The translations under genes and the position numbers were made by a program. The notes below the pieces were generated by a model, which did no database searches, was not told the DNA's origin, and was given only the letters and a program-made list of their open reading frames with translations. A stretch of DNA of 64,000 bases, taken from assembly GCA_028283765.1 (NCBI GenBank), contig JAPWJY010000008.1, positions 1,245,001-1,309,000 of the forward strand. The letters run 5' to 3'. Positions 1 through 64,000 of this stretch are shown here, piece by piece; the first letter of the stretch is position 1; the number at the start of each line of letters is the position of its first letter. The stretch is from Parvibaculaceae bacterium. Its GTDB lineage: Bacteria; Pseudomonadota; Alphaproteobacteria; Parvibaculales; Parvibaculaceae.

Positions 1-42
1 TATGGCGACGCCAGCCTGATCTACCGGAGAGAAACGGCATGA
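1..42 (+). CDS. queA: QueA C-terminal end (partial, cut by window edge)
   Basis: Only the last 13 codons and a TGA stop are in the window. The frame reads [13 protein letters not shown]; a YGDA(S/M) ending followed by a few residues is the usual C-terminus of S-adenosylmethionine:tRNA ribosyltransferase-isomerase, which makes epoxyqueuosine from preQ1-tRNA. The stop overlaps the next start as ATGA (positions 39-42), so it is translationally coupled to tgt, the adjacent queuosine-pathway gene. The call rests on a short peptide plus context. Confidence 0.7.
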
Positions 43-1178
43 GCGCGTTTTCGTTCGATCTGCACGCCACCGATGGCCGCGCCCGCACCGGCGTCATCCA
101 TACGCCCCGGGGCGACATCCGCACGCCGGCCTTCATGCCTGTGGGCACGGCGGGCACGGTGAAGGCGATGTATTCCGGCCAGGTGCGCGAGGCCGGCGCG
201 GACATCATTCTGGGCAACACCTATCATCTGATGCTGCGCCCCGGCGCGGAGCAGGTGCATGAACTGGGCGGCCTTCACACTTTCGCCAACTGGCCGCACC
301 CGATCCTCACGGATTCCGGCGGCTTTCAGGTCATGTCGCTTTCGAGGCTGCGCCGGATGAGCGAGCAGGGCGTGACCTTCCAGTCGCATATTGATGGCTC
401 CCGGCATTTTCTCAGCCCTGAACGCTCGATCGAGATCCAGTGCCTGCTGGGATCCGACATCCAGATGCAGCTCGATGAATGCACGCCCTTTCCGGCCACC
501 GAGCAGGAGGCGGAAGTGTCCATGCGGCTTTCGCTGCGCTGGGCAAAGCGCTCGAAGGATGCCTTCGAGACCCAGCCACACCGCACGCCGGGCATGGCGC
601 TGTTCGGCATCGTGCAGGGCAGCGTCAGCGAGCGGCTGAGGGCGGAGTCGGCAAAGGGGCTGATCGACATCGGCTTCGACGGTTATTCCATCGGCGGGCT
701 GGCCGTGGGCGAGGGGCAGGCCGAAATGCTGCGCGTGCTCGATTTCACCACGCCGGTGCTGCCCATGGACCGGCCCCGCTATCTGATGGGGGTGGGCACG
801 CCCGACGATCTGGTCGAGTCCGTGGCGCGCGGCGTCGATATGTTCGACTGCGTGATGCCGACCCGCTCGGGCCGCCACGGTCAGGCCTTTACGCGCTATG
901 GCCGGGTGAACTTCAAGAATGCCCGTCACGCCGCCGATCCGCGCCCGCTGGATGCGCAGAGCGCCTGTCCCGCCGCCCGCGACTATTCCCGGGCCTATCT
1001 GCACCATCTGGTGCGCTGCGAGGAGATGCTGGGGGCGATGCTGGTGAGCTGGATCAATATCCACTATTACCAGACCCTGATGGCGGAGATGCGGGCCGCC
1101 ATCGCGGCGGGTGCGTTCGCTGCATTCCGGGAAAAATTCAAGGCGGATCAGGCGCGTGGAGATATTGATCCTCTTTGA
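39..1178 (+). CDS. tgt: Queuine tRNA-ribosyltransferase (Tgt)
   Basis: The 379-aa protein has the normal length for bacterial TGT, which swaps guanine-34 of GUN-anticodon tRNAs for preQ1. Visible family motifs are [12 protein letters not shown] with the catalytic Asp region, [19 protein letters not shown], and [16 protein letters not shown] with the nucleophile Asp region. The C-terminal zinc site normally reads C-x-C-x-x-C followed by a His. Here it reads [17 protein letters not shown], so only the middle Cys and the His are kept. I believe related variants occur in other alphaproteobacteria but could not check. The start is supported by a GGAGAG ribosome site at 25-30 and by the 4-nt overlap with queA. 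Confidence 0.95.
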
Positions 1179-1190
1179 GCACGCGACCGG

Positions 1191-1219
1191 TTGACCATAT
1201 CCCGCTGCGTCCGTATGGT
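1191..1219 (+). promoter_or_regulatory. Sigma70-type promoter of tRNA-Lys
   Basis: TTGACC (1191-1196) and TATGGT (1214-1219) are separated by exactly 17 bp and lie about 50 bp before the mature tRNA end. The transcription start would fall near 1226. This is read by eye and is supported by spacing and context only. Confidence 0.6.
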
Positions 1220-1269
1220 CCGCCAACTTTGTGAGGACGGGCCGTTTCCGGCTCTGCCGATTCCTCCAG

Positions 1270-1345
1270 GGGCCCATAGCTCAGCCGGTAGAGCAACTGA
1301 CTTTTAATCAGTAGGTCCCGCGTTCGAACCGCGGTGGGCTCACCA
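1270..1345 (+). tRNA. tRNA-Lys (anticodon TTT)
   Basis: The 76-nt cloverleaf has a GGGCCCA/TGGGCTC acceptor stem with one G-T pair. The anticodon stem ACTGA/TCAGT encloses loop CTTTTAA (anticodon TTT), and the T-loop is GTTCGAACC. The encoded CCA end is at 1343-1345. Its 3' side is followed by a degenerate, gene-poor stretch, as is common beside tRNA integration sites. Confidence 0.97.
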
Positions 1346-1605
1346 ACCTAACAGGTTGATTTTAAAAGATAATTTCTGTTCTCGGGGAAGAATAAAAGGG
1401 GAACAAAAGGGCTTCGTTCAACTGTAAAAAGAGTTGAACGTTCAACTCTGAATGCCAGTTTGTTCTTTTTGACGGGGGGTTTCACGGAATTTCAGAAAAT
1501 AGTCGATCCCGGCGCTGAAAGGCTGGAATGACATTGAATATTCAGGATTCCGGTTCATAGGCGCAGGATCGCGGTAATATGGAACTCTGGTGAGCGCCTC
1601 TTCTT
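1346..1605. other. Gene-poor stretch behind tRNA-Lys
   Basis: There is no convincing ORF. Composition is richer in A and T than the neighbours, for example around 1361-1412. The only clear structure is the palindrome cluster at 1416-1448. I found no integrase fragment and no second copy of the tRNA 3' end within this stretch. Confidence 0.5.
1416..1448. repeat. Three overlapping copies of GTTCAACT/AGTTGAAC
   Basis: GTTCAACT occurs at 1416-1423, its reverse complement at 1432-1439, and a third direct copy at 1440-1447. The last two form a perfect 18-bp palindrome (GAGTTGAAC at 1431-1439 against GTTCAACTC). The first two can form a hairpin with an 8-bp stem and 8-nt loop. It could be an operator or a recombinase core site; there is no T-run to make it a terminator. 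Confidence 0.55.
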
Positions 1606-1634
1606 GGAATTAATCCCCGTAGGTACGGGGGAGC
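1606..1634 (-). CRISPR. Solitary type I-E-like CRISPR repeat (remnant)
   Basis: Read on the minus strand the site is GCTCCCCCGTACCTACGGGG followed by ATTAATTCC. It has the I-E repeat layout: a pyrimidine-rich start, a CCCCGT/ACGGGG stem with a 4-nt loop, then GGGGAT plus an A-rich, CC-ending tail. No second copy lies about 61 bp to either side, so this is a lone repeat and not an array. Its position 84 bp beyond the stop of a Cas3 fragment on the same strand supports the reading. Confidence 0.45.
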
Positions 1635-1718
1635 CCATGGCGGCCTGAGCCGGGCGGGGCGTGCGGCCTTCAGCACCGCATCAAGCAGGGGGACCAGACC
1701 TTTGTGCTTCTTGCCGGA

Positions 1719-2168
1719 TCAGTCGAACACCCGGTCAAGCCCCATCGCATCGACGAACAAGCTGTAGCTTTTCGGTCTGTCCCTGTCGCGATAGACATTC
1801 CCCGGGTGCATGAGGTTGACCACGGGGCCGACATGGCCTGCCACGAGCTTGCCTATGTCGCTGAAGGATGCGCCCTCTTCAAGCGCCCGCTTGTTGTTGA
1901 AGCCCACGTTCGCCTTGCCCGCATCGTGGATCGCGGCAAGGAGAGAGAGCCGGGCTTTCATGACGGGCGTAAGCTCCTTCAGGCCTGCAAGCTGCGCCAG
2001 CCTTGCCGCGATGACCGGATCGGCCAGCAGCCTTTCCATCACCGCGCCCACATCGGCGCTGTGGGCGACCAGACTGTGCATCAGGATGCCTGAATTTGTT
2101 TTCTTGAGCTTTGCCCACGCCGCCACTATCTGCTTCATCCGCTTCCCCCGGAACATCCCCAAAGCCAT
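1719..2168 (-). pseudogene. cas3: Cas3 N-terminal HD-nuclease fragment (type I-E), truncated
   Basis: The 149-aa frame matches the start of Cas3, the helicase-nuclease that degrades DNA for CRISPR Cascade. It has the order expected of the HD domain: HSLVAHSADVGAV (His36), LAAIHDAGKANVGF (His81-Asp82, Lys85) and AGHVGPVV (His112). Full Cas3 proteins are roughly 850-950 aa, so the rest of HD and the whole helicase are gone. After the stop the same frame continues with KGLVPLLDAVLKAA, which weakly resembles the C-terminal part of I-E Cas1 (LIPLIEDVLAAGE in E. coli). That would fit a deletion joining cas3 to the far end of the cas operon. The start may be Met11 (2138). It is probably non-functional. 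Confidence 0.75.
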
Positions 2169-2225
2169 TCTGGCCCGTGCGTACGCTTATGCCTGCACGG
2201 ATCGCCGATCTACGTCAAACGCCCC

Positions 2226-2241
2226 ATACCGGGGCCGGTAT
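2226..2241. promoter_or_regulatory. Palindrome ATACCGGGGCCGGTAT before urtA
   Basis: Two perfect 7-bp arms flank GG, 70 bp upstream of the urtA start, in the only intergenic space between the cas3 remnant and urtA. The position suits a regulator operator. No known consensus is claimed. Confidence 0.35.
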
Positions 2242-2310
2242 CTTCTCCCCACAGTATGAAGGTCGGCCGCTGTTGCGGCTTGCATCCATGTTCATATTCC
2301 GGGGGAAGTC

Positions 2311-3516
2311 ATGATCACGAAGACGTCTCGCGTCGCCATTCTGGCGGCTGCGCTCATGGCCGGAACGGTTCTGTCTGGCATGGCTCACGCCGCCGACACC
2401 GTGAAGGTCGGTGTACTGCAATCCTTGAGCGGCACCATGGCGATCAGCGAAGTCACGGTGAAGAACGCCGAGATGATGGCGATCGATGAAATCAACGCCT
2501 CGGGCGGCGTGCTCGGCAAGCAGATCGTGCCGGTCGTCGAGGACGGCGCGTCGGACCCCGCCATCTTCGCACAGAAGGCGACCAAGCTCGTACAGGATGA
2601 CGAGGTCGTCACCGTCTTCGGCGGCTGGACCTCGGCCAGCCGCAAGGCGATGCTGCCGGTGTTCCAGCGGCTGAAGAGCCTGCTGTGGTATCCGGTGCAG
2701 TTCGAGGGCAACGAGTGTTCGCCCGCCATCATGTATTCGGGCGCGCAGCCGAACCAGCAGATGCTGCCGGCCTATGACTGGGCCAAGGAAAAGGGCTTCA
2801 AGACCTTCTTCCTGCTCGGCTCGGACTATGTGTTTCCGCGCACGGCCAATCTGATCGCCAAGAAGCATATCGAGAAGGACAAGCTGACGCTGGCGGGCGA
2901 GGAATATGTGCCGCTGGGCGGCACGGATTTCAGCGCCGTCATCGCCAAGATCCAGGCCGCCAAGCCGGACGTGATCTTCAGCACTCTGAATGGAGACAGC
3001 AACGTCTCCTTCTTCAAGCAGATGGGTGCGGCAGGCCTTCCTTCGGCCAAGCTGCCGGTCATGTCCTTCTCCATCGGCGAACAGGAAGCCCAGGCCATGG
3101 GCCCCTCGCTGGTTGAGGGCAGCTATGCCGCATGGAACTATTTCCAGAGCATCGACACCCCTGAGAACAAGAAGTTCGTTGCGGCCTATCAGGCGAAGTT
3201 CGGCGCCAATGCCGCCGTCACCGACCCGATGGTCCATGGCTATATCGACGTTTATGTCTGGAAGGCCGCCGTCGAGAAGGCGGGCACGTTCGACGCCAAG
3301 AAGGTGCGCGCCGCCGCCGTGGAGCTTGCCGCCCTGCCGAGCCCGATGGGTCCGGTCAAGTTCGCCAGGAACCAGAGCCTGATCCAGACCGCCTATATCG
3401 GCGAACTCGATCCCAAGGGCCAGTTCAAGATCCTCTGGACCTCGAAGGGCGCCATCGATCCCGAGCCCTATGATCCGGTCGCCTTCCCCGGCAAGAAGTG
3501 CGTGATCAAGCACTGA
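2311..3516 (+). CDS. urtA: Urea ABC transporter substrate-binding protein
   Basis: The 401-aa periplasmic protein captures urea for the UrtBCDE transporter. Residues 1-28 are a Sec signal peptide ending GMAHA, before ADTVKVGVLQSLSGTMAISE, the characteristic start of mature UrtA. WYPVQFEGNECSPAIMYSGA and LLGSDYVFPRTAN are UrtA-type segments distinguishing it from generic Liv-type amino-acid binders. GGGGGAAG precedes the ATG. It is the first gene of urtABCDE and lies convergent to the urease operon, which supports urea as the substrate. Confidence 0.95.
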   Translation: MITKTSRVAILAAALMAGTVLSGMAHAADTVKVGVLQSLSGTMAISEVTVKNAEMMAIDEINASGGVLGKQIVPVVEDGASDPAIFAQKATKLVQDDEVVTVFGGWTSASRKAMLPVFQRLKSLLWYPVQFEGNECSPAIMYSGAQPNQQMLPAYDWAKEKGFKTFFLLGSDYVFPRTANLIAKKHIEKDKLTLAGEEYVPLGGTDFSAVIAKIQAAKPDVIFSTLNGDSNVSFFKQMGAAGLPSAKLPVMSFSIGEQEAQAMGPSLVEGSYAAWNYFQSIDTPENKKFVAAYQAKFGANAAVTDPMVHGYIDVYVWKAAVEKAGTFDAKKVRAAAVELAALPSPMGPVKFARNQSLIQTAYIGELDPKGQFKILWTSKGAIDPEPYDPVAFPGKKCVIKH

Positions 3517-3589
3517 GGAATGATCCGGGTGCGGGACGCAAAGCGCCCCGCACCGCTTTCACGCCGTTCCAGACCGATAGGGGTACCTG

Positions 3590-4498
3590 ATGGGCGAACT
3601 GACGCTCTTTGTCGGCCAGATATTCAACGGTTTCAGCGTCGCTTCGCTGTTCGTCCTTTCGGCGCTCGGTCTGGCGCTCAGCTTCGGCCTGATGCGCGTC
3701 ATCAATATGGCCCATGGCGAAATGCTGATGCTGGGCGGCTATCTCGCCTATCTCACGCTGATGGTCGTGCCCGGGCCGCTCGGCATTCTGGTGGCGCTGC
3801 CAGTCGCGTTTCTGGGCGCGGGGCTCGTCGGCGCGCTGCTGGAGGCGACGGTCATCCATCGCCTGTCTTCGCGTCCGCTCGATACGCTGCTCGCTACATG
3901 GGGCGTCAGCCTGATCTTCCAGCAGGGCGCGCGCAACATATTCGGGGCCATCGGTGTCGATGTCACCGCGCCCGCCTGGCTCAACCACACCATTTCCATT
4001 TCCGGCGGCCCGCTTGACGGGCTCACATTGCCGGCTACCCGCATCTTCATCATGGGGGTTGCCGTACTGGTGCTGGGCGGCCTTGCTCTCCTGCTTGCCA
4101 AAACCCGGATCGGCCTGCTCGTCCGCGCGGTCAATCAGGATCGCGAGACGGCGGCGGCCATGGGTGTCAATGCGCGCAAGGTCGATCTGATGGTCTTCGC
4201 GCTCGGCACCGGCGTCGCCGGGCTTGCGGGCGTGGTGCTCGCGCTGCTGGGGCCGGTCACGCCCAATGTCGGGCAGAGCTACATCGTGCCCGCGTTCCTC
4301 GTCGTCATTCTGGGCGGGCTTGGCAGCCTCGTCGGCACGGCCATCGCCTCGCTCATCATCGGGCTTTTTTCGGCGCTGGTGCAGATCTATGTCGATGTCA
4401 GCCTGTCGCAGGTGCTGCTGCTCGTCTTCGTCATCGCCTTTATCCAGTTTCGTCCCCAGGGCGTCATCGCGGTGCGCTCGCGCGCGCTCGACAGCTAG
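3590..4498 (+). CDS. urtB: Urea ABC transporter permease UrtB
   Basis: The 302-aa LivH-type inner-membrane permease has about eight hydrophobic segments. FGLMRVINMAHGEMLMLGGY near residue 35 is the family signature, and GGLGSLVGTAIASLIIG lies near the C-terminus. Some UrtB proteins carry a long periplasmic N-terminal domain; this one does not. An AGGGG ribosome site lies just before the ATG. It follows urtA after 73 bp and precedes urtC after 15 bp, in one operon. It pairs with UrtC to form the urea channel. Confidence 0.94.
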   Translation: MGELTLFVGQIFNGFSVASLFVLSALGLALSFGLMRVINMAHGEMLMLGGYLAYLTLMVVPGPLGILVALPVAFLGAGLVGALLEATVIHRLSSRPLDTLLATWGVSLIFQQGARNIFGAIGVDVTAPAWLNHTISISGGPLDGLTLPATRIFIMGVAVLVLGGLALLLAKTRIGLLVRAVNQDRETAAAMGVNARKVDLMVFALGTGVAGLAGVVLALLGPVTPNVGQSYIVPAFLVVILGGLGSLVGTAIASLIIGLFSALVQIYVDVSLSQVLLLVFVIAFIQFRPQGVIAVRSRALDS

Positions 4499-4513
4499 GG
4501 CAGGGGAGCCACC

Positions 4514-5575
4514 ATGCGTTTCACTTACGCCTCAGCCATCCCGGTCGCGATCATTGTTCTTGCCGCGGCCGCGCCATGGCTCATCTCCAGCTATGAGCTC
4601 AATCTCATGGCGCGCTTTCTGGCGCTGGCCATCCTCGCCATCGGGCTCGTGCTGGTCTGGGGCGAGGGTGGCATCCTGAGCCTGGGGCAAGGCGTGTTCT
4701 TCGGGCTGGGCGGCTATGCGCTGGCCATGCACCTGAAGCTGGTCATGCTGGACCCGGGTGACATTCCCGATTTCATGCAATGGAGCGGCCTTGAAAGCCT
4801 GCCATGGTGGTGGGTGCCGTTCGAGAATCCGGTCTGTGCGATCTTGGGTGTCGTGCTTGTGCCGGGCCTGTTCGCGGCGGGCTTTTCATGGCTGGTGTTC
4901 CGGCGGCGCGTCGGCGGGGTTTATTTCGCCCTGATTACCCAGGCGCTGGCGCTGGCCTTCTCCACCCTGCTGATCAGCCAGCAGGCCTATACGGGTGGCT
5001 TCAACGGCCTCACGGATTATTCGACGCTGCTGGGCTTCGATCTCGCCTCTGACGACATGATAGTCGCACTCTACTGGATCACGCTGGCGCTGGTCGTTGT
5101 CGCGTTCCTTGGCGTGCGCTTCCTGATGATGTCGCGTTTCGGCAAGCTGCTGCGTGCCACCCGCGATGGCGAGAACCGGGTCCGCTTTCTGGGCTATAAT
5201 CCAGCCCCCTACAAGGTGATTGCGTTCACCGTCGGAGCGGTGCTGGCGGGCATCTCCGGCGCGCTGTTCACGCTTCATGCGGGCGTCATTTCCCCGGCGC
5301 TCGTTGGCGTGGTGCCCTCCATCGAAATGGTGATCTGGGTTGCCGTAGGCGGCCGCAACTCGCTCTGGGGCGCTGTCATCGGGGCCTTGCTCATCAATTT
5401 CGCGCGCGATGAAATATCCTCCGCCTTTCCCAATATCTGGCTCTATGGCCTCGGGCTCATGTTCGTGCTCGTGGTGAGTTTCCTGCCGGATGGCATCGCC
5501 GGATTGTTTGCCGCGAACAGGAGCGGCCGGATGGCGCATCTTCTTAAAACACTCAGGCCCGGGAGAGCGGCATGA
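4514..5575 (+). CDS. urtC: Urea ABC transporter permease UrtC
   Basis: The 353-aa LivM-type membrane permease is the second half of the urea channel. Visible segments include VWGEGGILSLGQGVFFGLGG in the N-terminal half, YNPAPYKVIAFTVGA in the cytoplasmic coupling region, and WVAVGGRNSLWGAVIGALLI near the end. Length and order are normal for UrtC. The stop overlaps the urtD start by 4 nt (ATGA, 5572-5575), indicating coupled translation. Confidence 0.94.
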   Translation: MRFTYASAIPVAIIVLAAAAPWLISSYELNLMARFLALAILAIGLVLVWGEGGILSLGQGVFFGLGGYALAMHLKLVMLDPGDIPDFMQWSGLESLPWWWVPFENPVCAILGVVLVPGLFAAGFSWLVFRRRVGGVYFALITQALALAFSTLLISQQAYTGGFNGLTDYSTLLGFDLASDDMIVALYWITLALVVVAFLGVRFLMMSRFGKLLRATRDGENRVRFLGYNPAPYKVIAFTVGAVLAGISGALFTLHAGVISPALVGVVPSIEMVIWVAVGGRNSLWGAVIGALLINFARDEISSAFPNIWLYGLGLMFVLVVSFLPDGIAGLFAANRSGRMAHLLKTLRPGRAA

Positions 5576-6372
5576 ACATCATGGTGCCGGTCGAGCATGA
5601 GACGCCGGACCCCCGGCTGCTGCTGGCCGTCGATGGCGTGACCGTCGATTTCGACGGCTTCAAGGCACTCAACAATTTTTCCATGACGCTCGACCGCGGC
5701 AGCCTGCGCGTCCTGATCGGCCCGAACGGCGCGGGCAAGTCCACGCTCTGCGACACGATCATCGGCCGGGTGAGGGCGACCTCGGGCCGGGTCATCTTCA
5801 AGGGCGAGGAAATCACCCGCCTGCCGGAGGATGAGATCGTGCGCCGGGGCATCTGCCGCAAGTTCCAGACGCCGGGCATTCTCCCGAGCCTCACCGTGCG
5901 CGACAATCTCGCCATCGCCGCCCAGCGCGACCGGCGCTGGTGGCGTTCCTTCGGTCTCGATATACGCGGCACGGAACGCGAGCGCGTGGATGAAGTGCTG
6001 GAGCAGGTGGGGCTCACGGATCGCCAGCATGAAACCGCCTCGTTGCTTGCCCATGGCGAAAAGCAGTGGCTTGAAATCGGCATGGTGGTGGCGACGCAGG
6101 CGGATCTTCTGCTGCTCGACGAGCCGACTGCGGGCATGGGGCCTGCCGAGACGAGCCGGACGGCGGAACTGATCCGCTCCCTGCTCGGCCAGCACACGGT
6201 GCTGGTCATCGACCATGACATGAGCTTCGTCGAACAGCTCGACGGGCGGGTGACGGTGCTCCATCAGGGGCAATTTTTGAAAGAGGGCAGCGTTTCGGAA
6301 ATCCGCAATGATCCCGAAGTTGCCGCCGTTTATCTGGGACGTGCCAAAGATGACGCCGCTCCTCACGCTTGA
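5572..6372 (+). CDS. urtD: Urea ABC transporter ATP-binding protein UrtD
   Basis: The 266-aa LivG-like ATPase has Walker A GPNGAGKST, Walker B LLLLDEPTAGM and the switch His in VLVIDHDMSF. The signature loop reads LAHGEKQWLEIGM instead of LSGGQ, which is the usual UrtD form. FQTPGILPSLTVRDNL is the Q-loop region. It couples ATP hydrolysis to UrtBC together with UrtE. Its end overlaps the chosen urtE start by 23 nt. Confidence 0.94.
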   Translation: MNIMVPVEHETPDPRLLLAVDGVTVDFDGFKALNNFSMTLDRGSLRVLIGPNGAGKSTLCDTIIGRVRATSGRVIFKGEEITRLPEDEIVRRGICRKFQTPGILPSLTVRDNLAIAAQRDRRWWRSFGLDIRGTERERVDEVLEQVGLTDRQHETASLLAHGEKQWLEIGMVVATQADLLLLDEPTAGMGPAETSRTAELIRSLLGQHTVLVIDHDMSFVEQLDGRVTVLHQGQFLKEGSVSEIRNDPEVAAVYLGRAKDDAAPHA

Positions 6373-7066
6373 GAATGTTGCCACCGCCTATGGCCAGAGC
6401 CGTGTGCTGTGGGATGTGAACATGACCATCGCGCAGGGCTCCGCCGTCGCGCTGATCGGGCGCAATGGTGTCGGCAAGACGACGCTTCTGCGCACTATCG
6501 TCGGCGCACAGAGGCTGACCGGCGGCAAGCTTGTCTTTAAGGGCGAGGATGTCTCGGCCCATAAATCCTATGAGCGCGCGCGCGCCGGCATCGGCTTCGT
6601 GCCGCAGGGCCGCCATGTTTTTCCGCACATGACGGTGGCGGAAAATCTGCTGGTCGGCCTGTCGGCGCAGGCGGGAAGGAGCGAGGCGGCAAGTCCCGAT
6701 GTGCCGGACTATATCTTCGATCTCTTTCCCAAGCTGGTGCAGATCAAGGACCGCAAGGCTGGCGTTCTCTCCGGCGGCGAGCAGCAGCAACTGGCCATCG
6801 GCCGGGCATTGGCCGGGCGCCCCAGCCTGCTGTTGCTGGACGAGCCGACCGAAGGCATCCAGCCCTCCGTCGTCCAGCAGATCGAGGCGGCGCTGCGCCG
6901 CATCCGCACGGAACTGGGCGTGACCATTCTGATCGTCGAGCAATATCTCGATTTCGCCTGGTCCTTTGCCGACAGCTATTGCGTCATGCAGCGCGGCGAG
7001 ATCATCCGGCAGGGCAGCACGCAGACCGAAACCGCCGCAGAAGTGGCTCATCTGGTGAATATCTAG
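6350..7066 (+). CDS. urtE: Urea ABC transporter ATP-binding protein UrtE
   Basis: The 238-aa LivF-like ATPase has Walker A GRNGVGKTT, signature LSGGEQQQLAIGRAL and Walker B LLLLDEPTEGIQPS. The open frame begins at 6308, but ATG at 6350 (MTPLLTLENVATAYGQS) starts exactly where LivF/UrtE proteins start. The extra 14 residues would come from urtD-overlapping sequence. It is the last gene of urtABCDE and ends 17 bp from the convergent response-regulator gene; I see no terminator in that gap. Confidence 0.93.
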   Translation: MTPLLTLENVATAYGQSRVLWDVNMTIAQGSAVALIGRNGVGKTTLLRTIVGAQRLTGGKLVFKGEDVSAHKSYERARAGIGFVPQGRHVFPHMTVAENLLVGLSAQAGRSEAASPDVPDYIFDLFPKLVQIKDRKAGVLSGGEQQQLAIGRALAGRPSLLLLDEPTEGIQPSVVQQIEAALRRIRTELGVTILIVEQYLDFAWSFADSYCVMQRGEIIRQGSTQTETAAEVAHLVNI

Positions 7067-7083
7067 GGATATTTGGGGCGCGA

Positions 7084-8004
7084 TTATCCCCGGGCGGAAA
7101 GCGCCCGCACCGCCAGCGCTGCCGCCGAGGCGCGGTTCTCCACGCCGAGCTTTGTAAAAATCTGCTCCAGATGCTTGTTCACCGTGCGCGGGCTGATGCC
7201 GAGAATCTCGCTGATGTCGCGGTTGGACTTGCCCTTGGCGATCCAGATCAGCACTTCCGCCTCGCGCATGGTCAGCGACAGATATTGCTTGAGGAAAATC
7301 TCTTCCTTGCCTGCGCCCGTTTCGGTCAGACGGAACAGATATTCGTTTGGGCCGATGGCGCTGAGATAGGAAAATTCGAGTGTGCGGCCCGCGATGACGA
7401 GGCTGACGGTGGGGGCGGTCACGCTCTTGCCCCGCTTCAGGGCATCGAGCGCCGAGGAGATGGCGGGTGGCAGGCTCATCGTGCCCGGCTCGCCAAGGCC
7501 CGAGAGAAGCTTGGTCGCCTGAGGTGTGCACCACAGGAGACGGCCTTCCTCGTCGATGGTCAGCAGAAAGCGCCCGGTGGCGTCGAGCGCGATGCGCGCG
7601 CTCTGGGTCGCCCGCGCGTTCGCCAGATGCACATGGATGCGCGCGATCAACTCGTCGACCACGATCGGCTTGGTCACATAATCGACGCCGCCCGCCTGCA
7701 AACCTTCAAGCACATGCTGGGTTTCGCTCAGGCCCGTCATGAATATGACAGGCAGGTGAGCCAGATGGTTGATGCGTTTCAACCGGCGGCAGGTCTCGAA
7801 ACCGTCCATGCCGGGCATGATCGCATCCATCAGCACGAGATCGGGCGTGATCTGGTCGAGCAGCGTCAGCGCGCCTTCGCCGTCGATGGCGACGAGCACG
7901 GTGATGCCCGCCTGTTCCAGCGCGTCGGTGAGGAAGCCGAGCGTGTCGGGCGTGTCGTCCACCACCAGCACGGTGTCGCGGTTTCTGGTTTCGTCAATCA
8001 TCAT
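7084..8004 (-). CDS. Response regulator, receiver plus LuxR-type HTH
   Basis: The roughly 306-aa protein has an N-terminal receiver with the acidic pair VLVVDD, phospho-acceptor Asp in LVLMDAIMPG and the conserved Lys in YVTKPI. A PAS-like middle (FLLTIDEEGRLLWCTPQA) follows. The C-terminal LuxR HTH reads LTMREAEVLIWIAKGKSN and ISPRTVNKHLEQIFTKLG. The start (ATGATG at 7999-8004) overlaps the end of the upstream sensor gene by 11 nt, so the two are coupled partners. It probably binds promoters in the urea/urease block; the target is not visible. It is last in the ureDABCEFGJ-kinase-regulator operon. Confidence 0.9.
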   Translation of the reverse strand: MMIDETRNRDTVLVVDDTPDTLGFLTDALEQAGITVLVAIDGEGALTLLDQITPDLVLMDAIMPGMDGFETCRRLKRINHLAHLPVIFMTGLSETQHVLEGLQAGGVDYVTKPIVVDELIARIHVHLANARATQSARIALDATGRFLLTIDEEGRLLWCTPQATKLLSGLGEPGTMSLPPAISSALDALKRGKSVTAPTVSLVIAGRTLEFSYLSAIGPNEYLFRLTETGAGKEEIFLKQYLSLTMREAEVLIWIAKGKSNRDISEILGISPRTVNKHLEQIFTKLGVENRASAAALAVRALSARG

Positions 8005-11000
8005 GGGGCACAATGGTCTTGTCGTCATTCCGGGCTTCATCGGTCGTGACGGTTTCCTCCAGCAGGTCCATATAGCGTTTGAGCTGGAAGCTGCGCACCA
8101 GGCTCCGCGCCCTTTCCACGAAAGCGCCGGTCTCGGGCATTTCCTGCTCGATCTCCTTCAGCTTCGCCTCGATCCCGCGCACATAGCCGATGCGGCCAAG
8201 CTGGCGCAAATCGTCGATGTCGCGAGGTGCCGGATAATGCGTCCCGCTGCGGACGAGGGGGGCGGGCACGTCCGGCGCGCTGGCCTCGTAAAGCCATTCA
8301 AGGCCAAGCAGGGCCTGCAATCGCTCCAGCAGATGGCGGATGTCGATGGGTTTGACCAGAAAATCATCGTGCGGCATGTCCGCTGCGCTGCTTTCCCGGA
8401 AGTCATGGACATTGGCGGAAACGATCATGATCGGCACCTGATGTCCCATGCCTCGCAACAGGCGCGCCGTCTCCCAGCCATCGATGCCCGGCATGGAAAG
8501 ATCGAGCATGATCAGGTCCGGTTCCAGATCCTGCGCACGTTCGATCGCCTGTTCGCCGTTGGCGGCGGTCACGAGGATGAAGCCCAGCGGCGACAGGATT
8601 TCCTGGAGCAGGTCCAGATGCGAGGCGTCGTCGTCGGCGGCGAGCACGGTCAGCGGCGGCCCGGCATAGGCCTTGATCCGCCGTTCATGGTCCGGCCCGT
8701 CGTCGGAATGCATGGCTTCCGACAGGAACAGGCGCACCCGGAAACGGCTGCCCTGTCCCACGGCGCTTTCCACCGCGATCTCGCCGCCCAGAATTTCGCT
8801 CAGCAGTTTGCTGATGGTCAGGCCAAGGCCTGTGCCGGTAATGGCGTTGGCGCTCGGCAGATGGCCGCGCTCGAACGGCTCGAAGATGCGTTCCATATCG
8901 TCGGGCCGGATGCCCATGCCCGTGTCCGAGACCTCGAAATCGGCAACCTGGTTGCGATAGCGCACCTTGAACGAGACATGGCCCTTGTCGGTGTATTTGA
9001 TCGCATTGGAGAGCAGGTTGATCAGGATCTGGCGCAGCCGCTTTTCATCGGTATAGACGTGCACCGGCAGATGGCCCGGGCGCTCATAATGGAAGGCGAT
9101 GCCGCGCGCCGACGCCTGAAGGCGGAACATGTCCGCGATCTGGTCGAGAAACTCGATCAGGTTGACCTTGTCCCTGAAGATCCGGAGCGAACCCGTTTCG
9201 ATCTTGGAGATGTCGAGCAGGCCATCGACCAGATTGGCCAGATGCTCGGCGCTGCGGCGGATCACTTTTACCGATTCAGGCGCGCTGATGGAGGCGTCGC
9301 GCTCCAGCAACTGGGCATAACCGAAGATGGAGTTGAGCGGCGTGCGGATTTCATGGCTCACGCCCACGATATAGCGGCTCTTGGCGATATTGGCGGCCTC
9401 GGCCACTTCCTTGGCCTTCTGGAGTTCGGCGTCGGTGCGCTCATGGGCCTCGATCTCGTTCATCAGCATGATCGTCTGGCGCTCGGATTCCTCCTCCGCC
9501 ACGCGCCGGCTTGCCTGGGCCAGCACCAGAATCCAGGCCGCCACGCCCGAGACGACCAGCAGGCTGAAAAAGACGATCCACAAGGTGTTGCGAATGATGT
9601 CCGCATTGTCCGGCGCAGCCTGGCTGTACTGGTGAAAGATGAAGGTCAGAAGCCCGCCGATGGACAGGATGAACAGGAAGAAGATGCCGAGAAAATGCCC
9701 CAGCCGCGTGTGCAGGCTGTCGACCACGGAAGCGGGCAGCAGTTTCCACAGAAGACCGTTGATCTGGTCGGTGAAGCGGCTCTGCGGCTTGCACATGTCA
9801 TGGCAGCGCGCGTCGAGCGTGCAGCAGAGCGAGCAGATCGCCCCTTCATAGGCCGGGCAGTAGGCCATGTCGCTGCGCTCGAAGGCGTTCTCGCAGATCG
9901 AGCATTTCACCTCGCCGGTCCCGGCGGGAAGGCCCGTCGCCGGACGCGCCATGTAATAGCGCCCGCCGGTCGCCCAGGCGATCAGCGGCGCGCTGAGGAA
10001 GGCGGCGACGAGCCCTGCGAAAGGGGCCAGCGCCTGCGGCACCTGTCCCCAGAATCCGGTGAAGAGCGCGGTCGAGACGACCAGCGAAATGGCCATCGAG
10101 CCGATGCCGACCGGGTTGATGTCGTAAAGATGCGCGCGGCGGAATTCGATGGTAGGCGGGCTGAGGCCCAGCGGCTTGTTGATCACGAGATCCGCCGCCA
10201 GTGCCCCGATCCAGGCGACGGCGAAGTTGGAATAGAGGCCCAGTATGTTCTCGATCACCTTGAAGATGCCGATTTCCATCAGCATGAGCGCCAGCAGCAC
10301 GTTGAAGGTGAGCCAGACGACGCGGCCCGGATGGCTGTGGGTCAGGCGCGAGAAGAAGTTGGACCAGGCGATGGAGCCCGCATAGGCGTTGGTCACATTG
10401 ATCTTCATCTGGCAGACCACGACGAAGATGCCGGTCAGCACGATCGCCACGGTCGGCGATTTCATGATCTCGGTAAAGGCGATCCGGTAAAGCTCCGTCG
10501 GCTGGGCCGCGAGTTCCTTCGGCGTGCCGTGCCCAAGCGCCACATAGGCGAGAAAGGAGCCCGCCAGCAGCTTCGCCCCGCCCATGAAGATCCACCCCGG
10601 GCCTGCGACGATGAGCGCGCTCCACCAGGCGAAACGGCTGGTGCGCGCGCGATCGGGCAGGAAGCGAAGGTAATCGACCTGTTCGCCGATCTGCGGGATC
10701 AGCGACAGTAGCACGGAGGCGGCAAGGCCGAAGAGCAGGATGTTGAAGCTGCCGTCAGCGGGGCCGAGGTCACCGGCGTAATGGGTCCAGCCTTCCAGCG
10801 AGGAGAAGCCCTTGACTCCGATATAAACCAGCGGCCCGAGCTGGAGCAGAAGCCATACCGGCTGGGTCCACATCTGGAACCGGCTGATGATCCGGATGCC
10901 ATAGGCTGCGATGGGAATGACCAGCAGCGCGCTGATGACATGACCGATGGCGAGCGGAATGCCAAGGCACATTTCCAGCGCCATGGACATGATGCTGGCC

Positions 11001-11398
11001 TCCACCGCGAACAGGATGAAGGTGAACGAGGCGTAGATCAGCGAGGTCACGGTCGAGCCGATATAGCCGAAGCCCGCCCCGCGCGTCAGCAGATCTATGT
11101 CGACGTTGAACCTGGCGGCATAAAAGCAGATCGGCAGGCCGGTCAGGAAGATCAGAAGGCTGACAGCGAGGATGGCGAGCGCCACATTGGAAAAGCCGTA
11201 GTTCAGCGTGATGCTGCCGCCGATGGCCTCGCAGGCCAGAAACGAGATCGCCCCGAACGCGGTATTGCCGACCCGGAAGGCGGACCAGCGCCGGGCCCGC
11301 TCCGCCGTATAGCGCAACGCGAAATCCTCAAGCGTCTGGTTGGCGACCCATTGATTATATTGCCGCCGCACCCGGATGACGCGCTGGCGTCCCGTCAT
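7994..11398 (-). CDS. NCS1-type permease fused to hybrid histidine kinase
   Basis: This is a 1134-aa fusion. Residues about 30-480 form a twelve-helix permease of the purine/cytosine/allantoin (NCS1) type, for example GSITLNYGFSNVALA and KINVTNAYAGSIAWSNFF. Residues 499-536 hold eight Cys (499, 502, 514, 522, 525, 526, 532, 536), a likely metal or Fe-S site. Two more helices lie near 570-590 and 605-628. The kinase core has the H-box SHEIRTPLNS (His682), N-box ILINLLSNAIKYTD and G-boxes DTGMGI and GTGLGL. A receiver follows with Asp966 (IMLDLSMPG) and Lys1016, then a helical tail. It likely senses a transported compound such as urea or a urea precursor and signals to the coupled LuxR-type regulator; the ligand is inferred. 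Confidence 0.9.
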   Translation of the reverse strand: MTGRQRVIRVRRQYNQWVANQTLEDFALRYTAERARRWSAFRVGNTAFGAISFLACEAIGGSITLNYGFSNVALAILAVSLLIFLTGLPICFYAARFNVDIDLLTRGAGFGYIGSTVTSLIYASFTFILFAVEASIMSMALEMCLGIPLAIGHVISALLVIPIAAYGIRIISRFQMWTQPVWLLLQLGPLVYIGVKGFSSLEGWTHYAGDLGPADGSFNILLFGLAASVLLSLIPQIGEQVDYLRFLPDRARTSRFAWWSALIVAGPGWIFMGGAKLLAGSFLAYVALGHGTPKELAAQPTELYRIAFTEIMKSPTVAIVLTGIFVVVCQMKINVTNAYAGSIAWSNFFSRLTHSHPGRVVWLTFNVLLALMLMEIGIFKVIENILGLYSNFAVAWIGALAADLVINKPLGLSPPTIEFRRAHLYDINPVGIGSMAISLVVSTALFTGFWGQVPQALAPFAGLVAAFLSAPLIAWATGGRYYMARPATGLPAGTGEVKCSICENAFERSDMAYCPAYEGAICSLCCTLDARCHDMCKPQSRFTDQINGLLWKLLPASVVDSLHTRLGHFLGIFFLFILSIGGLLTFIFHQYSQAAPDNADIIRNTLWIVFFSLLVVSGVAAWILVLAQASRRVAEEESERQTIMLMNEIEAHERTDAELQKAKEVAEAANIAKSRYIVGVSHEIRTPLNSIFGYAQLLERDASISAPESVKVIRRSAEHLANLVDGLLDISKIETGSLRIFRDKVNLIEFLDQIADMFRLQASARGIAFHYERPGHLPVHVYTDEKRLRQILINLLSNAIKYTDKGHVSFKVRYRNQVADFEVSDTGMGIRPDDMERIFEPFERGHLPSANAITGTGLGLTISKLLSEILGGEIAVESAVGQGSRFRVRLFLSEAMHSDDGPDHERRIKAYAGPPLTVLAADDDASHLDLLQEILSPLGFILVTAANGEQAIERAQDLEPDLIMLDLSMPGIDGWETARLLRGMGHQVPIMIVSANVHDFRESSAADMPHDDFLVKPIDIRHLLERLQALLGLEWLYEASAPDVPAPLVRSGTHYPAPRDIDDLRQLGRIGYVRGIEAKLKEIEQEMPETGAFVERARSLVRSFQLKRYMDLLEETVTTDEARNDDKTIVPHDD

Positions 11399-11449
11399 CG
11401 GTTTCCGCTCATGATCCGCCCTTTGCTTTCGTCAGCTTCTGCCTAATAT

Positions 11450-12031
11450 TTAAGCAAAAATCATGCCGAGCCCCGCCAGCGCGATGATGGCGCCCACGGC
11501 GCGGGTCAGTTTTTCGGCCGATATGCGCCGCGTGGCAAGGGCGACGCCGAGCCCGCAGCCATGGAGCAGGGCCGTCGCGATGGTAAAGCCGGTGGCGAAT
11601 TCCATGCCCGAGGCGCTGGCCGGAATTTCCAGCCCGTGGGCATAGCCGTGGGCCAGCCCGAAGGCGGCGATGAGCGCAGCGCCAAGACCGATGTGCAGTT
11701 TCAGGTTGAGCGCGGTGGCGACGCCGAGCACGACCACCGACAGAAGAATGACCGTCTCGACGGCGGGGATCGCGAGCCCGCTCATGCCGAGCACGCCGCC
11801 CGCGATCATGGCGGTGACGAAGCTCGCGGGCCAGACCCAGAGCGAGCGGTTGCCCGCAAGCCCTGCCCACAGGCCGACCGCGACCATGGCGAGCAGATGA
11901 TCTGCCCCGGTCAGGGGATGGATGAAACCGGCGCTGAAACCGTTCACGCCATGGCCGGGGTGCGCCATGGCGGGGGCGGCGATCAGCAGCATCGGCGCGG
12001 TAAAAGCGAAAAGGCGGGAAAGCTGGCGCAT
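11450..12031 (-). CDS. ureJ: HupE/UreJ family nickel permease-like protein
   Basis: The 193-aa membrane protein has an N-terminal signal (residues 1-23, ending PAMA), then HPGHGVNGFSAGFIHPLTGADHLLAM, given here as family motifs HPGH and HPLTGADH, and later HGYAHG. These His motifs define HupE/UreJ, thought to move nickel for hydrogenase or urease. About six helices follow. It sits 37 bp after ureG and before the sensor kinase on the same strand, so urease nickel supply is the likely role. Confidence 0.88.
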   Translation of the reverse strand: MRQLSRLFAFTAPMLLIAAPAMAHPGHGVNGFSAGFIHPLTGADHLLAMVAVGLWAGLAGNRSLWVWPASFVTAMIAGGVLGMSGLAIPAVETVILLSVVVLGVATALNLKLHIGLGAALIAAFGLAHGYAHGLEIPASASGMEFATGFTIATALLHGCGLGVALATRRISAEKLTRAVGAIIALAGLGMIFA

Positions 12032-12068
12032 GGTTCTGTTTTTCCTTGTACGGGCCTTGTGCTGGGCC

Positions 12069-12701
12069 TTAGGCGGCGGGGCGGGCGCTCAGGCCGCCCG
12101 TGATTTCGATGAAGCGGGCCACCTCGGCCACGCCCTGTCCGGCCTTGATGTTGGTGAAGTGGAACGGGCGCTCGGCGCGCATCCGCTTCGCGTCGCGGTC
12201 CATGACCTCAAGGCTGGCGCCGACCAGGGGCGCAAGGTCGATCTTGTTGATGACCAGCAGGTCGGAGCGCGTGATGCCGGGCCCGCCCTTGCGGGGGATC
12301 TTGTCGCCCGCCGAAACGTCGATGACATAAAGGGTGAGGTCGGCCAGTTCCGGGCTGAAGGTGGCGGCGAGATTATCCCCGCCGGACTCGATCAGGATGA
12401 GGTCGAGGCCGGGAAAGCGCCTGTGCATCTCGGCGACCGCCGCGAGGTTCATCGAGGCGTCCTCGCGGATCGCGGTGTGCGGGCAGCCGCCGGTTTCGAC
12501 GCCGATGATCCGCTCCGGCGGCAGCGAGCCTGCCCGGGTCAGAAATTCGGCGTCTTCCCTGGTGTAGATGTCGTTGGTGATGGCCGCGATGTCATAGCTG
12601 CTGCGGAAATGCTTGCAGAGCGCGTCCATCAGGGCGGTTTTGCCGGAGCCGACCGGGCCGCCGATGCCCACGCGCAGGGGGCCTGTGTGGGATGGGCTCA
12701 T
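12069..12701 (-). CDS. ureG: Urease accessory GTPase UreG
   Basis: The 210-aa SIMIBI-class GTPase drives nickel insertion into urease. It has P-loop [13 protein letters not shown], the metal-binding Cys-Pro-His in [24 protein letters not shown], and [17 protein letters not shown]. Length is typical. The start overlaps the ureF stop (ATGA at 12698-12701). It acts with UreD and UreF on apo-urease and may receive nickel from UreE. Confidence 0.96.
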
Positions 12702-13402
12702 GTGCGGAACAACCTCGTGTACTGGGTTTCGTGCTGCATCGACGCCATGTCGGCGCGGAAGGTGGCGGACCCCATCTGCCCGAAGGGGTCCCGGTCGCTA
12801 ATCGTGTCGAGAAGGGCGGCGGCCTGCGTCACGGTTTCGGTGACGAGGCTCCGCAGATGCGCCATGGCAAGCTGGCCATCGGTCTGGCCGAGCGGCACCA
12901 GCCGCTGGGCGGCGGAGACTATGTTGGCGACAAAACCGTGGAGGTAGGCGGTGAGCGCCAGCGTCAGCGGGATGGCCGCCCCGGCGGCGGTTACGGCAAC
13001 CACGACGGGATAGCCAAGATCGCCATCCGCGACCTCATCCAGCATGTGGAGCGAAGGGGCGTCTTCCACGGCCCGGACAATGCGCCGGAACGCGGCTCCC
13101 TGCGCCATCGTCTCGATGCGGCGCTCGCGGGAGGGCTGGGCGGCGGCGGCAAGTTCGGCGAGATCGAGCAGGGCGGACATATCCCCGCGCCGGGTGGCGT
13201 CGTAGGCGTGGGTGAAGAGCACGGCGTCGTTCCAGCCCGCGCCATGATTGAGCAGGTCTTCGAGCCATGCTTCCAGTCCTGCGCGGCTGATCACATCTGC
13301 GGCCTCGACCGCCCACTCGAGCCCGCCCGAATGGCTGAACGCCCCCACCGGATAGGAAGGCGAGAGCCAGGAAAGAAGCTGGTAGAGTGCGGTTTCAATC
13401 AT
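12698..13402 (-). CDS. ureF: Urease accessory protein UreF
   Basis: The 234-aa UreF is part of the UreD-F-G nickel insertion complex. [25 protein letters not shown] near the N-terminus carries the family core ([17 protein letters not shown]). The open frame extends upstream to 13504 but only as a Met/Gly-rich out-of-frame reading of the ureE His-rich tail. ATG at 13400-13402 ([10 protein letters not shown]) is the correct start and overlaps the ureE stop by 8 nt. It is coupled to ureE and ureG. Confidence 0.94.
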
Positions 13403-13919
13403 GCCCATGCCCATGCCCGTGGTGCCCATGGCCATGCTCATGAGCGTGTTCATGCTCATGGTGATGATGCCCGTGATCTCCGCCCGCCTCGCTGTAGGCC
13501 CCACCCTCCGGGTCGAACGGCGCGCGGATCGCGGCGGCGGTGCCGCCCAGCCCCTGCACCATGACGGCGATCACATGGTCGGCGCGGATGCGCAGCCGGT
13601 CACCCATGAGTTGGGTCGGCAGATGCCGGTTGCCCAGATGCCAGGCGATGCGGACGAGGCCCGCGAGCGTGGGGGCGGTGATTTCATGCAGGTCTTCGTC
13701 AGCGGCTTCCACCAGCACGGTCTGCCCGTTGGTAAGCACCAGCCCGTCGCCGTGGCGCAGCTGCGTCGCTTCCGGCAGGTCGAGCAATATCTGGTGGCCC
13801 TTCAGCGTTTCGAGCATGATCCGCCGGCGGTGGCGGCGGTCCTGATCGAGAACGATGCGGTCATCCGCGATCAGCGGATCGAAATCACCGGCGCGGGCAA
13901 TGCGGTAGGCACGCTGCAT
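13395..13919 (-). CDS. ureE: Urease nickel metallochaperone UreE with His-rich tail
   Basis: The 174-aa UreE has an N-terminal peptide-binding-like domain (residues 1-70). The C-terminal metal-binding domain includes [14 protein letters not shown] and [12 protein letters not shown], with the conserved dimer-bridging His in the latter. The last about 27 residues contain 15 His in HG/HE repeats, a nickel-storage tail like that of Klebsiella UreE. It delivers Ni2+ to UreG/urease in the cytoplasm. It sits between ureC (10 nt away) and ureF (overlapping). Confidence 0.95.
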
Positions 13920-13928
13920 GGAGACACC

Positions 13929-15638
13929 TCAGAACAGGAAATAACGCTGCGCCATGGGCAGCACATCGGCAGGCGGGCAGGTCAGGAGTTCACCGTCCGC
14001 ATGAACCTCATAGGTTTCGGAATCGACCTCGATGAAGGGGGTGGCGTCGTTCAGGATCATGGAGGATTTGCCGATGCGCCGGGTGTTTTCCACCGCGACG
14101 ATATGGCGTGACAGGCCCAGCCGCCGGGCAATGTCGGTTTCGAGCGCGGCCTGCGACACGAAGCTGATCGTCGTCTGCGCCGCCGCCCGTCCCAGCGCGC
14201 CGAACATGGGCCGGTAATGCACCGGCTGGGGCGTCGGGATCGAGGCGTTGGGGTCGCCCATCAGCGCGTGGGAGATCATGCCGCCCTTGATGACGAGATC
14301 CGGCTTCACGCCGAAAAAGGCCGGCGACCAGAGCACAAGGTCCGCGAACTTGCCCACCTCGATGGAGCCGACCTCATGGGCGAAGCCCTGCGCGATGGCC
14401 GGATTGATCGTGTATTTGGCGATATACCGGCGCACGCGCAGATTGTCGTTCTCGCCGCGCTCCTCGCGGAGTCGTCCGCGCTGCGCCTTCATCTTGTGGG
14501 CGGTCTGCCATGTGCGGATGATGACCTCGCCGACGCGCCCCATGGCCTGGCTGTCCGACGAGATGATCGAGAATGCCCCCAGATCGTGGAGAATATCCTC
14601 GGCCGCGATCGTCTCGCGGCGGATGCGGCTTTCGGCGAAGGCCACGTCCTCCGGGATCGAGGGGTCCAGATGGTGGCAGACCATCAGCATGTCGAGATGC
14701 TCGTCCACCGTGTTGACGGTGAAAGGCCGGGTCGGGTTGGTGGAGGAGGGAATGACATTGGCGAGGCCCGCCACCTTGATGATGTCGGGCGCATGGCCGC
14801 CGCCCGCACCTTCGGTGTGAAAGGCATGGATGGTCCGCCCCTTGAAGGCGGCGATGGTGTCCTCGACAAAGCCGCTCTCGTTCAGCGTGTCGGTGTGGAT
14901 CATGACCTGGACGTCATATTCGTCCGCCACGTTCAGGCAGCAGTCGATGGAGGCGGGCGTCGTGCCCCAGTCCTCATGCAGCTTCAATGAGGAGGCGCCC
15001 GCGCGGATCTGCTCGATCAGCGCTTCAGGCCGGCTGCTGTTGCCCTTGCCGGAAAAGGCGAGGTTGACTGGCAGGCCTTCGGCCGCCTGCAACATGCGTT
15101 CGATATGCCATGGGCCGGGGGTGCAGGTGGTGGCGTTGGTGCCGGTCGCGGGGCCGGTGCCGCCGCCGACCATGGTGGTGATCCCGCTCGAGATGGCGTC
15201 CTCGATCTGCTGGGGGCAGATGAAATGGATATGGGCGTCGACGCCGCCCGCCGTCAATATCCGGCCTTCGCCCGCGATCACTTCCGTGCCGGGGCCGATG
15301 ATGATGGTGACGCCCGGCTGGGTGTCGGGATTGCCCGCCTTGCCGATGGCGGCGATCCGCCCGCCGCGCAACCCCACGTCTGCCTTGACGATGCCCCAGT
15401 AATCGATGATGACGGCATTGGTGATGACGGTATCGACGGTGCCCATGGCGCGCGATAGCTGGGACTGGCCCTGTCCGTCGCGGATGACCTTGCCTCCGCC
15501 GAACTTCACTTCCTCGCCATAGATCGTGTGGTCGTGCTCGATCTCGATGATGAGACCGGTATCGGCGAGGCGCAGCCGGTCACCGGTGGTGGGGCCGAAC
15601 ATGTCGGCATAGGCGGCGCGCGAGATGCGGGTGCTCAT
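13929..15638 (-). CDS. ureC: Urease alpha subunit
   Basis: The 569-aa catalytic subunit hydrolyses urea to ammonia and carbamate at a dinickel centre. Visible ligands and active-site elements are GGVDAHIHF (His pair), [12 protein letters not shown] with the carbamylated Lys, the [14 protein letters not shown] segment with a nickel-ligand His, and the mobile-flap Cys/His in [13 protein letters not shown]. It has full length with no missing key residue. It overlaps the ureB stop by 4 nt (15635-15638). Confidence 0.98.
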
Positions 15639-15973
15639 GGCTGTTTTGTCCCTTCCCCGGCGGTGAGCGGGCCCATGATGTCGCCGCGAAAGCCGATGAT
15701 GGTCCGTGTGCCGCCGAAGGGCACCAGCGTCACCTCCCGGCGCTGGCCGGGCTCGAAGCGAACCGCCGTGCCTGCGGCGATGTCGAGGCGGCAGCCAAGG
15801 GCCTGATTGCGATCGAAGCTGAGCGCAGGGTTGGTCTCGGCGAAATGATAATGGCTGCCGATCTGGATGGGTCTGTCGCCGGTATTGGCGACCATCAGCG
15901 TCACGGTGGGCCGGCCCGCATTGAGTTCGATCTCGCCTGACGCGGGGATAAGTTCGCCCGGTATCATGCTCAT
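15635..15973 (-). CDS. ureB: Urease beta subunit
   Basis: The 112-aa structural subunit has [18 protein letters not shown] at the start and later [17 protein letters not shown] and [13 protein letters not shown], all standard UreB. The frame opens at 16054, but ATG at 15971-15973, preceded by AGGAGA, gives the family's normal N-terminus; the extra upstream codons overlap ureA. It is separate from ureA, as in most Gram-negative ureases. Confidence 0.95.
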
Positions 15974-15983
15974 GGCGTCTCTC

Positions 15984-16286
15984 CTATCGGACCGGCTGAT
16001 GAACGGTGACGAGCTTGGTGCCGTCAGGAAAGGTCGCCTCCACCTGCACGTCATGGATCATGCTGGCGATCCCTTCCATCACCTGATCGCGGCTCACCAC
16101 CCGCGCGCCCGCCTCCATCAGATGGGCCACGCTCAGGCCGTCGCGGGCGCCCTCCATCACGAAATCCGAAATGAGGGCGATGGTTTCGGGATAGTTCAGC
16201 TTTACGCCGCGCTCCAGCCTCTTGCGCGCGACCATGGCGGCCATGGCGATCAGCAGCTTGTCTTTTTCCCGGGGTGTGAGATTCAA
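15984..16286 (-). CDS. ureA: Urease gamma subunit
   Basis: The 100-aa subunit starts [20 protein letters not shown], the near-invariant UreA N-terminus, and includes [20 protein letters not shown]. It assembles with UreB and UreC into the urease trimer of trimers. It lies 11 nt after ureD and 10 nt before ureB in the same operon. Confidence 0.97.
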
Positions 16287-16297
16287 GGCAGCTCTCC

Positions 16298-17155
16298 TCA
16301 GCAGGACCAGACGCGCGGCAGGGGGCGGCCCGCGCGCAGGGTGGACAGGATGGATGTCATGTCGCGGCGCAGTTCATGGCCGTCAGGCGCGGCGAAGCGC
16401 ACGGCGAGAAGCCCGTTCCAGTGGCTGGCCGCGATTGCGCCGCATGCCTCGGCGCTCCGTTCCCGCACAGTTTCAAGGTGGCTCTCCGCATCGCCGGATA
16501 CGAGGATGAGCGTCGCGCTCGCCCGTGCGCCCGCGCCGATGGCCTTGCGCTGCAAAAGAGCCGATATGGGGCCATCCAGTTCCAGCGCGTCGGCATAGAT
16601 CAGCCGTCCGTCGCGGCGGATGCGCCAGCCTTCGCGATAATGGCCTTCCTCCATGGTTTCTCCCATGGCGGCGCGGCCGAAAACCGTGGCCTCGACCCCG
16701 AGAAAGCGGCTCGTCGCGCTCATCTCGACCTGCATGTCGCGCCGGAGCGAGGCCCGGTTGAACAGGATGGTTTCCTGCGGCATCCATTCGGCACTGCTGT
16801 GCGGGGCCAGCCTGATCGTGGTTTTGATGGCGGCGTGGCCGTCGCGCGCGCGGTAGATTTTTTCAGCTGCCTGCCCGGTCAGCGTGCCGCTCGCATGGTC
16901 CTGCCATTCGGCATTGATCGTAAGCGCATCGCCGCCGGTCAGGCCGCCGGCCGTGTTCATCATCACGGCGCAGGGGCCGCGGGAGGCGGGGTCCTGCGGC
17001 CAGCGAACCCTCAGGCAGCCTGACTGATAGGCGCGGGCAAGCCTTGTACCGGTGCCGGTGCCCGCAAAGACGAGGTCGATCTGCCCCTTGCTGCGGGCAA
17101 GCGCGGGCAGGGGGGCGTCAATGGATTGCGTCCGGCTTTGCCGCCGGTCGGACAT
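16298..17155 (-). CDS. ureD: Urease accessory protein UreD
   Basis: The 285-aa UreD (UreH) binds apo-urease and recruits UreF and UreG for nickel insertion. Typical segments are [43 protein letters not shown] and [15 protein letters not shown]. It is the first gene of the minus-strand urease operon. Its upstream region (17156-17280) must hold the operon promoter; I could not identify a confident -35/-10 pair there. Confidence 0.94.
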
Positions 17156-17228
17156 GAGGCTTCTCCGCGCGTGAATTTCAGGATTCCGGATAATCGGGCC
17201 CGGACCGTCAGGCTAGGAGTCCACACAA

Positions 17229-17243
17229 CCCCACCCTATGGGG
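17229..17243. promoter_or_regulatory. Inverted repeat upstream of ureD
   Basis: CCCCA and TGGGG arms are separated by 5 bp, 74-88 bp before the ureD start. It could be an operator of the urease operon; the arms are short and GC-rich, so support is weak. Confidence 0.2.
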
Positions 17244-17278
17244 CAAACAACGTATGGACGTCGCGAACCGGCCGGGCA

Positions 17279-17311
17279 TGAAAAATCCGGCAGGGATGTG
17301 TCCCTGCCGGA
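17279..17311 (-). terminator. Rho-independent terminator of the DUF3309-like gene
   Basis: On the minus strand a perfect 10-bp stem CCGGCAGGGA/TCCCTGCCGG with a 4-nt loop is followed by ATTTTTC. It starts about 37 nt after the small gene's stop and separates it from ureD. Confidence 0.85.
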
Positions 17312-17347
17312 TGATCGCGGACTGAAATCTTTATGCCGGCTCGCCGG

Positions 17348-17524
17348 TTACATGTGGCCGACGCCGCCACTGAGGGCGCCGAGGAACCACATCACGATCA
17401 GAACCACGAGCACGAGCCCAAGCACGCCGCCCAGACCGGCACCGCCGTAGCGGCCATGGGCGTAATAACCGCCGCCGCCGCCGAGCAACAGCACGAGAAT
17501 GACGATAATCAGGATTGTGCTCAT
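17348..17524 (-). CDS. Small membrane protein, DUF3309-like
   Basis: The 58-aa protein has two hydrophobic segments, ILIIVILVLLLGGGGGYYA and GVLGLVLVVLIVMWFLGAL, joined by HGRYGGAGLG. A short glycine-rich two-helix protein of this kind matches my memory of DUF3309. The frame opens at 17581, but ATG at 17524, preceded by AAGGATAC, is the credible start. It is monocistronic with its own terminator. Function is unknown. Confidence 0.75.
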   Translation of the reverse strand: MSTILIIVILVLLLGGGGGYYAHGRYGGAGLGGVLGLVLVVLIVMWFLGALSGGVGHM

Positions 17525-17670
17525 TTTTGTATCCTTGAAAAAATGCATGGAGTGGCGGTTATGAGCGGCTCTGCCGGCCATTGGTGGTAAACAGCCTTCA
17601 TTCCGGTCTGGAACCTGCCTTAATATTCAAACGTGCGGCCTGCCTTTTCGTTCCTTCCCACAGGTGATTT

Positions 17671-19005
17671 ATGTTGCTTGCCGCTCCCGAGCCTGCGTCC
17701 GTCGACCTCGATGGCCTGTTGCCGCCTGCAACCCGCGTGGTGGTGATCGGTGGCGGCATCGTCGGGGTCAGCACGGCGTACTGGCTTGCGGCGCGGGGCG
17801 TGCCGGTCGTTCTGTGCGAAAAGGGCCGCATCGCGGGAGAGCAGTCCAGCCGCAACTGGGGCTGGGTCCGCCAGCAGGGCCGCGACCCGCGCGAGATACC
17901 CCTCAGCATGGCCAGCCGGACCCTGTGGCAAGGCATGAATGAGCGGACCGGCATGGATGTCGGCTATCGCCAGTGCGGCATTCTCTATCTTGAGCGGTCC
18001 GACGAGGATCTGGCGGCCCGGGAGCCCTGGCTCGCCGAGGCCCGGGCCCACGGCCTCGATTCAAGGCTCATCCACGGGGCCGATCTTGAGCGTGTCATGC
18101 CGGGCGCGTCCGCCCGGTTCCGTGGCGCGCTTTATACGGCGAGCGACGGGCGGGCCGAGCCACAACAGGCGACGCCGGCGCTTGCCCATGCCGCGCGCAG
18201 GCTGGGGGCGGTCATTGTTGGAGATTGCGCTGTCAGGGCTGTGGAAACGCAGGCCGGGCGCGTTTGCGGCGTGGTCACGGAGCGTGGCGCCATCGCCTGT
18301 GAGGCCGTGGTGCTCGCGGGCGGGGCATGGTCGCGGCTCTTCTGCGGCAATCTCGGTCTCGATCTGCCCCAGCTCAAGGTCCGTGCGTCCGTCGCCCGCA
18401 CCGGGCCCATCCGGGGCGGACCGGACGCTTCTGCGCTCGGAGAGAGTTTCGCTTTCCGCAAACGGCTGGACGGCGGCTACACCATCGCCAACGGCATCCG
18501 CTCGCTGGCTGAAATCGTGCCGGACAGTTTCCGGCTGTTTCGCCGCTTCCTGCCTGCGCTCGGCTCGGAATGGCGCAACACGAGGCTGCACCTGGGCGCG
18601 CGCTTCCTGGAAGAATGGCGCGCGCCCCGGCGATGGTTGCCTCAGGCAGAGAGCGTCTTCGAGCGGGAACGGGTTCTCGATCCAGCACCGGTGCAGGGCG
18701 AGAATATGGCGACGCTTGACGTCCTTGCCCGGGCCTTTCCGGCCTTCGCGGCGGCCCGGATCGTGCAGCAATGGGCGGGCTTCATCGATGTGACGCCGGA
18801 CGCCATTCCCGTCATGGACAGCGTCGCTGCCCTGCCGGGCTTCCACATCGCCACCGGTTTTTCAGGTCATGGCTTCGGCGTCGGTCCGGCGGCAGGCAGG
18901 GTCATGGCCGATCTCGTCACAGGAGACAAGCCGCTGGTTGACCACAGCCCGTTCCGCTTCAGCCGGTTCTCGGATGGATCGAAGCTGAAGCTTTATACGC
19001 TGTGA
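17671..19005 (+). CDS. FAD-dependent oxidoreductase (DAO/DadA-like family)
   Basis: The 444-aa protein has a dinucleotide-binding Rossmann start RVVVIGGGIVGVSTAYWLAA (about residues 21-40), then RNWGWVRQQGRDPREIPL and the C-terminal FAD contact GFSGHGFGVGPAAGRVMADL. This is the DAO fold used by D-amino-acid dehydrogenases and related amine oxidases. There is no signal peptide, so it is cytoplasmic. The substrate cannot be told from sequence. It ends 10 bp from the convergent SDR gene. Confidence 0.85.
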   Translation: MLLAAPEPASVDLDGLLPPATRVVVIGGGIVGVSTAYWLAARGVPVVLCEKGRIAGEQSSRNWGWVRQQGRDPREIPLSMASRTLWQGMNERTGMDVGYRQCGILYLERSDEDLAAREPWLAEARAHGLDSRLIHGADLERVMPGASARFRGALYTASDGRAEPQQATPALAHAARRLGAVIVGDCAVRAVETQAGRVCGVVTERGAIACEAVVLAGGAWSRLFCGNLGLDLPQLKVRASVARTGPIRGGPDASALGESFAFRKRLDGGYTIANGIRSLAEIVPDSFRLFRRFLPALGSEWRNTRLHLGARFLEEWRAPRRWLPQAESVFERERVLDPAPVQGENMATLDVLARAFPAFAAARIVQQWAGFIDVTPDAIPVMDSVAALPGFHIATGFSGHGFGVGPAAGRVMADLVTGDKPLVDHSPFRFSRFSDGSKLKLYTL

Positions 19006-19014
19006 GGATTCCCC

Positions 19015-19902
19015 TCATACGGGCAGTTCGTGCCTGAGCCATTCCACGGCGGAACCATGTTTCGGCGACCAGCCGAGCGCGCGGGCGTTCTTGCCCCGGA
19101 CGCGGCTGTTGGAGCCAAGGCCAAAGACGGCGATTTCCCGGCCCCATTTCGCGATGGCGTCTTCCGCCGGCCATGATTGCGCGGCGCCGAGCCCAAGCCG
19201 GTCTGCGATTGCGCTTACCATGTCGATGAAGGAGGATTCGCCGTTCTCGACATAGGCAAAGGTGCCGGCAGGGGCCTTTTCCAGCGCGAGCAGGTAAAGC
19301 TCGGCGACATCCGCGATATGCACGGTGGACCAGATATTGAGCCCGCGCCCGATATACCGGGCAATGCCGCTTTCGCGCGCCTGCGCCACCAGTCTCGGCA
19401 ACTGGACGCTGTGGGCCGGCGCGCCAAGGGCGTTGCCATAGATCAGGCTGTTGCAGAGCACCATGGAGCGGATGCCCGGCGCGTCCAGCACGAAACGGTC
19501 GAGCGCCACCCGCGCCAGCTTGTCGGGTTCCGGGCTCAGCTTGCTGTTTTCGTCATAGATATTGCCGGAAGGCTCGCCCATTGCCTCGTCGCCGACGATG
19601 CTGGTGCCGCTGGTATGGATCAGCGCCTTGCCGGACCCGGCAAGGGCGGCAACGATGGTCCCGATGGCGGCGCGGTCATCGCTGCTGGCGGCATTGACCA
19701 CCGCGTCGGCGGCCTGTGCTTCCCGGGTCAGCACATCATGATCGTTGAGGGTGCCCATGACGGGAATGACCCCTGTGGCGGAGACCGCTGCAACCTTGGC
19801 CGGGTCTCGGACCAGTCCGCGCACCTCATGGCCTGCTTCGACCAGCCGGGCGGCGACCGAGCCGCCGATGAAGCCGCTCGCCCCTGTCAGGAATATCTTC
19901 AT
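19015..19902 (-). CDS. NAD(P)-dependent epimerase/SDR family protein
   Basis: The 295-aa atypical short-chain dehydrogenase has nucleotide-binding motif TGASGFIGGSVAARL at the N-terminus. A second-strand Arg (RGLVRDP) suggests NADP(H). The YxxxK region is degenerate. It is divergent from a LysR regulator 99 bp away, a common arrangement in which the regulator controls the enzyme. The substrate is unknown. Confidence 0.82.
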   Translation of the reverse strand: MKIFLTGASGFIGGSVAARLVEAGHEVRGLVRDPAKVAAVSATGVIPVMGTLNDHDVLTREAQAADAVVNAASSDDRAAIGTIVAALAGSGKALIHTSGTSIVGDEAMGEPSGNIYDENSKLSPEPDKLARVALDRFVLDAPGIRSMVLCNSLIYGNALGAPAHSVQLPRLVAQARESGIARYIGRGLNIWSTVHIADVAELYLLALEKAPAGTFAYVENGESSFIDMVSAIADRLGLGAAQSWPAEDAIAKWGREIAVFGLGSNSRVRGKNARALGWSPKHGSAVEWLRHELPV

Positions 19903-20001
19903 TGCACTCTCCTCATAAACTATCAGAACTGGAAGATGGAGCAGGTGGTTCCTGGGGAGTAGAGTGGACAGGGTTACAGCATCTTTGATTTAGGAGCACA
20001 A

Positions 20002-20907
20002 ATGACGCGCGACTGGATCGACCGGGCAGGGGAAATGGAGGTGCTCACCACCATTGTCGCGGCGGGCAGCTTTTCCGCCGCCGCGCGCAGGCTCGATCTC
20101 ACCCCGTCCGCGATCAGCCGGATCGTCGGGCGGATGGAGAGGCGTCTGGGCGTCCGCCTGCTGCTGCGCACCACCCGCGCCCTGGCCCTGACGCCGGAGG
20201 GGGAAGCCTATCACCGGGCCTGCCAGCGCATTCTTGCCGATATGGCCGAGGCCGAGCAGGCGGTCACGGAAGCGGCCTCACCCCGGGGGCGGCTGCGGAT
20301 CAGCTGCTCCATCCCCTATGGCAGCCTCTATGTCGTGCCGCTCATCCCGGCTTTTCTGGCGCTTTATCCCGATATTCTGCTCGATGTGAGCCTGACCGAC
20401 AGCGTGGTCGACCTGATCGAGGAGCGGGCCGACGTGGCGATCCGGGTCGGTCCGCTGCCCGACAGTGCCCTCATGGCCCGGCGGCTGGGACAGAGCGGCC
20501 GCGTGATCGTGGCCTCTCCCGCCTATCTGGCCCGGCATGGCGCGCCGCAGGCGCCCGAGGATCTGCGCCATCATAATTGTCTCGGCTTCAACTTCCGCCG
20601 CCAGCGCGACGGCTGGCCGTTCCGCCGGGGGGAGGAGGCGTTCGAATTGCCGGTCAGGGGCAATGTCGAGGCCAATAATGGCGAAACCGTCCGCCGTCTG
20701 GCGGTCGCGGGGCTCGGCATCGCCCGGCTCGGGGCGTTCCACGTCCATGACGACATCGAGGCTGGCCGCCTTGTGCCGCTGCTGGAGCCCTTCAATGGCG
20801 GGGACAGTGAACCGGTTCATATCGTCTTCATCGGCGGTACGGCCATGCCCGCCCGGGTGCGGCTCTTTATCGATTTTCTGGCCGAAAAGCTCGGCAAGCC
20901 GAACTGA
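20002..20907 (+). CDS. LysR-family transcriptional regulator
   Basis: The 301-aa protein has an N-terminal winged HTH (EVLTTIVAAGSFSAAARRLD, then LTPSAISRIVGRMERRLG) and a substrate-binding effector domain (RGRLRISCSIPYGS onward). It belongs to the CrgA-like branch judging by the SPAYLARHGAPQ segment. It is divergent from the SDR gene, its likely target; the 99-bp spacer would carry the T-N11-A operator. Confidence 0.92.
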   Translation: MTRDWIDRAGEMEVLTTIVAAGSFSAAARRLDLTPSAISRIVGRMERRLGVRLLLRTTRALALTPEGEAYHRACQRILADMAEAEQAVTEAASPRGRLRISCSIPYGSLYVVPLIPAFLALYPDILLDVSLTDSVVDLIEERADVAIRVGPLPDSALMARRLGQSGRVIVASPAYLARHGAPQAPEDLRHHNCLGFNFRRQRDGWPFRRGEEAFELPVRGNVEANNGETVRRLAVAGLGIARLGAFHVHDDIEAGRLVPLLEPFNGGDSEPVHIVFIGGTAMPARVRLFIDFLAEKLGKPN

Positions 20908-20985
20908 GCTGGAACCAATCTCCCTTACCGGCGTTATTAAGCCAGAAGTCCCGCGGGTAACCGCCATAATCAAGGATATGATGCC

Positions 20986-21552
20986 ATGTTAAAAATCCGC
21001 CCTCTCGCGCTGGCGCTCTTCATGGCGACAGCCTCCGTTTCCGCCGTGACGGCGGGAATGGTTACCCAGGCGAGCGCCGCCACGGCTGAAGACCTGAACA
21101 AGGATTCGCTTCAGGCGCTGCAAAATCTCTACAAGACCAACCCGACGGCCGAGGCCATCGGCAGCAAGGCGCGCGCCGTGCTCGTATTCCCCAATATCGT
21201 CAAGGCCGGTCTGGTCTTTGGCGGCGGCTATGGCGAAGGCGTGCTTTTCAAGGGCAAGAAGCCGGTCGATTACTATAATTCGGTCACCGCTTCATGGGGC
21301 CTTCAGGCGGGCGCCCAGTCCTACGGCTATGTGGTCTTCCTGATGAACGCCAAGGCCGTGAACTATCTGGCCAAGTCCAAGGGCCTTGAAATCGGCGTCG
21401 GCCCGACCGTGGTTGTTGTGAACGAGGGGGCCGCCAAGAACCTCTCGACCTCGACCCTCAAGGATGACGCCTATGCCTTCATCTTCGATCAGCAGGGCCT
21501 GATGGCCGGCGTCAGCATCGAAGGTTCGAAGATCACGCAGATCAAGCGCTAA
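20986..21552 (+). CDS. SYLF (Ysc84-type) domain protein, secreted
   Basis: The 188-aa protein has a signal peptide (residues 1-32, ending ASAA) followed by a SYLF domain: KARAVLVFPNIVKAGLVFGG, GEGVLFKG, and the YYNSVTASWGLQAGAQSYGY core. SYLF domains bind lipids in eukaryotes, and bacterial versions are periplasmic proteins of unclear role. AAGGA precedes the ATG at 20986. It is monocistronic, ending in a strong terminator. Confidence 0.88.
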   Translation: MLKIRPLALALFMATASVSAVTAGMVTQASAATAEDLNKDSLQALQNLYKTNPTAEAIGSKARAVLVFPNIVKAGLVFGGGYGEGVLFKGKKPVDYYNSVTASWGLQAGAQSYGYVVFLMNAKAVNYLAKSKGLEIGVGPTVVVVNEGAAKNLSTSTLKDDAYAFIFDQQGLMAGVSIEGSKITQIKR

Positions 21553-21579
21553 GCTACACTCCCTGAGATTCCTCCATAT

Positions 21580-21609
21580 GCCCGCCCCTTCCCGGGGGCG
21601 GGCTTTTTT
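21580..21609 (+). terminator. Rho-independent terminator after SYLF gene
   Basis: GCCCGCCCC pairs with GGGGCGGGC across a short loop and is followed by TTTTTT, 28 nt after the stop codon. Confidence 0.9.
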
Positions 21610-21737
21610 GCGTCTTGTGGCCGAGGCTCCACGCCGTGAGCAGGCTGGTTTTTCGTCTTTTATTAAACAAATGATTAACAAGGCCCGATCCTTGCATTAG
21701 GGTTGCCGTCTGAACTCTGATGGATGAGGCAATTTGT

Positions 21738-23051
21738 ATGGCTAAGCGTTTTCACCTTGGATGGTTTACGAATTTCACTTCCGACCTGTGGAATGGGCCT
21801 TTCGCGAATGGCGGCTCGCCATGGGATGGCAAGTTCTTCGTCGAAATGGCGCAGGCGCTGGACCGGGCCTGCTTCGACTACATCATGTTCGAAGACAAGC
21901 TGATGGTGTCGGAAGCCTATGGCGGCACCTCCGAGGTTTATCTGAAGCACGCGGTCGGCATGGTGCCCAAGCACGACCCCGTGCCGCTGGCCGCCGTCAT
22001 CAGCGCCTCGACCACGGGGCTGGGCGTCGTCGCCACCATGTCGACCATGGCCTATCCCCCGTTCCTGCTGGCCCGGCTCTGCTCGACCATCGACCATATC
22101 GCCAATGGGCGCTTCGGCTGGAACATCGTGACCAGCGCGGAAGACTATGCCGCCCAGAACTTCGGCCTCGACAAGCTGCCGCCGCGCGAACTGCGCTATG
22201 AAATGGCGCATGAATATCTTGATCTGGTAACCCAGCTCTTCAACTCATGGGATGAGGACGCCGTGGTGATCGACCGCGAGAACGGCGTTTATGCTGATTT
22301 CAGCAAGGTCCATCCGATCAACTTCAAGGGCAAATTCTTCAGCTCCCGCGGACCGTTGAACACGTCTCGTTCGCCGCAGGGCAAGCCGACCTTCGTGCAG
22401 GCGGGCGGCTCGCCGTCCGGGCGCGACTTTGCCGCCAAATATGCGGATTCGATCATCGCCGTGAATTCAGGCCCCGAGGCCATGAAGGCCTTCCGCGACG
22501 ATGTGCGCGGCCGGGCCAAGGCGCAGGGCCGCAACCCGGATGAAATCAAGGTGCTTTATCTGGTTGCCCCGGTGCTGGGCGAAACGGAGCAGGAAGCGCG
22601 CGACAAATATGCCCGCATGAACAGCGGCGGTGACTTCATCGAGTATAATCTGGCGCTGATTTCCTCGATCACCGACATCGACTTCAAGTGTTTCGACATC
22701 GACAAGCCGCTGCCGGAACGGCTCATCACCAATGGCGAGCAGGGCACGCTCGACAAGTTCCAGCAGTGGGGCAGCAACAAGACGCTCCGCGATCTTGTCG
22801 TTGAATCCTCCGGCGGCATGGTCGCCTCGGTCGAACTGGTGGGCACGCCCGATCAGGTGGCCGACCAGATGGGCGAGACGATGGAGCAGGTCGGAGGCGA
22901 CGGTTTCCTGATCAGCACGCCGACGCTCTCCGTCAACCGCCGCGTGATCACCGAGGTCACGGATGGCCTTGTGCCCGCCCTGCAACGGCGCGGGCTGGTG
23001 CGGACCGCCTATACCCAGAAGACCCTGCGCGAGACCTTGCGGGAGTTCTAG
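21738..23051 (+). CDS. FMN-dependent monooxygenase, NtaA/SnaA/DszA family
   Basis: The roughly 437-aa luciferase-like monooxygenase has the family start MAKRFHLGWFTNF, then FGWNIVTSAEDYAAQNFG, QAGGSPSGRDFAAKYADSI and GFLISTP. Relatives oxidise nitrilotriacetate, dibenzothiophene sulfone or pristinamycin with reduced FMN from a separate reductase. No reductase gene is adjacent. The frame opens at 21720; ATG 21738 is preferred because GATGAGG (21723-21728 region) then acts as its ribosome site. The substrate is unknown. Confidence 0.87.
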   Translation: MAKRFHLGWFTNFTSDLWNGPFANGGSPWDGKFFVEMAQALDRACFDYIMFEDKLMVSEAYGGTSEVYLKHAVGMVPKHDPVPLAAVISASTTGLGVVATMSTMAYPPFLLARLCSTIDHIANGRFGWNIVTSAEDYAAQNFGLDKLPPRELRYEMAHEYLDLVTQLFNSWDEDAVVIDRENGVYADFSKVHPINFKGKFFSSRGPLNTSRSPQGKPTFVQAGGSPSGRDFAAKYADSIIAVNSGPEAMKAFRDDVRGRAKAQGRNPDEIKVLYLVAPVLGETEQEARDKYARMNSGGDFIEYNLALISSITDIDFKCFDIDKPLPERLITNGEQGTLDKFQQWGSNKTLRDLVVESSGGMVASVELVGTPDQVADQMGETMEQVGGDGFLISTPTLSVNRRVITEVTDGLVPALQRRGLVRTAYTQKTLRETLREF

Positions 23052-23075
23052 GTGATACGGACGCTTCCAAAGACG

Positions 23076-23110
23076 ACGGGGGGCTCCTTTGGGAGCCCCC
23101 CGTTTTGTTT
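23076..23110 (+). terminator. Rho-independent terminator after monooxygenase gene
   Basis: CGGGGGGCTCC pairs with GGAGCCCCCCG across a short loop and is followed by TTTTGTTT. It lies between two convergent genes. Confidence 0.9.
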
Positions 23111-23129
23111 CCGCCTTATTTTTCGGTCC

Positions 23130-24323
23130 TCAGCACTCTTCGCACAGTTTGCGCTGGCGGGGCCGCCGCACGGAGGCGAGCACAAGGACAAGGCTCGAGA
23201 GCGCCAGCAGGGCAGCGGCGATGGAAACGGTCTGGTAGCTGTGGCCATCAGCGATCACTGCGCCGCCCAGCGCCGCGCCGATGGCATTGCCCAGATTGAA
23301 GGCACCGATGTTCATCGATGACGCCAGATTGGGCGCGTCATGGGCCGCCAGCATGACGCGGATCTGGAGCGGGGAGACGACCGCGAAGGTCGCCACGCCC
23401 CAGGCGAAGATGGTGGCCAGGGCCGGCAGGGGCCAGCTCATGGTGAAGGCGAAGAGAACGAGCAGGAGCGTGAGCGAGCCGAGCACCACGATCAGCGTGC
23501 CGTGAAGCGAGCGGTCGGCGAAATGTCCGCCCAGCGAATTGCCGACCGTGAGACCGATGCCATAGATCACCAGTGCGCCGGTGATGAAGGCGGGGCTGAC
23601 GCCGGTGACCTGGGTAAGAATGGGGGCGATATAGGTGAAGACCGTGAACATCGCCCCTGAACTCAGCACGGTGGTGAGGAGCGCGAGCAGCACGGCCGGA
23701 CGGGCGAGGACGGCCGTTTCCCGGCGCATATCGACGTCTTCAGGCGCGGGAAGGTGGGGGAGGGTCAACTGGAGCCCCGCCGCCGCCACGAGGCCGAGCC
23801 CCGTCACCACCCAGAAGGTGGCGCGCCAGCCCATTTCATGGCCGAACCAGGTGCCGAGCGGCACGCCGATGAAATTGGCGAGCGTCAGTCCGGTGAACAT
23901 GGCCGAGATGGCGCCGGCCCGTTTCTGGGGCGGCACCAGACTTGCGGCGACGACCGAGCCGACGCCGAAGAAGGTGCCATGGCACATGGAGGTGAGCACG
24001 CGCGCGGCCAGCAGCATGTCATAGCTGGTGGCGAGCGCCGTCATCAGGTTGCCGAGGATGAAGAGTCCCATGAGGCCAATGAGCAGCGCCTTGCGGGGGA
24101 TGGCACCGGTGGTCAATGTAAGAAGCGGCGCGCCGATCAGCACGCCCATGGCATATCCGCTGACAAGGAGGCCCGCCTTGGGGATCGATACGCCCAGATC
24201 GGTCGCGATAAGGGGGAGCAGGCCCATGGGGACGAATTCTGTGGTGCCAATGCCGAAGGCACAGACGGAAAGCGCCAGCAGCGGCACCGGAATACTCAGT
24301 TTCAACGCACGGCTCCAATACAC
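23130..24323 (-). CDS. MFS transporter, DHA1-type drug/sugar efflux
   Basis: The 397-aa protein has twelve predicted helices. ALSVCAFGIGTTEFVPMGLL at the N-terminus is typical of the AraJ/YdhP/PbuE branch of the DHA1 family, and LTSMCHGTFFGVGSVVAASL is the matching helix-4 region. Relatives export arabinose, purines or drugs; the substrate here is not predictable. It converges with the monooxygenase gene and is divergent from the small lipoprotein gene. Confidence 0.88.
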   Translation of the reverse strand: MYWSRALKLSIPVPLLALSVCAFGIGTTEFVPMGLLPLIATDLGVSIPKAGLLVSGYAMGVLIGAPLLTLTTGAIPRKALLIGLMGLFILGNLMTALATSYDMLLAARVLTSMCHGTFFGVGSVVAASLVPPQKRAGAISAMFTGLTLANFIGVPLGTWFGHEMGWRATFWVVTGLGLVAAAGLQLTLPHLPAPEDVDMRRETAVLARPAVLLALLTTVLSSGAMFTVFTYIAPILTQVTGVSPAFITGALVIYGIGLTVGNSLGGHFADRSLHGTLIVVLGSLTLLLVLFAFTMSWPLPALATIFAWGVATFAVVSPLQIRVMLAAHDAPNLASSMNIGAFNLGNAIGAALGGAVIADGHSYQTVSIAAALLALSSLVLVLASVRRPRQRKLCEEC

Positions 24324-24387
24324 GGATACGGATTACGGGTGGATCATCGGGGAAAACGGGATAACCGCCCCAATATAGGTACGATTT

Positions 24388-24407
24388 ACCGGAAATCGTC
24401 CTCCGGT
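24388..24407. promoter_or_regulatory. Inverted repeat between MFS and lipoprotein genes
   Basis: ACCGGA and TCCGGT are 6-bp arms with 8 bp between, in the divergent intergenic region. A TATAAT at 24423-24428 follows without a clear -35 partner. It is a weak operator candidate. Confidence 0.2.
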
Positions 24408-24467
24408 TAACCGTTGCATCGCTATAATCAAAACTGATGCCAATCTGGCACAGGGAGGATTCGGGCC

Positions 24468-24611
24468 TTGGTTCCGCGCGTTTTCAGATTTTTCATGTTT
24501 CTCGTGCTACTGACCGGCCCGCTGGCCGGGTGCAACATGCTCCAATGCAGGGGACAAGGCGGATCCAGTGATTCCGGCCGTGGAAGCTGCATGGCCGGCA
24601 TCCCGCTTTGA
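24468..24611 (+). CDS. Small cysteine-rich lipoprotein
   Basis: A 47-aa frame starts at TTG, preceded by AGGGAGG at good spacing; ATG at 24495 is an alternative. LVPRVFRFFMFLVLLTGPLA leads directly to GC. That is a basic n-region, a hydrophobic core and a lipobox LAGC with Cys22. The mature peptide (about 26 aa) starts CNMLQCRGQGG and has three more Cys, so disulfides or metal binding are possible. The Fur-controlled efe operon lies downstream. I do not recognise the family. Outer- or inner-membrane anchoring is inferred from the lipobox. Confidence 0.5.
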   Translation: MVPRVFRFFMFLVLLTGPLAGCNMLQCRGQGGSSDSGRGSCMAGIPL

Positions 24612-24649
24612 ACTAATAAGTCGCTGATATTCCAGCCGATTACGGGGAA

Positions 24650-24666
24650 ATGATAATCATTATCAA
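24650..24666. promoter_or_regulatory. Fur box upstream of efeUOB
   Basis: TGATAATCATTATCA (24651-24665) is a perfect 7-1-7 inverted repeat matching the classical Fur consensus core, 104 bp before efeU. It implies iron repression of the operon, and perhaps of a start site inside this gap. Confidence 0.85.
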
Positions 24667-24769
24667 TATTTTCCTTGTTGTTTGAATGACACTCGGCAAA
24701 TATGCGCCTCATTCTTAATCCCACTTAGCCGGAACGTCTTCGTCGCCGGTCGATGGCAGGTATGCGTCG

Positions 24770-25621
24770 ATGTTGGTTCCATTTCTCATCATGCTGCGCG
24801 AGGGCATCGAGGCGGCGTTGATTGTTGGCATCGTGGCGACCTATCTGCGCCAGACCGGACGGGCCTCGCTGATGCCCGCCGTCTGGGTGGGCGTGGTGCT
24901 GGCAGCCGCGTTGTCGCTGTTCGTCGGCGCGGGCCTGCAATTCGCCAGCGCCGAATTTCCCCAGAAAATGCAGGAACTGTTCGAGGCTCTCGTCGGCTTC
25001 GTCGCGGTTGGCGTGCTGACGTCCATGGTTTTCTGGATGCGGAAGGTTTCCCATTCGATCAAGGGCGAGTTGCAGGCCTCTATTGACGAGGCGCTCGCCC
25101 ATTCGAGTGGACAGGGGCAGGGGCTGGCGCTTGTCGGCATCGTGTTTTTCGCCGTGGCCCGCGAGGGACTCGAATCCGTGTTCTTCCTGCTCGCCATCTT
25201 CCAGCAGAGCGAGAGCGCGCTGGGCCCGCTCGGGGCCCTGCTGGGCGTTCTGGCGGCCGTCGCCGTCGGCTTCGCCATCTATGTGGGCGGCGTGCGGCTC
25301 AACCTGCGCTGGTTCTTCCGCTGGACCGGCATCTTCATCCTCGCAGTGGCGGCGGGCGTGCTGTCGGGCGCGCTGCGCGCGCTGCATGAGGCGGGCTTCT
25401 GGAACCATCTTCAGACGATCGCCTTCAATCTGAGCGGCGTGCTGCCGGTGGACAGCCCGCTGGGGACCGTCTTCGCCGGCGTCTTCGGCTATCAGGACGC
25501 GCCCGCCATCGGCGAACTGGCGATTTACGTCGCCTATCTCGCCATCACGCTCGTCTGGTTCCTGACGCCTCCCGGCAAACGCTCCCAGGGCGAACCCGTC
25601 GCCCGGCCACATCATTCATAG
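24770..25621 (+). CDS. efeU: Ferrous/ferric iron permease EfeU (FTR1 family)
   Basis: The 283-aa inner-membrane protein has seven hydrophobic segments. Two iron-channel motifs RExxE are visible: MLREGIEAALIVG at the N-terminus and ARGLE-type VAREGLESVFF near residue 130. It is the permease of the EfeUOB iron system, normally active at low pH and under iron limitation. It follows a consensus Fur box and precedes efeO by 19 bp. Confidence 0.94.
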   Translation: MLVPFLIMLREGIEAALIVGIVATYLRQTGRASLMPAVWVGVVLAAALSLFVGAGLQFASAEFPQKMQELFEALVGFVAVGVLTSMVFWMRKVSHSIKGELQASIDEALAHSSGQGQGLALVGIVFFAVAREGLESVFFLLAIFQQSESALGPLGALLGVLAAVAVGFAIYVGGVRLNLRWFFRWTGIFILAVAAGVLSGALRALHEAGFWNHLQTIAFNLSGVLPVDSPLGTVFAGVFGYQDAPAIGELAIYVAYLAITLVWFLTPPGKRSQGEPVARPHHS

Positions 25622-25640
25622 AACATAGAAATTCCAGATC

Positions 25641-26831
25641 ATGGCGTCTTCTCTTCCTCCCGCTGCCAATCCTCCTTCGGCAAAATGGCTGAAGCTTGCA
25701 CTCGTCGGCGCCCTCGCGCTGATGGTGATCGGCGCGGCCCTTTTTTATTACGCTTCTGAAAAGGCGCGGGACGCCAAGCTGGCCCAGACGGGAAACGAGG
25801 TGGCGGTCACCATCAACGCCACATCCTGCGACCCCAATGACTTGACGGTGCCGGCCGGCCGCACGGTTTTCCGGATCGTCAACAAGTCCGAACGCGCGGT
25901 CGAGTGGGAAATCCTCGACGGGGTGATGGTGCTGGAGGAGCGTGAGAACATTGCCCCCGGGATCAGCCAGACACTGACTGCGAAGCTTGCTGCCGGGACC
26001 TATGAAATCACCTGCGGCCTGCTCAGCAATCCGCGCGGCACCCTGCATGTGACGCCCTCGGCCAATGCGGAATCGAGCCGCCCGGCGCCTGTGGCCTTCA
26101 TCGGGCCGGTGGCGGAATACCGCTTCTTCCTCGCCATGCAGGCCTCGGGCCTGACGAAGGCGGTGCAGGCTTTTGCCGACGCCGTCAAGGCGGGCGATCT
26201 GGCGAAGGCGCAGGCGCTCTACGTGCCGACCCGCACGATTTACAGCCAGATCAAGCCGGTTGCCGACAGCTTCGCCGACCTCGACAATGCGATCGATGCC
26301 TATGCGGATTATTTCGAGAAGAAGGAACAGGATCCGGGTTTCAGCGGCTTCCACCGCCTTGAATATGGCCTGTTCGCCCAAAAGAGCACGAGCGGCCTTG
26401 GCCCCGTGGCCGGCAAGCTGGTAGCCGATGCCGCCGCCTTGCAGACGCGGCTCCGCAGCCTTGACGTCGCGCCGGAAAAACTCGCTGACGGCGCATCGAG
26501 GCTGATGGCCCGCAGCGCGGCCGCCGCCGTCACCGGCAATGACGAACGCTACAGCCATACGGATCTTGCCGATTTCGAGGCTTATGTGGCGGGCAGCCGC
26601 AAGATCGCCGATCTCCTGCGTCCGATCAGCGCGAAAGCCGCGCCTCAGCTTTCAGCCAGCATCGACCAGAACCTCGACACGGTGACGAAGACTCTTGAGA
26701 CCCTGAAACAGGCTGGCGGCTTTCCGCCCTACGATCAGGTGAGCGAGGCGGATCGCAAGAAGCTGGGCGATGCGATGCAGGGACTGGCGGCCGGGCTTGG
26801 CAAGCTCAATGCGGCCATCGGGCTTGAGTAA
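25641..26831 (+). CDS. efeO: Iron-uptake protein EfeO (cupredoxin plus M75 domain)
   Basis: The 396-aa periplasmic protein has an N-terminal membrane segment (about residues 22-45), probably an uncleaved anchor or signal. A cupredoxin domain (about 55-140) has Cys in NATSCDPNDLTV and EITCGLLSNP. The M75/imelysin domain (about 150-395) contains the iron-binding HxxE in GFHRLEYGLF. It is thought to hand iron to EfeU. It ends 10 bp before efeB. Confidence 0.93.
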   Translation: MASSLPPAANPPSAKWLKLALVGALALMVIGAALFYYASEKARDAKLAQTGNEVAVTINATSCDPNDLTVPAGRTVFRIVNKSERAVEWEILDGVMVLEERENIAPGISQTLTAKLAAGTYEITCGLLSNPRGTLHVTPSANAESSRPAPVAFIGPVAEYRFFLAMQASGLTKAVQAFADAVKAGDLAKAQALYVPTRTIYSQIKPVADSFADLDNAIDAYADYFEKKEQDPGFSGFHRLEYGLFAQKSTSGLGPVAGKLVADAAALQTRLRSLDVAPEKLADGASRLMARSAAAAVTGNDERYSHTDLADFEAYVAGSRKIADLLRPISAKAAPQLSASIDQNLDTVTKTLETLKQAGGFPPYDQVSEADRKKLGDAMQGLAAGLGKLNAAIGLE

Positions 26832-26841
26832 CGAGGATATA

Positions 26842-28152
26842 ATGATCGAACGCGAGAAAAATCACGACAGGCTGGATGCGCCGGCGTCGCCGGACCGCCG
26901 CCGCGTGCTGGCCGGTCTTGGATTGGCCGGTGGCGTGATGGTGAGCGGTCTGGCGCAGGCCGCCACGACCGCGGACACGGACGCGCATGTGACCGATGCG
27001 CCGATCAGCGATCATATGCGCGAGGCGCAGCCATTCCATGGCCTCCATCAGGCCGGGATCGTGACGGCGCGCCCGGCCAACGGCATGATCGCGACATTCG
27101 ATGTGCTGGCGACGACGAAAGAGGACCTGGTCCGGCTGTTCAAGACCCTGAACGAACGGATCGTCTTCCTGACCACCGGCGGACTGCCGCCGCAGCTCGA
27201 TCCCCGATATCCGCCCTCGGACTCGGGCATTCTGGGGCCTGTTGTCGTGCCGGACAATCTGACCATGACCGTGTCGCTCGGCAGTTCGATGTTCGACGAC
27301 AGGTTCGGCCTGAAGAATTTCAAGCCCGCAAGGCTCAGCCGGATGACCGGTTCGCCGAACGATGCGCTGGAGCCCGAGCTGTGCCATGGCGATATTTCGG
27401 TGCAGATTTGTTCGAACACGGCGGATGTCAATATCCATGCCCTGCGCGATCTCGTGAAGAACATGCCCGATCTGCTCTATCTGCGCTGGAAGCAGGAGGG
27501 ATCGGTGCCCGTGATGCCGCGAAAGCCGGGCGCCCCGGCTGAAAGCGCGCGCAATTTCCTCGGGTTCCGCGACGGTTCGGCAAATCCGAATTCCAGCGAT
27601 GCCGCGCTGATGGATGAAATCGTCTGGGTGCAGCCGGGCAAGGACGAGCCCGCCTGGACACATTACGGCTCCTATCAGGCCGTGCGGATCATCCGCAATT
27701 TTGTGGAAAGGTGGGATCGCACCCCCTTGCATGAGCAGCAGCAGATCATCGGCCGGGTCAAGGCGACCGGGGCCCCCTTCCACGGCAAGACGGAACATGA
27801 CGTTCCCGACTATGCGAGCGATCCGGAAGGCAAGGCCACGCCGGTGGATGCGCATATCCGGCTCGCCAATCCGCGGACGGCGCAAACCCAGAAGAACCTG
27901 ATCCTGCGCCGGCCATTCAACTATTCCAATGGCGTGTCGAAAGCGGGCCAGCTTGAGATGGGCCTCCTCTTCATCTGCTATCAGGCGGATCTGGAGAAGG
28001 GTTTCATCACAGTGCAGAAGCGGCTCGATGGCGAACCACTGGAAGAATATCTCAAACCTGTCGGGGGCGGCTTCTTCTTCACCCTGCCTGGCGTGAGAGA
28101 CAAGAAAGATTACCTCGGCCGTCCGCTGCTGGCGGCGGCGGGTCTGGCCTGA
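26842..28152 (+). CDS. efeB: Dye-decolourising heme peroxidase EfeB (Tat-exported)
   Basis: The 436-aa protein has a twin-arginine signal, DRRRVLAGLGLAGG and a following hydrophobic stretch ending AQA. It shows the DyP signature NFLGFRDGSANP (GxxDG), the proximal His in DAHIRLANPRT and C-terminal GLLFICYQADLEKGF. It oxidises Fe(II) or heme-linked substrates in the periplasm for EfeUO. The open frame extends back to 26770 inside efeO, but ATG 26842 with GAGGAT upstream is the real start. Confidence 0.94.
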   Translation: MIEREKNHDRLDAPASPDRRRVLAGLGLAGGVMVSGLAQAATTADTDAHVTDAPISDHMREAQPFHGLHQAGIVTARPANGMIATFDVLATTKEDLVRLFKTLNERIVFLTTGGLPPQLDPRYPPSDSGILGPVVVPDNLTMTVSLGSSMFDDRFGLKNFKPARLSRMTGSPNDALEPELCHGDISVQICSNTADVNIHALRDLVKNMPDLLYLRWKQEGSVPVMPRKPGAPAESARNFLGFRDGSANPNSSDAALMDEIVWVQPGKDEPAWTHYGSYQAVRIIRNFVERWDRTPLHEQQQIIGRVKATGAPFHGKTEHDVPDYASDPEGKATPVDAHIRLANPRTAQTQKNLILRRPFNYSNGVSKAGQLEMGLLFICYQADLEKGFITVQKRLDGEPLEEYLKPVGGGFFFTLPGVRDKKDYLGRPLLAAAGLA

Positions 28153-28191
28153 ACAATCCTTATGCTGATTATGTGACGAAAGGAAGATAAT

Positions 28192-29013
28192 ATGAAAATC
28201 CGGCACTCCGCTGCGATGCTGACACTTGCGCTCGGCCTTATGGCAGGAACGGCGCACGCCGCTGTTTCCCCTTCGGAACTTGTGGGTCCCGTGACCGACT
28301 ACAAGATCTATGTCACCGAGAATCTGGACGAACTGGTCAAGGATACGAAGGCGTTCACGGATGCCGTCAAGGCGGGCGATCTTGCCAAGGCCAAGGCGCT
28401 CTATGGCGCGAGCCGCGTCCATTATGAGGGCATCGAACCCATCGCCGAGCTTTTCAGCGATCTCGACGGTTCGATCGACTCGCGCGCCGACGACCATGAG
28501 AAGAAGGAGCAGGATCCGGGCTTCACCGGCTTTCACCGGATCGAATATGGTTTGTTCGTGACCGGCAGCACCGATGGCCTGACGCCGTTCGCCGACAAGC
28601 TGATGAGCGATGTGCTCGACCTTCAGAAGCGCGTGGCGGGTCTTACCTTCCCGCCGGAGAAGGTTGTCGGCGGTGCGGCGGCCCTTCTTGAAGAAGTCGC
28701 CTCCAGCAAGATTTCCGGCGAGGAAGACCGTTACGCCCACACCGACCTGTTCGATTTCCAGGCCAACATCGACGGCGCGAAGAAGATTTTCGAGCTGTTC
28801 CGTCCCCTGATCGAGAAGTCTGACAAGGCTTTCGTCAAGAAGGTGGCGGCGAACTTCGCGACCGTCGACAAGATCCTGGCCAAGTACAAGACCGCCGATG
28901 GCTATGAATATTACGACAAGGTCACGGAAGCCGACCGCAAGGCGCTTTCCGGCCCCGTCAATACGCTGGCGGAAGATCTGTCCAAGATGCGCGGCAAGCT
29001 CGGCCTGAACTGA
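28192..29013 (+). CDS. efeM: Second M75/imelysin protein (EfeM-like)
   Basis: The 273-aa protein has a signal peptide ending TAHA (residues 1-23). The M75 domain closely parallels the EfeO C-terminal half: [39 protein letters not shown] (HxxE) and [17 protein letters not shown]. No cupredoxin domain is present. It lies 39 bp after efeB with AAAGGAAG before the start, as the fourth gene of the iron operon. It may be an extra periplasmic iron carrier or storage protein; it probably arose by duplication of the efeO domain. Confidence 0.88.
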
Positions 29014-29038
29014 GTTCCTGTCAGCGATGTATTTGAGA

Positions 29039-29065
29039 GGGCCGTCCGCGAGGGCGGCCCTTTTT
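29039..29065 (+). terminator. Rho-independent terminator of efeUOB-efeM operon
   Basis: GGGCCGTCC pairs with GGGCGGCCC (one G-T) around GCGA and is followed by TTTTT, 25 nt after the stop. It slightly overlaps the end of the convergent dnaJ-like gene. Confidence 0.88.
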
Positions 29066-29972
29066 ATTCGTCGACCATGCCTGCGCGCGGGCTGGACGGG
29101 TGGCGCGGTTCCCAGGTCTCAAGGAAGGCCTTGAGTTCCGGCTCGTCGGCCGCCGGCAGCACGACTTTCAGTTCGACATACTGATGACCGCCCGCAATGC
29201 CGCGCCCCTTGAGCCGCAGGCGCTGGCCTGTGTTCGAGTGGGGGGGGATCGCGAGGCTGACGGGCCCCTTGATGGTGGGCACCTGCACCTTGGCGCCCAG
29301 CACCGCCTCCTTGAGCGTGACGGGAAGCACCACCACCACGTCCTTGCCCGAGCGGGTGAAAACGGGGTGGGGGGCGACCGCCACCTCGATCAGGACGTCG
29401 CCGGCGGGGCCGCCATTGAAGCCCGGCTGGCCCTTGCCCCTGAGGCGAAGGGTCTGTCCGTCCTCGAAACCGGCGGGAATGGTCACATCCAGCGTCTTGC
29501 CGTCGGGCAGGCTCAGCCGTTTGACCGCGCCGTTCGCCGCTTCGAGGAAATCGACCGTCATGCTGTAGCGCGCGCTGGCGCCCTGTGCCGGAAAGCCGCG
29601 GCCACCCCGCCTGCCAAAGGCGCTTCCGAACAGGCTGTCGAGGTCCTCCGGCGCGAACCCGCCGCTGGAACGGAACCCGCTGCCGTCATCGCTGAAATCG
29701 CGATAGAAGGTCCGGCCGCCGCCGCCGGGGGGCTGCTGCGGCGCGCGCGGCGTGCCGTTCATGTCGATCTCGCCTCGGTCGAAACGGCCCTTCTGCTCGG
29801 GGTCGGCAAGCAGGTCATGGGCCGATGAAATCGATTTGAACAGCTTTTCGGCCTCGGCATCGCCGGGGTTCAGGTCCGGGTGGTGTTTTTTGGCGAGCTT
29901 GCGGTAGGCGCTGCGAATCTGCGCCTGTGTCGCGTTACGCTCAAGCCCGAGAATCTTGTAAGGGTCATCCAT
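29064..29972 (-). CDS. DnaJ-class co-chaperone (CbpA/DjlA-like, no zinc finger)
   Basis: The 302-aa protein has an N-terminal J-domain (residues 1-70) with the HPD motif in KKHHPDLNPGDAEAEKLF. A Gly/Phe-rich linker (about 75-125) follows, then two C-terminal substrate-binding domains (VTIPAGFEDGQTLRLRGKG and VQVPTIKGPVSLAIPP). The CxxCxGxG zinc centre of DnaJ is absent, so it is CbpA type. It stimulates DnaK. Convergent with the iron operon. Confidence 0.9.
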   Translation of the reverse strand: MDDPYKILGLERNATQAQIRSAYRKLAKKHHPDLNPGDAEAEKLFKSISSAHDLLADPEQKGRFDRGEIDMNGTPRAPQQPPGGGGRTFYRDFSDDGSGFRSSGGFAPEDLDSLFGSAFGRRGGRGFPAQGASARYSMTVDFLEAANGAVKRLSLPDGKTLDVTIPAGFEDGQTLRLRGKGQPGFNGGPAGDVLIEVAVAPHPVFTRSGKDVVVVLPVTLKEAVLGAKVQVPTIKGPVSLAIPPHSNTGQRLRLKGRGIAGGHQYVELKVVLPAADEPELKAFLETWEPRHPSSPRAGMVDE

Positions 29973-30056
29973 GATTCAATCATATCATGCGCGGGGCGCT
30001 TGTCTTCCCTCCGCCGGGGCGACCGATTATCTCGCCCGGCCAGTGCCGGAAGGAAT

Positions 30057-30758
30057 TCATTCGGTTTCGACAAGGCGGGTGAGATAGTCCGGGTCGATGA
30101 TCTCGACCGCGCCATAGCCCGTGCGGATCACGCCCCGGCGCTCGAATTCCCGCAGGAACCGGTTCACAAGCTGGCGGCTGAGACCGACGGCCTCGGCGAT
30201 CTCGCTCTGGGTCAGGGGGATGCGGCCCTGGGAGTCGCCGCGTCCGGCATCGGCGGGCGCGCGCAGGTTGAGAAGCCGGGCGGCGAGCCGGGCCTTCGGG
30301 GGCAGCGACAGCGTTTCGGCCCATCCGCTGATCGCATATTCGAGTTGCCGGACGCCGAGTTCGGCGACGCTCGCCCAGAGTTCGGGGTGGTCGCGCAGGA
30401 TGTCGAGCAGGTCGCGACGCCCGATGATGAGCAACTGGACGGGTTCAGCCGCCATGGCGATGAGAATGCGCCGCTCGACCGGGCCCGCATGATAGAGGCT
30501 GCCCTGGCCGAACCATTCGCCCCGGTGCAGCAGATCGACCAGCACGAGATCGCCCCGGGGCAGGATGGCATGGAGGCTGACCGAGCCTGAGACCACGCCG
30601 CAAAATACCCCCGGTTCTTCGCTGGGCGCGTTGATCCAGGTGCCTTTGAGGTAGGCGGCGGTATGACCGTGGGAGAGCAGGGCGGCGCGGACGGCTTCCG
30701 GCTGGCTGGCGAACCAGCCGCCCATCGTCGCTTCCCGGACGCCCGGTTCCTTTTTCAT
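30057..30758 (-). CDS. Crp/Fnr-family transcriptional regulator
   Basis: The roughly 233-aa protein has an N-terminal cyclic-nucleotide-type beta-barrel (VSGSVSLHAILPRGDLVLVD, then GEWFGQGSLYHAG). The C-terminal winged HTH reads LTQSEIAEAVGLSRQLVNRF. The N-terminal Cys cluster of FNR is absent, so it is not an oxygen-sensing FNR. The frame opens with TTG at 30782, but ATG 30758 is a more usual start. It is divergent from the P450 gene, 127 bp away, which it may control. Confidence 0.85.
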   Translation of the reverse strand: MKKEPGVREATMGGWFASQPEAVRAALLSHGHTAAYLKGTWINAPSEEPGVFCGVVSGSVSLHAILPRGDLVLVDLLHRGEWFGQGSLYHAGPVERRILIAMAAEPVQLLIIGRRDLLDILRDHPELWASVAELGVRQLEYAISGWAETLSLPPKARLAARLLNLRAPADAGRGDSQGRIPLTQSEIAEAVGLSRQLVNRFLREFERRGVIRTGYGAVEIIDPDYLTRLVETE

Positions 30759-30885
30759 CCCAATATCCCAGAATGTCTTCAAAGCGACATTATGCCGTCC
30801 GGGAATACGGAAGACTACTGAAAAGCGCTACGGCAAGGCCGGGTGACAAGGGCACAAAAGTGCCGGAATAAAAGTGGAGGAAGCC

Positions 30886-32148
30886 ATGAATTACATACTC
30901 AGGAATCCGCAAGGCCCGTCTGTTGCCGATCCCTATTCCATCCCTCTCGACAAACTCGACCCCAGCCAGCCGGAGCTGTTTCAGGCTGATGCCCACTGGG
31001 GCTATTTCGAGCGTCTCCGCAAGGAAGACCCCGTTCATTATTGTGCGGAGAGCGAGTTCGGGCCCTACTGGTCGGTGACCAAGTTCAACGACATCATGGC
31101 GGTGGATACCAATCATCAGGTCTATTCATCGGAATCGAGCCTTGGGGGCATCACGATCCGCGACCAGCGCGCGGATTTCCGCCTGCCCATGTTCATTGCC
31201 ATGGACCCGCCCAAGCACGATGCCCAGCGCAAGGTCGTGAGCCCGATTGTGGCGCCTGCCAATCTGGCCAAGCTTGAAGGCACGATCCGCACGCGCGTGC
31301 AGGCGATCTTCGACGCGCTGCCGCTGGACGAGGAATTCGACTGGGTGGATCGCGTCTCGATCGAACTGACCACGCAGATGCTGGCGACCCTGTTCGACTT
31401 CCCGTGGGAGGAGCGCCGCAAGCTGACCCGCTGGTCCGATGTGGCGACCGCCGTGGAAGGCGCCGGCGTCATCGATACGCAGGAACAGCGCGAGGCCGAA
31501 CTGCTGGAATGCGCCCAATATTTCACGCGATTGTGGAACGAACGGGTCAATGCCCGTGAGCCGGGGGGAGATCTGATTTCGATGCTCGCCCATGGCGAAT
31601 CGACCCGCAACATGGCGCCCATGGAATATCTGGGCAACCTCATCCTGCTGATCGTCGGCGGCAACGACACCACCCGCAACTCGATCACCGGCGGCGTGCT
31701 CGCGCTCAACCAGAACCCGGCCGAATATGAGAAGCTCCGCCGCAACCATGATCTGATCACGCCTATGGTGTCGGAGATCATCCGCTGGCAGACGCCGCTG
31801 GCGCATATGCGCCGCACTGCTCTTGCGGACGCAGAACTGGGCGGCAAGCAGATCAAAAAGGGCGACAAGGTCGTCATGTGGTACGTCTCGGGCAATCGCG
31901 ACGAGGAGGTGATCGAGAATCCCGACGCCTTCATCATCGACCGGGAGCGGCCGCGCCAGCATTTGTCGTTCGGCTTCGGCATTCATCGCTGCGTCGGCAA
32001 CCGGCTGGCCGAGATGCAGCTTCGCATCGTCTGGGAAGAGGCGATGAAGCGTTTCCACATGATCGAGGTGGTGGAGCAGCCGACCCGCGTGCTTTCCAGC
32101 TTCGTAAAGGGATATAATTCGATGCAGGTCCGGCTCCACCCTCTCTAG
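30886..32148 (+). CDS. Cytochrome P450, CYP153-like alkane hydroxylase
   Basis: The 420-aa P450 has I-helix motif LLIVGGNDTTRNSITGGV, typical of CYP153 terminal alkane hydroxylases, the ExxR helix (SEIIRW), and heme ligand Cys in HLSFGFGIHRCVGNRLAEMQ. Class I soluble enzymes need a ferredoxin and ferredoxin reductase, and neither is adjacent. ATG 30886 with TGGAGG just upstream is preferred over the GTG at 30874. Medium-chain alkane or fatty-acid omega-hydroxylation is the family-based expectation. Confidence 0.88.
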   Translation: MNYILRNPQGPSVADPYSIPLDKLDPSQPELFQADAHWGYFERLRKEDPVHYCAESEFGPYWSVTKFNDIMAVDTNHQVYSSESSLGGITIRDQRADFRLPMFIAMDPPKHDAQRKVVSPIVAPANLAKLEGTIRTRVQAIFDALPLDEEFDWVDRVSIELTTQMLATLFDFPWEERRKLTRWSDVATAVEGAGVIDTQEQREAELLECAQYFTRLWNERVNAREPGGDLISMLAHGESTRNMAPMEYLGNLILLIVGGNDTTRNSITGGVLALNQNPAEYEKLRRNHDLITPMVSEIIRWQTPLAHMRRTALADAELGGKQIKKGDKVVMWYVSGNRDEEVIENPDAFIIDRERPRQHLSFGFGIHRCVGNRLAEMQLRIVWEEAMKRFHMIEVVEQPTRVLSSFVKGYNSMQVRLHPL

Positions 32149-32225
32149 GCCGGTTTTACACGATAGAATCGGGAACTTTTTTCTGATTTATTCAGAGAAA
32201 GGTTCCATTCATCTGTTGGTAAATC

Positions 32226-32585
32226 ATGGCGTTAGAGCAGACTTCAGACCCAAAAAAAGAAGCCGAGCCCAGGATCGAAGGGATTTTCCGCAACGGCTCG
32301 CTGACGGTCGTCGGCATCATCCTTGGTTTCTCGCTCGGCTTCATCAGCGATTGGGCCTCAAGGCCGCTGGTCTGGGAAGAGGTGGATATTCTCGCGGTGG
32401 TCCCGCTGATCGTCGGGATCGGCCTCCAGGTCAAAAGCTTCGCAGATCTTCTGTCGATCCGGTCTCTCGAACTGGCCTATTACAACAAGGCGAAGAATAT
32501 CTTTCTGCTCGGCCTTTTCTTCGTCGCCATAGGTGTGGCGACGGCGATCATCACAGACCTTGCGTCCATGCGGCCTCCCGCCTAG
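32226..32585 (+). CDS. Hypothetical three-helix membrane protein
   Basis: The 119-aa protein has a charged N-terminus (residues 1-20) and three predicted helices: SLTVVGIILGFSLGFISDWA, ILAVVPLIVGIGLQV and IFLLGLFFVAIGVATAIITD. Codon use is in keeping with neighbouring genes. ATG follows an intergenic space of 77 bp after the P450. I do not recognise the family and no function is proposed. Confidence 0.7.
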   Translation: MALEQTSDPKKEAEPRIEGIFRNGSLTVVGIILGFSLGFISDWASRPLVWEEVDILAVVPLIVGIGLQVKSFADLLSIRSLELAYYNKAKNIFLLGLFFVAIGVATAIITDLASMRPPA

Positions 32586-32601
32586 GAAAAGCGATGCTGG
32601 C

Positions 32602-33087
32602 TCAAGCCTGTCCGCTGTGGGCGAAACCACGAGACTCGGGTGCGCTGAAAACATGGCGGACGAAGTCGGCAATGGTTTTCAATGTCTTGTCTTCATTGAT
32701 GATTTTCCAGCCGATGTTGGCATCGGTGAAATTGCGGTCCGCCGGTCCGGGAAGGACGCCTCCGAAGTTGGCCTCTATTTCCCGGCCGCCCGGTCCGGGC
32801 GACAGGCTGAGAAAGGGAAGAGGCTGACCGGCGGGATGGTCCCGGCGCTTTATCTCAAGCCGCGCAAAAAGCTTGTCGCCTTCGATTATCCGTTCGATAT
32901 GGCCTTCATGGCCATACTTTCCGGCAAGAGCCTTCATGGCTTCAAAGGCAGGCAGGATGACCTGATCCACATGGCCCGAAAACCATGCTTTGCGCTCAAG
33001 CTCGGTTTGAATTTGAAACGGTGGTTTTATGTTGGGAGCTGATTTGCCAAGAATGGTTTGTGCAAGTGAGTCCAGAAAGCCTGGCAT
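32602..33087 (-). CDS. Hypothetical cytoplasmic protein
   Basis: The roughly 161-aa protein is unrecognised. It has no signal peptide or helices. It has a hydrophobic-charged N-terminal region (PGFLDSLAQTILGK), a central strand-rich part (IERIIEGDKLFARLEIKRRD) and a C-terminal segment GWKIINEDKTLKTIADFVRH. The frame opens with TTG at 33105; ATG at 33087, preceded by GGGGAAA, is the better start. It ends 17 bp from the convergent membrane-protein gene. Confidence 0.62.
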   Translation of the reverse strand: MPGFLDSLAQTILGKSAPNIKPPFQIQTELERKAWFSGHVDQVILPAFEAMKALAGKYGHEGHIERIIEGDKLFARLEIKRRDHPAGQPLPFLSLSPGPGGREIEANFGGVLPGPADRNFTDANIGWKIINEDKTLKTIADFVRHVFSAPESRGFAHSGQA

Positions 33088-33168
33088 GATTTTCCCCGGG
33101 AACAAGATTCCATCGCTCTGTCATACTAGGACAACCGGGGGTGAAAATCGATGTGGCAGAAAAACAGC

Positions 33169-34629
33169 TCAGAACTTCCGCCATGTCTGCGGCAGCAGCA
33201 CCGTATAGAGGGTGAGCAGTTCGAGACGGCCGGCAAGCATGGCGAAGATCAGGATCCATTTGGCCGTTTCCGGCATACCGGAGAAATTGCCCGAGGGGCC
33301 GATCGCCGGGCTGAGGCCGGGCCCTGCATTGGCCATGGCGGAGGCGATGCCTGAACTGGCCGACAGGAAATCGACGCCCGTGAGGGTCAGGGCCAGCGTG
33401 AGAAGGCCGAAGCTGACGAAATAGAGCGAAATGAACATCAGCACCGAGGTCAGCTCGGCGGGCATGACCGGGCGGTTGTTGAATTTCAGCGAAAGCACCC
33501 GGTGCGGCTGGGTCTGGTAGCGCAACTGGTTGAGGAAGGCGCGGTAGAGCAGCATCCAGCGGAAAATCTTGATGCCGCCCGTCGTCGAGCCCGCGCAGCC
33601 GCCCACGAAGAACAGGATGAAGACGAGGCCGACAGCGAAGGGACCCCAGCGGGTATAGTCCGCCGAGGCATAGCCGGTATCGGTGATGACGGCCGTGACA
33701 TTGAAGGCGGCATGCCTGAGCGCGTCCGCGAAATCATAGAGTCCCGTCAGCCAGATCCACAATGTCATGAGGATGATGGAGACCAGCAGGATACCCAGAA
33801 AGACCGGCACCTGCCGGTCGCTGCCCCAGCCGCCGCGGGTATCGCGCGCGACGTGGACATAATAGACGATGGGGAGCGATCCGAGGATCATGAAAGCCGT
33901 GGTGATCCACTCGATCGAGGCGCTGTTGTAATAGGCGATCGAGGCGTCCCGGGTCGAAAGGCCCCCGGTCGAGACCGTGGCGAGCGCATGGCAGATGGCG
34001 TCAAAAGGCGTCATGCCGGCCATGTCGAGCGCGATGGCGCAGGCGATCGTCAGCACGCAATAGACCATCGCCAGCGCGCCCGCGATCTGGCCCGCCTGCG
34101 GGAATATCTTGTCGGAAATGTCGGAGTTTTCCGAATGGAAAAGCTGCATCCCGCCGACACGCAGGAAGGGCAGCACGGTCAGCGCCGTGACCACGATGCC
34201 GAAGCCGCCGATCCAGTTGAGCAGCGAGCGCCAGAGCAGCACGCCGGGCGGCAGAAGATCGATGCCCGTCAGCACGGTCGATCCCGTGGTGGTGAGACCC
34301 GACATGGACTCAAAGACGGCGTTGGTGAGGGAGAGCTTCGCGACCGAAAAATAGAGCGGGAGCGCGCCGAAGATCGTGATCAGGATCCAGGAGGCGACGG
34401 TCAGTACATAGACCTGCCGCCGGTCGAGGCGCATCTGCTGGTCGCGGCTCGCTTCATAGAATATGCCGCCGACGAAAAAGGTGAACGCGGCCGCGCTCAG
34501 GAAGGCCTTCCAGTCCGGGCTGTTCGAGGCCAGATCAGCGACGGCGGGCACGACCATGGCGAAGCTGAACATGATCAGCAGCATGCCCGTCACATACATG
34601 ATCGGCTTCAGGTCGATGAGACGGTTCAT
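33169..34629 (-). CDS. trkH: Potassium uptake protein TrkH
   Basis: The 486-aa membrane protein is the ion-conducting subunit of Trk. The four P-loop repeats carry filter-like glycines, for example SMSGLTTTGSTVLTGI, ALATVSTGGLSTRDAS, NVTAVITDTGYASADY and SSGIASAMANAGPGLSP. FVGGCAGSTTGGIKIFRWM is the helix before the last repeat. The NAD-binding partner TrkA is not nearby. Length and repeats are complete. Confidence 0.94.
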   Translation of the reverse strand: MNRLIDLKPIMYVTGMLLIMFSFAMVVPAVADLASNSPDWKAFLSAAAFTFFVGGIFYEASRDQQMRLDRRQVYVLTVASWILITIFGALPLYFSVAKLSLTNAVFESMSGLTTTGSTVLTGIDLLPPGVLLWRSLLNWIGGFGIVVTALTVLPFLRVGGMQLFHSENSDISDKIFPQAGQIAGALAMVYCVLTIACAIALDMAGMTPFDAICHALATVSTGGLSTRDASIAYYNSASIEWITTAFMILGSLPIVYYVHVARDTRGGWGSDRQVPVFLGILLVSIILMTLWIWLTGLYDFADALRHAAFNVTAVITDTGYASADYTRWGPFAVGLVFILFFVGGCAGSTTGGIKIFRWMLLYRAFLNQLRYQTQPHRVLSLKFNNRPVMPAELTSVLMFISLYFVSFGLLTLALTLTGVDFLSASSGIASAMANAGPGLSPAIGPSGNFSGMPETAKWILIFAMLAGRLELLTLYTVLLPQTWRKF

Positions 34630-34696
34630 GGTGGGCAGGCGGCTCCGTGCAATCCCTCGTCACGGCAATTGAGCCGGAGAGGCGGGGGATGTCAAA

Positions 34697-35359
34697 TCAG
34701 CTCTTCCGGGACGCCTCGACGTCGGGGACATTGACGAAACGGTCAAGGCGGGCGTCGTAGATGGAGAGTTCGCCGGTCGCGATGCCGAAGAACCAGCCAT
34801 GGATGCGCAGCTTGCCCGCGGCCTCCCGCTCCCGCACGAAGGGGAAGGTGCGCAGCATCGCCATGGAGCGCAGCACGGCCTCATGCTCCATGCCGCGCAG
34901 CAGTTCCTCGCGGCTGCCATGGGGGGTGCGGGCCTTCACATTGGTAGCCACCTCCTCGACCAGGCTCATCCAGGCGCCGATGAATTCGCCCTTGGGTGCG
35001 CGGCCATTTTCGGCGTCCAGAAGGGCCGCGATGCCGCCGCAATGGGCGTGGCCCATGACGATGACGTCGCCGATTTCCAGACCGGTGATCCCGAATTCCA
35101 GCGCGGCGCTGGTGCCATGATACTGGCCGTCCGGCTGATAGGGGGGAATCAGGTTGGCGACATTGCGCACCACGAACAGCTCGCCCGGGTCGGCATCGAG
35201 GATAAGGGCAGGGTCCGCCCGGCTGTCGCAGCAGCACACGATCATGGCCTTGGGGCGCTGCTGGCGGGCTGCCAGCAGCCGGTAGCGCTCGGCATTCTCC
35301 TGATATGACCCGCGCCGGAAATTCCGGTAACCAGCGATCAGACTATCGATCGGATCCAT
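34697..35359 (-). CDS. Beta-class carbonic anhydrase
   Basis: The 220-aa zinc enzyme converts CO2 to bicarbonate. Zinc and catalytic residues are visible: CCCDSRADP (Cys-x-Asp-x-Arg) near residue 42 and VMGHAHCGGIAAL (His-x-x-Cys) near residue 102. Length is standard. It sits alone between trkH and a peptide-binding protein. A gamma-class homologue lies at 42.6-43.2 kb. Confidence 0.93.
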   Translation of the reverse strand: MDPIDSLIAGYRNFRRGSYQENAERYRLLAARQQRPKAMIVCCCDSRADPALILDADPGELFVVRNVANLIPPYQPDGQYHGTSAALEFGITGLEIGDVIVMGHAHCGGIAALLDAENGRAPKGEFIGAWMSLVEEVATNVKARTPHGSREELLRGMEHEAVLRSMAMLRTFPFVREREAAGKLRIHGWFFGIATGELSIYDARLDRFVNVPDVEASRKS

Positions 35360-35490
35360 AGACGAGCCTCCTGCGCAGTGACCGGGCGCACGTTATTCAT
35401 GCCCAGTCATATGTCCAGCCCCATAATCAGGCATCTTTTGCGCCTGACGGAGCGGCCGCCCCGATTTCACCCCTGAAAAGAGCATTCAAC

Positions 35491-37353
35491 TCATGGCTGG
35501 GGCACAACCCACCATGTGTCCAGCCGGTAGCCATAGAGCGACGAGCGAGCCGGGAAACCGACCCTGTTCCAGAGGGCTCCCCACTGCCGGTCGGGATGAA
35601 AGAGGGGAATGACGTAATTGCCTGCAAGAAGCGCCCGGTCCATGGCTCTTACGGCGGGAATGAACTGGTCCTGCGTGGTCGCAGCCAGCATGGCTGCGAT
35701 GGCGGCATCCACCGCGGGGCTCCTGATGCCCATGTAATTGCGAGAGCCACTGGTGTCCGCCGCGGCGCTGCCCCAGTAGAAGGCCTGCTCGTTGCCGGGC
35801 GAGAGCGACAGGTCCCAGTTGTAGAAAATCATGTCGAATCCGTAGGTGTCGAGCCGTTGCTGGTACTGGCTGGCATCGACATTGCGGACCTGGATATGGA
35901 CGCCGGAGCGCGCCGCCATGCCTGCATAGACGAGGGCAAGGCGCTCGTCGGTGGGCGTGGTGACCAGAATTTCAAAGCTGAGGGGCTCGCCCGTTTTTGT
36001 CCGGGTCCACAGGCCATCGCGGATTTCATAGCCCGCGCTGCGCAAAAGCCGGTCGGCCTCGGCCCGGCCGGGGCGGTTGAAGCCGGACCCGTCGCTTGAG
36101 GGCGGCTGATAGCCTTTTTCCATGATCGCGGCGGGCACGGCATCGGGGAAGGGCGCGAGGATGGCGCGTTCCGCCTCGCTCGCGGCCCGCCCACAGGAGG
36201 AAAGCGCCGAACCGTCAAAGTAGCTCCGGGTGCGGACATAGATACCGTTATAGAGCGTTTTGTTGATCCATTCGAAGTCGAAGAGCGCCGTCAGCGCCTG
36301 GCGCACCCTTATGTCGGCGAAGACCGGCTTGCGGGTGTTGAAGACGAGCCCATACATGCCCGAGGGCAGCGAGGTCGGGAATGTGACCTTGCGGACCTTG
36401 CCTTCGCGTACGGCGGGAAAATCATAGCCGGTAGTCCAGCGCGTCGGGTCGGTTTCCAGCCGGGCGTCGTAAAGGCCAGCCTTGAAGGCTTCAAAGGCAC
36501 CGTTCGTGTCGCGGAAATAGTCGAACACGACCCGTTCGGGATTATAGCGGCCGGTATTCACCGCCATATCCTTGCCCCAATAGTCCGGCGATTTCCGGTA
36601 GGTGATGCGCTGCCCCGGGGAGAAGCTCTCGACCACATAGGGACCGCTGCCAACGGGCACATCGAAGCTTGTCTTGTCGAACGCCCGGTGGGCATAGACA
36701 TGTTTGGGCAGGATTGGCATCAGGCCAAGGATCAGCGGCATCTCGCGATTTTCCGCGCTCCTGCCCCCGGTTTCCCGGGCAAAGACGAAGCGGACGGAGC
36801 GGGCATCGGGACGTTCGATCTTCACGACCTTCGAATAATAGGTTCGATAGTTCGGGCGGCCCTTGTCGCGCAGAATCTCCAGCGAAAAGATCACGTCATC
36901 GACGGTGACAGGCTGCCCGTCTGAAAAGCGGGCACCGTCGCGCAGGTGAAAGGTGACGGAACTGCGGTCGTCAGGCACATCGATGCTGTCGGCGAGCAGG
37001 CCATAGAGGCTGAAAGGCTCGTCATAGCTGCGCGCCATCAGGCTTTCGAACACGAAGTCCCGCAGGCCGACGACCGGCGTGCCGTTGACGATGAAGGAAT
37101 TCAGGCTGTCAAAGGTGCCAATGGCGGAAAGCTTCAGGGTGCCGCCCTGGGGCGCGTCAGGGTTAACATAGTTGAAATGGGTAAATCCCGGCGGATAGAG
37201 CGGCTGCCCGTACATGGCGATGGCGGGTTCTGGCATCGCCCTGGCAGGACGGGTTCCTGCCATCAGCACGACCATCGGCAACAGGAGAAGGAGGCAGCCA
37301 TAATGGCGGATTATGGCAAGACTTCTGTTCGCTTTGCGTATCGACATGACCAT
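35491..37353 (-). CDS. Peptide/oligopeptide-binding ABC transporter protein (YejA-like)
   Basis: The 620-aa solute-binding protein of family 5 has a signal peptide (about residues 1-39, ending PARA). It then shows TLKLSAIGTFDSLNSFIVNG, the YejA-type start, SVTFHLRDGARFSDGQPVTVDD and PVGSGPYVVESFSPGQRITY. No permease or ATPase genes are next to it, so it must use components encoded elsewhere. Microcin C-type or oligopeptide uptake is the family-based guess. Confidence 0.87.
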   Translation of the reverse strand: MVMSIRKANRSLAIIRHYGCLLLLLPMVVLMAGTRPARAMPEPAIAMYGQPLYPPGFTHFNYVNPDAPQGGTLKLSAIGTFDSLNSFIVNGTPVVGLRDFVFESLMARSYDEPFSLYGLLADSIDVPDDRSSVTFHLRDGARFSDGQPVTVDDVIFSLEILRDKGRPNYRTYYSKVVKIERPDARSVRFVFARETGGRSAENREMPLILGLMPILPKHVYAHRAFDKTSFDVPVGSGPYVVESFSPGQRITYRKSPDYWGKDMAVNTGRYNPERVVFDYFRDTNGAFEAFKAGLYDARLETDPTRWTTGYDFPAVREGKVRKVTFPTSLPSGMYGLVFNTRKPVFADIRVRQALTALFDFEWINKTLYNGIYVRTRSYFDGSALSSCGRAASEAERAILAPFPDAVPAAIMEKGYQPPSSDGSGFNRPGRAEADRLLRSAGYEIRDGLWTRTKTGEPLSFEILVTTPTDERLALVYAGMAARSGVHIQVRNVDASQYQQRLDTYGFDMIFYNWDLSLSPGNEQAFYWGSAAADTSGSRNYMGIRSPAVDAAIAAMLAATTQDQFIPAVRAMDRALLAGNYVIPLFHPDRQWGALWNRVGFPARSSLYGYRLDTWWVVPQP

Positions 37354-37509
37354 GATCCGCCCGCGCTGCGATTGGGGGAGCCTTCGGGGCCCGGAATGCG
37401 TTATATCGGAACAGGCAGGACAAGACGGCCCGGCTGGATAACGCTAGGTTGTGGCCATTCATAGCGTGAGTCGCGCCGGCGCGCTCGCCACCAAAAAGGG
37501 ACCCCGATC

Positions 37510-38058
37510 ATGAGTTTTTGCCGCACGGCCATGCGCATTCTGCTGACAGCAGCTCTTTTGGGAACGGGCGTGTCCACCATGGCCCTCGCTGCGGACCCGG
37601 CACAGCCTTCAGCGCCGATCGTAAAATCATTCGGCACCTGGAATACGAGCTGCCAGGAGCAGAAGATCGATGGCAAGACGATCAAGAACTGCCACGCCTT
37701 CGTCGATGTGCGGATCGGTGAGAAAAAGGACCGGCTCCTCTATCTGGGCATCGGCTACGTTCCGGGCAAGACCGACGGCTCGATGTTCCTGCTGGCGATC
37801 ACGCCGCTGGGCACCCTTCTGCCGGTCGGCATCCAGTTCGCCGTGGACGACAAGGAACTGGTCAAGGCCGGTTTCGCGGTTTGCGTCCCGCTCGGCTGCC
37901 AGACGGACATCGCCCTGACCCCGGAGCAGATCAAAACCATCCGGACCGGCAGTCTGATGGGAATCGAGTTCCGGCTGGCGGCGCAGGGACCGGTCAAGAT
38001 TCCGGTCAAGCTCGATGGCGCCGGCAAGGCGCTGGATTCGCTGCCCAAGCCCAAGTAA
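37510..38058 (+). CDS. Invasion-associated locus B (IalB) family protein
   Basis: The 182-aa protein has a signal peptide (residues 1-27, ending LAA) and an IalB domain: KSFGTWNTSCQEQ, Cys pair in KNCHAF, and FAVCVPLGCQTDIALTPEQI. Four Cys suggest disulfides in the periplasm. The family was named for Bartonella invasion, but it is widespread in free-living alphaproteobacteria with unknown function. Convergent with the acetyltransferase gene. Confidence 0.87.
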   Translation: MSFCRTAMRILLTAALLGTGVSTMALAADPAQPSAPIVKSFGTWNTSCQEQKIDGKTIKNCHAFVDVRIGEKKDRLLYLGIGYVPGKTDGSMFLLAITPLGTLLPVGIQFAVDDKELVKAGFAVCVPLGCQTDIALTPEQIKTIRTGSLMGIEFRLAAQGPVKIPVKLDGAGKALDSLPKPK

Positions 38059-38065
38059 GGCCGGT

Positions 38066-38788
38066 TCAGTCCAGCCGCGTCGGCGCGATCAGGCTTCTCA
38101 GCCAGCCGAACAGGGTGTTGTCCTTGAGCGCCACCTTCATCAGATAGTCCATCTGGCGATCCAGCAGGTCTGGATCGCTGAAGAGGTCTGAGCGCTTGCG
38201 CAGGGGTTTCGCGGGATCGAGTTCCCGGATCGGTCTCGCCGGATTCCCTGCCGCAATCGTGTTTGCGGGGATATCTTTCGTGACGACCGAGCCTGCGCCG
38301 ATGATGCTGTTTTCGCCGATGGTGACGCCCTTGCCGACGATGGTGCGGACGCCGAGCCAGACATTCTCTCCGAGCACGATGGGGGCATGCTTGTCCAGTT
38401 CCGCCGTCCGGTCATAGGTGTCATGCCAGTCGCTGTCAGAAATGTAGCACCCGCTTGCGATCATGGTATTGCGGCCGATGACGATGCTTTCCGACGCGAT
38501 GATCTGGGTGCCGGGACTGACCAGCACGCAATCCCCAAGCTCGATCCGGCCCTGACGCTTGCCATTGTCCCATGTCGAGAGCCGCACCACATTGCCCTTC
38601 GAGGCGTTCACCTGCACGCAGTCGCCGACGACGATATTGGGGCCCCAGATCTCGATGTTCCGGGGTGAGTAGGCCTGAAAGCTTTTGCCGGCCCGGTCGA
38701 AGGCGGGGAGCAGATAGCGGCGGATATACCAGCGCTGGCAGGCGCCCTGCCACGTGCGAATATAATAGGGACGCAGATCACGCCGCAA
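38066..38788 (-). CDS. Acyltransferase of the hexapeptide-repeat (WbbJ) type
   Basis: The 240-aa left-handed beta-helix acyltransferase has repeats such as IGRNTMIASGCYISDSDWHD, IVLGENVWLGVRTIVGKGVT and IGENSIIGAGSVVTKDIPAN, followed by AAGNPARPIRELDP. Such enzymes transfer acetyl groups to sugars or lipopolysaccharide. The start is TTG with AGGAG at good spacing; no better ATG exists upstream. It is not next to other sugar genes. Confidence 0.83.
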   Translation of the reverse strand: MRRDLRPYYIRTWQGACQRWYIRRYLLPAFDRAGKSFQAYSPRNIEIWGPNIVVGDCVQVNASKGNVVRLSTWDNGKRQGRIELGDCVLVSPGTQIIASESIVIGRNTMIASGCYISDSDWHDTYDRTAELDKHAPIVLGENVWLGVRTIVGKGVTIGENSIIGAGSVVTKDIPANTIAAGNPARPIRELDPAKPLRKRSDLFSDPDLLDRQMDYLMKVALKDNTLFGWLRSLIAPTRLD

Positions 38789-38839
38789 AATCAGGACTCC
38801 TGAGGATGTCTGGATGAATGGAGGAAGCGCAAAAAGGCC

Positions 38840-39172
38840 TCAATGCGCGTTTTCGCGGCGCACCTGATAGAAGCCATCGCGCATGGGGCCGAATATTTCC
38901 TTCACCTGCGGATGGCGTACCGGCTCCCCGGAATTGTCCGGCACCAGATTCTGTTCCGAAACATAGGCGAGATATTCGCTTTCGGCATTTTCCGCGAGCA
39001 GATGGTAGAAAGGCTGGTCCTTGATCGGCCGCACATCCTCGGGGATGGAAAGCCACCATTCCTCGGTATTGTTGAAGGTCGGATCGACGTCGAAGATGAC
39101 ACCGCGAAACGAATAGAAGCGGTGACGGACAAGCTGTCCGATCCTGAATTTCGCTTCCCTGTTAATCGTCAT
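38840..39172 (-). CDS. hspQ: Heat-shock protein HspQ (YccV)
   Basis: The 110-aa protein shows AKFRIGQLVRHRFYSFRGVI, FDVDPTFNNTEEWWLSIPE and QPFYHLLAEN, the HspQ/YccV core. In enterobacteria it helps Lon protease specificity and binds hemimethylated DNA. The frame opens at 39292, but ATG 39172 gives the normal family N-terminus. Confidence 0.92.
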   Translation of the reverse strand: MTINREAKFRIGQLVRHRFYSFRGVIFDVDPTFNNTEEWWLSIPEDVRPIKDQPFYHLLAENAESEYLAYVSEQNLVPDNSGEPVRHPQVKEIFGPMRDGFYQVRRENAH

Positions 39173-39285
39173 GCAGATCCGGTTCTCCTGAATGGGCCAT
39201 AACGTGCCTGACGGCGGCCCACTGGTTGAATCTATCAGTGGCGACGCTGGAACGGAATGGCTACATGCGGCGCAGCCAAGTTCTA

Positions 39286-39319
39286 ATTGCATCCGTACCG
39301 CTTCTCGGCAAGATGCAAT
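39286..39319. promoter_or_regulatory. Inverted repeat before the OYE gene
   Basis: ATTGCATC and GATGCAAT, perfect 8-bp arms separated by 18 bp, lie 57-90 bp upstream of the start. It is a candidate operator or transcript hairpin. Confidence 0.3.
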
Positions 39320-39375
39320 ACCAAAATTTCGCGGGATTCCCCGGGATATTTTCCAGTTTCTTAGTGGAGAATTTC

Positions 39376-40482
39376 ATGAGCCGATCCGTAAAGGCCCTGT
39401 TCGCGCCTTTCACCTTTAACGGCCTGACGCTGCCCAACCGCATCGTCATGGCGCCGATGACCCGCTCCAAGTCACCCGGCGGCGTGCCCGGCGCGGATGT
39501 GGCGGCTTATTACCGACGCCGCGCCGAGAACGAGGTCGGGCTGATCGTGACCGAGGGGACGACCATCGATCATCCGGTCTCGTCGATGGACGTGAACATT
39601 CCCAATTTCTTCGGCCCGTCGCTTGACGGCTGGAAGAATGTCGTTTCCGAGGTGCACGAGGCGGGCGGCAAGATCATGCCCCAGCTCTGGCATGTCGGCA
39701 TGGCCCGCAATCCCTCGGCGCCGAACGCGCCGCATCCGGAACTGCCGAGCGCGGGCCCTTCGGGCATGGTCGCGCCGGGCAAGAAGGTCTCCGAGCCGAT
39801 GACCCGCGCCGATGTGCAGGCCGTGATCGACGCCTTCGCCAGGGGCGCCGCAGACGCGCGCAAGATCGGCTTTGACGGCGTCGAGATACATGGCGCCCAC
39901 GGCTATCTGATCGACCAGTTCTTCTGGGCCGGGCTCAACGAGCGCACCGATGAATTCGGTGGCGACATGCTCGGCCGCGAGCAACTCGGCGTGCGCGTGA
40001 TCGAAGCCATCCGCCGCGAGGTGGGGCACGATTATCCCGTCATCCTGCGCTTCTCCCAGTGGAAACAGCAGGATTATACGGCCCGCCTCGCCACCACGCC
40101 GGAGGAGCTGGGCGCTTTCCTCAAGCCGCTCTCCGATGCCGGTGTCGACGTTTTCCATTGCTCGACGCGGCGCTTCTGGGAGCCGGAGTTCGAGGGATCG
40201 AGCCTCAATCTTGCCGGCTGGACCAAGAAGCTGACCGGCAAGCCGACGATCACGGTCGGCAGCGTCGGCCTTTCGGGCGAATTCATCGGCTCGTTCATGG
40301 GTGAATCCTCCAATGCGACGGGCATTGACGATTTGCTGGAGCGGCTGGATCAGGAAGAGTTTGATCTGGTCGCCGTCGGGCGGGCCTTGCTGGTCGATCC
40401 GGCATGGGCGCGCAAGATCCATGAAGGCCGGTTCGATGAGCTGGAGTCCTTCAAGCCTGAAGCGCTGGCGACCCTTTCCTGA
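39376..40482 (+). CDS. Old Yellow Enzyme family flavin oxidoreductase
   Basis: The 368-aa FMN-dependent ene-reductase has start FAPFTFNGLTLPNRIVMAPM, the active-site FMN region QLWHVGMARN (His instead of the His-His/His-Asn is not resolvable here), VEIHGAHGYLIDQFFW and SVGLSGEFIGSF. The frame extends back to 39226, but ATG 39376 with GTGGAGA before it is the credible start. It probably reduces electrophilic alkenes or nitro compounds. Physiological substrate unknown. Confidence 0.9.
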   Translation: MSRSVKALFAPFTFNGLTLPNRIVMAPMTRSKSPGGVPGADVAAYYRRRAENEVGLIVTEGTTIDHPVSSMDVNIPNFFGPSLDGWKNVVSEVHEAGGKIMPQLWHVGMARNPSAPNAPHPELPSAGPSGMVAPGKKVSEPMTRADVQAVIDAFARGAADARKIGFDGVEIHGAHGYLIDQFFWAGLNERTDEFGGDMLGREQLGVRVIEAIRREVGHDYPVILRFSQWKQQDYTARLATTPEELGAFLKPLSDAGVDVFHCSTRRFWEPEFEGSSLNLAGWTKKLTGKPTITVGSVGLSGEFIGSFMGESSNATGIDDLLERLDQEEFDLVAVGRALLVDPAWARKIHEGRFDELESFKPEALATLS

Positions 40483-40509
40483 GCCATCCTTCTGAAGAGG
40501 GATAATGAT

Positions 40510-41478
40510 ATGGGTCCCACGACATCCTTTTCGGTTTCGGTCGAGGAGAATGGCCAATCGCAGGCCATTTCTCTGGCCGAGGCCACGCAGGCGCATCATC
40601 AGGTGGGCCTTGTGTGGACCCATATCTATCAACAGGACGCGGAGGGTGTAGCCTGGCTCCAGAACAGCAGCGGGCTCGACCCGATGGTGGTCGATGCCCT
40701 GTTGGCGGAACAGACGCGTCCCCGCTTCGCCCGCTTCCGCGATGGCGCCCTGATCAATCTGCGGGGCGTCAATCTCAACCCCAACGCCCGGCCCGAAGAC
40801 ATGGTCTCGATCCGGCTCTGGGTGGAGGAGGGGCGCGTCATCAGCGTGTTCTTCCGCCATCTGAGGACGGTGCGCGAGATATGCGATCGCATCCTTGCAC
40901 ATAATGGCCCCCGGAATTCGGGGCAATTCGTTCAGGAACTCGCGACCGAGCTTGCGGACCGCACGCAGCCCATCATCGAGAGTCTCGACCAGACCCTGTC
41001 AGCCCTTGAAGAGCTGTCCCTGAAAAGCCTCAATCAGGAAACCCACCGCCGTCTCGCCGTCACCCGCCAGCGGGCCATCCGGCTGAAGCGCTATATCGTG
41101 CCCCAGCGCGAGGCCCTGTCGCAATTGTCCCATGAAGATCTGCACTGGCTGACCCAGCGCCAGCGCGCCTCGCTGCAAAATCTGGTCGATCAGGTGACGC
41201 GGGATCTGGAGGAGCTTGAGGATGTCCGCGACCGCGCCGCGCTCCTGCAGGAAGAGGCGGAAAGCAGGCGGGCGGACGACATCAACCGCAAGCTTTACGT
41301 TCTTTCGGTGGTGACCGTCATTTTCATGCCGCTGACGTTTCTGACCGGCCTGCTCGGCATCAATGTCGGCGGCATTCCGGGCGCGGCCAGCCACTGGGCC
41401 TTTGCGGGCGTAACCGGCCTGTTGCTGGTGGGAGCTGTCGTGGAGCTAATCTATCTGCGGATAAAGGGCTGGCTCTGA
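40510..41478 (+). CDS. zntB: ZntB/CorA-family divalent-cation transporter
   Basis: The 322-aa protein has a large cytoplasmic N-terminal domain and two C-terminal helices. The loop after the first helix reads GLLGINVGGIPG, the ZntB form of the CorA GMN motif, and VVTVIFMPLTFLTGL precedes it. It likely moves Zn2+, with proton coupling suggested for ZntB. It is 27 bp after the OYE gene and probably co-transcribed with it. Confidence 0.88.
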   Translation: MGPTTSFSVSVEENGQSQAISLAEATQAHHQVGLVWTHIYQQDAEGVAWLQNSSGLDPMVVDALLAEQTRPRFARFRDGALINLRGVNLNPNARPEDMVSIRLWVEEGRVISVFFRHLRTVREICDRILAHNGPRNSGQFVQELATELADRTQPIIESLDQTLSALEELSLKSLNQETHRRLAVTRQRAIRLKRYIVPQREALSQLSHEDLHWLTQRQRASLQNLVDQVTRDLEELEDVRDRAALLQEEAESRRADDINRKLYVLSVVTVIFMPLTFLTGLLGINVGGIPGAASHWAFAGVTGLLLVGAVVELIYLRIKGWL

Positions 41479-41480
41479 GG

Positions 41481-41513
41481 CGTTTTCCCCGCCCTCGGGC
41501 GAGAGCGGGGAAA
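41481..41513. terminator. Possible bidirectional terminator hairpin
   Basis: TTTTCCCCGC pairs with GCGGGGAAA around a 13-nt loop between convergent genes. There is no good T-run on the + strand, so activity is uncertain. Confidence 0.4.
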
Positions 41514-41521
41514 CCTTCTGC

Positions 41522-42565
41522 TCAGAAACCGTAGGCCTGCCCGAGTTCAGGGTCCTTCAGGGCGACTTTCCGTGCCAGATCGACGATGACCTTGGCCTGT
41601 TTCCAGGTGGCGTCATCCTGCATCTTGCCGTCGATCATGGCGACGCCGCGTCCGTCCGGCATGGCTTCAAGAATACGTTTGGCGAACAGCACTTCCTTGA
41701 CGTCCGGGCTGAACACGCGCTTGGCGACGGCAATCTGGTTGGGATGCAGCGACCAGGCGCCGACGCAGCCCATCAGGAAGGCATTGCGGAACTGCACCTC
41801 GCAGGCGGCCAGATCCTGAATGTCGCCGAACGGGCCATAAAAGGGCCGGATGCCGTTGGAAAGACAGGCGTCGACCATTTTCGCCACGGTATAGTGCCAA
41901 AGATCCTGCTGCACGAAGGTGCGGGTCGAGCCATCCTCTTTCGGATCTTCCAGCACGCCGTAGAACGGGTGGCCGCCGCCGACGCGGGTGGTCTTCATGC
42001 CGCGCGAGGCGGCGAGGTCTGCGGGCCCGAGGCTCATGCCATGCATGCGCGGGCTCGCAGCTGCGATTTCGTCCACATTCTTGACGCCCTGGGCCGTTTC
42101 CAGAATGGCGTGGATCAGGATCGGCTTTTTGACATTGTGGCGGGCCTCAAGCTGGGCCAGAAGCTGGTCGAGATAGTGAATGTCCCATGGACCTTCGACC
42201 TTGGGCAGCATGATGACATCGACCTTGTCGCCGACCTCGCCGACGATTTCCGTGATGTCGTCGAGCACCCAGGGGCTGTTCAGGGGGTTGATGCGGGTCC
42301 ACAGGCCCGTGGAGCCGAAATCATGGCTTTTGGCGACCTCGATGAAGCCGCGCCGCGCCGCCTCCTTGGCGTCGGCCGGAATGGCGTCCTCCAGATTGCC
42401 GAGCAGCACGTCCACCAGCGGAATGGTCTCGCCGATCTTGGCGCGGACCTTCTCGTTATGGCCGGGAAAGAAATGGATCATGCGCTCGGTCGCGACCGGC
42501 AGTTCCCGGTAGGGCTCGGGCGCGCCGATGGCAAGCGGCTTGTAGAAATTGGAAGGCAGCTTCAT
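41522..42565 (-). CDS. Malyl-CoA lyase-like HpcH/HpaI family protein
   Basis: The 347-aa CitE/HpcH-fold lyase has metal and CoA-binding segments [64 protein letters not shown] and [15 protein letters not shown]. Sequence around these is close to alphaproteobacterial L-malyl-CoA/beta-methylmalyl-CoA lyases, which split to glyoxylate plus acetyl- or propionyl-CoA. The other ethylmalonyl-CoA-pathway genes are not in the window, so the exact substrate is an inference. Confidence 0.82.
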
Positions 42566-42616
42566 GACGATCTCATCCAGGCAAGAGGTATAGGGGCAGG
42601 CAAGGGGTGACTATAT

Positions 42617-43186
42617 TCAGGAAGCCGTGAGAAGGGCATAGAGTTCGGCGCTGGCCGCCGCATAGGCCGGGTCCGTCGCCACGCGATGGTCGCCCCGGCC
42701 ATAGGCCAGCGCGTTCTCATAATAGAAATGCGCATTCATCATGTTTGCAACCCGGTTGTCACGGGTACGGATGACCTTGGCCGGCGCGCCCGCGACAATA
42801 GAATTTTCGGGGATAATTGTGTTCTCGGTCACGATGGAATGGCCGGCAACGATGGAGTTCGCGCCGATTTTGGCCCCGTCCATGATGGTCGAGTTGATGC
42901 CGATCAGGCAGTTATCCCCGATTTCCGCGCCATGGATCGTGCAGTGGTGGGTGATCGAACAATTGTCGCCGATGATCGTCGGCGTGTGCGCGCCGACATG
43001 GACCATGACGAAGTCCTGAATATTGGTGCGCTGGCCGATGCGGACCTCATACATCTCGCTGCGGATCACCACATAAGGCCACAATGAGGAACCCTCGCCG
43101 ATATGGACCCTGCCATAGATCAGCGCCGTTTCATGGATGAAGGCCGGATTGTCGAGTATGACCTCGGGACCGAAATTACGGGGCAT
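42617..43186 (-). CDS. Gamma-class carbonic anhydrase family protein
   Basis: The 189-aa left-handed beta-helix protein has repeats IGEGSSLWPYVVIRSEM, IGQRTNIQDFVMVHVG, IGDNCSITHHCTIHG and IGDNCLIGINSTIMDG. The histidines in HVGAHT, THHCTIHG match the zinc-binding pattern of the CamH/YrdA group. The frame opens at 43387, but ATG 43186 (MPRNFGPEVILD) is right. Its start overlaps the MFS gene end by 11 nt. Confidence 0.86.
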   Translation of the reverse strand: MPRNFGPEVILDNPAFIHETALIYGRVHIGEGSSLWPYVVIRSEMYEVRIGQRTNIQDFVMVHVGAHTPTIIGDNCSITHHCTIHGAEIGDNCLIGINSTIMDGAKIGANSIVAGHSIVTENTIIPENSIVAGAPAKVIRTRDNRVANMMNAHFYYENALAYGRGDHRVATDPAYAAASAELYALLTAS

Positions 43187-44453
43187 AGGGTTCTTCCGCC
43201 TTGTTCCTGTGGGCCGGGACCGGACCGCCGAGATAGAGCGCGATAAAGGCAAGCACGGACAGGCAGGCGATGGCAAGGTAGGCGGTGCCATATCCGCCCG
43301 CGCGCTCATAGAGCACGCCGAGCAGAATGGGCCCCAGCGCATTGGCGCAGGTGGTGACCATCTGCGCCAGCGACAGGATGCGGGCATAGGCCTTGAGGCC
43401 GAAGGCTTCCGCCAGCACCAGCGGCTGCATCATCTGGAGATTTCCGACCGTGGAGCCGAACAGCGCCGAAACGCAGAGGAGAGCCACCGTTCCCTGCGTC
43501 GTTGCGAAAAACACGAAGGCGATGCCCTGGAGCGTGAACAGCGACAGGACATAGGTCTTGTGGGGAACGTAACGCAGCAGGGATCCGCCGATAAGCCGTC
43601 CGGTGATGCTCGATGCCGCCATGACGGAAACGGCGATAGCGCCCCAATGGTCGCTGCCGGTGCGCAGCGAAATAAGGCGGAACTGATGGGCGAGGCTGCC
43701 GACCTGCGCCATCATGGCGAAGACGTAGGCTGTGGTGAACAGCAGGAAGAAGCGGCTGCGGATGGCTGTGCGGAAATCCGTTCCATCGGGCGGCATCAGG
43801 CTGCCGTCGGCGGCGAGCCGGGGCGCATCCCCGTCCGGGGTCAGTCCCATGTCGGCGGGGTGCGAGCGCAAGAGCAGCCATGTGATCGGGATAATGCCCA
43901 TGATCAGGATGATCGCCATCAGGGGCGAGGCACCCTTGAGCCCCATGCTCTCGATCAGTTGCACGCTGAGCGGCGTGAACAGGATGCCGCCGAGCGAGAG
44001 GCCCGTGGAGGCATAGGCGATGGCCTGCGCGCGCCGCCTTGTGAACCAGCGGGCGACGATGGTGGTTCCGGGGATAAGCGCGCAGCCGGAATAGCCGACG
44101 CCGAAGATCGCGTAGAAGAGATGGAGCTGCCACAGGGACGTCACGTGGCCCGCCCCGGCAATCGCCAGCGCCATCAGCAGGGTCGAGCCGGTGATGCACC
44201 AGCGCGCGTCGAACCGGTCGATAAGGGTGGCGACCCCCAGCCCCGACACCCCGGCCGCGAGAAAGAAGATCGAGGTCGCCGTCGAGGTCGCCTCGACCGA
44301 AAAGCCGTTATGGGTGACGAATGCCTTGAGATAGACGGACAGATTGTAGAATCCGAGGCCACAGCTCACCGTCATGATGACGAACACGACCGCGACAACG
44401 TACCAGCCATAGAAGATACGAGATTTGCGCTCGTCCGCTTGAGGATCAGTCAC
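43176..44453 (-). CDS. MFS transporter (monocarboxylate/oxalate-formate type)
   Basis: The roughly 425-aa protein has twelve helices beginning RIFYGWYVVAVVFVIMTVSC. FGVGYSGCALIPGTTIVARW and FTRRRAQAIAYASTGLSLGG match the MCT/OFA branch, which carries carboxylates. The frame continues to 44651, but those codons overlap a non-coding region; GTG at 44453 or 44459 is the likely start (VTDPQADERKS). It may import a substrate for the adjacent lyase, judging from the shared operon order MFS, gamma-CA, lyase. Confidence 0.82.
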   Translation of the reverse strand: MTDPQADERKSRIFYGWYVVAVVFVIMTVSCGLGFYNLSVYLKAFVTHNGFSVEATSTATSIFFLAAGVSGLGVATLIDRFDARWCITGSTLLMALAIAGAGHVTSLWQLHLFYAIFGVGYSGCALIPGTTIVARWFTRRRAQAIAYASTGLSLGGILFTPLSVQLIESMGLKGASPLMAIILIMGIIPITWLLLRSHPADMGLTPDGDAPRLAADGSLMPPDGTDFRTAIRSRFFLLFTTAYVFAMMAQVGSLAHQFRLISLRTGSDHWGAIAVSVMAASSITGRLIGGSLLRYVPHKTYVLSLFTLQGIAFVFFATTQGTVALLCVSALFGSTVGNLQMMQPLVLAEAFGLKAYARILSLAQMVTTCANALGPILLGVLYERAGGYGTAYLAIACLSVLAFIALYLGGPVPAHRNKAEEPYAP

Positions 44454-44649
44454 GCACACACTCTGCCGCCTGGGGAGGCCTCCGGGGGAGGGCTTGGGAA
44501 ACGGGGCCCTTTTACACCGCCGACCCAGGGGCCGCCAGCAATATTGGGGCAAACACCCAAATCGGATGGCGGCTGGGGCGGCTTTCCGGTAAAGGAATGA
44601 ACCCATGCAAGGGTCCATAGAGACCCCGTCCAGAACCGGAGGAGAACCC

Positions 44650-45261
44650 ATGAAGCTTTACAATTCTGTCGGCCCCAATCCCCATGTCGTACGCATGTTC
44701 ATGAAGGAAAAGGGGATCGAACTGCCTCTGGTGGAAATCGACCTGATGGGGGGCGAAAATCGCCGCGAGCCCTATCTGGCGTTCAACCCGGCCGGACAGC
44801 TTCCCGCCCTTGAGCTGGACGACGGCTCGGTCCTGACCGAAATCACCGCTATCTGCGAATATCTCGACGAGAAGTTTCCTGGCTCATCGCTCATCGGCGT
44901 AACGCCTGAAGAGCGCGCGGAGGCCCGCCGCTGGACGCGCCGCGTCGATCTCAATGTGGCCGAGCCGCTGACCAACGGTTTCCGCTTCTCCCTTGGGTTG
45001 CCGATGTTCGAGAGCCGCGTTCACTGCATTCCGCAGGCCGCGGAGGACCTGAAGGCGATCGCGCAGGAAAAGCTGGGCTGGATCGACGGGCTGATCGAGG
45101 GGCGGACCTTTCTGGCGGGCGAGAAGCTGACGCTGGCCGATATATTGCTGTTCTGCTTCCTCTCATTCGGCGTTCTGGTCGGGCAGCCGCTGAACCCGGA
45201 AAACAGGAATATCGCGGCCTGGTACGAGCGGATGAGCCAGCGTCCCAGCGCCGCGGCGTAA
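44650..45261 (+). CDS. Glutathione S-transferase
   Basis: The 203-aa protein has an N-terminal thioredoxin-like domain (MKLYNSVGPNPHVVRMF, then NPAGQLPALELDDGSVLTE with the cis-Pro and glutathione-binding Glu/Thr) and an all-helical C-terminal domain (LAGEKLTLADILLFCFLS). ATG 44650 follows CGGAGGAG. Together with the thioesterase it forms a short + strand pair. Substrate unknown. Confidence 0.9.
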   Translation: MKLYNSVGPNPHVVRMFMKEKGIELPLVEIDLMGGENRREPYLAFNPAGQLPALELDDGSVLTEITAICEYLDEKFPGSSLIGVTPEERAEARRWTRRVDLNVAEPLTNGFRFSLGLPMFESRVHCIPQAAEDLKAIAQEKLGWIDGLIEGRTFLAGEKLTLADILLFCFLSFGVLVGQPLNPENRNIAAWYERMSQRPSAAA

Positions 45262-45323
45262 CAGAAGACGGGTCCGGCGCATGCCGCCGGGCCTGAAAGC
45301 TTTTGGAAAGTGGAGTGATGCGT

Positions 45324-45722
45324 ATGGATGCAGCAGAGCAGGAATGGGAGTCACCCGCCGCCATCACGCTTGGCAAGAAGGTGATAGAGGTCGATCCGGC
45401 CCGGGGCTATGTGCGGGCCTCCTATGTGGCGGGCGAAAATTTCATCAATCGCGGCGGGCGCATCTATGGCGGGTTTCTGGCGGCCATGCTGGATGGCCTG
45501 TGCGGCCATGCCGTACGCAGCACCCATCGCGAGGCGGATACGCCGCAGGTGACGCTTGAGATGAAGACCAGCTTCATCGGCCGGGCCGATCCCGGCATTT
45601 TCATCGGTGAGGGCTGGGTGCGTCACAGGGGCAAATCCATCGCCTTCGCTGAAGCCGAGCTTCGCAATGAGGCGGGCGAACTTGTCGCCCGGGCGAGCGC
45701 CACCTTCAAGGTCGGGCGTTAG
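45324..45722 (+). CDS. PaaI-family hotdog thioesterase
   Basis: The roughly 132-aa protein has a single hotdog fold: VAGENFINRGGRIYGGFLAAMLDGLCGHAV (here the NRGGRIYGGFLAAMLD core, with catalytic-loop residues) and TLEMKTSFIGRADPGIF. Such enzymes hydrolyse acyl-CoA thioesters. Several starts are possible; ATG 45324 has GGAG at best spacing, with ATG 45318 next. Its end overlaps the convergent aspA stop by 4 nt. Confidence 0.83.
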   Translation: MDAAEQEWESPAAITLGKKVIEVDPARGYVRASYVAGENFINRGGRIYGGFLAAMLDGLCGHAVRSTHREADTPQVTLEMKTSFIGRADPGIFIGEGWVRHRGKSIAFAEAELRNEAGELVARASATFKVGR

Positions 45723-47194
45723 CCCTCGTTCCGGCCCCGGCCGATGAACTCATTCTTGCGCCGCGCGTGGACCATGTTCTCGGGCTTGAGGATGTCGGCC
45801 AGCTCATCGAGCGTCAGCAGTCCTTCCTCCAGCACGAGTTCCGTGACGCTGCGCCCCGACTGGAGCGCGATCCGGGCGATCCGGGTCGCGTTCTCGTAGC
45901 CGATATAGGGGTTGAGCGCCGTTATCACGCCGATGCTGTTTTCCACCAGTTCCCGGCAATGCTGGCGGTTGGCGGTAATCCCGCGGATACAGCGGGTGGA
46001 CAGGACCGTCATCGCCTGGGTCAGCATCCGCATGGATTGCAGCATGTTGAGCGCGATCACCGGTTCCATGACGTTAAGCTGCAACTGGCCCGCCTCGGAC
46101 GCCATGGTGATGGTGAGATCATTGCCGATCACCTGATAGGCGACCTGATTGACGACCTCGGGAATGACGGGATTGACCTTGCCCGGCATGATGGAGGAAC
46201 CCGGCTGCATCGGCGGCAGGTTGATTTCATTCAGCCCGGCGCGCGGGCCGCTGCTGAGCAGGCGCAGATCGTTGCAGATTTTGGAGGTCTTGACCGCCAC
46301 CCGGCGCAGAACCCCGGAAAAAAGCACGAAAGCGCCCATATCGGAGGTCGCCTCGACCAGATTTGAGGCAAGGATCATGTCGAGCCCGCAGATGTGGGAC
46401 AGTTCCTCCACCGCGAGGCTGGCATAATCCGGATGCGCATTGATGCTGGTGCCGATAGCGGTCGCGCCCAGATTGATTTCCCGGAAGAAGCGCACATTCT
46501 CGCGGACCCGCTCGATGTCTTCCTTGAGAGTTACATAGAAAGCGTCGAATTCCTGACCGAGCGTCATGGGCACGGCGTCCTGCAACTGGGTGCGGCCCAT
46601 CTTGATCACATCGGAAAACTCGATGGCCTTCTGCTTCAATTCATAGCAAAGCATGTCCATGGAGCGGACGAGGGACTCGTAGCTGAGCAGGATCGAGAGG
46701 CGGATCGCCGTCGGATAGGTGTCGTTCGTGGATTGTGAAAGGTTGACGTGATTATTGGGATGTATCCGCGCATAATCGCCGAACTGAAAGCCCGAAAGCT
46801 CAAGGGCGCGGTTGGCGATGACCTCGTTCATGTTCATGTTGGTGGAGGTGCCGGCACCTCCCTGGATCATGTCGACGACGAACTGGTCATTGAGTTTGCC
46901 GGAGGCGATCTCATCGCACGCGGCTTCGATCACGGTGGCGATTTCGGGCTCAAGCAGGCCAAGCGCGAGGTTGGCGCGGGCGCAAGCTTTCTTGACCATC
47001 GCATAGGCTTTGATGAACTCCGGAAACCGGGAAAGGGTGATGCCGGTAATAGGGAAGTTCTCGACCGCGCGCAGGGTCTGAAGGCCGTAATAGGCGTCCG
47101 CCGGAACCGCGCCCTCGCCGAGAAGGTCATGCTCGGTGCGCATCGCCGTCGCTGCCTCTTTTTCGCCGCGACTGTCATCTGAAAAGCTGTCCAT
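45719..47194 (-). CDS. aspA: Aspartate ammonia-lyase
   Basis: The 491-aa enzyme of the fumarase/aspartase superfamily deaminates aspartate to fumarate. It has TEHDLLGEGAVPADAYYG at the start, GAGTSTNMNMNEVIANRA, the LSQSTNDTYPTAIR region and the signature PGSSIMPGKVNPVIPE near residue 330. AspA is preferred over fumarase because of the HDLLGE-type N-terminus and NLVEATSDMGAFVLFSG. It is cytoplasmic and releases ammonia. Confidence 0.92.
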   Translation of the reverse strand: MDSFSDDSRGEKEAATAMRTEHDLLGEGAVPADAYYGLQTLRAVENFPITGITLSRFPEFIKAYAMVKKACARANLALGLLEPEIATVIEAACDEIASGKLNDQFVVDMIQGGAGTSTNMNMNEVIANRALELSGFQFGDYARIHPNNHVNLSQSTNDTYPTAIRLSILLSYESLVRSMDMLCYELKQKAIEFSDVIKMGRTQLQDAVPMTLGQEFDAFYVTLKEDIERVRENVRFFREINLGATAIGTSINAHPDYASLAVEELSHICGLDMILASNLVEATSDMGAFVLFSGVLRRVAVKTSKICNDLRLLSSGPRAGLNEINLPPMQPGSSIMPGKVNPVIPEVVNQVAYQVIGNDLTITMASEAGQLQLNVMEPVIALNMLQSMRMLTQAMTVLSTRCIRGITANRQHCRELVENSIGVITALNPYIGYENATRIARIALQSGRSVTELVLEEGLLTLDELADILKPENMVHARRKNEFIGRGRNEG

Positions 47195-47345
47195 CGAAAC
47201 AATCCCTCATTTGCGCGCTTGTTGACCAAACGCACGAGGCTGGCGATCGCTGCACATGAAGGGAAAAAGATTAATTATCGGTTACTGGAAACGCGCCGGA
47301 ATAGCGGGGAAAAGCTCATGGGAACCGCTGATTTTCCCGGCAGAG

Positions 47346-48158
47346 TCAGATCCGGGAATAGATGCTTGCCGGGATATGGAAGCGGCGCTTGTTGAGGATA
47401 ACTCCGGCGATATTGCCGCCCGCGAGCATCAGCCTGTCCCGCAGATTCTGGGCGACGCCAAGGCGCGTCGATTCCGCCGCGAGCGTAATCAGGGTGGTAT
47501 CGACGAGGGGTGCCAGGACGACGGAGCAATAGGACGAATCGAGAGCCGGGCTGTCCACGATGACCAGATCGAAGCCGCGCCGGGCGGCGGCAAAGATCGC
47601 GCTCCACTGGGAGCCGGGCGCGATCGCCTCATCCTCCGAGACGGCGACCGTGACGTAAAGGCCGGTCTGGCCGATATGGTAAAGACCGCCATGTTGCTCA
47701 AGCGTGGGCATGGCGGGAATGAGGGAGGGGCGCCCGGTATAGTCGCGGCTTTCCTTGTGGGCCTGTATGGCGTGATGGCGCGCCAGCCGGACCTTGAGGG
47801 CTTCCGCCTGGCTGTCGGGGCCGAGCGGGCCCAGATCGATGAGCAGCACGCGCCATTCATGGCGGTCGGCGGCCAGCAGCGCCAGATCGCGGGCGATGGT
47901 GGAGGTGCCTTCCCCTTTGCGGGAAGAGACGATCTGCACGATGTTCGCGTGCTGGGCGCCATTTTCCGGGAGATTCTGCGGATCATTCAGCAGGTGGAAT
48001 ATAAGCTCGCCGTCCGTATCCGCCAGAATATCCGGCGCGGGCAGGCCGAAACTGCGCCGCCGGCTCGATTTCGACCACTGGGTCAGAAAATCGGCTGAAA
48101 CGACCGGCTTTGCGATTTTCTGGTTCAGCCTCAAGGTCTGGCTCCCCGGAATTTCCAA
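47346..48158 (-). CDS. CpsD/HfsB-like polysaccharide-export ATPase, unusual P-loop
   Basis: The roughly 262-270-aa protein has the CpsD/Wzc-cytoplasmic-domain fold: VQIVSSRKGEGTSTIARDLA (Walker A region), VLLIDLGPLG (Walker A' position) and FDLVIVDSPALDSSYCSVVL (Walker B). The Lys before Ser/Thr of the usual GEGKST is replaced by Thr, although a Lys precedes GEG. There is no C-terminal tyrosine cluster, only one Tyr in the last residues, so tyrosine autokinase activity is doubtful. The start is TTG at 48158, or TTG at 48134 overlapping the upstream stop. It pairs with the Wzc-like gene. Confidence 0.78.
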   Translation of the reverse strand: MEIPGSQTLRLNQKIAKPVVSADFLTQWSKSSRRRSFGLPAPDILADTDGELIFHLLNDPQNLPENGAQHANIVQIVSSRKGEGTSTIARDLALLAADRHEWRVLLIDLGPLGPDSQAEALKVRLARHHAIQAHKESRDYTGRPSLIPAMPTLEQHGGLYHIGQTGLYVTVAVSEDEAIAPGSQWSAIFAAARRGFDLVIVDSPALDSSYCSVVLAPLVDTTLITLAAESTRLGVAQNLRDRLMLAGGNIAGVILNKRRFHIPASIYSRI

Positions 48159-49699
48159 AAACTGCCCCGGTGGCCTCTTTTGCGAGGTTTATCGGTTTGC
48201 GGCCGCGCGCGGTTGCCACCTTCGGCGACCGCCACCAGAACCGGCAACTCCATTGCCTGCTCGGCGTCGCGAACCGTGATGGCGACCTGTTGCAGTGTAA
48301 GCAGAATGATCAGGGTTGCAATTGCGCCGACAAGACCCAGAGCGATCCCGGCGGCAAGCATCAGCAGGCGGTTGCTCTTCCCGTTCACCGGAGGCTGGGC
48401 GGGTTCGACAATGCGGACATTGGCGTCGCGCTGCTGCTTGAGATTATCCGAGAGCCGGGCTTCCTCCGCCTTCTTGGCGAAGGATCGATAGGAATCCTCA
48501 AGCACCGAAACGGTGCGCTGCATTTCGCGCAACTGGGGGCCGATATTGTTGAGTTCGACCACGCGCGCCCGGAGCGCATCGGTATTGCCGGTCAGATCTT
48601 GCCGCTTGACGAGGAGGCCGCTCAGTTCCCCCTGGAGATTGACGATCATGCCGGAAAGCTGCTGATAGACCGGATTGGGGCCGCGGCGCTCCTCGGTGGT
48701 TTCGCGCGGCGAGCTTGCATTGATCTGGCTCTGGAGCTGGAGCACCCGCTGCTCCAGACTGCGGATCAGAGGAAAGCCCGGCTGATACTTGGCCTGGGCG
48801 TCGCGAAGCTGGGCCTGAAGCGCGAGCAGGTCACGGGTCATGCTGCCGAACTGCTGCGAGCGGTCGGTATTGGTGTAGAGGGACATATCCTGCGGCGTCT
48901 TCGCGGCTTCGGCCGTGAGCGCCGCTATCTGCGCCTTGTGTCCGGCAATCTGCTGATCCGTCTGCCAGATATTGGCGGCAAGGTCGTTCTGGCGCTGGAT
49001 GAGCAGATCAAACTCCTGATTATAGTCGCCGATCTGGTGCGCGTCCGTGAAGCTGGCCAGCGCATCCTCCGCCTTCTGAAGGCGGCTGGCGAACTGGTCG
49101 CGCTGCTCGACCACGAAACTGGCCGTCGTGTTGTTGAAAACCTGCTGGCGGCGCTTCATGTAGAGCGCTATCAGCCGGTTCACCACATCCGCCGCGACAT
49201 CGGGATCGCCCGCCCTGAAATCGACTTCTATGACGTTCGATTGCGGTACATCCGTGATGGTGAGGTTCCGCGCCAGCATGTCGGCGGCCAGAGCGAGAGC
49301 GTTGGGCGCCGAGGGGTTGAGTCTGGGGAAGATGCGGGCGGAGCCGATTTCCTCCAGCACCTGCTGTCGCAGATCGACGCTCGACAGAATCTGGATTTCA
49401 GCCTGAATGATTTCATCCCGGCCGAGCGTAATGCCTGAACCGACGCTGCCAACCGTGGGAGAATAGATATAGTCGCTGCCGGGCAGCACCAGCAGTTTGG
49501 CGCTCGCCACATAAACCGGCTTCGACATCAGCGCGAGCACGAGGCCAAGCAGGATCGGCACGATCAGGACGGTGAGCAGGATGCGGCGATAATAAAACAG
49601 CGGCGTCAGCAGATCGCGCATGGAAAGGCGAAGCCCGCCGGGGGTGTAATCCGCAGCAGCAGGTCCGGAGAGCGCCAGCCCATTTGTCGAAATGCTCAT
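48131..49699 (-). CDS. Polysaccharide chain-length/copolymerase protein (Wzc/HfsA-like)
   Basis: The 522-aa inner-membrane protein has two helices, about residues 39-58 (ILLTVLIVPILLGLVLALM) and 445-470 (LLMLAAGIALGLVGAIATLI). A long periplasmic part between them contains coiled-coil stretches, and the PxxP region near the second helix reads EPAQPPVNGKS. There is no cytoplasmic ATPase domain; that is in the next gene. It controls export and length of a Wzy-type polymer. Divergent from the Wza-like gene. Confidence 0.88.
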   Translation of the reverse strand: MSISTNGLALSGPAAADYTPGGLRLSMRDLLTPLFYYRRILLTVLIVPILLGLVLALMSKPVYVASAKLLVLPGSDYIYSPTVGSVGSGITLGRDEIIQAEIQILSSVDLRQQVLEEIGSARIFPRLNPSAPNALALAADMLARNLTITDVPQSNVIEVDFRAGDPDVAADVVNRLIALYMKRRQQVFNNTTASFVVEQRDQFASRLQKAEDALASFTDAHQIGDYNQEFDLLIQRQNDLAANIWQTDQQIAGHKAQIAALTAEAAKTPQDMSLYTNTDRSQQFGSMTRDLLALQAQLRDAQAKYQPGFPLIRSLEQRVLQLQSQINASSPRETTEERRGPNPVYQQLSGMIVNLQGELSGLLVKRQDLTGNTDALRARVVELNNIGPQLREMQRTVSVLEDSYRSFAKKAEEARLSDNLKQQRDANVRIVEPAQPPVNGKSNRLLMLAAGIALGLVGAIATLIILLTLQQVAITVRDAEQAMELPVLVAVAEGGNRARPQTDKPRKRGHRGSFWKFRGARP

Positions 49700-49881
49700 A
49701 CCCGCGCGTTAGTCCGATATTTCAATCATGCCCGCTTACACCGGGAGGCCGCCATAAACGGGGCCCTTAAACAGGATTGCCCACCATCTGTAGAATCAGC
49801 GCTATAGTAATTAGAAATGTCTTTATATGATTTATCTGCGATCAGGAAGCAGCTATTTTCCCTAAGTGCTTGAAATGTTAA

Positions 49882-49934
49882 CCCGACTTGTCTCCGGCTA
49901 TCTTGAGCAGGCGGCAAATCCCCGGCAAGTCGGG
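49882..49934. repeat. 9-bp inverted repeat before Wza-like gene
   Basis: CCCGACTTG (49882-49890) and CAAGTCGGG (49926-49934) are perfect complements 35 nt apart, ending 22 nt before the chosen start. It could form a leader hairpin or be an operator. The sequence upstream (49790-49880) is AT-rich and is likely to hold divergent promoters; no confident hexamer pair was found. Confidence 0.35.
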
Positions 49935-49955
49935 CCGGGTATCTTGAGGCGGTTG

Positions 49956-50708
49956 ATGAACCTTTACGGTGGGTTGAAGCACAAGGGAGCCATATGGGCC
50001 GCTGTCTGCGTGCTCACGGGCTTTGGTGTGCTTTTTCAGGGCGGATGCACCTCGCAGGGGCTGTTCCCGCGGCAGGTCTCATCCAGCGAGTTCGTTCCAT
50101 GGTCCGATGAGGTGCCGCCCCGCCGCCTCGGCGGCGGCGACGAATTCGACATCAGGTTCCTGCTGACCCCCGAACTCAACGCCAAGGCGACCGTCGGCTC
50201 GGACGGCCGGGCGACCGTGCCTCTTCTGGGGGCCGTGCGGGCCGGAGGGCTGACGGTGAGCGAACTCGAAGCTGAACTCGACAAGAGCTATGCCGGTACG
50301 CTGAAAGACCCGAACATCACGATTTTGATCACCCGGTACGCCTCGGACAAGATCTATGTCGGCGGGGAGGTCAAGGAGCCCGGCGCCAAGGACATGACGG
50401 GGCGGATTGACGTCGCGCAGGGCGTGACGCTCGCGGGCGGGGTGCTCGATACGGCGACCCTCGACCAGATCATCGTGTTGAGGCGACGCTGGAGCGACAA
50501 CAAGCCGATGATCCGGACCGTTGATTTGAACAATTTCGTCTCGACGGGGGCTTCCGCAGATGATTTCCCGCTGTTGCCGGGCGATGTGGTCTATGTGCCG
50601 AAATCCGGCATTGCCGATGCCAATCTTTTCATCGAGCAATATGTCACGAACATGCTGCCATTCTCCCGCAACCTGAATTACGACTTGCGCGACGGGTCCG
50701 GCTATTAG
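49956..50708 (+). CDS. Polysaccharide export lipoprotein (Wza/HfsD-like)
   Basis: The 250-aa outer-membrane export protein has a lipoprotein signal (LTGFGVLFQGGC, Cys about 30) and a poly-export domain (RLGGGDEFDIRFLLTPELNA, GRATVPLLGAVRAGGLTVSE). An SLBB-like second domain reads ISA-type KIYVGGEVKEPGAKDM. ATG 49956 with GAGG nearby is preferred over the 49866 frame start. It forms the outer-membrane channel for the polymer. It precedes the flippase by 34 bp. Confidence 0.87.
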   Translation: MNLYGGLKHKGAIWAAVCVLTGFGVLFQGGCTSQGLFPRQVSSSEFVPWSDEVPPRRLGGGDEFDIRFLLTPELNAKATVGSDGRATVPLLGAVRAGGLTVSELEAELDKSYAGTLKDPNITILITRYASDKIYVGGEVKEPGAKDMTGRIDVAQGVTLAGGVLDTATLDQIIVLRRRWSDNKPMIRTVDLNNFVSTGASADDFPLLPGDVVYVPKSGIADANLFIEQYVTNMLPFSRNLNYDLRDGSGY

Positions 50709-50742
50709 GGTGAGTGCTGATCCGGGGCGGCAACGAGGCTGA

Positions 50743-51999
50743 ATGAAGCGGTATTTCCTCTCGATAGCCGATCAGGGCATGGCATCCGCCCTGATGCTGG
50801 GCCTCAATATCGTGCTGGCGCGCTACAGCCCGCCGGAGCAGTTCGGCGCTTTCGTCTTCTGGTCCAATACGGGGCTCATTCTGGGCAGCCTGCAAAACGC
50901 GCTGACCGTGTGCCATATCGCGGTGCTGCCGCCGGGCCCCGGAGACGCCAAGGAGCGGTTCGCAACCGAGCGGCTGATGCTGCATGTCTCGCTGATCTAT
51001 CAGATCGTGATGGCTTTGGGCGGCGGCGCGGTGGCCGTGGCGCTGGCGCTTGGCGGCAGCAGCCTTGGGCTCCTTTCCGCCTTTCTGTTTCTGCCCGCCT
51101 TTCTGCTTCAGCAATATTTGCGCTCGCTCGCCTTTTCGCGGGGGCTGGCGACGGCGGCGGCGATCAACACCGCCACGGTTTTCTTCGCTTCCCTCATCGG
51201 GGTTGCGGTTCTGTTGATGCTGGGACTGCACATTGATGCCGACCGGGTATTGCTGGTTGTGGCGGGAGGGTACTGGCTTTCCTGCCTCATCGGCTGGGGC
51301 CAGTTGCGGCCGGGTTTCCCGAGGCTGTTTTCATTCGGTCAACTCAAGGGCTATCGCCTGTTCGTGCGGGATTCGCGCTGGGTCTTCGTCGGCGTCACCT
51401 CGACTGAACTGCTGGTGCGCTTTTACAGCTTCGTCGTCGCCACATGGTTTGGCCCAGCCGCGCTTGCCGCGCTGTCCGCGTCGCAATTGCCCCTGCGGCC
51501 CATTCCGCTTCTGGCCGTGAGCTGGAGTTCGATCGGACGGGCCGATCTGGCGGCGTTGCGGGAAGGGAATGGCTGGCGAAAATATGGCTGGCACCTTCTC
51601 ATCGCGGCGCTTGTCATCATTGCCATCGCCATTCCTTATGGCCTTGCGGTCTATTTCTGCTGGCCGCTGATTTCTCACTATGTCTTTGCCGGAAAATACG
51701 CCGATGGCGCCTCGCTCAGCCTGCTCTGGGCAATCAGTTCGGGGCTCGCGGCAATCCAGTTGATCGGGGGCATCGGGCTTCAGGTGGTCCGGGCCTTCCG
51801 GCCCCTTGCCATCGCCACGGCGATAGCCGCGGCCGTGACGGTTCTCGCCACGCTCGTGCTGATCGGGCAGTTCGGCTATCCCGCCAGTGTCATCGGCACG
51901 ATCATCGGACAGTTTGTGGAAATCGCGATCATGACCGGCCTGCTAACGCGCTTTCTCGCAACGCGCGCCATGGCAAGGGCCGCTGCCGGTCCGGCCTGA
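50743..51999 (+). CDS. Polysaccharide flippase-like membrane protein (Wzx type)
   Basis: The 418-aa protein has about twelve helices. The N-terminal segment SIADQGMASALMLGLNIVLA and following SPPEQFGAFVFWSNTGLI resemble the MVF/polysaccharide transporter superfamily. It would flip undecaprenol-linked repeat units across the inner membrane. Its 3' end overlaps the convergent polymerase gene by 71 bp. The family assignment is by topology and context more than by a catalytic motif. Confidence 0.75.
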   Translation: MKRYFLSIADQGMASALMLGLNIVLARYSPPEQFGAFVFWSNTGLILGSLQNALTVCHIAVLPPGPGDAKERFATERLMLHVSLIYQIVMALGGGAVAVALALGGSSLGLLSAFLFLPAFLLQQYLRSLAFSRGLATAAAINTATVFFASLIGVAVLLMLGLHIDADRVLLVVAGGYWLSCLIGWGQLRPGFPRLFSFGQLKGYRLFVRDSRWVFVGVTSTELLVRFYSFVVATWFGPAALAALSASQLPLRPIPLLAVSWSSIGRADLAALREGNGWRKYGWHLLIAALVIIAIAIPYGLAVYFCWPLISHYVFAGKYADGASLSLLWAISSGLAAIQLIGGIGLQVVRAFRPLAIATAIAAAVTVLATLVLIGQFGYPASVIGTIIGQFVEIAIMTGLLTRFLATRAMARAAAGPA

Positions 52000-53416
52000 G
52001 ATTTTTTGCCGCGACTTTGCCGTCCCGGTTCCACTGCTCCACCTTCAGGGCAAAGAACAGGAAGATGAGACCGCCGATATAGTTGGAGGCATAGAAGTAG
52101 CTGCTTTCCAGCAGATTATGGTAGGCGAAAAAGACGAGGAAAATCGTCGACAGGATGGCGAGCGGCAGGTCCTTGTCTGGGCCCGTGACCAGATGGCCGC
52201 CGATCGTGTCCGGCATGGTGCGCAATGTCCTGAACGCCAGCCAGATCCAGCGCGCCAGCAGCAGGATCGCGCCGATGCTGCCGATGTAGCCGGTGGTGAC
52301 CGTCAGGTCGAGATAGCCGTTATGGGCCTCGTTGGCGACGTTGTTGTTTTCAATATCGGCAAACCAGAGGCCGCTTCTCAGGCTCGGCTGAAGGGCGGGA
52401 TCAATATCCCAGAACGAACCGAAGCCTGCGCCCGTCCAGGGATGTTTGGCTATCTCGCTGAGGACGTAGCTCCAGACATCCGTCCGGCTGGTGAAGGTGA
52501 CGCCATGGAGCGGCGACATCGGATCAATGCCGCTGATGCCGCAGATGCCGAGCCAGAGAAACAGGGCAAGGACCGCGACCAGCGGAATCATCACGACGCT
52601 GATCCAGATGAGAGCCACGGAGCCACGCGCGACAAGGGTGATGACAGGGGCGAGCAGGAAGGCAGACAGCGCGAGGATCAGGCTGGTTTTCGACTGGCTG
52701 GCGGCAAGCACGAGAAGGGTGACAGCCACCATGCCCCACCAGAGCAGGCGCGTTATCAGGGTTTTTTGTCCAAGGGCGCAGGCCGCGATGACAAAGGAGG
52801 AAAACATCGCGATGAAGCCCAGCGTGTTCTTCTGCGAATGAAGTCCCGCAAGCCCGAGCTTTGTCATGGAGAGGGAGGGCAGAAAAATCCATGAAGCAAA
52901 ATCGATGAGCATGACAAGGGCGCAGGCGGCGGCCATGGTGGCAAGATATGTCCGTGAGCGGCGGATGCCGACGGTGACCGCAAGCGCGATGACAAGCGCG
53001 ATGGAATAGGACAGGAACCGGCGCTGAGAGGCCGCCGGATCGATGGCCCACAGGGTCGTCAGGCCGAACCACATATATAACAGCAGCAGCGGCCAGATGG
53101 CCTTCAGCAGGCCGAGCGTCGCCGTGAAGCGGGCCCACAGCACCGGAAGGGACAGGCCCAGCAGCGCGAACCAGATATAGCGGTTGAGCGACGAGCCTTC
53201 GGTGTTGCGCGCCGTATCGATGACTTCATGCTGGAAGGGCGTGCTGCCGACCAGCGTGTAAAGGATCAGCACGAAGAAAACGAGGATGGCGATACGGTCA
53301 ATCCAGCCGAGGATTGCGTATCTGCGATCCGCATCATGGCGCGCCCTTGTCGAGCGCCAGCGTGTGAGCGGCGTTTGTGCCGCATGACCGGGCGACATGG
53401 GCGGCCTTCTTTCCAT
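51929..53416 (-). CDS. Wzy/O-antigen ligase-type membrane polymerase
   Basis: The roughly 495-aa protein has ten or more helices. The large periplasmic loop contains TSRTDVWSYVLSEIAKHPWTGAGFGSFW (here RTDVW, HPWTGAGFGSFW), AHNGYLDLTVTTG, the Wzy_C/O-antigen ligase signature with the conserved Arg and His. It polymerises or ligates repeat units. The frame extends to 53650, but ATG 53416 follows the upstream stop by 2 nt. It is the second gene after the WecG-like glycosyltransferase. Confidence 0.85.
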   Translation of the reverse strand: MERRPPMSPGHAAQTPLTRWRSTRARHDADRRYAILGWIDRIAILVFFVLILYTLVGSTPFQHEVIDTARNTEGSSLNRYIWFALLGLSLPVLWARFTATLGLLKAIWPLLLLYMWFGLTTLWAIDPAASQRRFLSYSIALVIALAVTVGIRRSRTYLATMAAACALVMLIDFASWIFLPSLSMTKLGLAGLHSQKNTLGFIAMFSSFVIAACALGQKTLITRLLWWGMVAVTLLVLAASQSKTSLILALSAFLLAPVITLVARGSVALIWISVVMIPLVAVLALFLWLGICGISGIDPMSPLHGVTFTSRTDVWSYVLSEIAKHPWTGAGFGSFWDIDPALQPSLRSGLWFADIENNNVANEAHNGYLDLTVTTGYIGSIGAILLLARWIWLAFRTLRTMPDTIGGHLVTGPDKDLPLAILSTIFLVFFAYHNLLESSYFYASNYIGGLIFLFFALKVEQWNRDGKVAAKNLRPDRQRPLPWRALRESALAGRS

Positions 53417-53418
53417 GA

Positions 53419-54240
53419 TCAGCCGCCCTTGTTCGCCGGACCCGTATTCGCTGAACCAAGGCCCAGACGAAACCGGATGATGTCGCGAAGGCCAGGCCCG
53501 ATGCAGCTCATACCCCGCACGAGATAGCGCCGCCACAGGCGCCGGGGCTCCCTGGCGAGGCGGTAGAGCCAGACGAGGGAGTTGCGCTCCATGAAATCGG
53601 GGGCCGGAGGCGTGATGCCGGCAAGGGTCGTCAATGAACTGCCGACGCACATGCCGATGCCGGTGGCCCGGCCGTCCTTCTGGATGCGCAACCCCAGCTT
53701 CTCCGACTGGGGAGGCCCAAGGCAGATGAAGACGAAGCGGGCAGGGTGATCCGCGACAAAATCGATGATGTCGCGCACCGCTTTCGGATCGTTGATCGCC
53801 CCCATCGGCGGGATGTGCTGATGGATGCGGGTCAAGCCGTACCGGGTGCGCAGCAGGTCGATCGTCTGGAGTGTGCTGCCGATGACTGTCAGCGCGTCAT
53901 CGGGATGAATGATGTCGGTGAACATGTCGCGGATAACGTAGGCGCCCGGCGCGAAGGGAAGGTCCATCCCCGCAAGCCGGGCGAGCTTCATGACGATCCG
54001 GCTGTCACAGGTGCTGAGCCAGCAGTTTTCGCTCGCCTCGTCGAACTCCGCATCATGCCGCCGGAAATAGCTGTGCTCGGCATTGGGCGTGACGAAGAGA
54101 GAGAAGGGGGAAAAGCCGGGGCGTTCGTCGAGCGCCTTCAGTGTTTCCTCAAGGGTAACGGGGTCGAACCGCAGCCCGGCGAAATGGAGGGAGGGGACCA
54201 TGAAGGGATGGGCTTCGGTCCGGGCGTTCGCTCCATCCAT
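53419..54240 (-). CDS. WecG/TagA/CpsF-family glycosyltransferase (GT26)
   Basis: The 273-aa protein has the GT26 pattern: FVTPNAEHSYFRRHDAEF, CDSRIVMKLARLAGM, LPFAPGAYVIRDMF, VFICLGPPQSEKLGLRIQ and GIGMCVGSSLTTLAG. GT26 enzymes transfer the second sugar onto an undecaprenol-linked acceptor. It matches the role expected after the initiating transferase encoded divergently at 54.4 kb. A long helical tail (RRYLVRGMSCIG) probably binds membrane. Confidence 0.86.
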   Translation of the reverse strand: MDGANARTEAHPFMVPSLHFAGLRFDPVTLEETLKALDERPGFSPFSLFVTPNAEHSYFRRHDAEFDEASENCWLSTCDSRIVMKLARLAGMDLPFAPGAYVIRDMFTDIIHPDDALTVIGSTLQTIDLLRTRYGLTRIHQHIPPMGAINDPKAVRDIIDFVADHPARFVFICLGPPQSEKLGLRIQKDGRATGIGMCVGSSLTTLAGITPPAPDFMERNSLVWLYRLAREPRRLWRRYLVRGMSCIGPGLRDIIRFRLGLGSANTGPANKGG

Positions 54241-54394
54241 TCTTTTCTCCGATGCCGGGCCGGGCCCATATGAAGCAAGGCTGTCGCTTGTGAGCTTTAC
54301 TATAATCGGTTAGCTCTGTGAGTTGTACCGGTTTGCCCGCAATGAGGTGTGGGGACTTGAAGAGAGGGCCGCGCGCGTGGGGAATGGATCGGGG

Positions 54395-55039
54395 ATGACA
54401 TCCCGTGAGATGAGGGATCCGCGGTCCGTGAGCCACCCCCTGCAGTTTGCCTTGAAGCGGTTGATGGATGTCGCCATCTCGGCGCTGCTGCTGGTTCTCC
54501 TGAGCCCGGTTCTGCTTCTTATTGTCGTGGCCATCAAGCTCACCTCGCCGGGACCGGTCTTCTACAGACCGCGCTGGGTGGTGCTCAACGAGCGCGTCAT
54601 CGACGGCTATAAATTCCGCACCATGGTGGCGAACGCCATGGAGATGGAAACGGCCTTACGCGCCCGCAACGAGATGAGGGGACCGGCTTTCAAGATAACC
54701 AACGATCCACGCGTCACCCCGGTCGGCCGTTTCCTGCGCAAATACAGTCTGGATGAATTGCCGCAGCTCTGGTGCGTGCTCATCGGCGATCTCAGTCTGG
54801 TCGGGCCGAGGGCCCCCCAGCTTCATGAGTTCGAAAGGATGACGCCATTCCAGAAGCGCAAGCTGACGGTGACCCAGGGCATCACCTGCCTGTGGCAGAT
54901 CGGTGGACGCCACCGGATCAATGATTATGATCAGTGGGTGCAAAAGGACCTCGACTACATCCAGAGCTGGTCCTTCTGGCTCGATATCAAAATTCTTTTT
55001 CTCACCATACCTGTGGTTATCCGGGGGTCAGGCGTCTGA
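54395..55039 (+). CDS. Initiating sugar-phosphate transferase (polyprenyl glycosylphosphotransferase)
   Basis: The roughly 214-aa monotopic enzyme (WbaP/PssY/HfsE family) has a membrane segment about residues 20-42 (ISALLLVLLSPVLLLIVVAI). The catalytic core has SPGPVFYRPRW, YKFRTMVANAM, YSLDELPQLWCVLIGDLSLV with the DE pair, and GPRAPQ. It transfers a sugar-1-phosphate to undecaprenyl phosphate to start repeat-unit assembly. The frame opens with TTG 54323; ATG 54395 is the better start. Its stop overlaps the next start by 1 nt. Confidence 0.9.
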   Translation: MTSREMRDPRSVSHPLQFALKRLMDVAISALLLVLLSPVLLLIVVAIKLTSPGPVFYRPRWVVLNERVIDGYKFRTMVANAMEMETALRARNEMRGPAFKITNDPRVTPVGRFLRKYSLDELPQLWCVLIGDLSLVGPRAPQLHEFERMTPFQKRKLTVTQGITCLWQIGGRHRINDYDQWVQKDLDYIQSWSFWLDIKILFLTIPVVIRGSGV

Positions 55040-55989
55040 TGGAGCCCGCGAACAAGATCGAGGCCAGCATCGTCATTCCGAGCTACGACCGGATGGCCCT
55101 GCTGGAGCGAACTCTTCGGGGCTGCTTCGGCCAGACGTTCTCCAGCGGCGCATTCGAGATCGTGATTGCGGACAATCATCCCCAGCAGCTTGCCCGGGCA
55201 GTGGTCGAGCGGCTGCAGCTCGAAACCCCCATACCGATTCTTTACACCTCGAACGTGGCGCATGGCATCGCGGCGATTCGCAATGCGGGCGTGAAGGCTG
55301 CGCGTGGCCGCTTCATCGCTTTCGTGGACGATGACGAGGAGCCGCAACCCGGATGGCTGGAGGCTCTGCACAGCAGCCTTGAACGAACCGGCGCAGATGC
55401 TGCCTTCGGGCCGAAATTCCCGGTTTTCGAGTCGGGCCATGCACCCGACTGGGATCCGGAAGGCTGGTATTATACCTGTGATTTCAGGTTGCCCCGGGAT
55501 GGAGAGATCATTCTCTTTGGCCGCCGCCGTCCCCGCGGCAAGGGGCTTGGCACCGGCAATTCGATGTTCCGGGTCGAGACTTGCTTTGCGGACCGGGAGC
55601 CCTTCAACGTGAAGATGGTCAACGGGGAGGATACGGAGCTTTTCTTTCGTCTGCTCCATGGCGGTGCCCGGTTCGTGTGGACGCCGGAGGCTATTGTTCG
55701 TGAGTTTATTGAGACAAGCCGTACGGATTTCAACTATATGCGGCGCCGGCTGATGCGCAGTTCCCAGCACTATGCAATCAGCCGGGTTACGACAAGCAAA
55801 AATCCCGGCGTTTCAAGAATAAAGGTGGCCATTCTCGGTCTCGGTCAGGTAATCGTGCATGGCGTTTTATTTATCCTGACAGGAGAGTTTCTTGACCCGA
55901 AACGGGTGGCCAATCGAATGGGCATCGCCAAGGGGTGGGGAAAGCTTACATACCGGCACCAGATCGGTTTTATCAACAATACGGCCTGA
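55039..55989 (+). CDS. Family 2 glycosyltransferase
   Basis: The 316-aa GT-A enzyme has N-terminal ASIVIPSYDRMALLERTL, the metal-binding region IAFVDDDEEPQPGWLEAL (DDD) and a later ED pair in VNGEDTELFFRLL. It is a cytoplasmic enzyme adding a repeat-unit sugar; a hydrophobic stretch near the C-terminus (VAILGLGQVIVHGVLFILTG) may tether it. It is coupled to the initiating transferase (TGATG at 55037-55041). Donor sugar unknown; GDP-heptose is possible from context. Confidence 0.87.
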   Translation: MEPANKIEASIVIPSYDRMALLERTLRGCFGQTFSSGAFEIVIADNHPQQLARAVVERLQLETPIPILYTSNVAHGIAAIRNAGVKAARGRFIAFVDDDEEPQPGWLEALHSSLERTGADAAFGPKFPVFESGHAPDWDPEGWYYTCDFRLPRDGEIILFGRRRPRGKGLGTGNSMFRVETCFADREPFNVKMVNGEDTELFFRLLHGGARFVWTPEAIVREFIETSRTDFNYMRRRLMRSSQHYAISRVTTSKNPGVSRIKVAILGLGQVIVHGVLFILTGEFLDPKRVANRMGIAKGWGKLTYRHQIGFINNTA

Positions 55990-56230
55990 ATCGGGTGCTG
56001 TGACTATTTTTCCTTGTAAAATTGAATCAAAATATTGGAGTGTCTGACTTCGAAGGCATACGGAATGTGGCCCGGGAGCGCAGATGGGGTGCCTGCATAC
56101 AGGTTCAGGCCCGCACCGACTTACGTTACGGTATAATAGTGTTTGCTAATGTGCCTTGGCTTTGCTATCCAGCAAATCATTAAAGTTTTATGTTGTTCCG
56201 TAGTGTAACCTCAGGGTCTGGAGATTTTGA
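55990..56230. other. Intergenic region before the heptose operon
   Basis: No ORF or strong hairpin. TATAAT at 56132-56137 may be a -10 element for the downstream operon, but no matching -35 lies 16-18 bp upstream, so I do not call a promoter. Confidence 0.35.
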
Positions 56231-56977
56231 ATGGAAGCTGCCGTGCTTCCGATACCCGCCAAGGTTCAGCGCAGGGTGTCTGGAATCAAGCTGTTTGGCG
56301 ACGGTGCGAATCTGCGTGACTTCGAGCTTCTCTATAAAGAGGGACGGGTTGACGGATTCACGACCAACCCGACCCTGATGTACAAGGCTGGCATCACGGA
56401 TTATCAGCGTTTTGCCCATGATCTGATTGACCTCATCCCCGATCTGCCGATTTCGTTCGAGGTGTTTTCCGACGAGTTCGACGAGATGGAGCGCCAGTCC
56501 CTGCTTATCGATAGCTGGGGCGAGCATATTTATGTGAAGATCCCCGTGACGAACACCCGGGGGGAAAGCAGCGCGCCTCTTATCCGCCGGCTGACGGCCG
56601 AGGGCATAAAGGTCAATGTGACGGCCATTCTGACGCTGGGCCAGGTCGCGGCCGTGGTCGACGCGCTGGAAGCCGATGTGCCCGCCATTGTATCTGTCTT
56701 TGCCGGGCGTATCGCCGATACGGGCGTTGATCCCATTCCCGTCATGATGGCGACGGTTGGCCTGTGCTCACTCAAGCCGAAGGCCGAAGTTTTGTGGGCA
56801 AGCCCGCGCGAGGTTTTGAATATCTATCAGGCGCGCGACTGCGGCTGCCAGATCATCACGGCGACGCCGGACATTCTGAAGAAACTCGACATGTCGGGCA
56901 TGAACCTTGACCGGCTTTCGCTCGATACCGTCGCGATGTTCTATCGCGATGCGCTTGCCGCCCAGTTCAGGCTCTGA
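56231..56977 (+). CDS. Transaldolase (TalC/FSA-type)
   Basis: The 248-aa TIM-barrel enzyme has KLFGDGANLRDFELLYKEG and DGFTTNPTLMYKAGI near the start. The Schiff-base Lys lies in HIYVKIPVTNTRG (around residue 101), with VNVTAILTLGQVAAVV and AIVSVFAGRIADTGVDP following. It exchanges dihydroxyacetone units, which can make or use sedoheptulose-7-phosphate. As the first gene of a five-enzyme heptose operon, supply of sedoheptulose-7-phosphate is a plausible role. Fructose-6-phosphate aldolase activity cannot be excluded. Confidence 0.88.
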   Translation: MEAAVLPIPAKVQRRVSGIKLFGDGANLRDFELLYKEGRVDGFTTNPTLMYKAGITDYQRFAHDLIDLIPDLPISFEVFSDEFDEMERQSLLIDSWGEHIYVKIPVTNTRGESSAPLIRRLTAEGIKVNVTAILTLGQVAAVVDALEADVPAIVSVFAGRIADTGVDPIPVMMATVGLCSLKPKAEVLWASPREVLNIYQARDCGCQIITATPDILKKLDMSGMNLDRLSLDTVAMFYRDALAAQFRL

Positions 56978-57001
56978 TTCAAATTTTGCCAGCGGGTTCT
57001 C

Positions 57002-57745
57002 ATGTACAAGGCACTCGTTTTGGCGGCAGGCATGGGCAGCCGCATCCGTCCGGTTGCAGGCGATCTGCCAAAACCGCTGGTTCCGTTCGGCGGGGAGCCC
57101 ATTCTCGCTCATAATCTGCGTTGGCTGGTGGCATCCGGCGTGACCGAGGTGTGGATCAATCTTCATTTTCAGGCGGAAATGATTTCCAGCCTTGTCGGGG
57201 ATGGCAGCGGCTTCGGCCTTCATGTCCGCTATACCTTCGAGCCCGAACTTCTGGGAACGGCGGGCGCGCTCGGCAATCTCGGTGACATTTTCAACGACCG
57301 CATGTTCGTCATTTATGGCGACAGCATCCTGCGCATGGATCTGGACGCGCTGCTTGAAAAGCACGCGGATGCCGATGCGGACGTGACCATTTCGCTGTTC
57401 GACCGGGACGTTCATGCTCATACCGGCATTGCCGGAGGACGGGTGGAAATCGCGCCGGATGGCCGTGTCACCGGCTTTGTCGAAGGAGCGCTGCCGCCAG
57501 GCGGCGGCGGGCGCGATCTGGTCAATGCGGGCGTCTATGTCTGCGAACCCAATATCAAGGCGCTCATTCCACCTGCGCGGCTGGTCGATTTCGGCCGCGA
57601 TGTCTTTCCCGCCATGCTGGCCCGCCGTGACCCGCTCTTTGCCCATGTCATCGAGCCGGACGGCTATTGCCTCGGTCTTGATACGCCTGAAAGCTTTGCC
57701 GCCGGTGAAGCCCTGCTGGCGTCCGGCCGGATCAGATTCTCATGA
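57002..57745 (+). CDS. hddC: Sugar nucleotidyltransferase (HddC-like)
   Basis: The 247-aa protein has nucleotidyltransferase signature ALVLAAGMGSRIRPVAGDLP, then KPLVPFGGEPILAHNL, LLGTAGALGNLGDIF and VIYGDSILRMDLDAL. In a heptose gene set this matches D-glycero-alpha-D-manno-heptose-1-phosphate guanylyltransferase. Sequence alone would only say mannose-1-phosphate or glucose-1-phosphate-type; the heptose call is contextual. Overlaps the next gene by 4 nt. Confidence 0.82.
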   Translation: MYKALVLAAGMGSRIRPVAGDLPKPLVPFGGEPILAHNLRWLVASGVTEVWINLHFQAEMISSLVGDGSGFGLHVRYTFEPELLGTAGALGNLGDIFNDRMFVIYGDSILRMDLDALLEKHADADADVTISLFDRDVHAHTGIAGGRVEIAPDGRVTGFVEGALPPGGGGRDLVNAGVYVCEPNIKALIPPARLVDFGRDVFPAMLARRDPLFAHVIEPDGYCLGLDTPESFAAGEALLASGRIRFS

Positions 57746-58281
57746 CGTCCGGCAGGGCGGCGGTTTTTCTCGACCGCGACGGGGTCATCAACGCCGTCGT
57801 CATGCGGGACGGCAAGGTGGCATCCCCGCGCCTGTTGTCCGAGTTCATGCTGGAGCCGGGCGTCGAGGAGGCGCTGGCGGAACTCAGGCAGGCCGGCTTC
57901 CTGCTTTTCGTCGTGACCAACCAGCCCGACATCCGTCGTGGCCTGATGAGCCCGCAGGTGCTCGACGCCATTCATGCGCGGCTCCGGGACCTGCTGCCCG
58001 TTGATGATATCGCCTTCTGTCCCCACGATAATGCTGACGAATGTGAGTGCCGCAAGCCGAAGCCCGGCATGTTGCTTGATCTGGCAAAACGCTGGAATGT
58101 CGATCTGGCGCGATCTTTCATGATCGGCGATCAGGACCGCGACATTGAATGCGGACGCAGGGCGGGTTGCATCACAATCCTGTTAGGTAAATCCTATAAT
58201 TCCGGGTCGGAGGCCAAAGCCGACTATCTGGTTTCCGGCATCACCGCCGCTGCCGGGGTCATCCTCGCGGCACAACCCTAG
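57742..58281 (+). CDS. gmhB: HAD phosphatase, GmhB-like
   Basis: The 179-aa HAD hydrolase has AAVFLDRDGVINAVV with the nucleophile Asp, VVTNQPDIRRGL, the zinc loop CPHDNADECECRKPKPGM and FMIGDQDRDIECGRRAG. These match D-glycero-D-manno-heptose-1,7-bisphosphate 7-phosphatase. It acts between HddA and HddC in GDP-heptose synthesis. It overlaps hddC by 4 nt and precedes gmhA by 14 nt. Confidence 0.9.
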   Translation: MTSGRAAVFLDRDGVINAVVMRDGKVASPRLLSEFMLEPGVEEALAELRQAGFLLFVVTNQPDIRRGLMSPQVLDAIHARLRDLLPVDDIAFCPHDNADECECRKPKPGMLLDLAKRWNVDLARSFMIGDQDRDIECGRRAGCITILLGKSYNSGSEAKADYLVSGITAAAGVILAAQP

Positions 58282-58295
58282 TCGAGGCGTCCATC

Positions 58296-58910
58296 ATGTT
58301 TGCCCAGCACTTTCTCGACTCGATCCACAAGGCGATCGACTCCTTTGATCTGACCATCATCGACAAGATGGCCGAGACGCTTGCCGCGGTGCGCGGGCGG
58401 GGCGGACGTCTTTTCATTGTCGGGTCGGGTGGCGGCGCCGGCCATGCCAGCCACGCAACCAATGACTTCCGCAAGATCTGCGGCTTTGAGGCCTATTGCC
58501 CAAGCGACAATGTGTCGGAACTGACCGCCCGCATCAATGACGAGGGCTGGGATGTCAGCTACTCCAACTGGCTGATCGGCAGCAGGCTGCGCGCCGAGGA
58601 CGGCATTCTCGTTTTCTCGGTGGGCGGCGGCAGCGTCAATCCGCCGGTCAGCGTCAATCTGGTCAAGGTGCTTCAGCTAGCGAAGGAACGGGGCGCGTCG
58701 ATCACCGGCATCGTCGGGCGCAACGGGGGGTACACGGCGGAAATCGCGGATGCCTGCGTCGTCGTGCCGACCATTGATGAAGCGCTCATCACCCCCATCG
58801 TGGAGGGTTTGCAGGCCGTGGTCTGGCATCTGCTGGTTTCTCACCCCGCTCTTTCGATGAACAAGGGGCGCTGGGAGGAACTGGGCGGCAGCGTGGCGAA
58901 AAGCGCATGA
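58296..58910 (+). CDS. gmhA: SIS-domain sugar isomerase, GmhA-like
   Basis: The 204-aa SIS protein has phosphate-binding RLFIVGSGGGAGHASHATND and later FSVGGGSVNPPVSVNL and GIVGRNGGYTAEIAD. GmhA isomerises sedoheptulose-7-phosphate to D-glycero-D-manno-heptose-7-phosphate. This is the substrate that the operon's transaldolase could supply. The stop overlaps the kinase start by 4 nt. Confidence 0.86.
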   Translation: MFAQHFLDSIHKAIDSFDLTIIDKMAETLAAVRGRGGRLFIVGSGGGAGHASHATNDFRKICGFEAYCPSDNVSELTARINDEGWDVSYSNWLIGSRLRAEDGILVFSVGGGSVNPPVSVNLVKVLQLAKERGASITGIVGRNGGYTAEIADACVVVPTIDEALITPIVEGLQAVVWHLLVSHPALSMNKGRWEELGGSVAKSA

Positions 58911-59908
58911 TCGTTGTACGGACACCCTTGCGGGTTACGCTGGGCGGCGGCGGCACGGACCTCAAAAGCTATTATCAGCATGGCGGCGGATTCATTTTCG
59001 CGCTGGCGCTCGATAAATATATCCGCGTGATGTGCCAGCGTCCGCTCTTCGACAGCCGGGTTACGGTGACGGGCCCCGATAATGAGGTGGTAGAGCGCAG
59101 CGCCGATGTGAAGCACAAGCTTATCCACGCCGCCTTGATCCGCCACGGGATCGAGGACCGGTTCGAGATCGCCTCGATGGCCGACATCGCGGGCGGCACT
59201 GGTCTTGGCTCGTCGAGCTGCTTTCTGGTTGGTCTGCTCAATGCCATCCATGCCATGAAGGGAGAAACCCTTTCCGCGCAGGAAATTGCGGAGGAGGCGT
59301 GCGATATTGAAATCGGCCTGCAGGCCAGCGGCATCGGCAAGCAGGATCAGTACATGGCCTCATTCGGCGGCCTGACCACGCTTGAGATTGCGCCTGACGG
59401 CAAGATTGATGTTGCGCGGGTCGCGCTGGCCCCGGAAATCGAAAACCGGTTCATCGAGCGCACGCACATCTATTATACCGGCCTGCGCCGGGATGCGGCC
59501 GTGGTGCTGGCGGACCAGAACAGCGCCATGAACGAAGAAGGCAGCGGCGCGCGCAAGCGCGTGGAAAACAGCCTCGACTTCATTCGCGACCTTGGCTACC
59601 GCATCCTTGAAAGCTGGAAAAGCGGCGATTTCGATGGCTGGGGACACATGCTTGATGAACACTGGCGTCACAAGAAACAATTATCCGCGAAGATAAGCTG
59701 GCCCCATATCGATGAAATCTATGACCGTGTACGGCGCGATTTCAATGTTCTGGGGGGCAAGGTGCTGGGGGCCGGCGGCGGCGGCTTTCTGATGCTTTAC
59801 TGCGCCGGTGACGGCGAGGCGCTTGAGGATTTCATGGCGCGCAACATGATGCCGCGTCTTCGCTATGGCATCGACCGCGCCGGCTCGACCATCATTCCGG
59901 GGGTATAA
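58907..59908 (+). CDS. hddA: GHMP kinase, HddA-like heptose kinase
   Basis: The 333-aa GHMP-superfamily kinase has VRTPLRVTLGGGGTDLKSYY at the N-terminus. The ATP loop reads GGTGLGSSSCFLVGLLNAI near residue 95, the mid segment IGKQDQYMASFGGL, and the C-terminal motif KVLGAGGGGFLML. This matches D-glycero-alpha-D-manno-heptose-7-phosphate kinase (alpha-anomer, the GDP route). HldE-type fusion enzymes of the ADP route are not present. Overlaps the PAP2 start by 1 nt. Confidence 0.88.
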   Translation: MIVVRTPLRVTLGGGGTDLKSYYQHGGGFIFALALDKYIRVMCQRPLFDSRVTVTGPDNEVVERSADVKHKLIHAALIRHGIEDRFEIASMADIAGGTGLGSSSCFLVGLLNAIHAMKGETLSAQEIAEEACDIEIGLQASGIGKQDQYMASFGGLTTLEIAPDGKIDVARVALAPEIENRFIERTHIYYTGLRRDAAVVLADQNSAMNEEGSGARKRVENSLDFIRDLGYRILESWKSGDFDGWGHMLDEHWRHKKQLSAKISWPHIDEIYDRVRRDFNVLGGKVLGAGGGGFLMLYCAGDGEALEDFMARNMMPRLRYGIDRAGSTIIPGV

Positions 59909-60486
59909 TGGCGGAGGCGGGAACAGCGTATTTCATTTCGGCCTTCGGCAATCCCGTGGTGGCGCTGCCGGCGGCGGCGGTGCTCATCTTTCTGCTTTTC
60001 CATACCCGGCATATGCGCGTTGCCGTCAATTATGCCACGGCCATTGTCGGGCTGTTTATCTCGGCTGCCATTCTGAAAGTCATTTCGCGCTGCCTGGGCG
60101 ATTCATTCGTGGGCACGCCCTGGCATCTGTCCATCGGTGCGCCGAGCGGCCATGCGTCCTTGTCCACCATCGTCTATGGTGGTGCGGCTGCGATTCTGAT
60201 GCGTGCTGCGGGGAGGCTGGGTGCGGCCGGCGCCTTTCTGCTTTTCCTGATCCTGCTGATAGGCATCGCCGTCACCCGGGTAACGCTTGGCACTCATACG
60301 CCGATGGATGTCATTACCGGGATTATCCTTGGAATGATATTCGTTGTGCCCGTTTCGATCGCCGCCGCCCGTGAGGCATGGGATGTCCGTCCGCTGAATG
60401 CGGTGATCGTGGTTGCCGGGATGATGGCCGTGGCCTTTCTCGCCAATGTGAGCGGGTTTCGCATCACCAGCGATATTGTTTTCTGA
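59908..60486 (+). CDS. PAP2-family membrane phosphatase
   Basis: The 192-aa protein has about five helices and the three PAP2 motifs in order: a degenerate Lys/Arg motif, GAPSGHASLS (PSGH) near residue 75, and TRVTLGTHTPMDVITG (SRxxxxxHxxxD). The active site would face the periplasm. Roles include recycling undecaprenyl pyrophosphate or removing phosphate from a polymer lipid. It is coupled to the heptose operon as its last gene. Confidence 0.82.
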   Translation: MAEAGTAYFISAFGNPVVALPAAAVLIFLLFHTRHMRVAVNYATAIVGLFISAAILKVISRCLGDSFVGTPWHLSIGAPSGHASLSTIVYGGAAAILMRAAGRLGAAGAFLLFLILLIGIAVTRVTLGTHTPMDVITGIILGMIFVVPVSIAAAREAWDVRPLNAVIVVAGMMAVAFLANVSGFRITSDIVF

Positions 60487-60555
60487 GCTAAAAGACAGAT
60501 AATTTCTTCTTCCCACTCATGGTTAATGAAGTGATAAGGTCGCTTCGGGCAAAGA

Positions 60556-60569
60556 GCCGGTAAACCGGC
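60556..60569. repeat. Palindrome GCCGGTAAACCGGC
   Basis: A 14-bp perfect palindrome lies 27-40 bp before the autotransporter start, in its only upstream space (60487-60595). It could be an operator or a small leader hairpin; there is no T-run. Confidence 0.3.
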
Positions 60570-60595
60570 CATGAAACCAGTCGGGGAAGAAAATC

Positions 60596-62485
60596 ATGAA
60601 AATCCTGGGTGCCGCCATTGCGGCCTGTCTTCTTGCTCCCGCAGTTCTGTGGGGAACGGGGGCACATGCGCAGGCCGCGCCACAAGTTGAAGCGCCTGCG
60701 CCGGTTCCGCCTCAGGGACGTGCGCAGAGCCGCTATTCGAGCCTCGTCGTCTATGGCGACAGCTATGCGGACAATGGCAATCTGATCAATGGCGCTCTTG
60801 TCGTGCCGGGGCAGCCTTATCCGCGTCACACGACGGGCAATGTGGGGTTCCTGGGCTTTCTCGCCTATCCGACCGCTCTTCAGGGGCAACTGGGTCTGCC
60901 TGATTCCGGCATGTTCAATTATGCTTATGCAGGCGCTGATTCAGGACCGGGCGCGCCGCCTCTGCTGCTCGGTTTCGGCCAGCAGATCGATGCGTCGCTC
61001 GCGCTTGGCCAGCGTTTCGGCGAAAACGATCTCGTCGTCATCAATATTGGCGGAAACGATGGCGGTGCTTCCACTGGCGGGCTCAGTCTGGCGGATGCGC
61101 CCGCCACGGCGGCCACGGCGGCGGCGAACATCGGCAATGGCGTTCGCACGCTGGTGAATGCGGGCGCCCGGAATTTCATGATCAACACCTTCGATGATCC
61201 CAGCATCATCCCCAATGTCTCCAGCGGCATGTATGGGCAGGAGGCGATTGCCGCCGACAGGCTCTATGGATCCTTGCTCTATGCGCAGGAAGAGGCGGCG
61301 CTCGCGCCACTGGCCCAGAGCGGCGTGAGGATTTTCACGTTCAACCTGAGCCAGTTCGGCAGGCAGGTGGACGCCAACCCGGCCCTTTACGGGTTCACGA
61401 ACGTCTCCACCCCTTGCCAGAACACGCCTGCTTGCGCCACGCCCACATCGCCCGGGCAATACACCAACGCCACCTTTGATGGCCTGCACCTGACGACGGG
61501 GGCCTTTCTTCTGGCCGCGCGCTATATGGACAATCTGCTGCTGGCGCCGACGACATTTCCGGGGCAGGTGGATTTTGCCCAGGCCATCACCGGGAGTTTC
61601 ACCGCATCGACGCTCAACCGTCTGGACGCCGGGCATTATGCGCCGCGCGATGACGCGAAGCCCTTTTCCTTCTATGTGACGGCGGCGGGCGACAAGGGCG
61701 AGGATGACGGCAACAGCGACGCGACCGGCTATCATTATAACTCGGTTGGCGGCACGCTCGGTTTTGATTATCAGCTCAACGCCCAGCTCGCTCTGGGAGC
61801 GGTTTTCTCCTATTCGAGCCCAAACGTGAAGCTCGATGGCGGGGCAGGGCACTATGATACGGACAGCTATCAGGGGGCGGTCTATGCCTCATACACCTCG
61901 GATCACTGGGTTGCCGATGCGCTGGCTGGATATGGACGGACCAGCTACGATCTGGATCGCCCCGGCATCATCGACACCATTCGCGGCAATACGCACGCCA
62001 ACAGCTTCTCGCTGGCGGCGAAGGCGGCCTATCTGTTCGATCTGGGGCTCCTGCGCGCCGGCCCGCTGGCCGGGTTCACCTACACGCATTCGAAGGTCAA
62101 CGGCTACACGGAATCAGGCGACCCGCTCCTGACCTTCAATGTCGGCAGCCAGACGCTTGCAAGCCTGACGGGCAGCGCGGGCGTGCAGGTCAGGCTTCCT
62201 TTCGAGGTGGCTGGTCATGCCATCAACCCCTATTTCAACCTCACGGCCGAGCATGATTTCCATGATGGCGATCGCACGCTCGAGATCAGCGAAACCCAGT
62301 CGCCGCTATTGCCGATCTTCACCCGTGTCGAGGGCGATGGCACTGACACCTATGGCAGGGCGCAACTGGGTGTGAGCGCCGCGCTCACCGATAGTCTTTC
62401 CCTTGTCGCGGATGCGGGAACCACCTTCGGCCGGGACAGCGGCTATGATCTGGCAGGCAACATCGGGTTGAGCTATCGTTTCTGA
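60596..62485 (+). CDS. Autotransporter SGNH/GDSL esterase
   Basis: The 629-aa outer-membrane protein has a signal peptide (1-26, ending AHAQA). The SGNH passenger (about 45-320) has block I LVVYGDSYADNGNL, with Ser in GDSY instead of GDSL, the NIGGNDGG block III, and catalytic Asp-x-x-His in NATFDGLHLTTGAF. A C-terminal autotransporter beta-barrel (about 345-629) ends in NIGLSYRF, the outer-membrane terminal Phe. It resembles EstA/EstP-type surface lipases. Its own promoter region seems likely after a 109-bp gap. Confidence 0.9.
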   Translation: MKILGAAIAACLLAPAVLWGTGAHAQAAPQVEAPAPVPPQGRAQSRYSSLVVYGDSYADNGNLINGALVVPGQPYPRHTTGNVGFLGFLAYPTALQGQLGLPDSGMFNYAYAGADSGPGAPPLLLGFGQQIDASLALGQRFGENDLVVINIGGNDGGASTGGLSLADAPATAATAAANIGNGVRTLVNAGARNFMINTFDDPSIIPNVSSGMYGQEAIAADRLYGSLLYAQEEAALAPLAQSGVRIFTFNLSQFGRQVDANPALYGFTNVSTPCQNTPACATPTSPGQYTNATFDGLHLTTGAFLLAARYMDNLLLAPTTFPGQVDFAQAITGSFTASTLNRLDAGHYAPRDDAKPFSFYVTAAGDKGEDDGNSDATGYHYNSVGGTLGFDYQLNAQLALGAVFSYSSPNVKLDGGAGHYDTDSYQGAVYASYTSDHWVADALAGYGRTSYDLDRPGIIDTIRGNTHANSFSLAAKAAYLFDLGLLRAGPLAGFTYTHSKVNGYTESGDPLLTFNVGSQTLASLTGSAGVQVRLPFEVAGHAINPYFNLTAEHDFHDGDRTLEISETQSPLLPIFTRVEGDGTDTYGRAQLGVSAALTDSLSLVADAGTTFGRDSGYDLAGNIGLSYRF

Positions 62486-62506
62486 CGGACCAGATGGCAG
62501 GAGGCT

Positions 62507-62540
62507 TGCATATATTTGGTCGAATGATCAAATATATGCA
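62507..62540. promoter_or_regulatory. Perfect 12-bp inverted repeat before class II aldolase
   Basis: TGCATATATTTG (62507-62518) and CAAATATATGCA (62529-62540) flank 10 bp; inner bases TTGGTC/GATCAA continue the symmetry imperfectly. It sits 27 bp before the aldolase start and overlaps no gene. The inner TGGTC-N4-GATCA looks like sites of FadR-type GntR regulators, but no regulator gene is adjacent. There is no T-run, so it is not a terminator. Confidence 0.5.
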
Positions 62541-62566
62541 GCCTTCACCCGATCCGGAAATGAAAC

Positions 62567-63358
62567 ATGGTCTCCATCGCCCCGCCTGAACTCGCCACGC
62601 CCGCCCTGCTGCGCAACAGCCGGATCGATGGACCGCTCGTCGAGCAGGCGCGGGTGGATCTGGCGGCGTGTTTTCGCATGGCGGCCCGCCTGGGGATGCA
62701 GGAAGGTATCTGCAATCATTTCTCTGCGCTGGTGCCGGGTTGTGACGATCTGTTCATGGTCAACAGATATGGCTACGCCTTCAACGAGATTACCGCCTCG
62801 AACCTGCTGATCTGCGATTTCAACGGCAATGTTCTGGCCGGGGATGGCGAGCCGGAGGCGACGGCGTTTCATATCCATGCCCAGGTGCACAAGCGGCGTC
62901 CCCGGGCGAGAGCCGCTTTCCACACCCATATGCCGAACGCCACGGCGCTCTGCATGATCGAGGGCGATCCGCTGGTCTGGGCCGGGCAGACCGCGCTCAA
63001 GTTCTACGGCCGCACCATCGTCGATGAACACTATAACGGGCTTGCCCTTGATGAGTCGGAAGGTGAGCGCATTGCGGCGGCCATGGGCGAGGCGGATGTG
63101 GTGTTTATGAAGAACCACGGCGTCATGGTGGTCGGGCCGACCATCGCGGAGGCCTGGGACGATCTCTATTATCTGGAACGCGCCGCCGAAGTGCAGTTGA
63201 AGGCCATGAGTTCAGGCCGCAAGCTTGTGCCGGTCGCCCCCGGCGTGGCGCTCAAGACCTATGAGCAGATGCGCAGGAACGACCCTGAGGATGCGCATTT
63301 CCATCTTGAAAGCGTGAAGCGCACGCTCAGCCGCCTCGAACCCGATTTCGCGCAATAG
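62567..63358 (+). CDS. Class II aldolase/adducin family protein
   Basis: The 263-aa protein has the FucA/AraD fold: QEGICNHFSALVPG, AAFHTHMPNATALCM with metal-binding His-x-His, and VVFMKNHGVMVVGPTIAEAW with the third His. EPEATAFHIHAQVH holds the catalytic-type region. Relatives are aldolases, epimerases or decarboxylases acting on phosphorylated sugars or acids. An inverted repeat just upstream suggests control by a repressor. Substrate unknown. Confidence 0.84.
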   Translation: MVSIAPPELATPALLRNSRIDGPLVEQARVDLAACFRMAARLGMQEGICNHFSALVPGCDDLFMVNRYGYAFNEITASNLLICDFNGNVLAGDGEPEATAFHIHAQVHKRRPRARAAFHTHMPNATALCMIEGDPLVWAGQTALKFYGRTIVDEHYNGLALDESEGERIAAAMGEADVVFMKNHGVMVVGPTIAEAWDDLYYLERAAEVQLKAMSSGRKLVPVAPGVALKTYEQMRRNDPEDAHFHLESVKRTLSRLEPDFAQ

Positions 63359-63403
63359 AGCCCAGCCCGATGCGCTTTCCTCCATTGAGGGTGTGTGGTG
63401 AGG

Positions 63404-64000
63404 TTAGTGCTTGATGAAATGGGTCACGCCGTAATTGACGACGGTCATGATGTATTTCGACCAGTGGTCGTAACCGGGGCTGCGCCCGTTCACGGTTGCG
63501 AAATGGGCGCCGTCCTCGGTTTCGAACTCGCCGGGTTTCCCCATCATCAGCGAGGTGACGTAATAGCAGGGCGTCACCACATTCTTCAAAAGCGCGTCGA
63601 GCCGTTCGACCTTGTGAGGCGTTTTGGGGAAGATGCTTTTGTCCTGCCCGTAGGGAGGGCCAACCCAGATGCAGGAGGCTCCGCCACTCTTTATCTGTTC
63701 GGCAATGGTCGAAGCCTGATCCCAGATCCATGAGCGGGGGAAAGTCGCATCATCGTTGGTGTAGCCGCCCATGGCGTCTCCCAGAATGATGACCACCAGG
63801 TTGGGGTGATATTTGGCGAGCAGCGCCTGAATGCTTTCAGACGGTTTGCCATGCGGCACCAGCTTGAAAGCAGGCTTCTCCTTCGGGGTGGCTTCCACGG
63901 AACAGTTGGTCGGTTCGCCCCCTTCAATATAGGAGGACGCATTGTTGCCGCAGGCCGCCTCGATATAAACGGAAGCGCCTTCCGCCGTCATGGTTTCATA
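63404..64000 (-). CDS. SGNH-hydrolase-like protein (partial, cut by right window edge)
   Basis: At least 195 residues are visible on the minus strand, and the frame stays open to the last base of the window (reading YETMTAEG), so the N-terminus is probably missing. GDAMGGYTNDD follows the strand LVVIILG, and CIWVGPPYGQDKS plus DGAHFATVNG near the end resemble SGNH block order, with possible Asp-x-x-His. The block I Ser would be in the missing part. Four Cys suggest a secreted protein. Assignment is tentative. Confidence 0.55.
   Translation of the reverse strand, partial: YETMTAEGASVYIEAACGNNASSYIEGGEPTNCSVEATPKEKPAFKLVPHGKPSESIQALLAKYHPNLVVIILGDAMGGYTNDDATFPRSWIWDQASTIAEQIKSGGASCIWVGPPYGQDKSIFPKTPHKVERLDALLKNVVTPCYYVTSLMMGKPGEFETEDGAHFATVNGRSPGYDHWSKYIMTVVNYGVTHFIKH

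Follow-up and report, generated by a model that had tools for sequence, protein, structure and literature searches.

A predicted NCS1-like permease-histidine kinase fusion linked to genes for urea and small-amide use in Pseudomonadota

UreR is a one-component, AraC-type protein through which urea induces urease. The induction of amidase by amides involves the binding-protein/antiterminator pair AmiC/AmiR (PMC13209695). Both systems differ from the sensor described here in that they are not membrane kinases. In Pseudomonas veronii, an amiE-fmdA-fmdB-urtABCDE cluster has been proposed to function in formamide uptake (PMC13209695, 2026), and in Ectopseudomonas a kinase and a LuxR regulator have been noted beside urtABCDE III, near fmdA (PMC13296017, 2026). 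In the accessible parts of these two papers on Urt-FmdA-AmiF clusters, the permease domain of the kinase and the operator are not recognised.

Several histidine kinases are known to carry a transporter as their sensory part. The SLC5 fusions CbrA, CrbS and RpuS (PMC13022988, PMC5715377, PMC9100948) join a LeuT-fold transporter to a histidine kinase and often control a nearby uptake or utilisation pathway, and in the kinase Ks-Amt5 a recruited nitrogen-nutrient transporter does the sensing (PMC5764959). The protein that we describe here is similar to both. It differs from CbrA, CrbS and RpuS in that its transporter part is predicted to be NCS1-like and not SLC5, its pathway is that of urea and amides, and a cysteine module with two helices stands at the STAC position; Pfam reported neither the SSS nor the STAC family in this kinase. 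Ks-Amt5 differs in having an Amt/Rh fold and a different ligand, with no Cys module mentioned in the accessible text of PMC5764959. A search of the open-access literature found no report of an NCS1-kinase fusion.

The window (the whole stretch of DNA that was analysed, 64,000 nucleotides from a Parvibaculaceae bacterium) encodes a hybrid histidine kinase of 1134 aa on its minus strand (7994..11398), which we describe as an NCS1-like transceptor. Pfam places HisKA at residues 673-736 (9191..9382, minus strand), HATPase_c at 783-892 (8723..9052, minus strand) and a receiver domain at 918-1027 (8318..8647, minus strand), which is the order of a hybrid kinase; the phosphoacceptor, H682, is invariant in the homologue alignment. 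Residues 1-660 gave nothing significant in Pfam. They contain the permease domain (residues about 20-486, 9941..11341), the eight-Cys module (C499-C536, 9791..9904) and, beginning at 565, two extra hydrophobic helices (9515..9706), all encoded on the minus strand. A predicted transporter fold and a signalling domain lie on one chain, as in a transceptor. Beyond the receiver, residues about 1057-1116 (window 8050-8230) form a helical tail with a conserved LGRIGYVRGI... stretch and without a Pfam match.

The next gene on the same strand (7084..8004) encodes a LuxR/NarL-type response regulator with a receiver and a GerE HTH (Pfam). Its likely start is an internal ATG at 8004, which gives an overlap of 11 nt with the kinase gene; the junction reads CATGATGATTGA. 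A longer regulator ORF from 8040 is an alternative. A preliminary description, made from the letters of the sequence, had listed the 1134-aa frame, its domain order and this overlap. The ORF, the Pfam domains, the eight Cys and the two helices were all found, and the overlap holds with the start at 8004.

The pair ends a leftward unit of 10 kb, ureDABCEFGJ-kinase-regulator, that faces the rightward unit urtABCDE. On the minus strand lie ureD (16298..17155), ureA (15984..16286, 100 aa, TTG start), ureB (15635..16054, start uncertain), ureC (13929..15638), ureE (13395..13919), ureF (12698..13504, start uncertain), ureG (12069..12701) and ureJ (HupE/UreJ, 11450..12031), the last separated from the kinase gene by 51 nt. 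The translation of this ureA served as the UreA query and found UreA in other ure clusters. On the plus strand lie urtA (2311..3516), the substrate-binding protein of a urea ABC transporter (TIGR03407 above cut-off), urtB (3590..4498), urtC (4514..5575), urtD (5572..6372) and urtE (6308..7066, true start probably later). The urt unit (2311-7066) converges on the regulator gene, and their ends are 17 nt apart. The kinase had been placed inside the urease operon. It is indeed on the same strand and downstream of the ure genes and ureJ; the kinase-regulator pair is the 3' end of the cluster and does not lie within it.

The fold of the permease part was judged from an AF2 model of residues 1-665 built from 38 sequences (mean pLDDT 77, pTM 0.75). 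A full-length AF2 model from three sequences (pLDDT 38.8) was discarded. The known structures that it matched best, over residues about 22-486, were CodB (7qoa; Z 33.0, rmsd 3.6, 397 aligned, residues 22-481) and Mhp1 (4d1a; Z 29.7, rmsd 4.0, 421 aligned, residues 28-486), with 15-17% identity in the alignments. CodB and Mhp1 differ from the window protein in being stand-alone transporters of cytosine or hydantoins, without a kinase. The first non-NCS1 structure followed below them at Z 25.8, and NCS1 structures outranked SLC5 structures. PF02133 had no match at E<=1 in the window kinase and none in its whole genome, and sequence searches of the PDB matched no transporter. A stand-alone homologue (P0004) that is 41% identical to the window domain scored 38.1 bits with PF02133, against a cut-off of 23.5. 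Because the window protein itself does not match PF02133, we call its permease part, as modelled, NCS1-like and a divergent branch. The NCS1-type permease named in the preliminary description is thus backed by the predicted fold and by a homologue that passes PF02133, though Pfam does not see it on the protein itself.

This sensor family is common. A permease-plus-Cys profile had matches in 68 of 397 Pseudomonadota genomes that were not chosen for linkage; three of the matches were weak and to other genes, and 65 were strong with long open frames, which puts the family in 16% of the sampled genomes, or about one in six. The neighbourhoods of 69 of these loci were classified by the marker genes present in about 8 kb, and 66 had urt, ure or formamidase genes. 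Formamidase FmdA and/or an amide-type Urt marked 41 loci (about 60%), and urease and/or a urea-type Urt marked 25. The three loci with neither marker type within that distance were L129 (cut by a contig end), L148 and L158. A LuxR-type regulator homologue adjoins the kinase in 66 of the 69. In another collection, of 80 named loci from Bradyrhizobium, Azospirillum, Steroidobacter, Marinobacter, Alcanivorax and others, the kinase-regulator pair is mostly divergent from urtABCDE. The module is also present in 535 plasmid records, 342 of them from Klebsiella; in one Klebsiella plasmid locus (L087:14001-18264), the kinase, the regulator, an amide-type Urt and AmiF lie beside the clpK/hsp20 heat-resistance genes. 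The pair is annotated as 'ATP-binding protein', 'response regulator', 'ArcB' or 'hybrid sensor histidine kinase'.

Based on these results, we think it probable that the protein is an NCS1-type transceptor for urea and small amides and that it acts on urt and ure by way of the LuxR-type regulator. That a permease and a kinase are joined here as a transceptor had been proposed from the window sequence. The search for its architecture in other genomes, which located it in those 65, supports the proposal: its homologues are found consistently with uptake and hydrolysis of urea and small amides and not with unrelated pathways, and the predicted operator precedes both ureD and urtA (see below). The proposal had left the ligand broad, as a nitrogen compound that might be urea, allantoin or a purine. 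The likely ligands are urea and amides with a short chain, for example formamide; about 60% of loci are of the formamidase or amide type. Allantoin and purines are unlikely because the linkage is to urea and amides. Gene linkage of this sort points to a pathway and not to a ligand, and what the kinase senses could be a different state of that pathway.

The strongest evidence that the permease domain might handle urea and formamide comes from stand-alone relatives that take the place of urt. In four loci (L217, L249-L251), an eight-Cys stand-alone permease replaces urt between the kinase-regulator pair and FmdA/AmiF, and in Acinetobacter baumannii a four-Cys stand-alone permease is divergent from the pair. 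Other relatives stand in urease clusters. Those of Klebsiella and Acinetobacter are about 535 aa long, have four Cys and no kinase, and are 41-44% identical over the permease and the first Cys pairs. The gene follows ureG as the last of the urease cluster in Klebsiella pneumoniae, also follows ureG in five genomes of one family, and precedes ureE at the head of the cluster in Acinetobacter ursingii. To our knowledge, the stand-alone 'cytosine/allantoin permease' of these Klebsiella and Acinetobacter clusters has no known function. The K. pneumoniae 'cytosine permease' (L086:11944-13551) is homologous to the permease domain of the sensor and carries a four-Cys tail; as its substrate, urea would be a better guess than cytosine. 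Separately, a more distant NCS1 gene in locus L191 (7949-12373) stands ahead of a gene for what looks like a fusion of two carbon-nitrogen hydrolases, and a UrtA/AmiC-like binding protein comes next; this may be another amide locus.

It is quite possible, although we lean somewhat against it, that the permease part only senses, binding urea or amides without moving them; this would be a narrower version of the transceptor reading. A dedicated transporter, either Urt or a stand-alone NCS1 homologue, almost always adjoins the kinase, so that transport by the sensor would be redundant, and Ks-Amt5 binds ammonium without translocating it (PMC5764959). However, the transmembrane motifs (QxKINVTNAYxGS and others) are conserved equally in fused and stand-alone forms, and histidine is transported by the SLC5 domain of CbrA (PMC13022988). 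The same constant partnership with an uptake system could also mean that urea is read indirectly, through neighbouring UrtA/UrtBC or the stand-alone permease, with the permease-like part acting as a docking or scaffold surface. We regard this as quite unlikely: the partner can be an amide-type Urt, a urea-type Urt or an NCS1 permease, or can lie several kb off, while the sensor remains similar, and docking does not require a conserved full transporter fold. As for specificity within the transceptor that we favour, no residue cleanly separated urea-type from formamide-type sensors in the four independent pairs that could be tested. The biased columns (169, 299, 392, 398) are few and not clearly in the pocket, and with only four independent pairs we make no claim about specificity residues.

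The Cys module follows the permease and places eight Cys (499, 502, 514, 522, 525, 526, 532 and 536) within 38 residues, as C-x2-C, C514, C522-SL-CC, C532 and C536. All eight are kept in each of the 187 complete fused homologues scored, which is more than chance would give; a lack of conservation, which would have spoken against the preliminary description, was not observed. The stand-alone permeases of urease clusters keep only the equivalents of 499, 502, 522 and 525, and those adjacent to formamidase keep all eight. The outer four Cys (514, 526, 532, 536) are therefore gained and lost together, which suggests that the module consists of two sites. In the AF2 model, a C-x2-C knuckle is followed by short strands and by a C-x2-C at the start of a helix, a treble-clef-like or RING-like layout. 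By sequence, the module gave only marginal matches to zinc-finger chains (E 1.4 and worse); the likeness to structural zinc folds is one of modelled layout. After the module come two strongly hydrophobic helices, which hydropathy puts at about 569-587 and 608-626 and the AF2 model at 565-590 and 596-664; the second continues into a signalling helix and HisKA.

The preliminary description had read the Cys cluster as a metal or redox input. Such a separate input, with the kinase combining urea with the state of a metal such as nickel or with redox state, would be in keeping with eight invariant Cys and with the adjacent ureJ, and urease requires nickel. We nevertheless think it unlikely. The same eight Cys occur in formamidase-type loci with no urease in view, four of the eight are already present in the stand-alone permeases of urease operons, and the C-x2-C, strands, C-x2-C arrangement is that of structural zinc folds. 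With its predicted treble-clef-like layout, the Cys module is more likely to bind metal for structure than to act as an input of its own, and this part of the description gained no support.

A TACG-N8-CGTA palindrome, with the consensus ATACGTCAATTGACGTAT, is present in 68 of 88 non-redundant kinase/uptake intergenic regions, compared with 0.5 expected; in shuffled intergenic sets, no dyad ever occurred in more than 8. The palindrome precedes urtA in several loci of one family (f33) although urtA is 2-6 kb from the kinase, and in A. baumannii it precedes the stand-alone permease. The window contains no perfect palindrome, only degenerate sites, which we ranked by scanning the 64 kb with a matrix derived solely from formamide-type loci in other genomes. 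The first-ranked site, ATACGTTGTTTGCCCCAT (minus-strand reading, 17238..17255), is 82 bp upstream of ureD and the second, CTACGTCAAACGCCCCAT (2210..2227), is 83 bp upstream of urtA, with scores of 5.8 and 4.6; the next score in the window is 1.5. Of 2000 permuted matrices, none had a top site in both promoters, and 32 had one in either of them. Both scores are far below the typical range (about 20-32), and the right halves of the two sites are degenerate. Several urease-type loci (such as L152, L175, L182 and L187) have no clear site by the matrix. In a second genome of the same genus (G001), the candidate site upstream of ureD is kept with one change; that assembly, which is 68% complete, had no match to the urtA region of the window. 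An element common to both promoters, TACGT-N5-GCCCCATA, occurs only at these two places in the 3.24-Mb genome, even with one mismatch. It was picked after seeing both promoters, and a match of 13 bases spread over two free blocks is no great rarity between two promoters, so we put the weight on the matrix from other genomes.

The palindrome might instead be the site of a different regulator, such as a global nitrogen regulator, with the kinase-regulator pair merely its neighbour. We consider a foreign operator improbable, however, because the motif travels with the pair across many orders and is found before three different uptake systems, and because the urease-operon stand-alone loci without a nearby kinase (L216, L252-L256) have no strong promoter site.

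We postulate that the transceptor works as follows. Urea would enter the NCS1-like pocket, and its binding, perhaps with transport, would shift the conformation of the permease. The cytosolic Cys module, probably with two metal ions, and the two helices would relay this shift to the kinase's dimerisation helix. Phosphate could then pass through the fused receiver, directly to the LuxR-type regulator encoded downstream, or by both routes. Some 80 bp upstream of both urtA and ureD, the regulator would bind a palindrome resembling ATACGTCAATTGACGTAT, and uptake and urease would be induced together. Since the kinase and regulator genes are the last of the ure unit, they would probably be induced too. 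In relatives, the same sensory device may serve formamide.

The permease-Cys module seems to have been used with several outputs. In a quick tree of 108 permease domains and an outgroup, the fused kinases and GGDEF fusions group apart from the stand-alones (branch support 99). Surroundings switch between urea-type and formamide-type about 8 times on this tree, so the urea or formamide label of a sensor is clustered and not fixed. In two loci (L218:6261-9857 and L219:6352-10020), Pfam identifies the fusion partner of the module as PAS-GGDEF-EAL, and L224:8023-11838 groups with these GGDEF-EAL fusions on the tree. Plain kinases carry the module in L186 (7002-9629), L188 (6966-9602) and L222, those of L186 and L188 being shorter and without a receiver; in L186, a gene whose start resembles an NtrC-type response regulator lies in 5846-7096. 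In L220 (5127-9212) the module is joined to a kinase, a receiver and Hpt, among several other signalling proteins. L186 and L188 have FmdA nearby, and L218, L219, L220, L222 and L224 are outside urea/amide loci.

These fusions raise a broader idea, to which we give only slightly less than an even chance. An NCS1-like permease, a two-metal Cys module and two helices might together constitute a class of receptor that has so far gone unrecognised and that serves as an interchangeable input for urea and small amides. This input would be placed on hybrid kinases, on plain kinases with an NtrC-like regulator, on a kinase-Hpt protein and on GGDEF-EAL proteins, and the stand-alone forms would then be a new kind of bacterial permease for urea and formamide.

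Many bacteria lack UreR, and the sensor is a candidate explanation of how they perceive urea or formamide and turn on urt, urease and formamidase. With it, the few transporter-kinase receptors on record would gain a second transporter family of the LeuT fold, and its natural stand-alone counterparts allow sensing to be compared with transport. The short operator that we predict is directly testable. The family is common in the sampled Pseudomonadota and on many Klebsiella plasmids, and yet it has been annotated only in generic terms.
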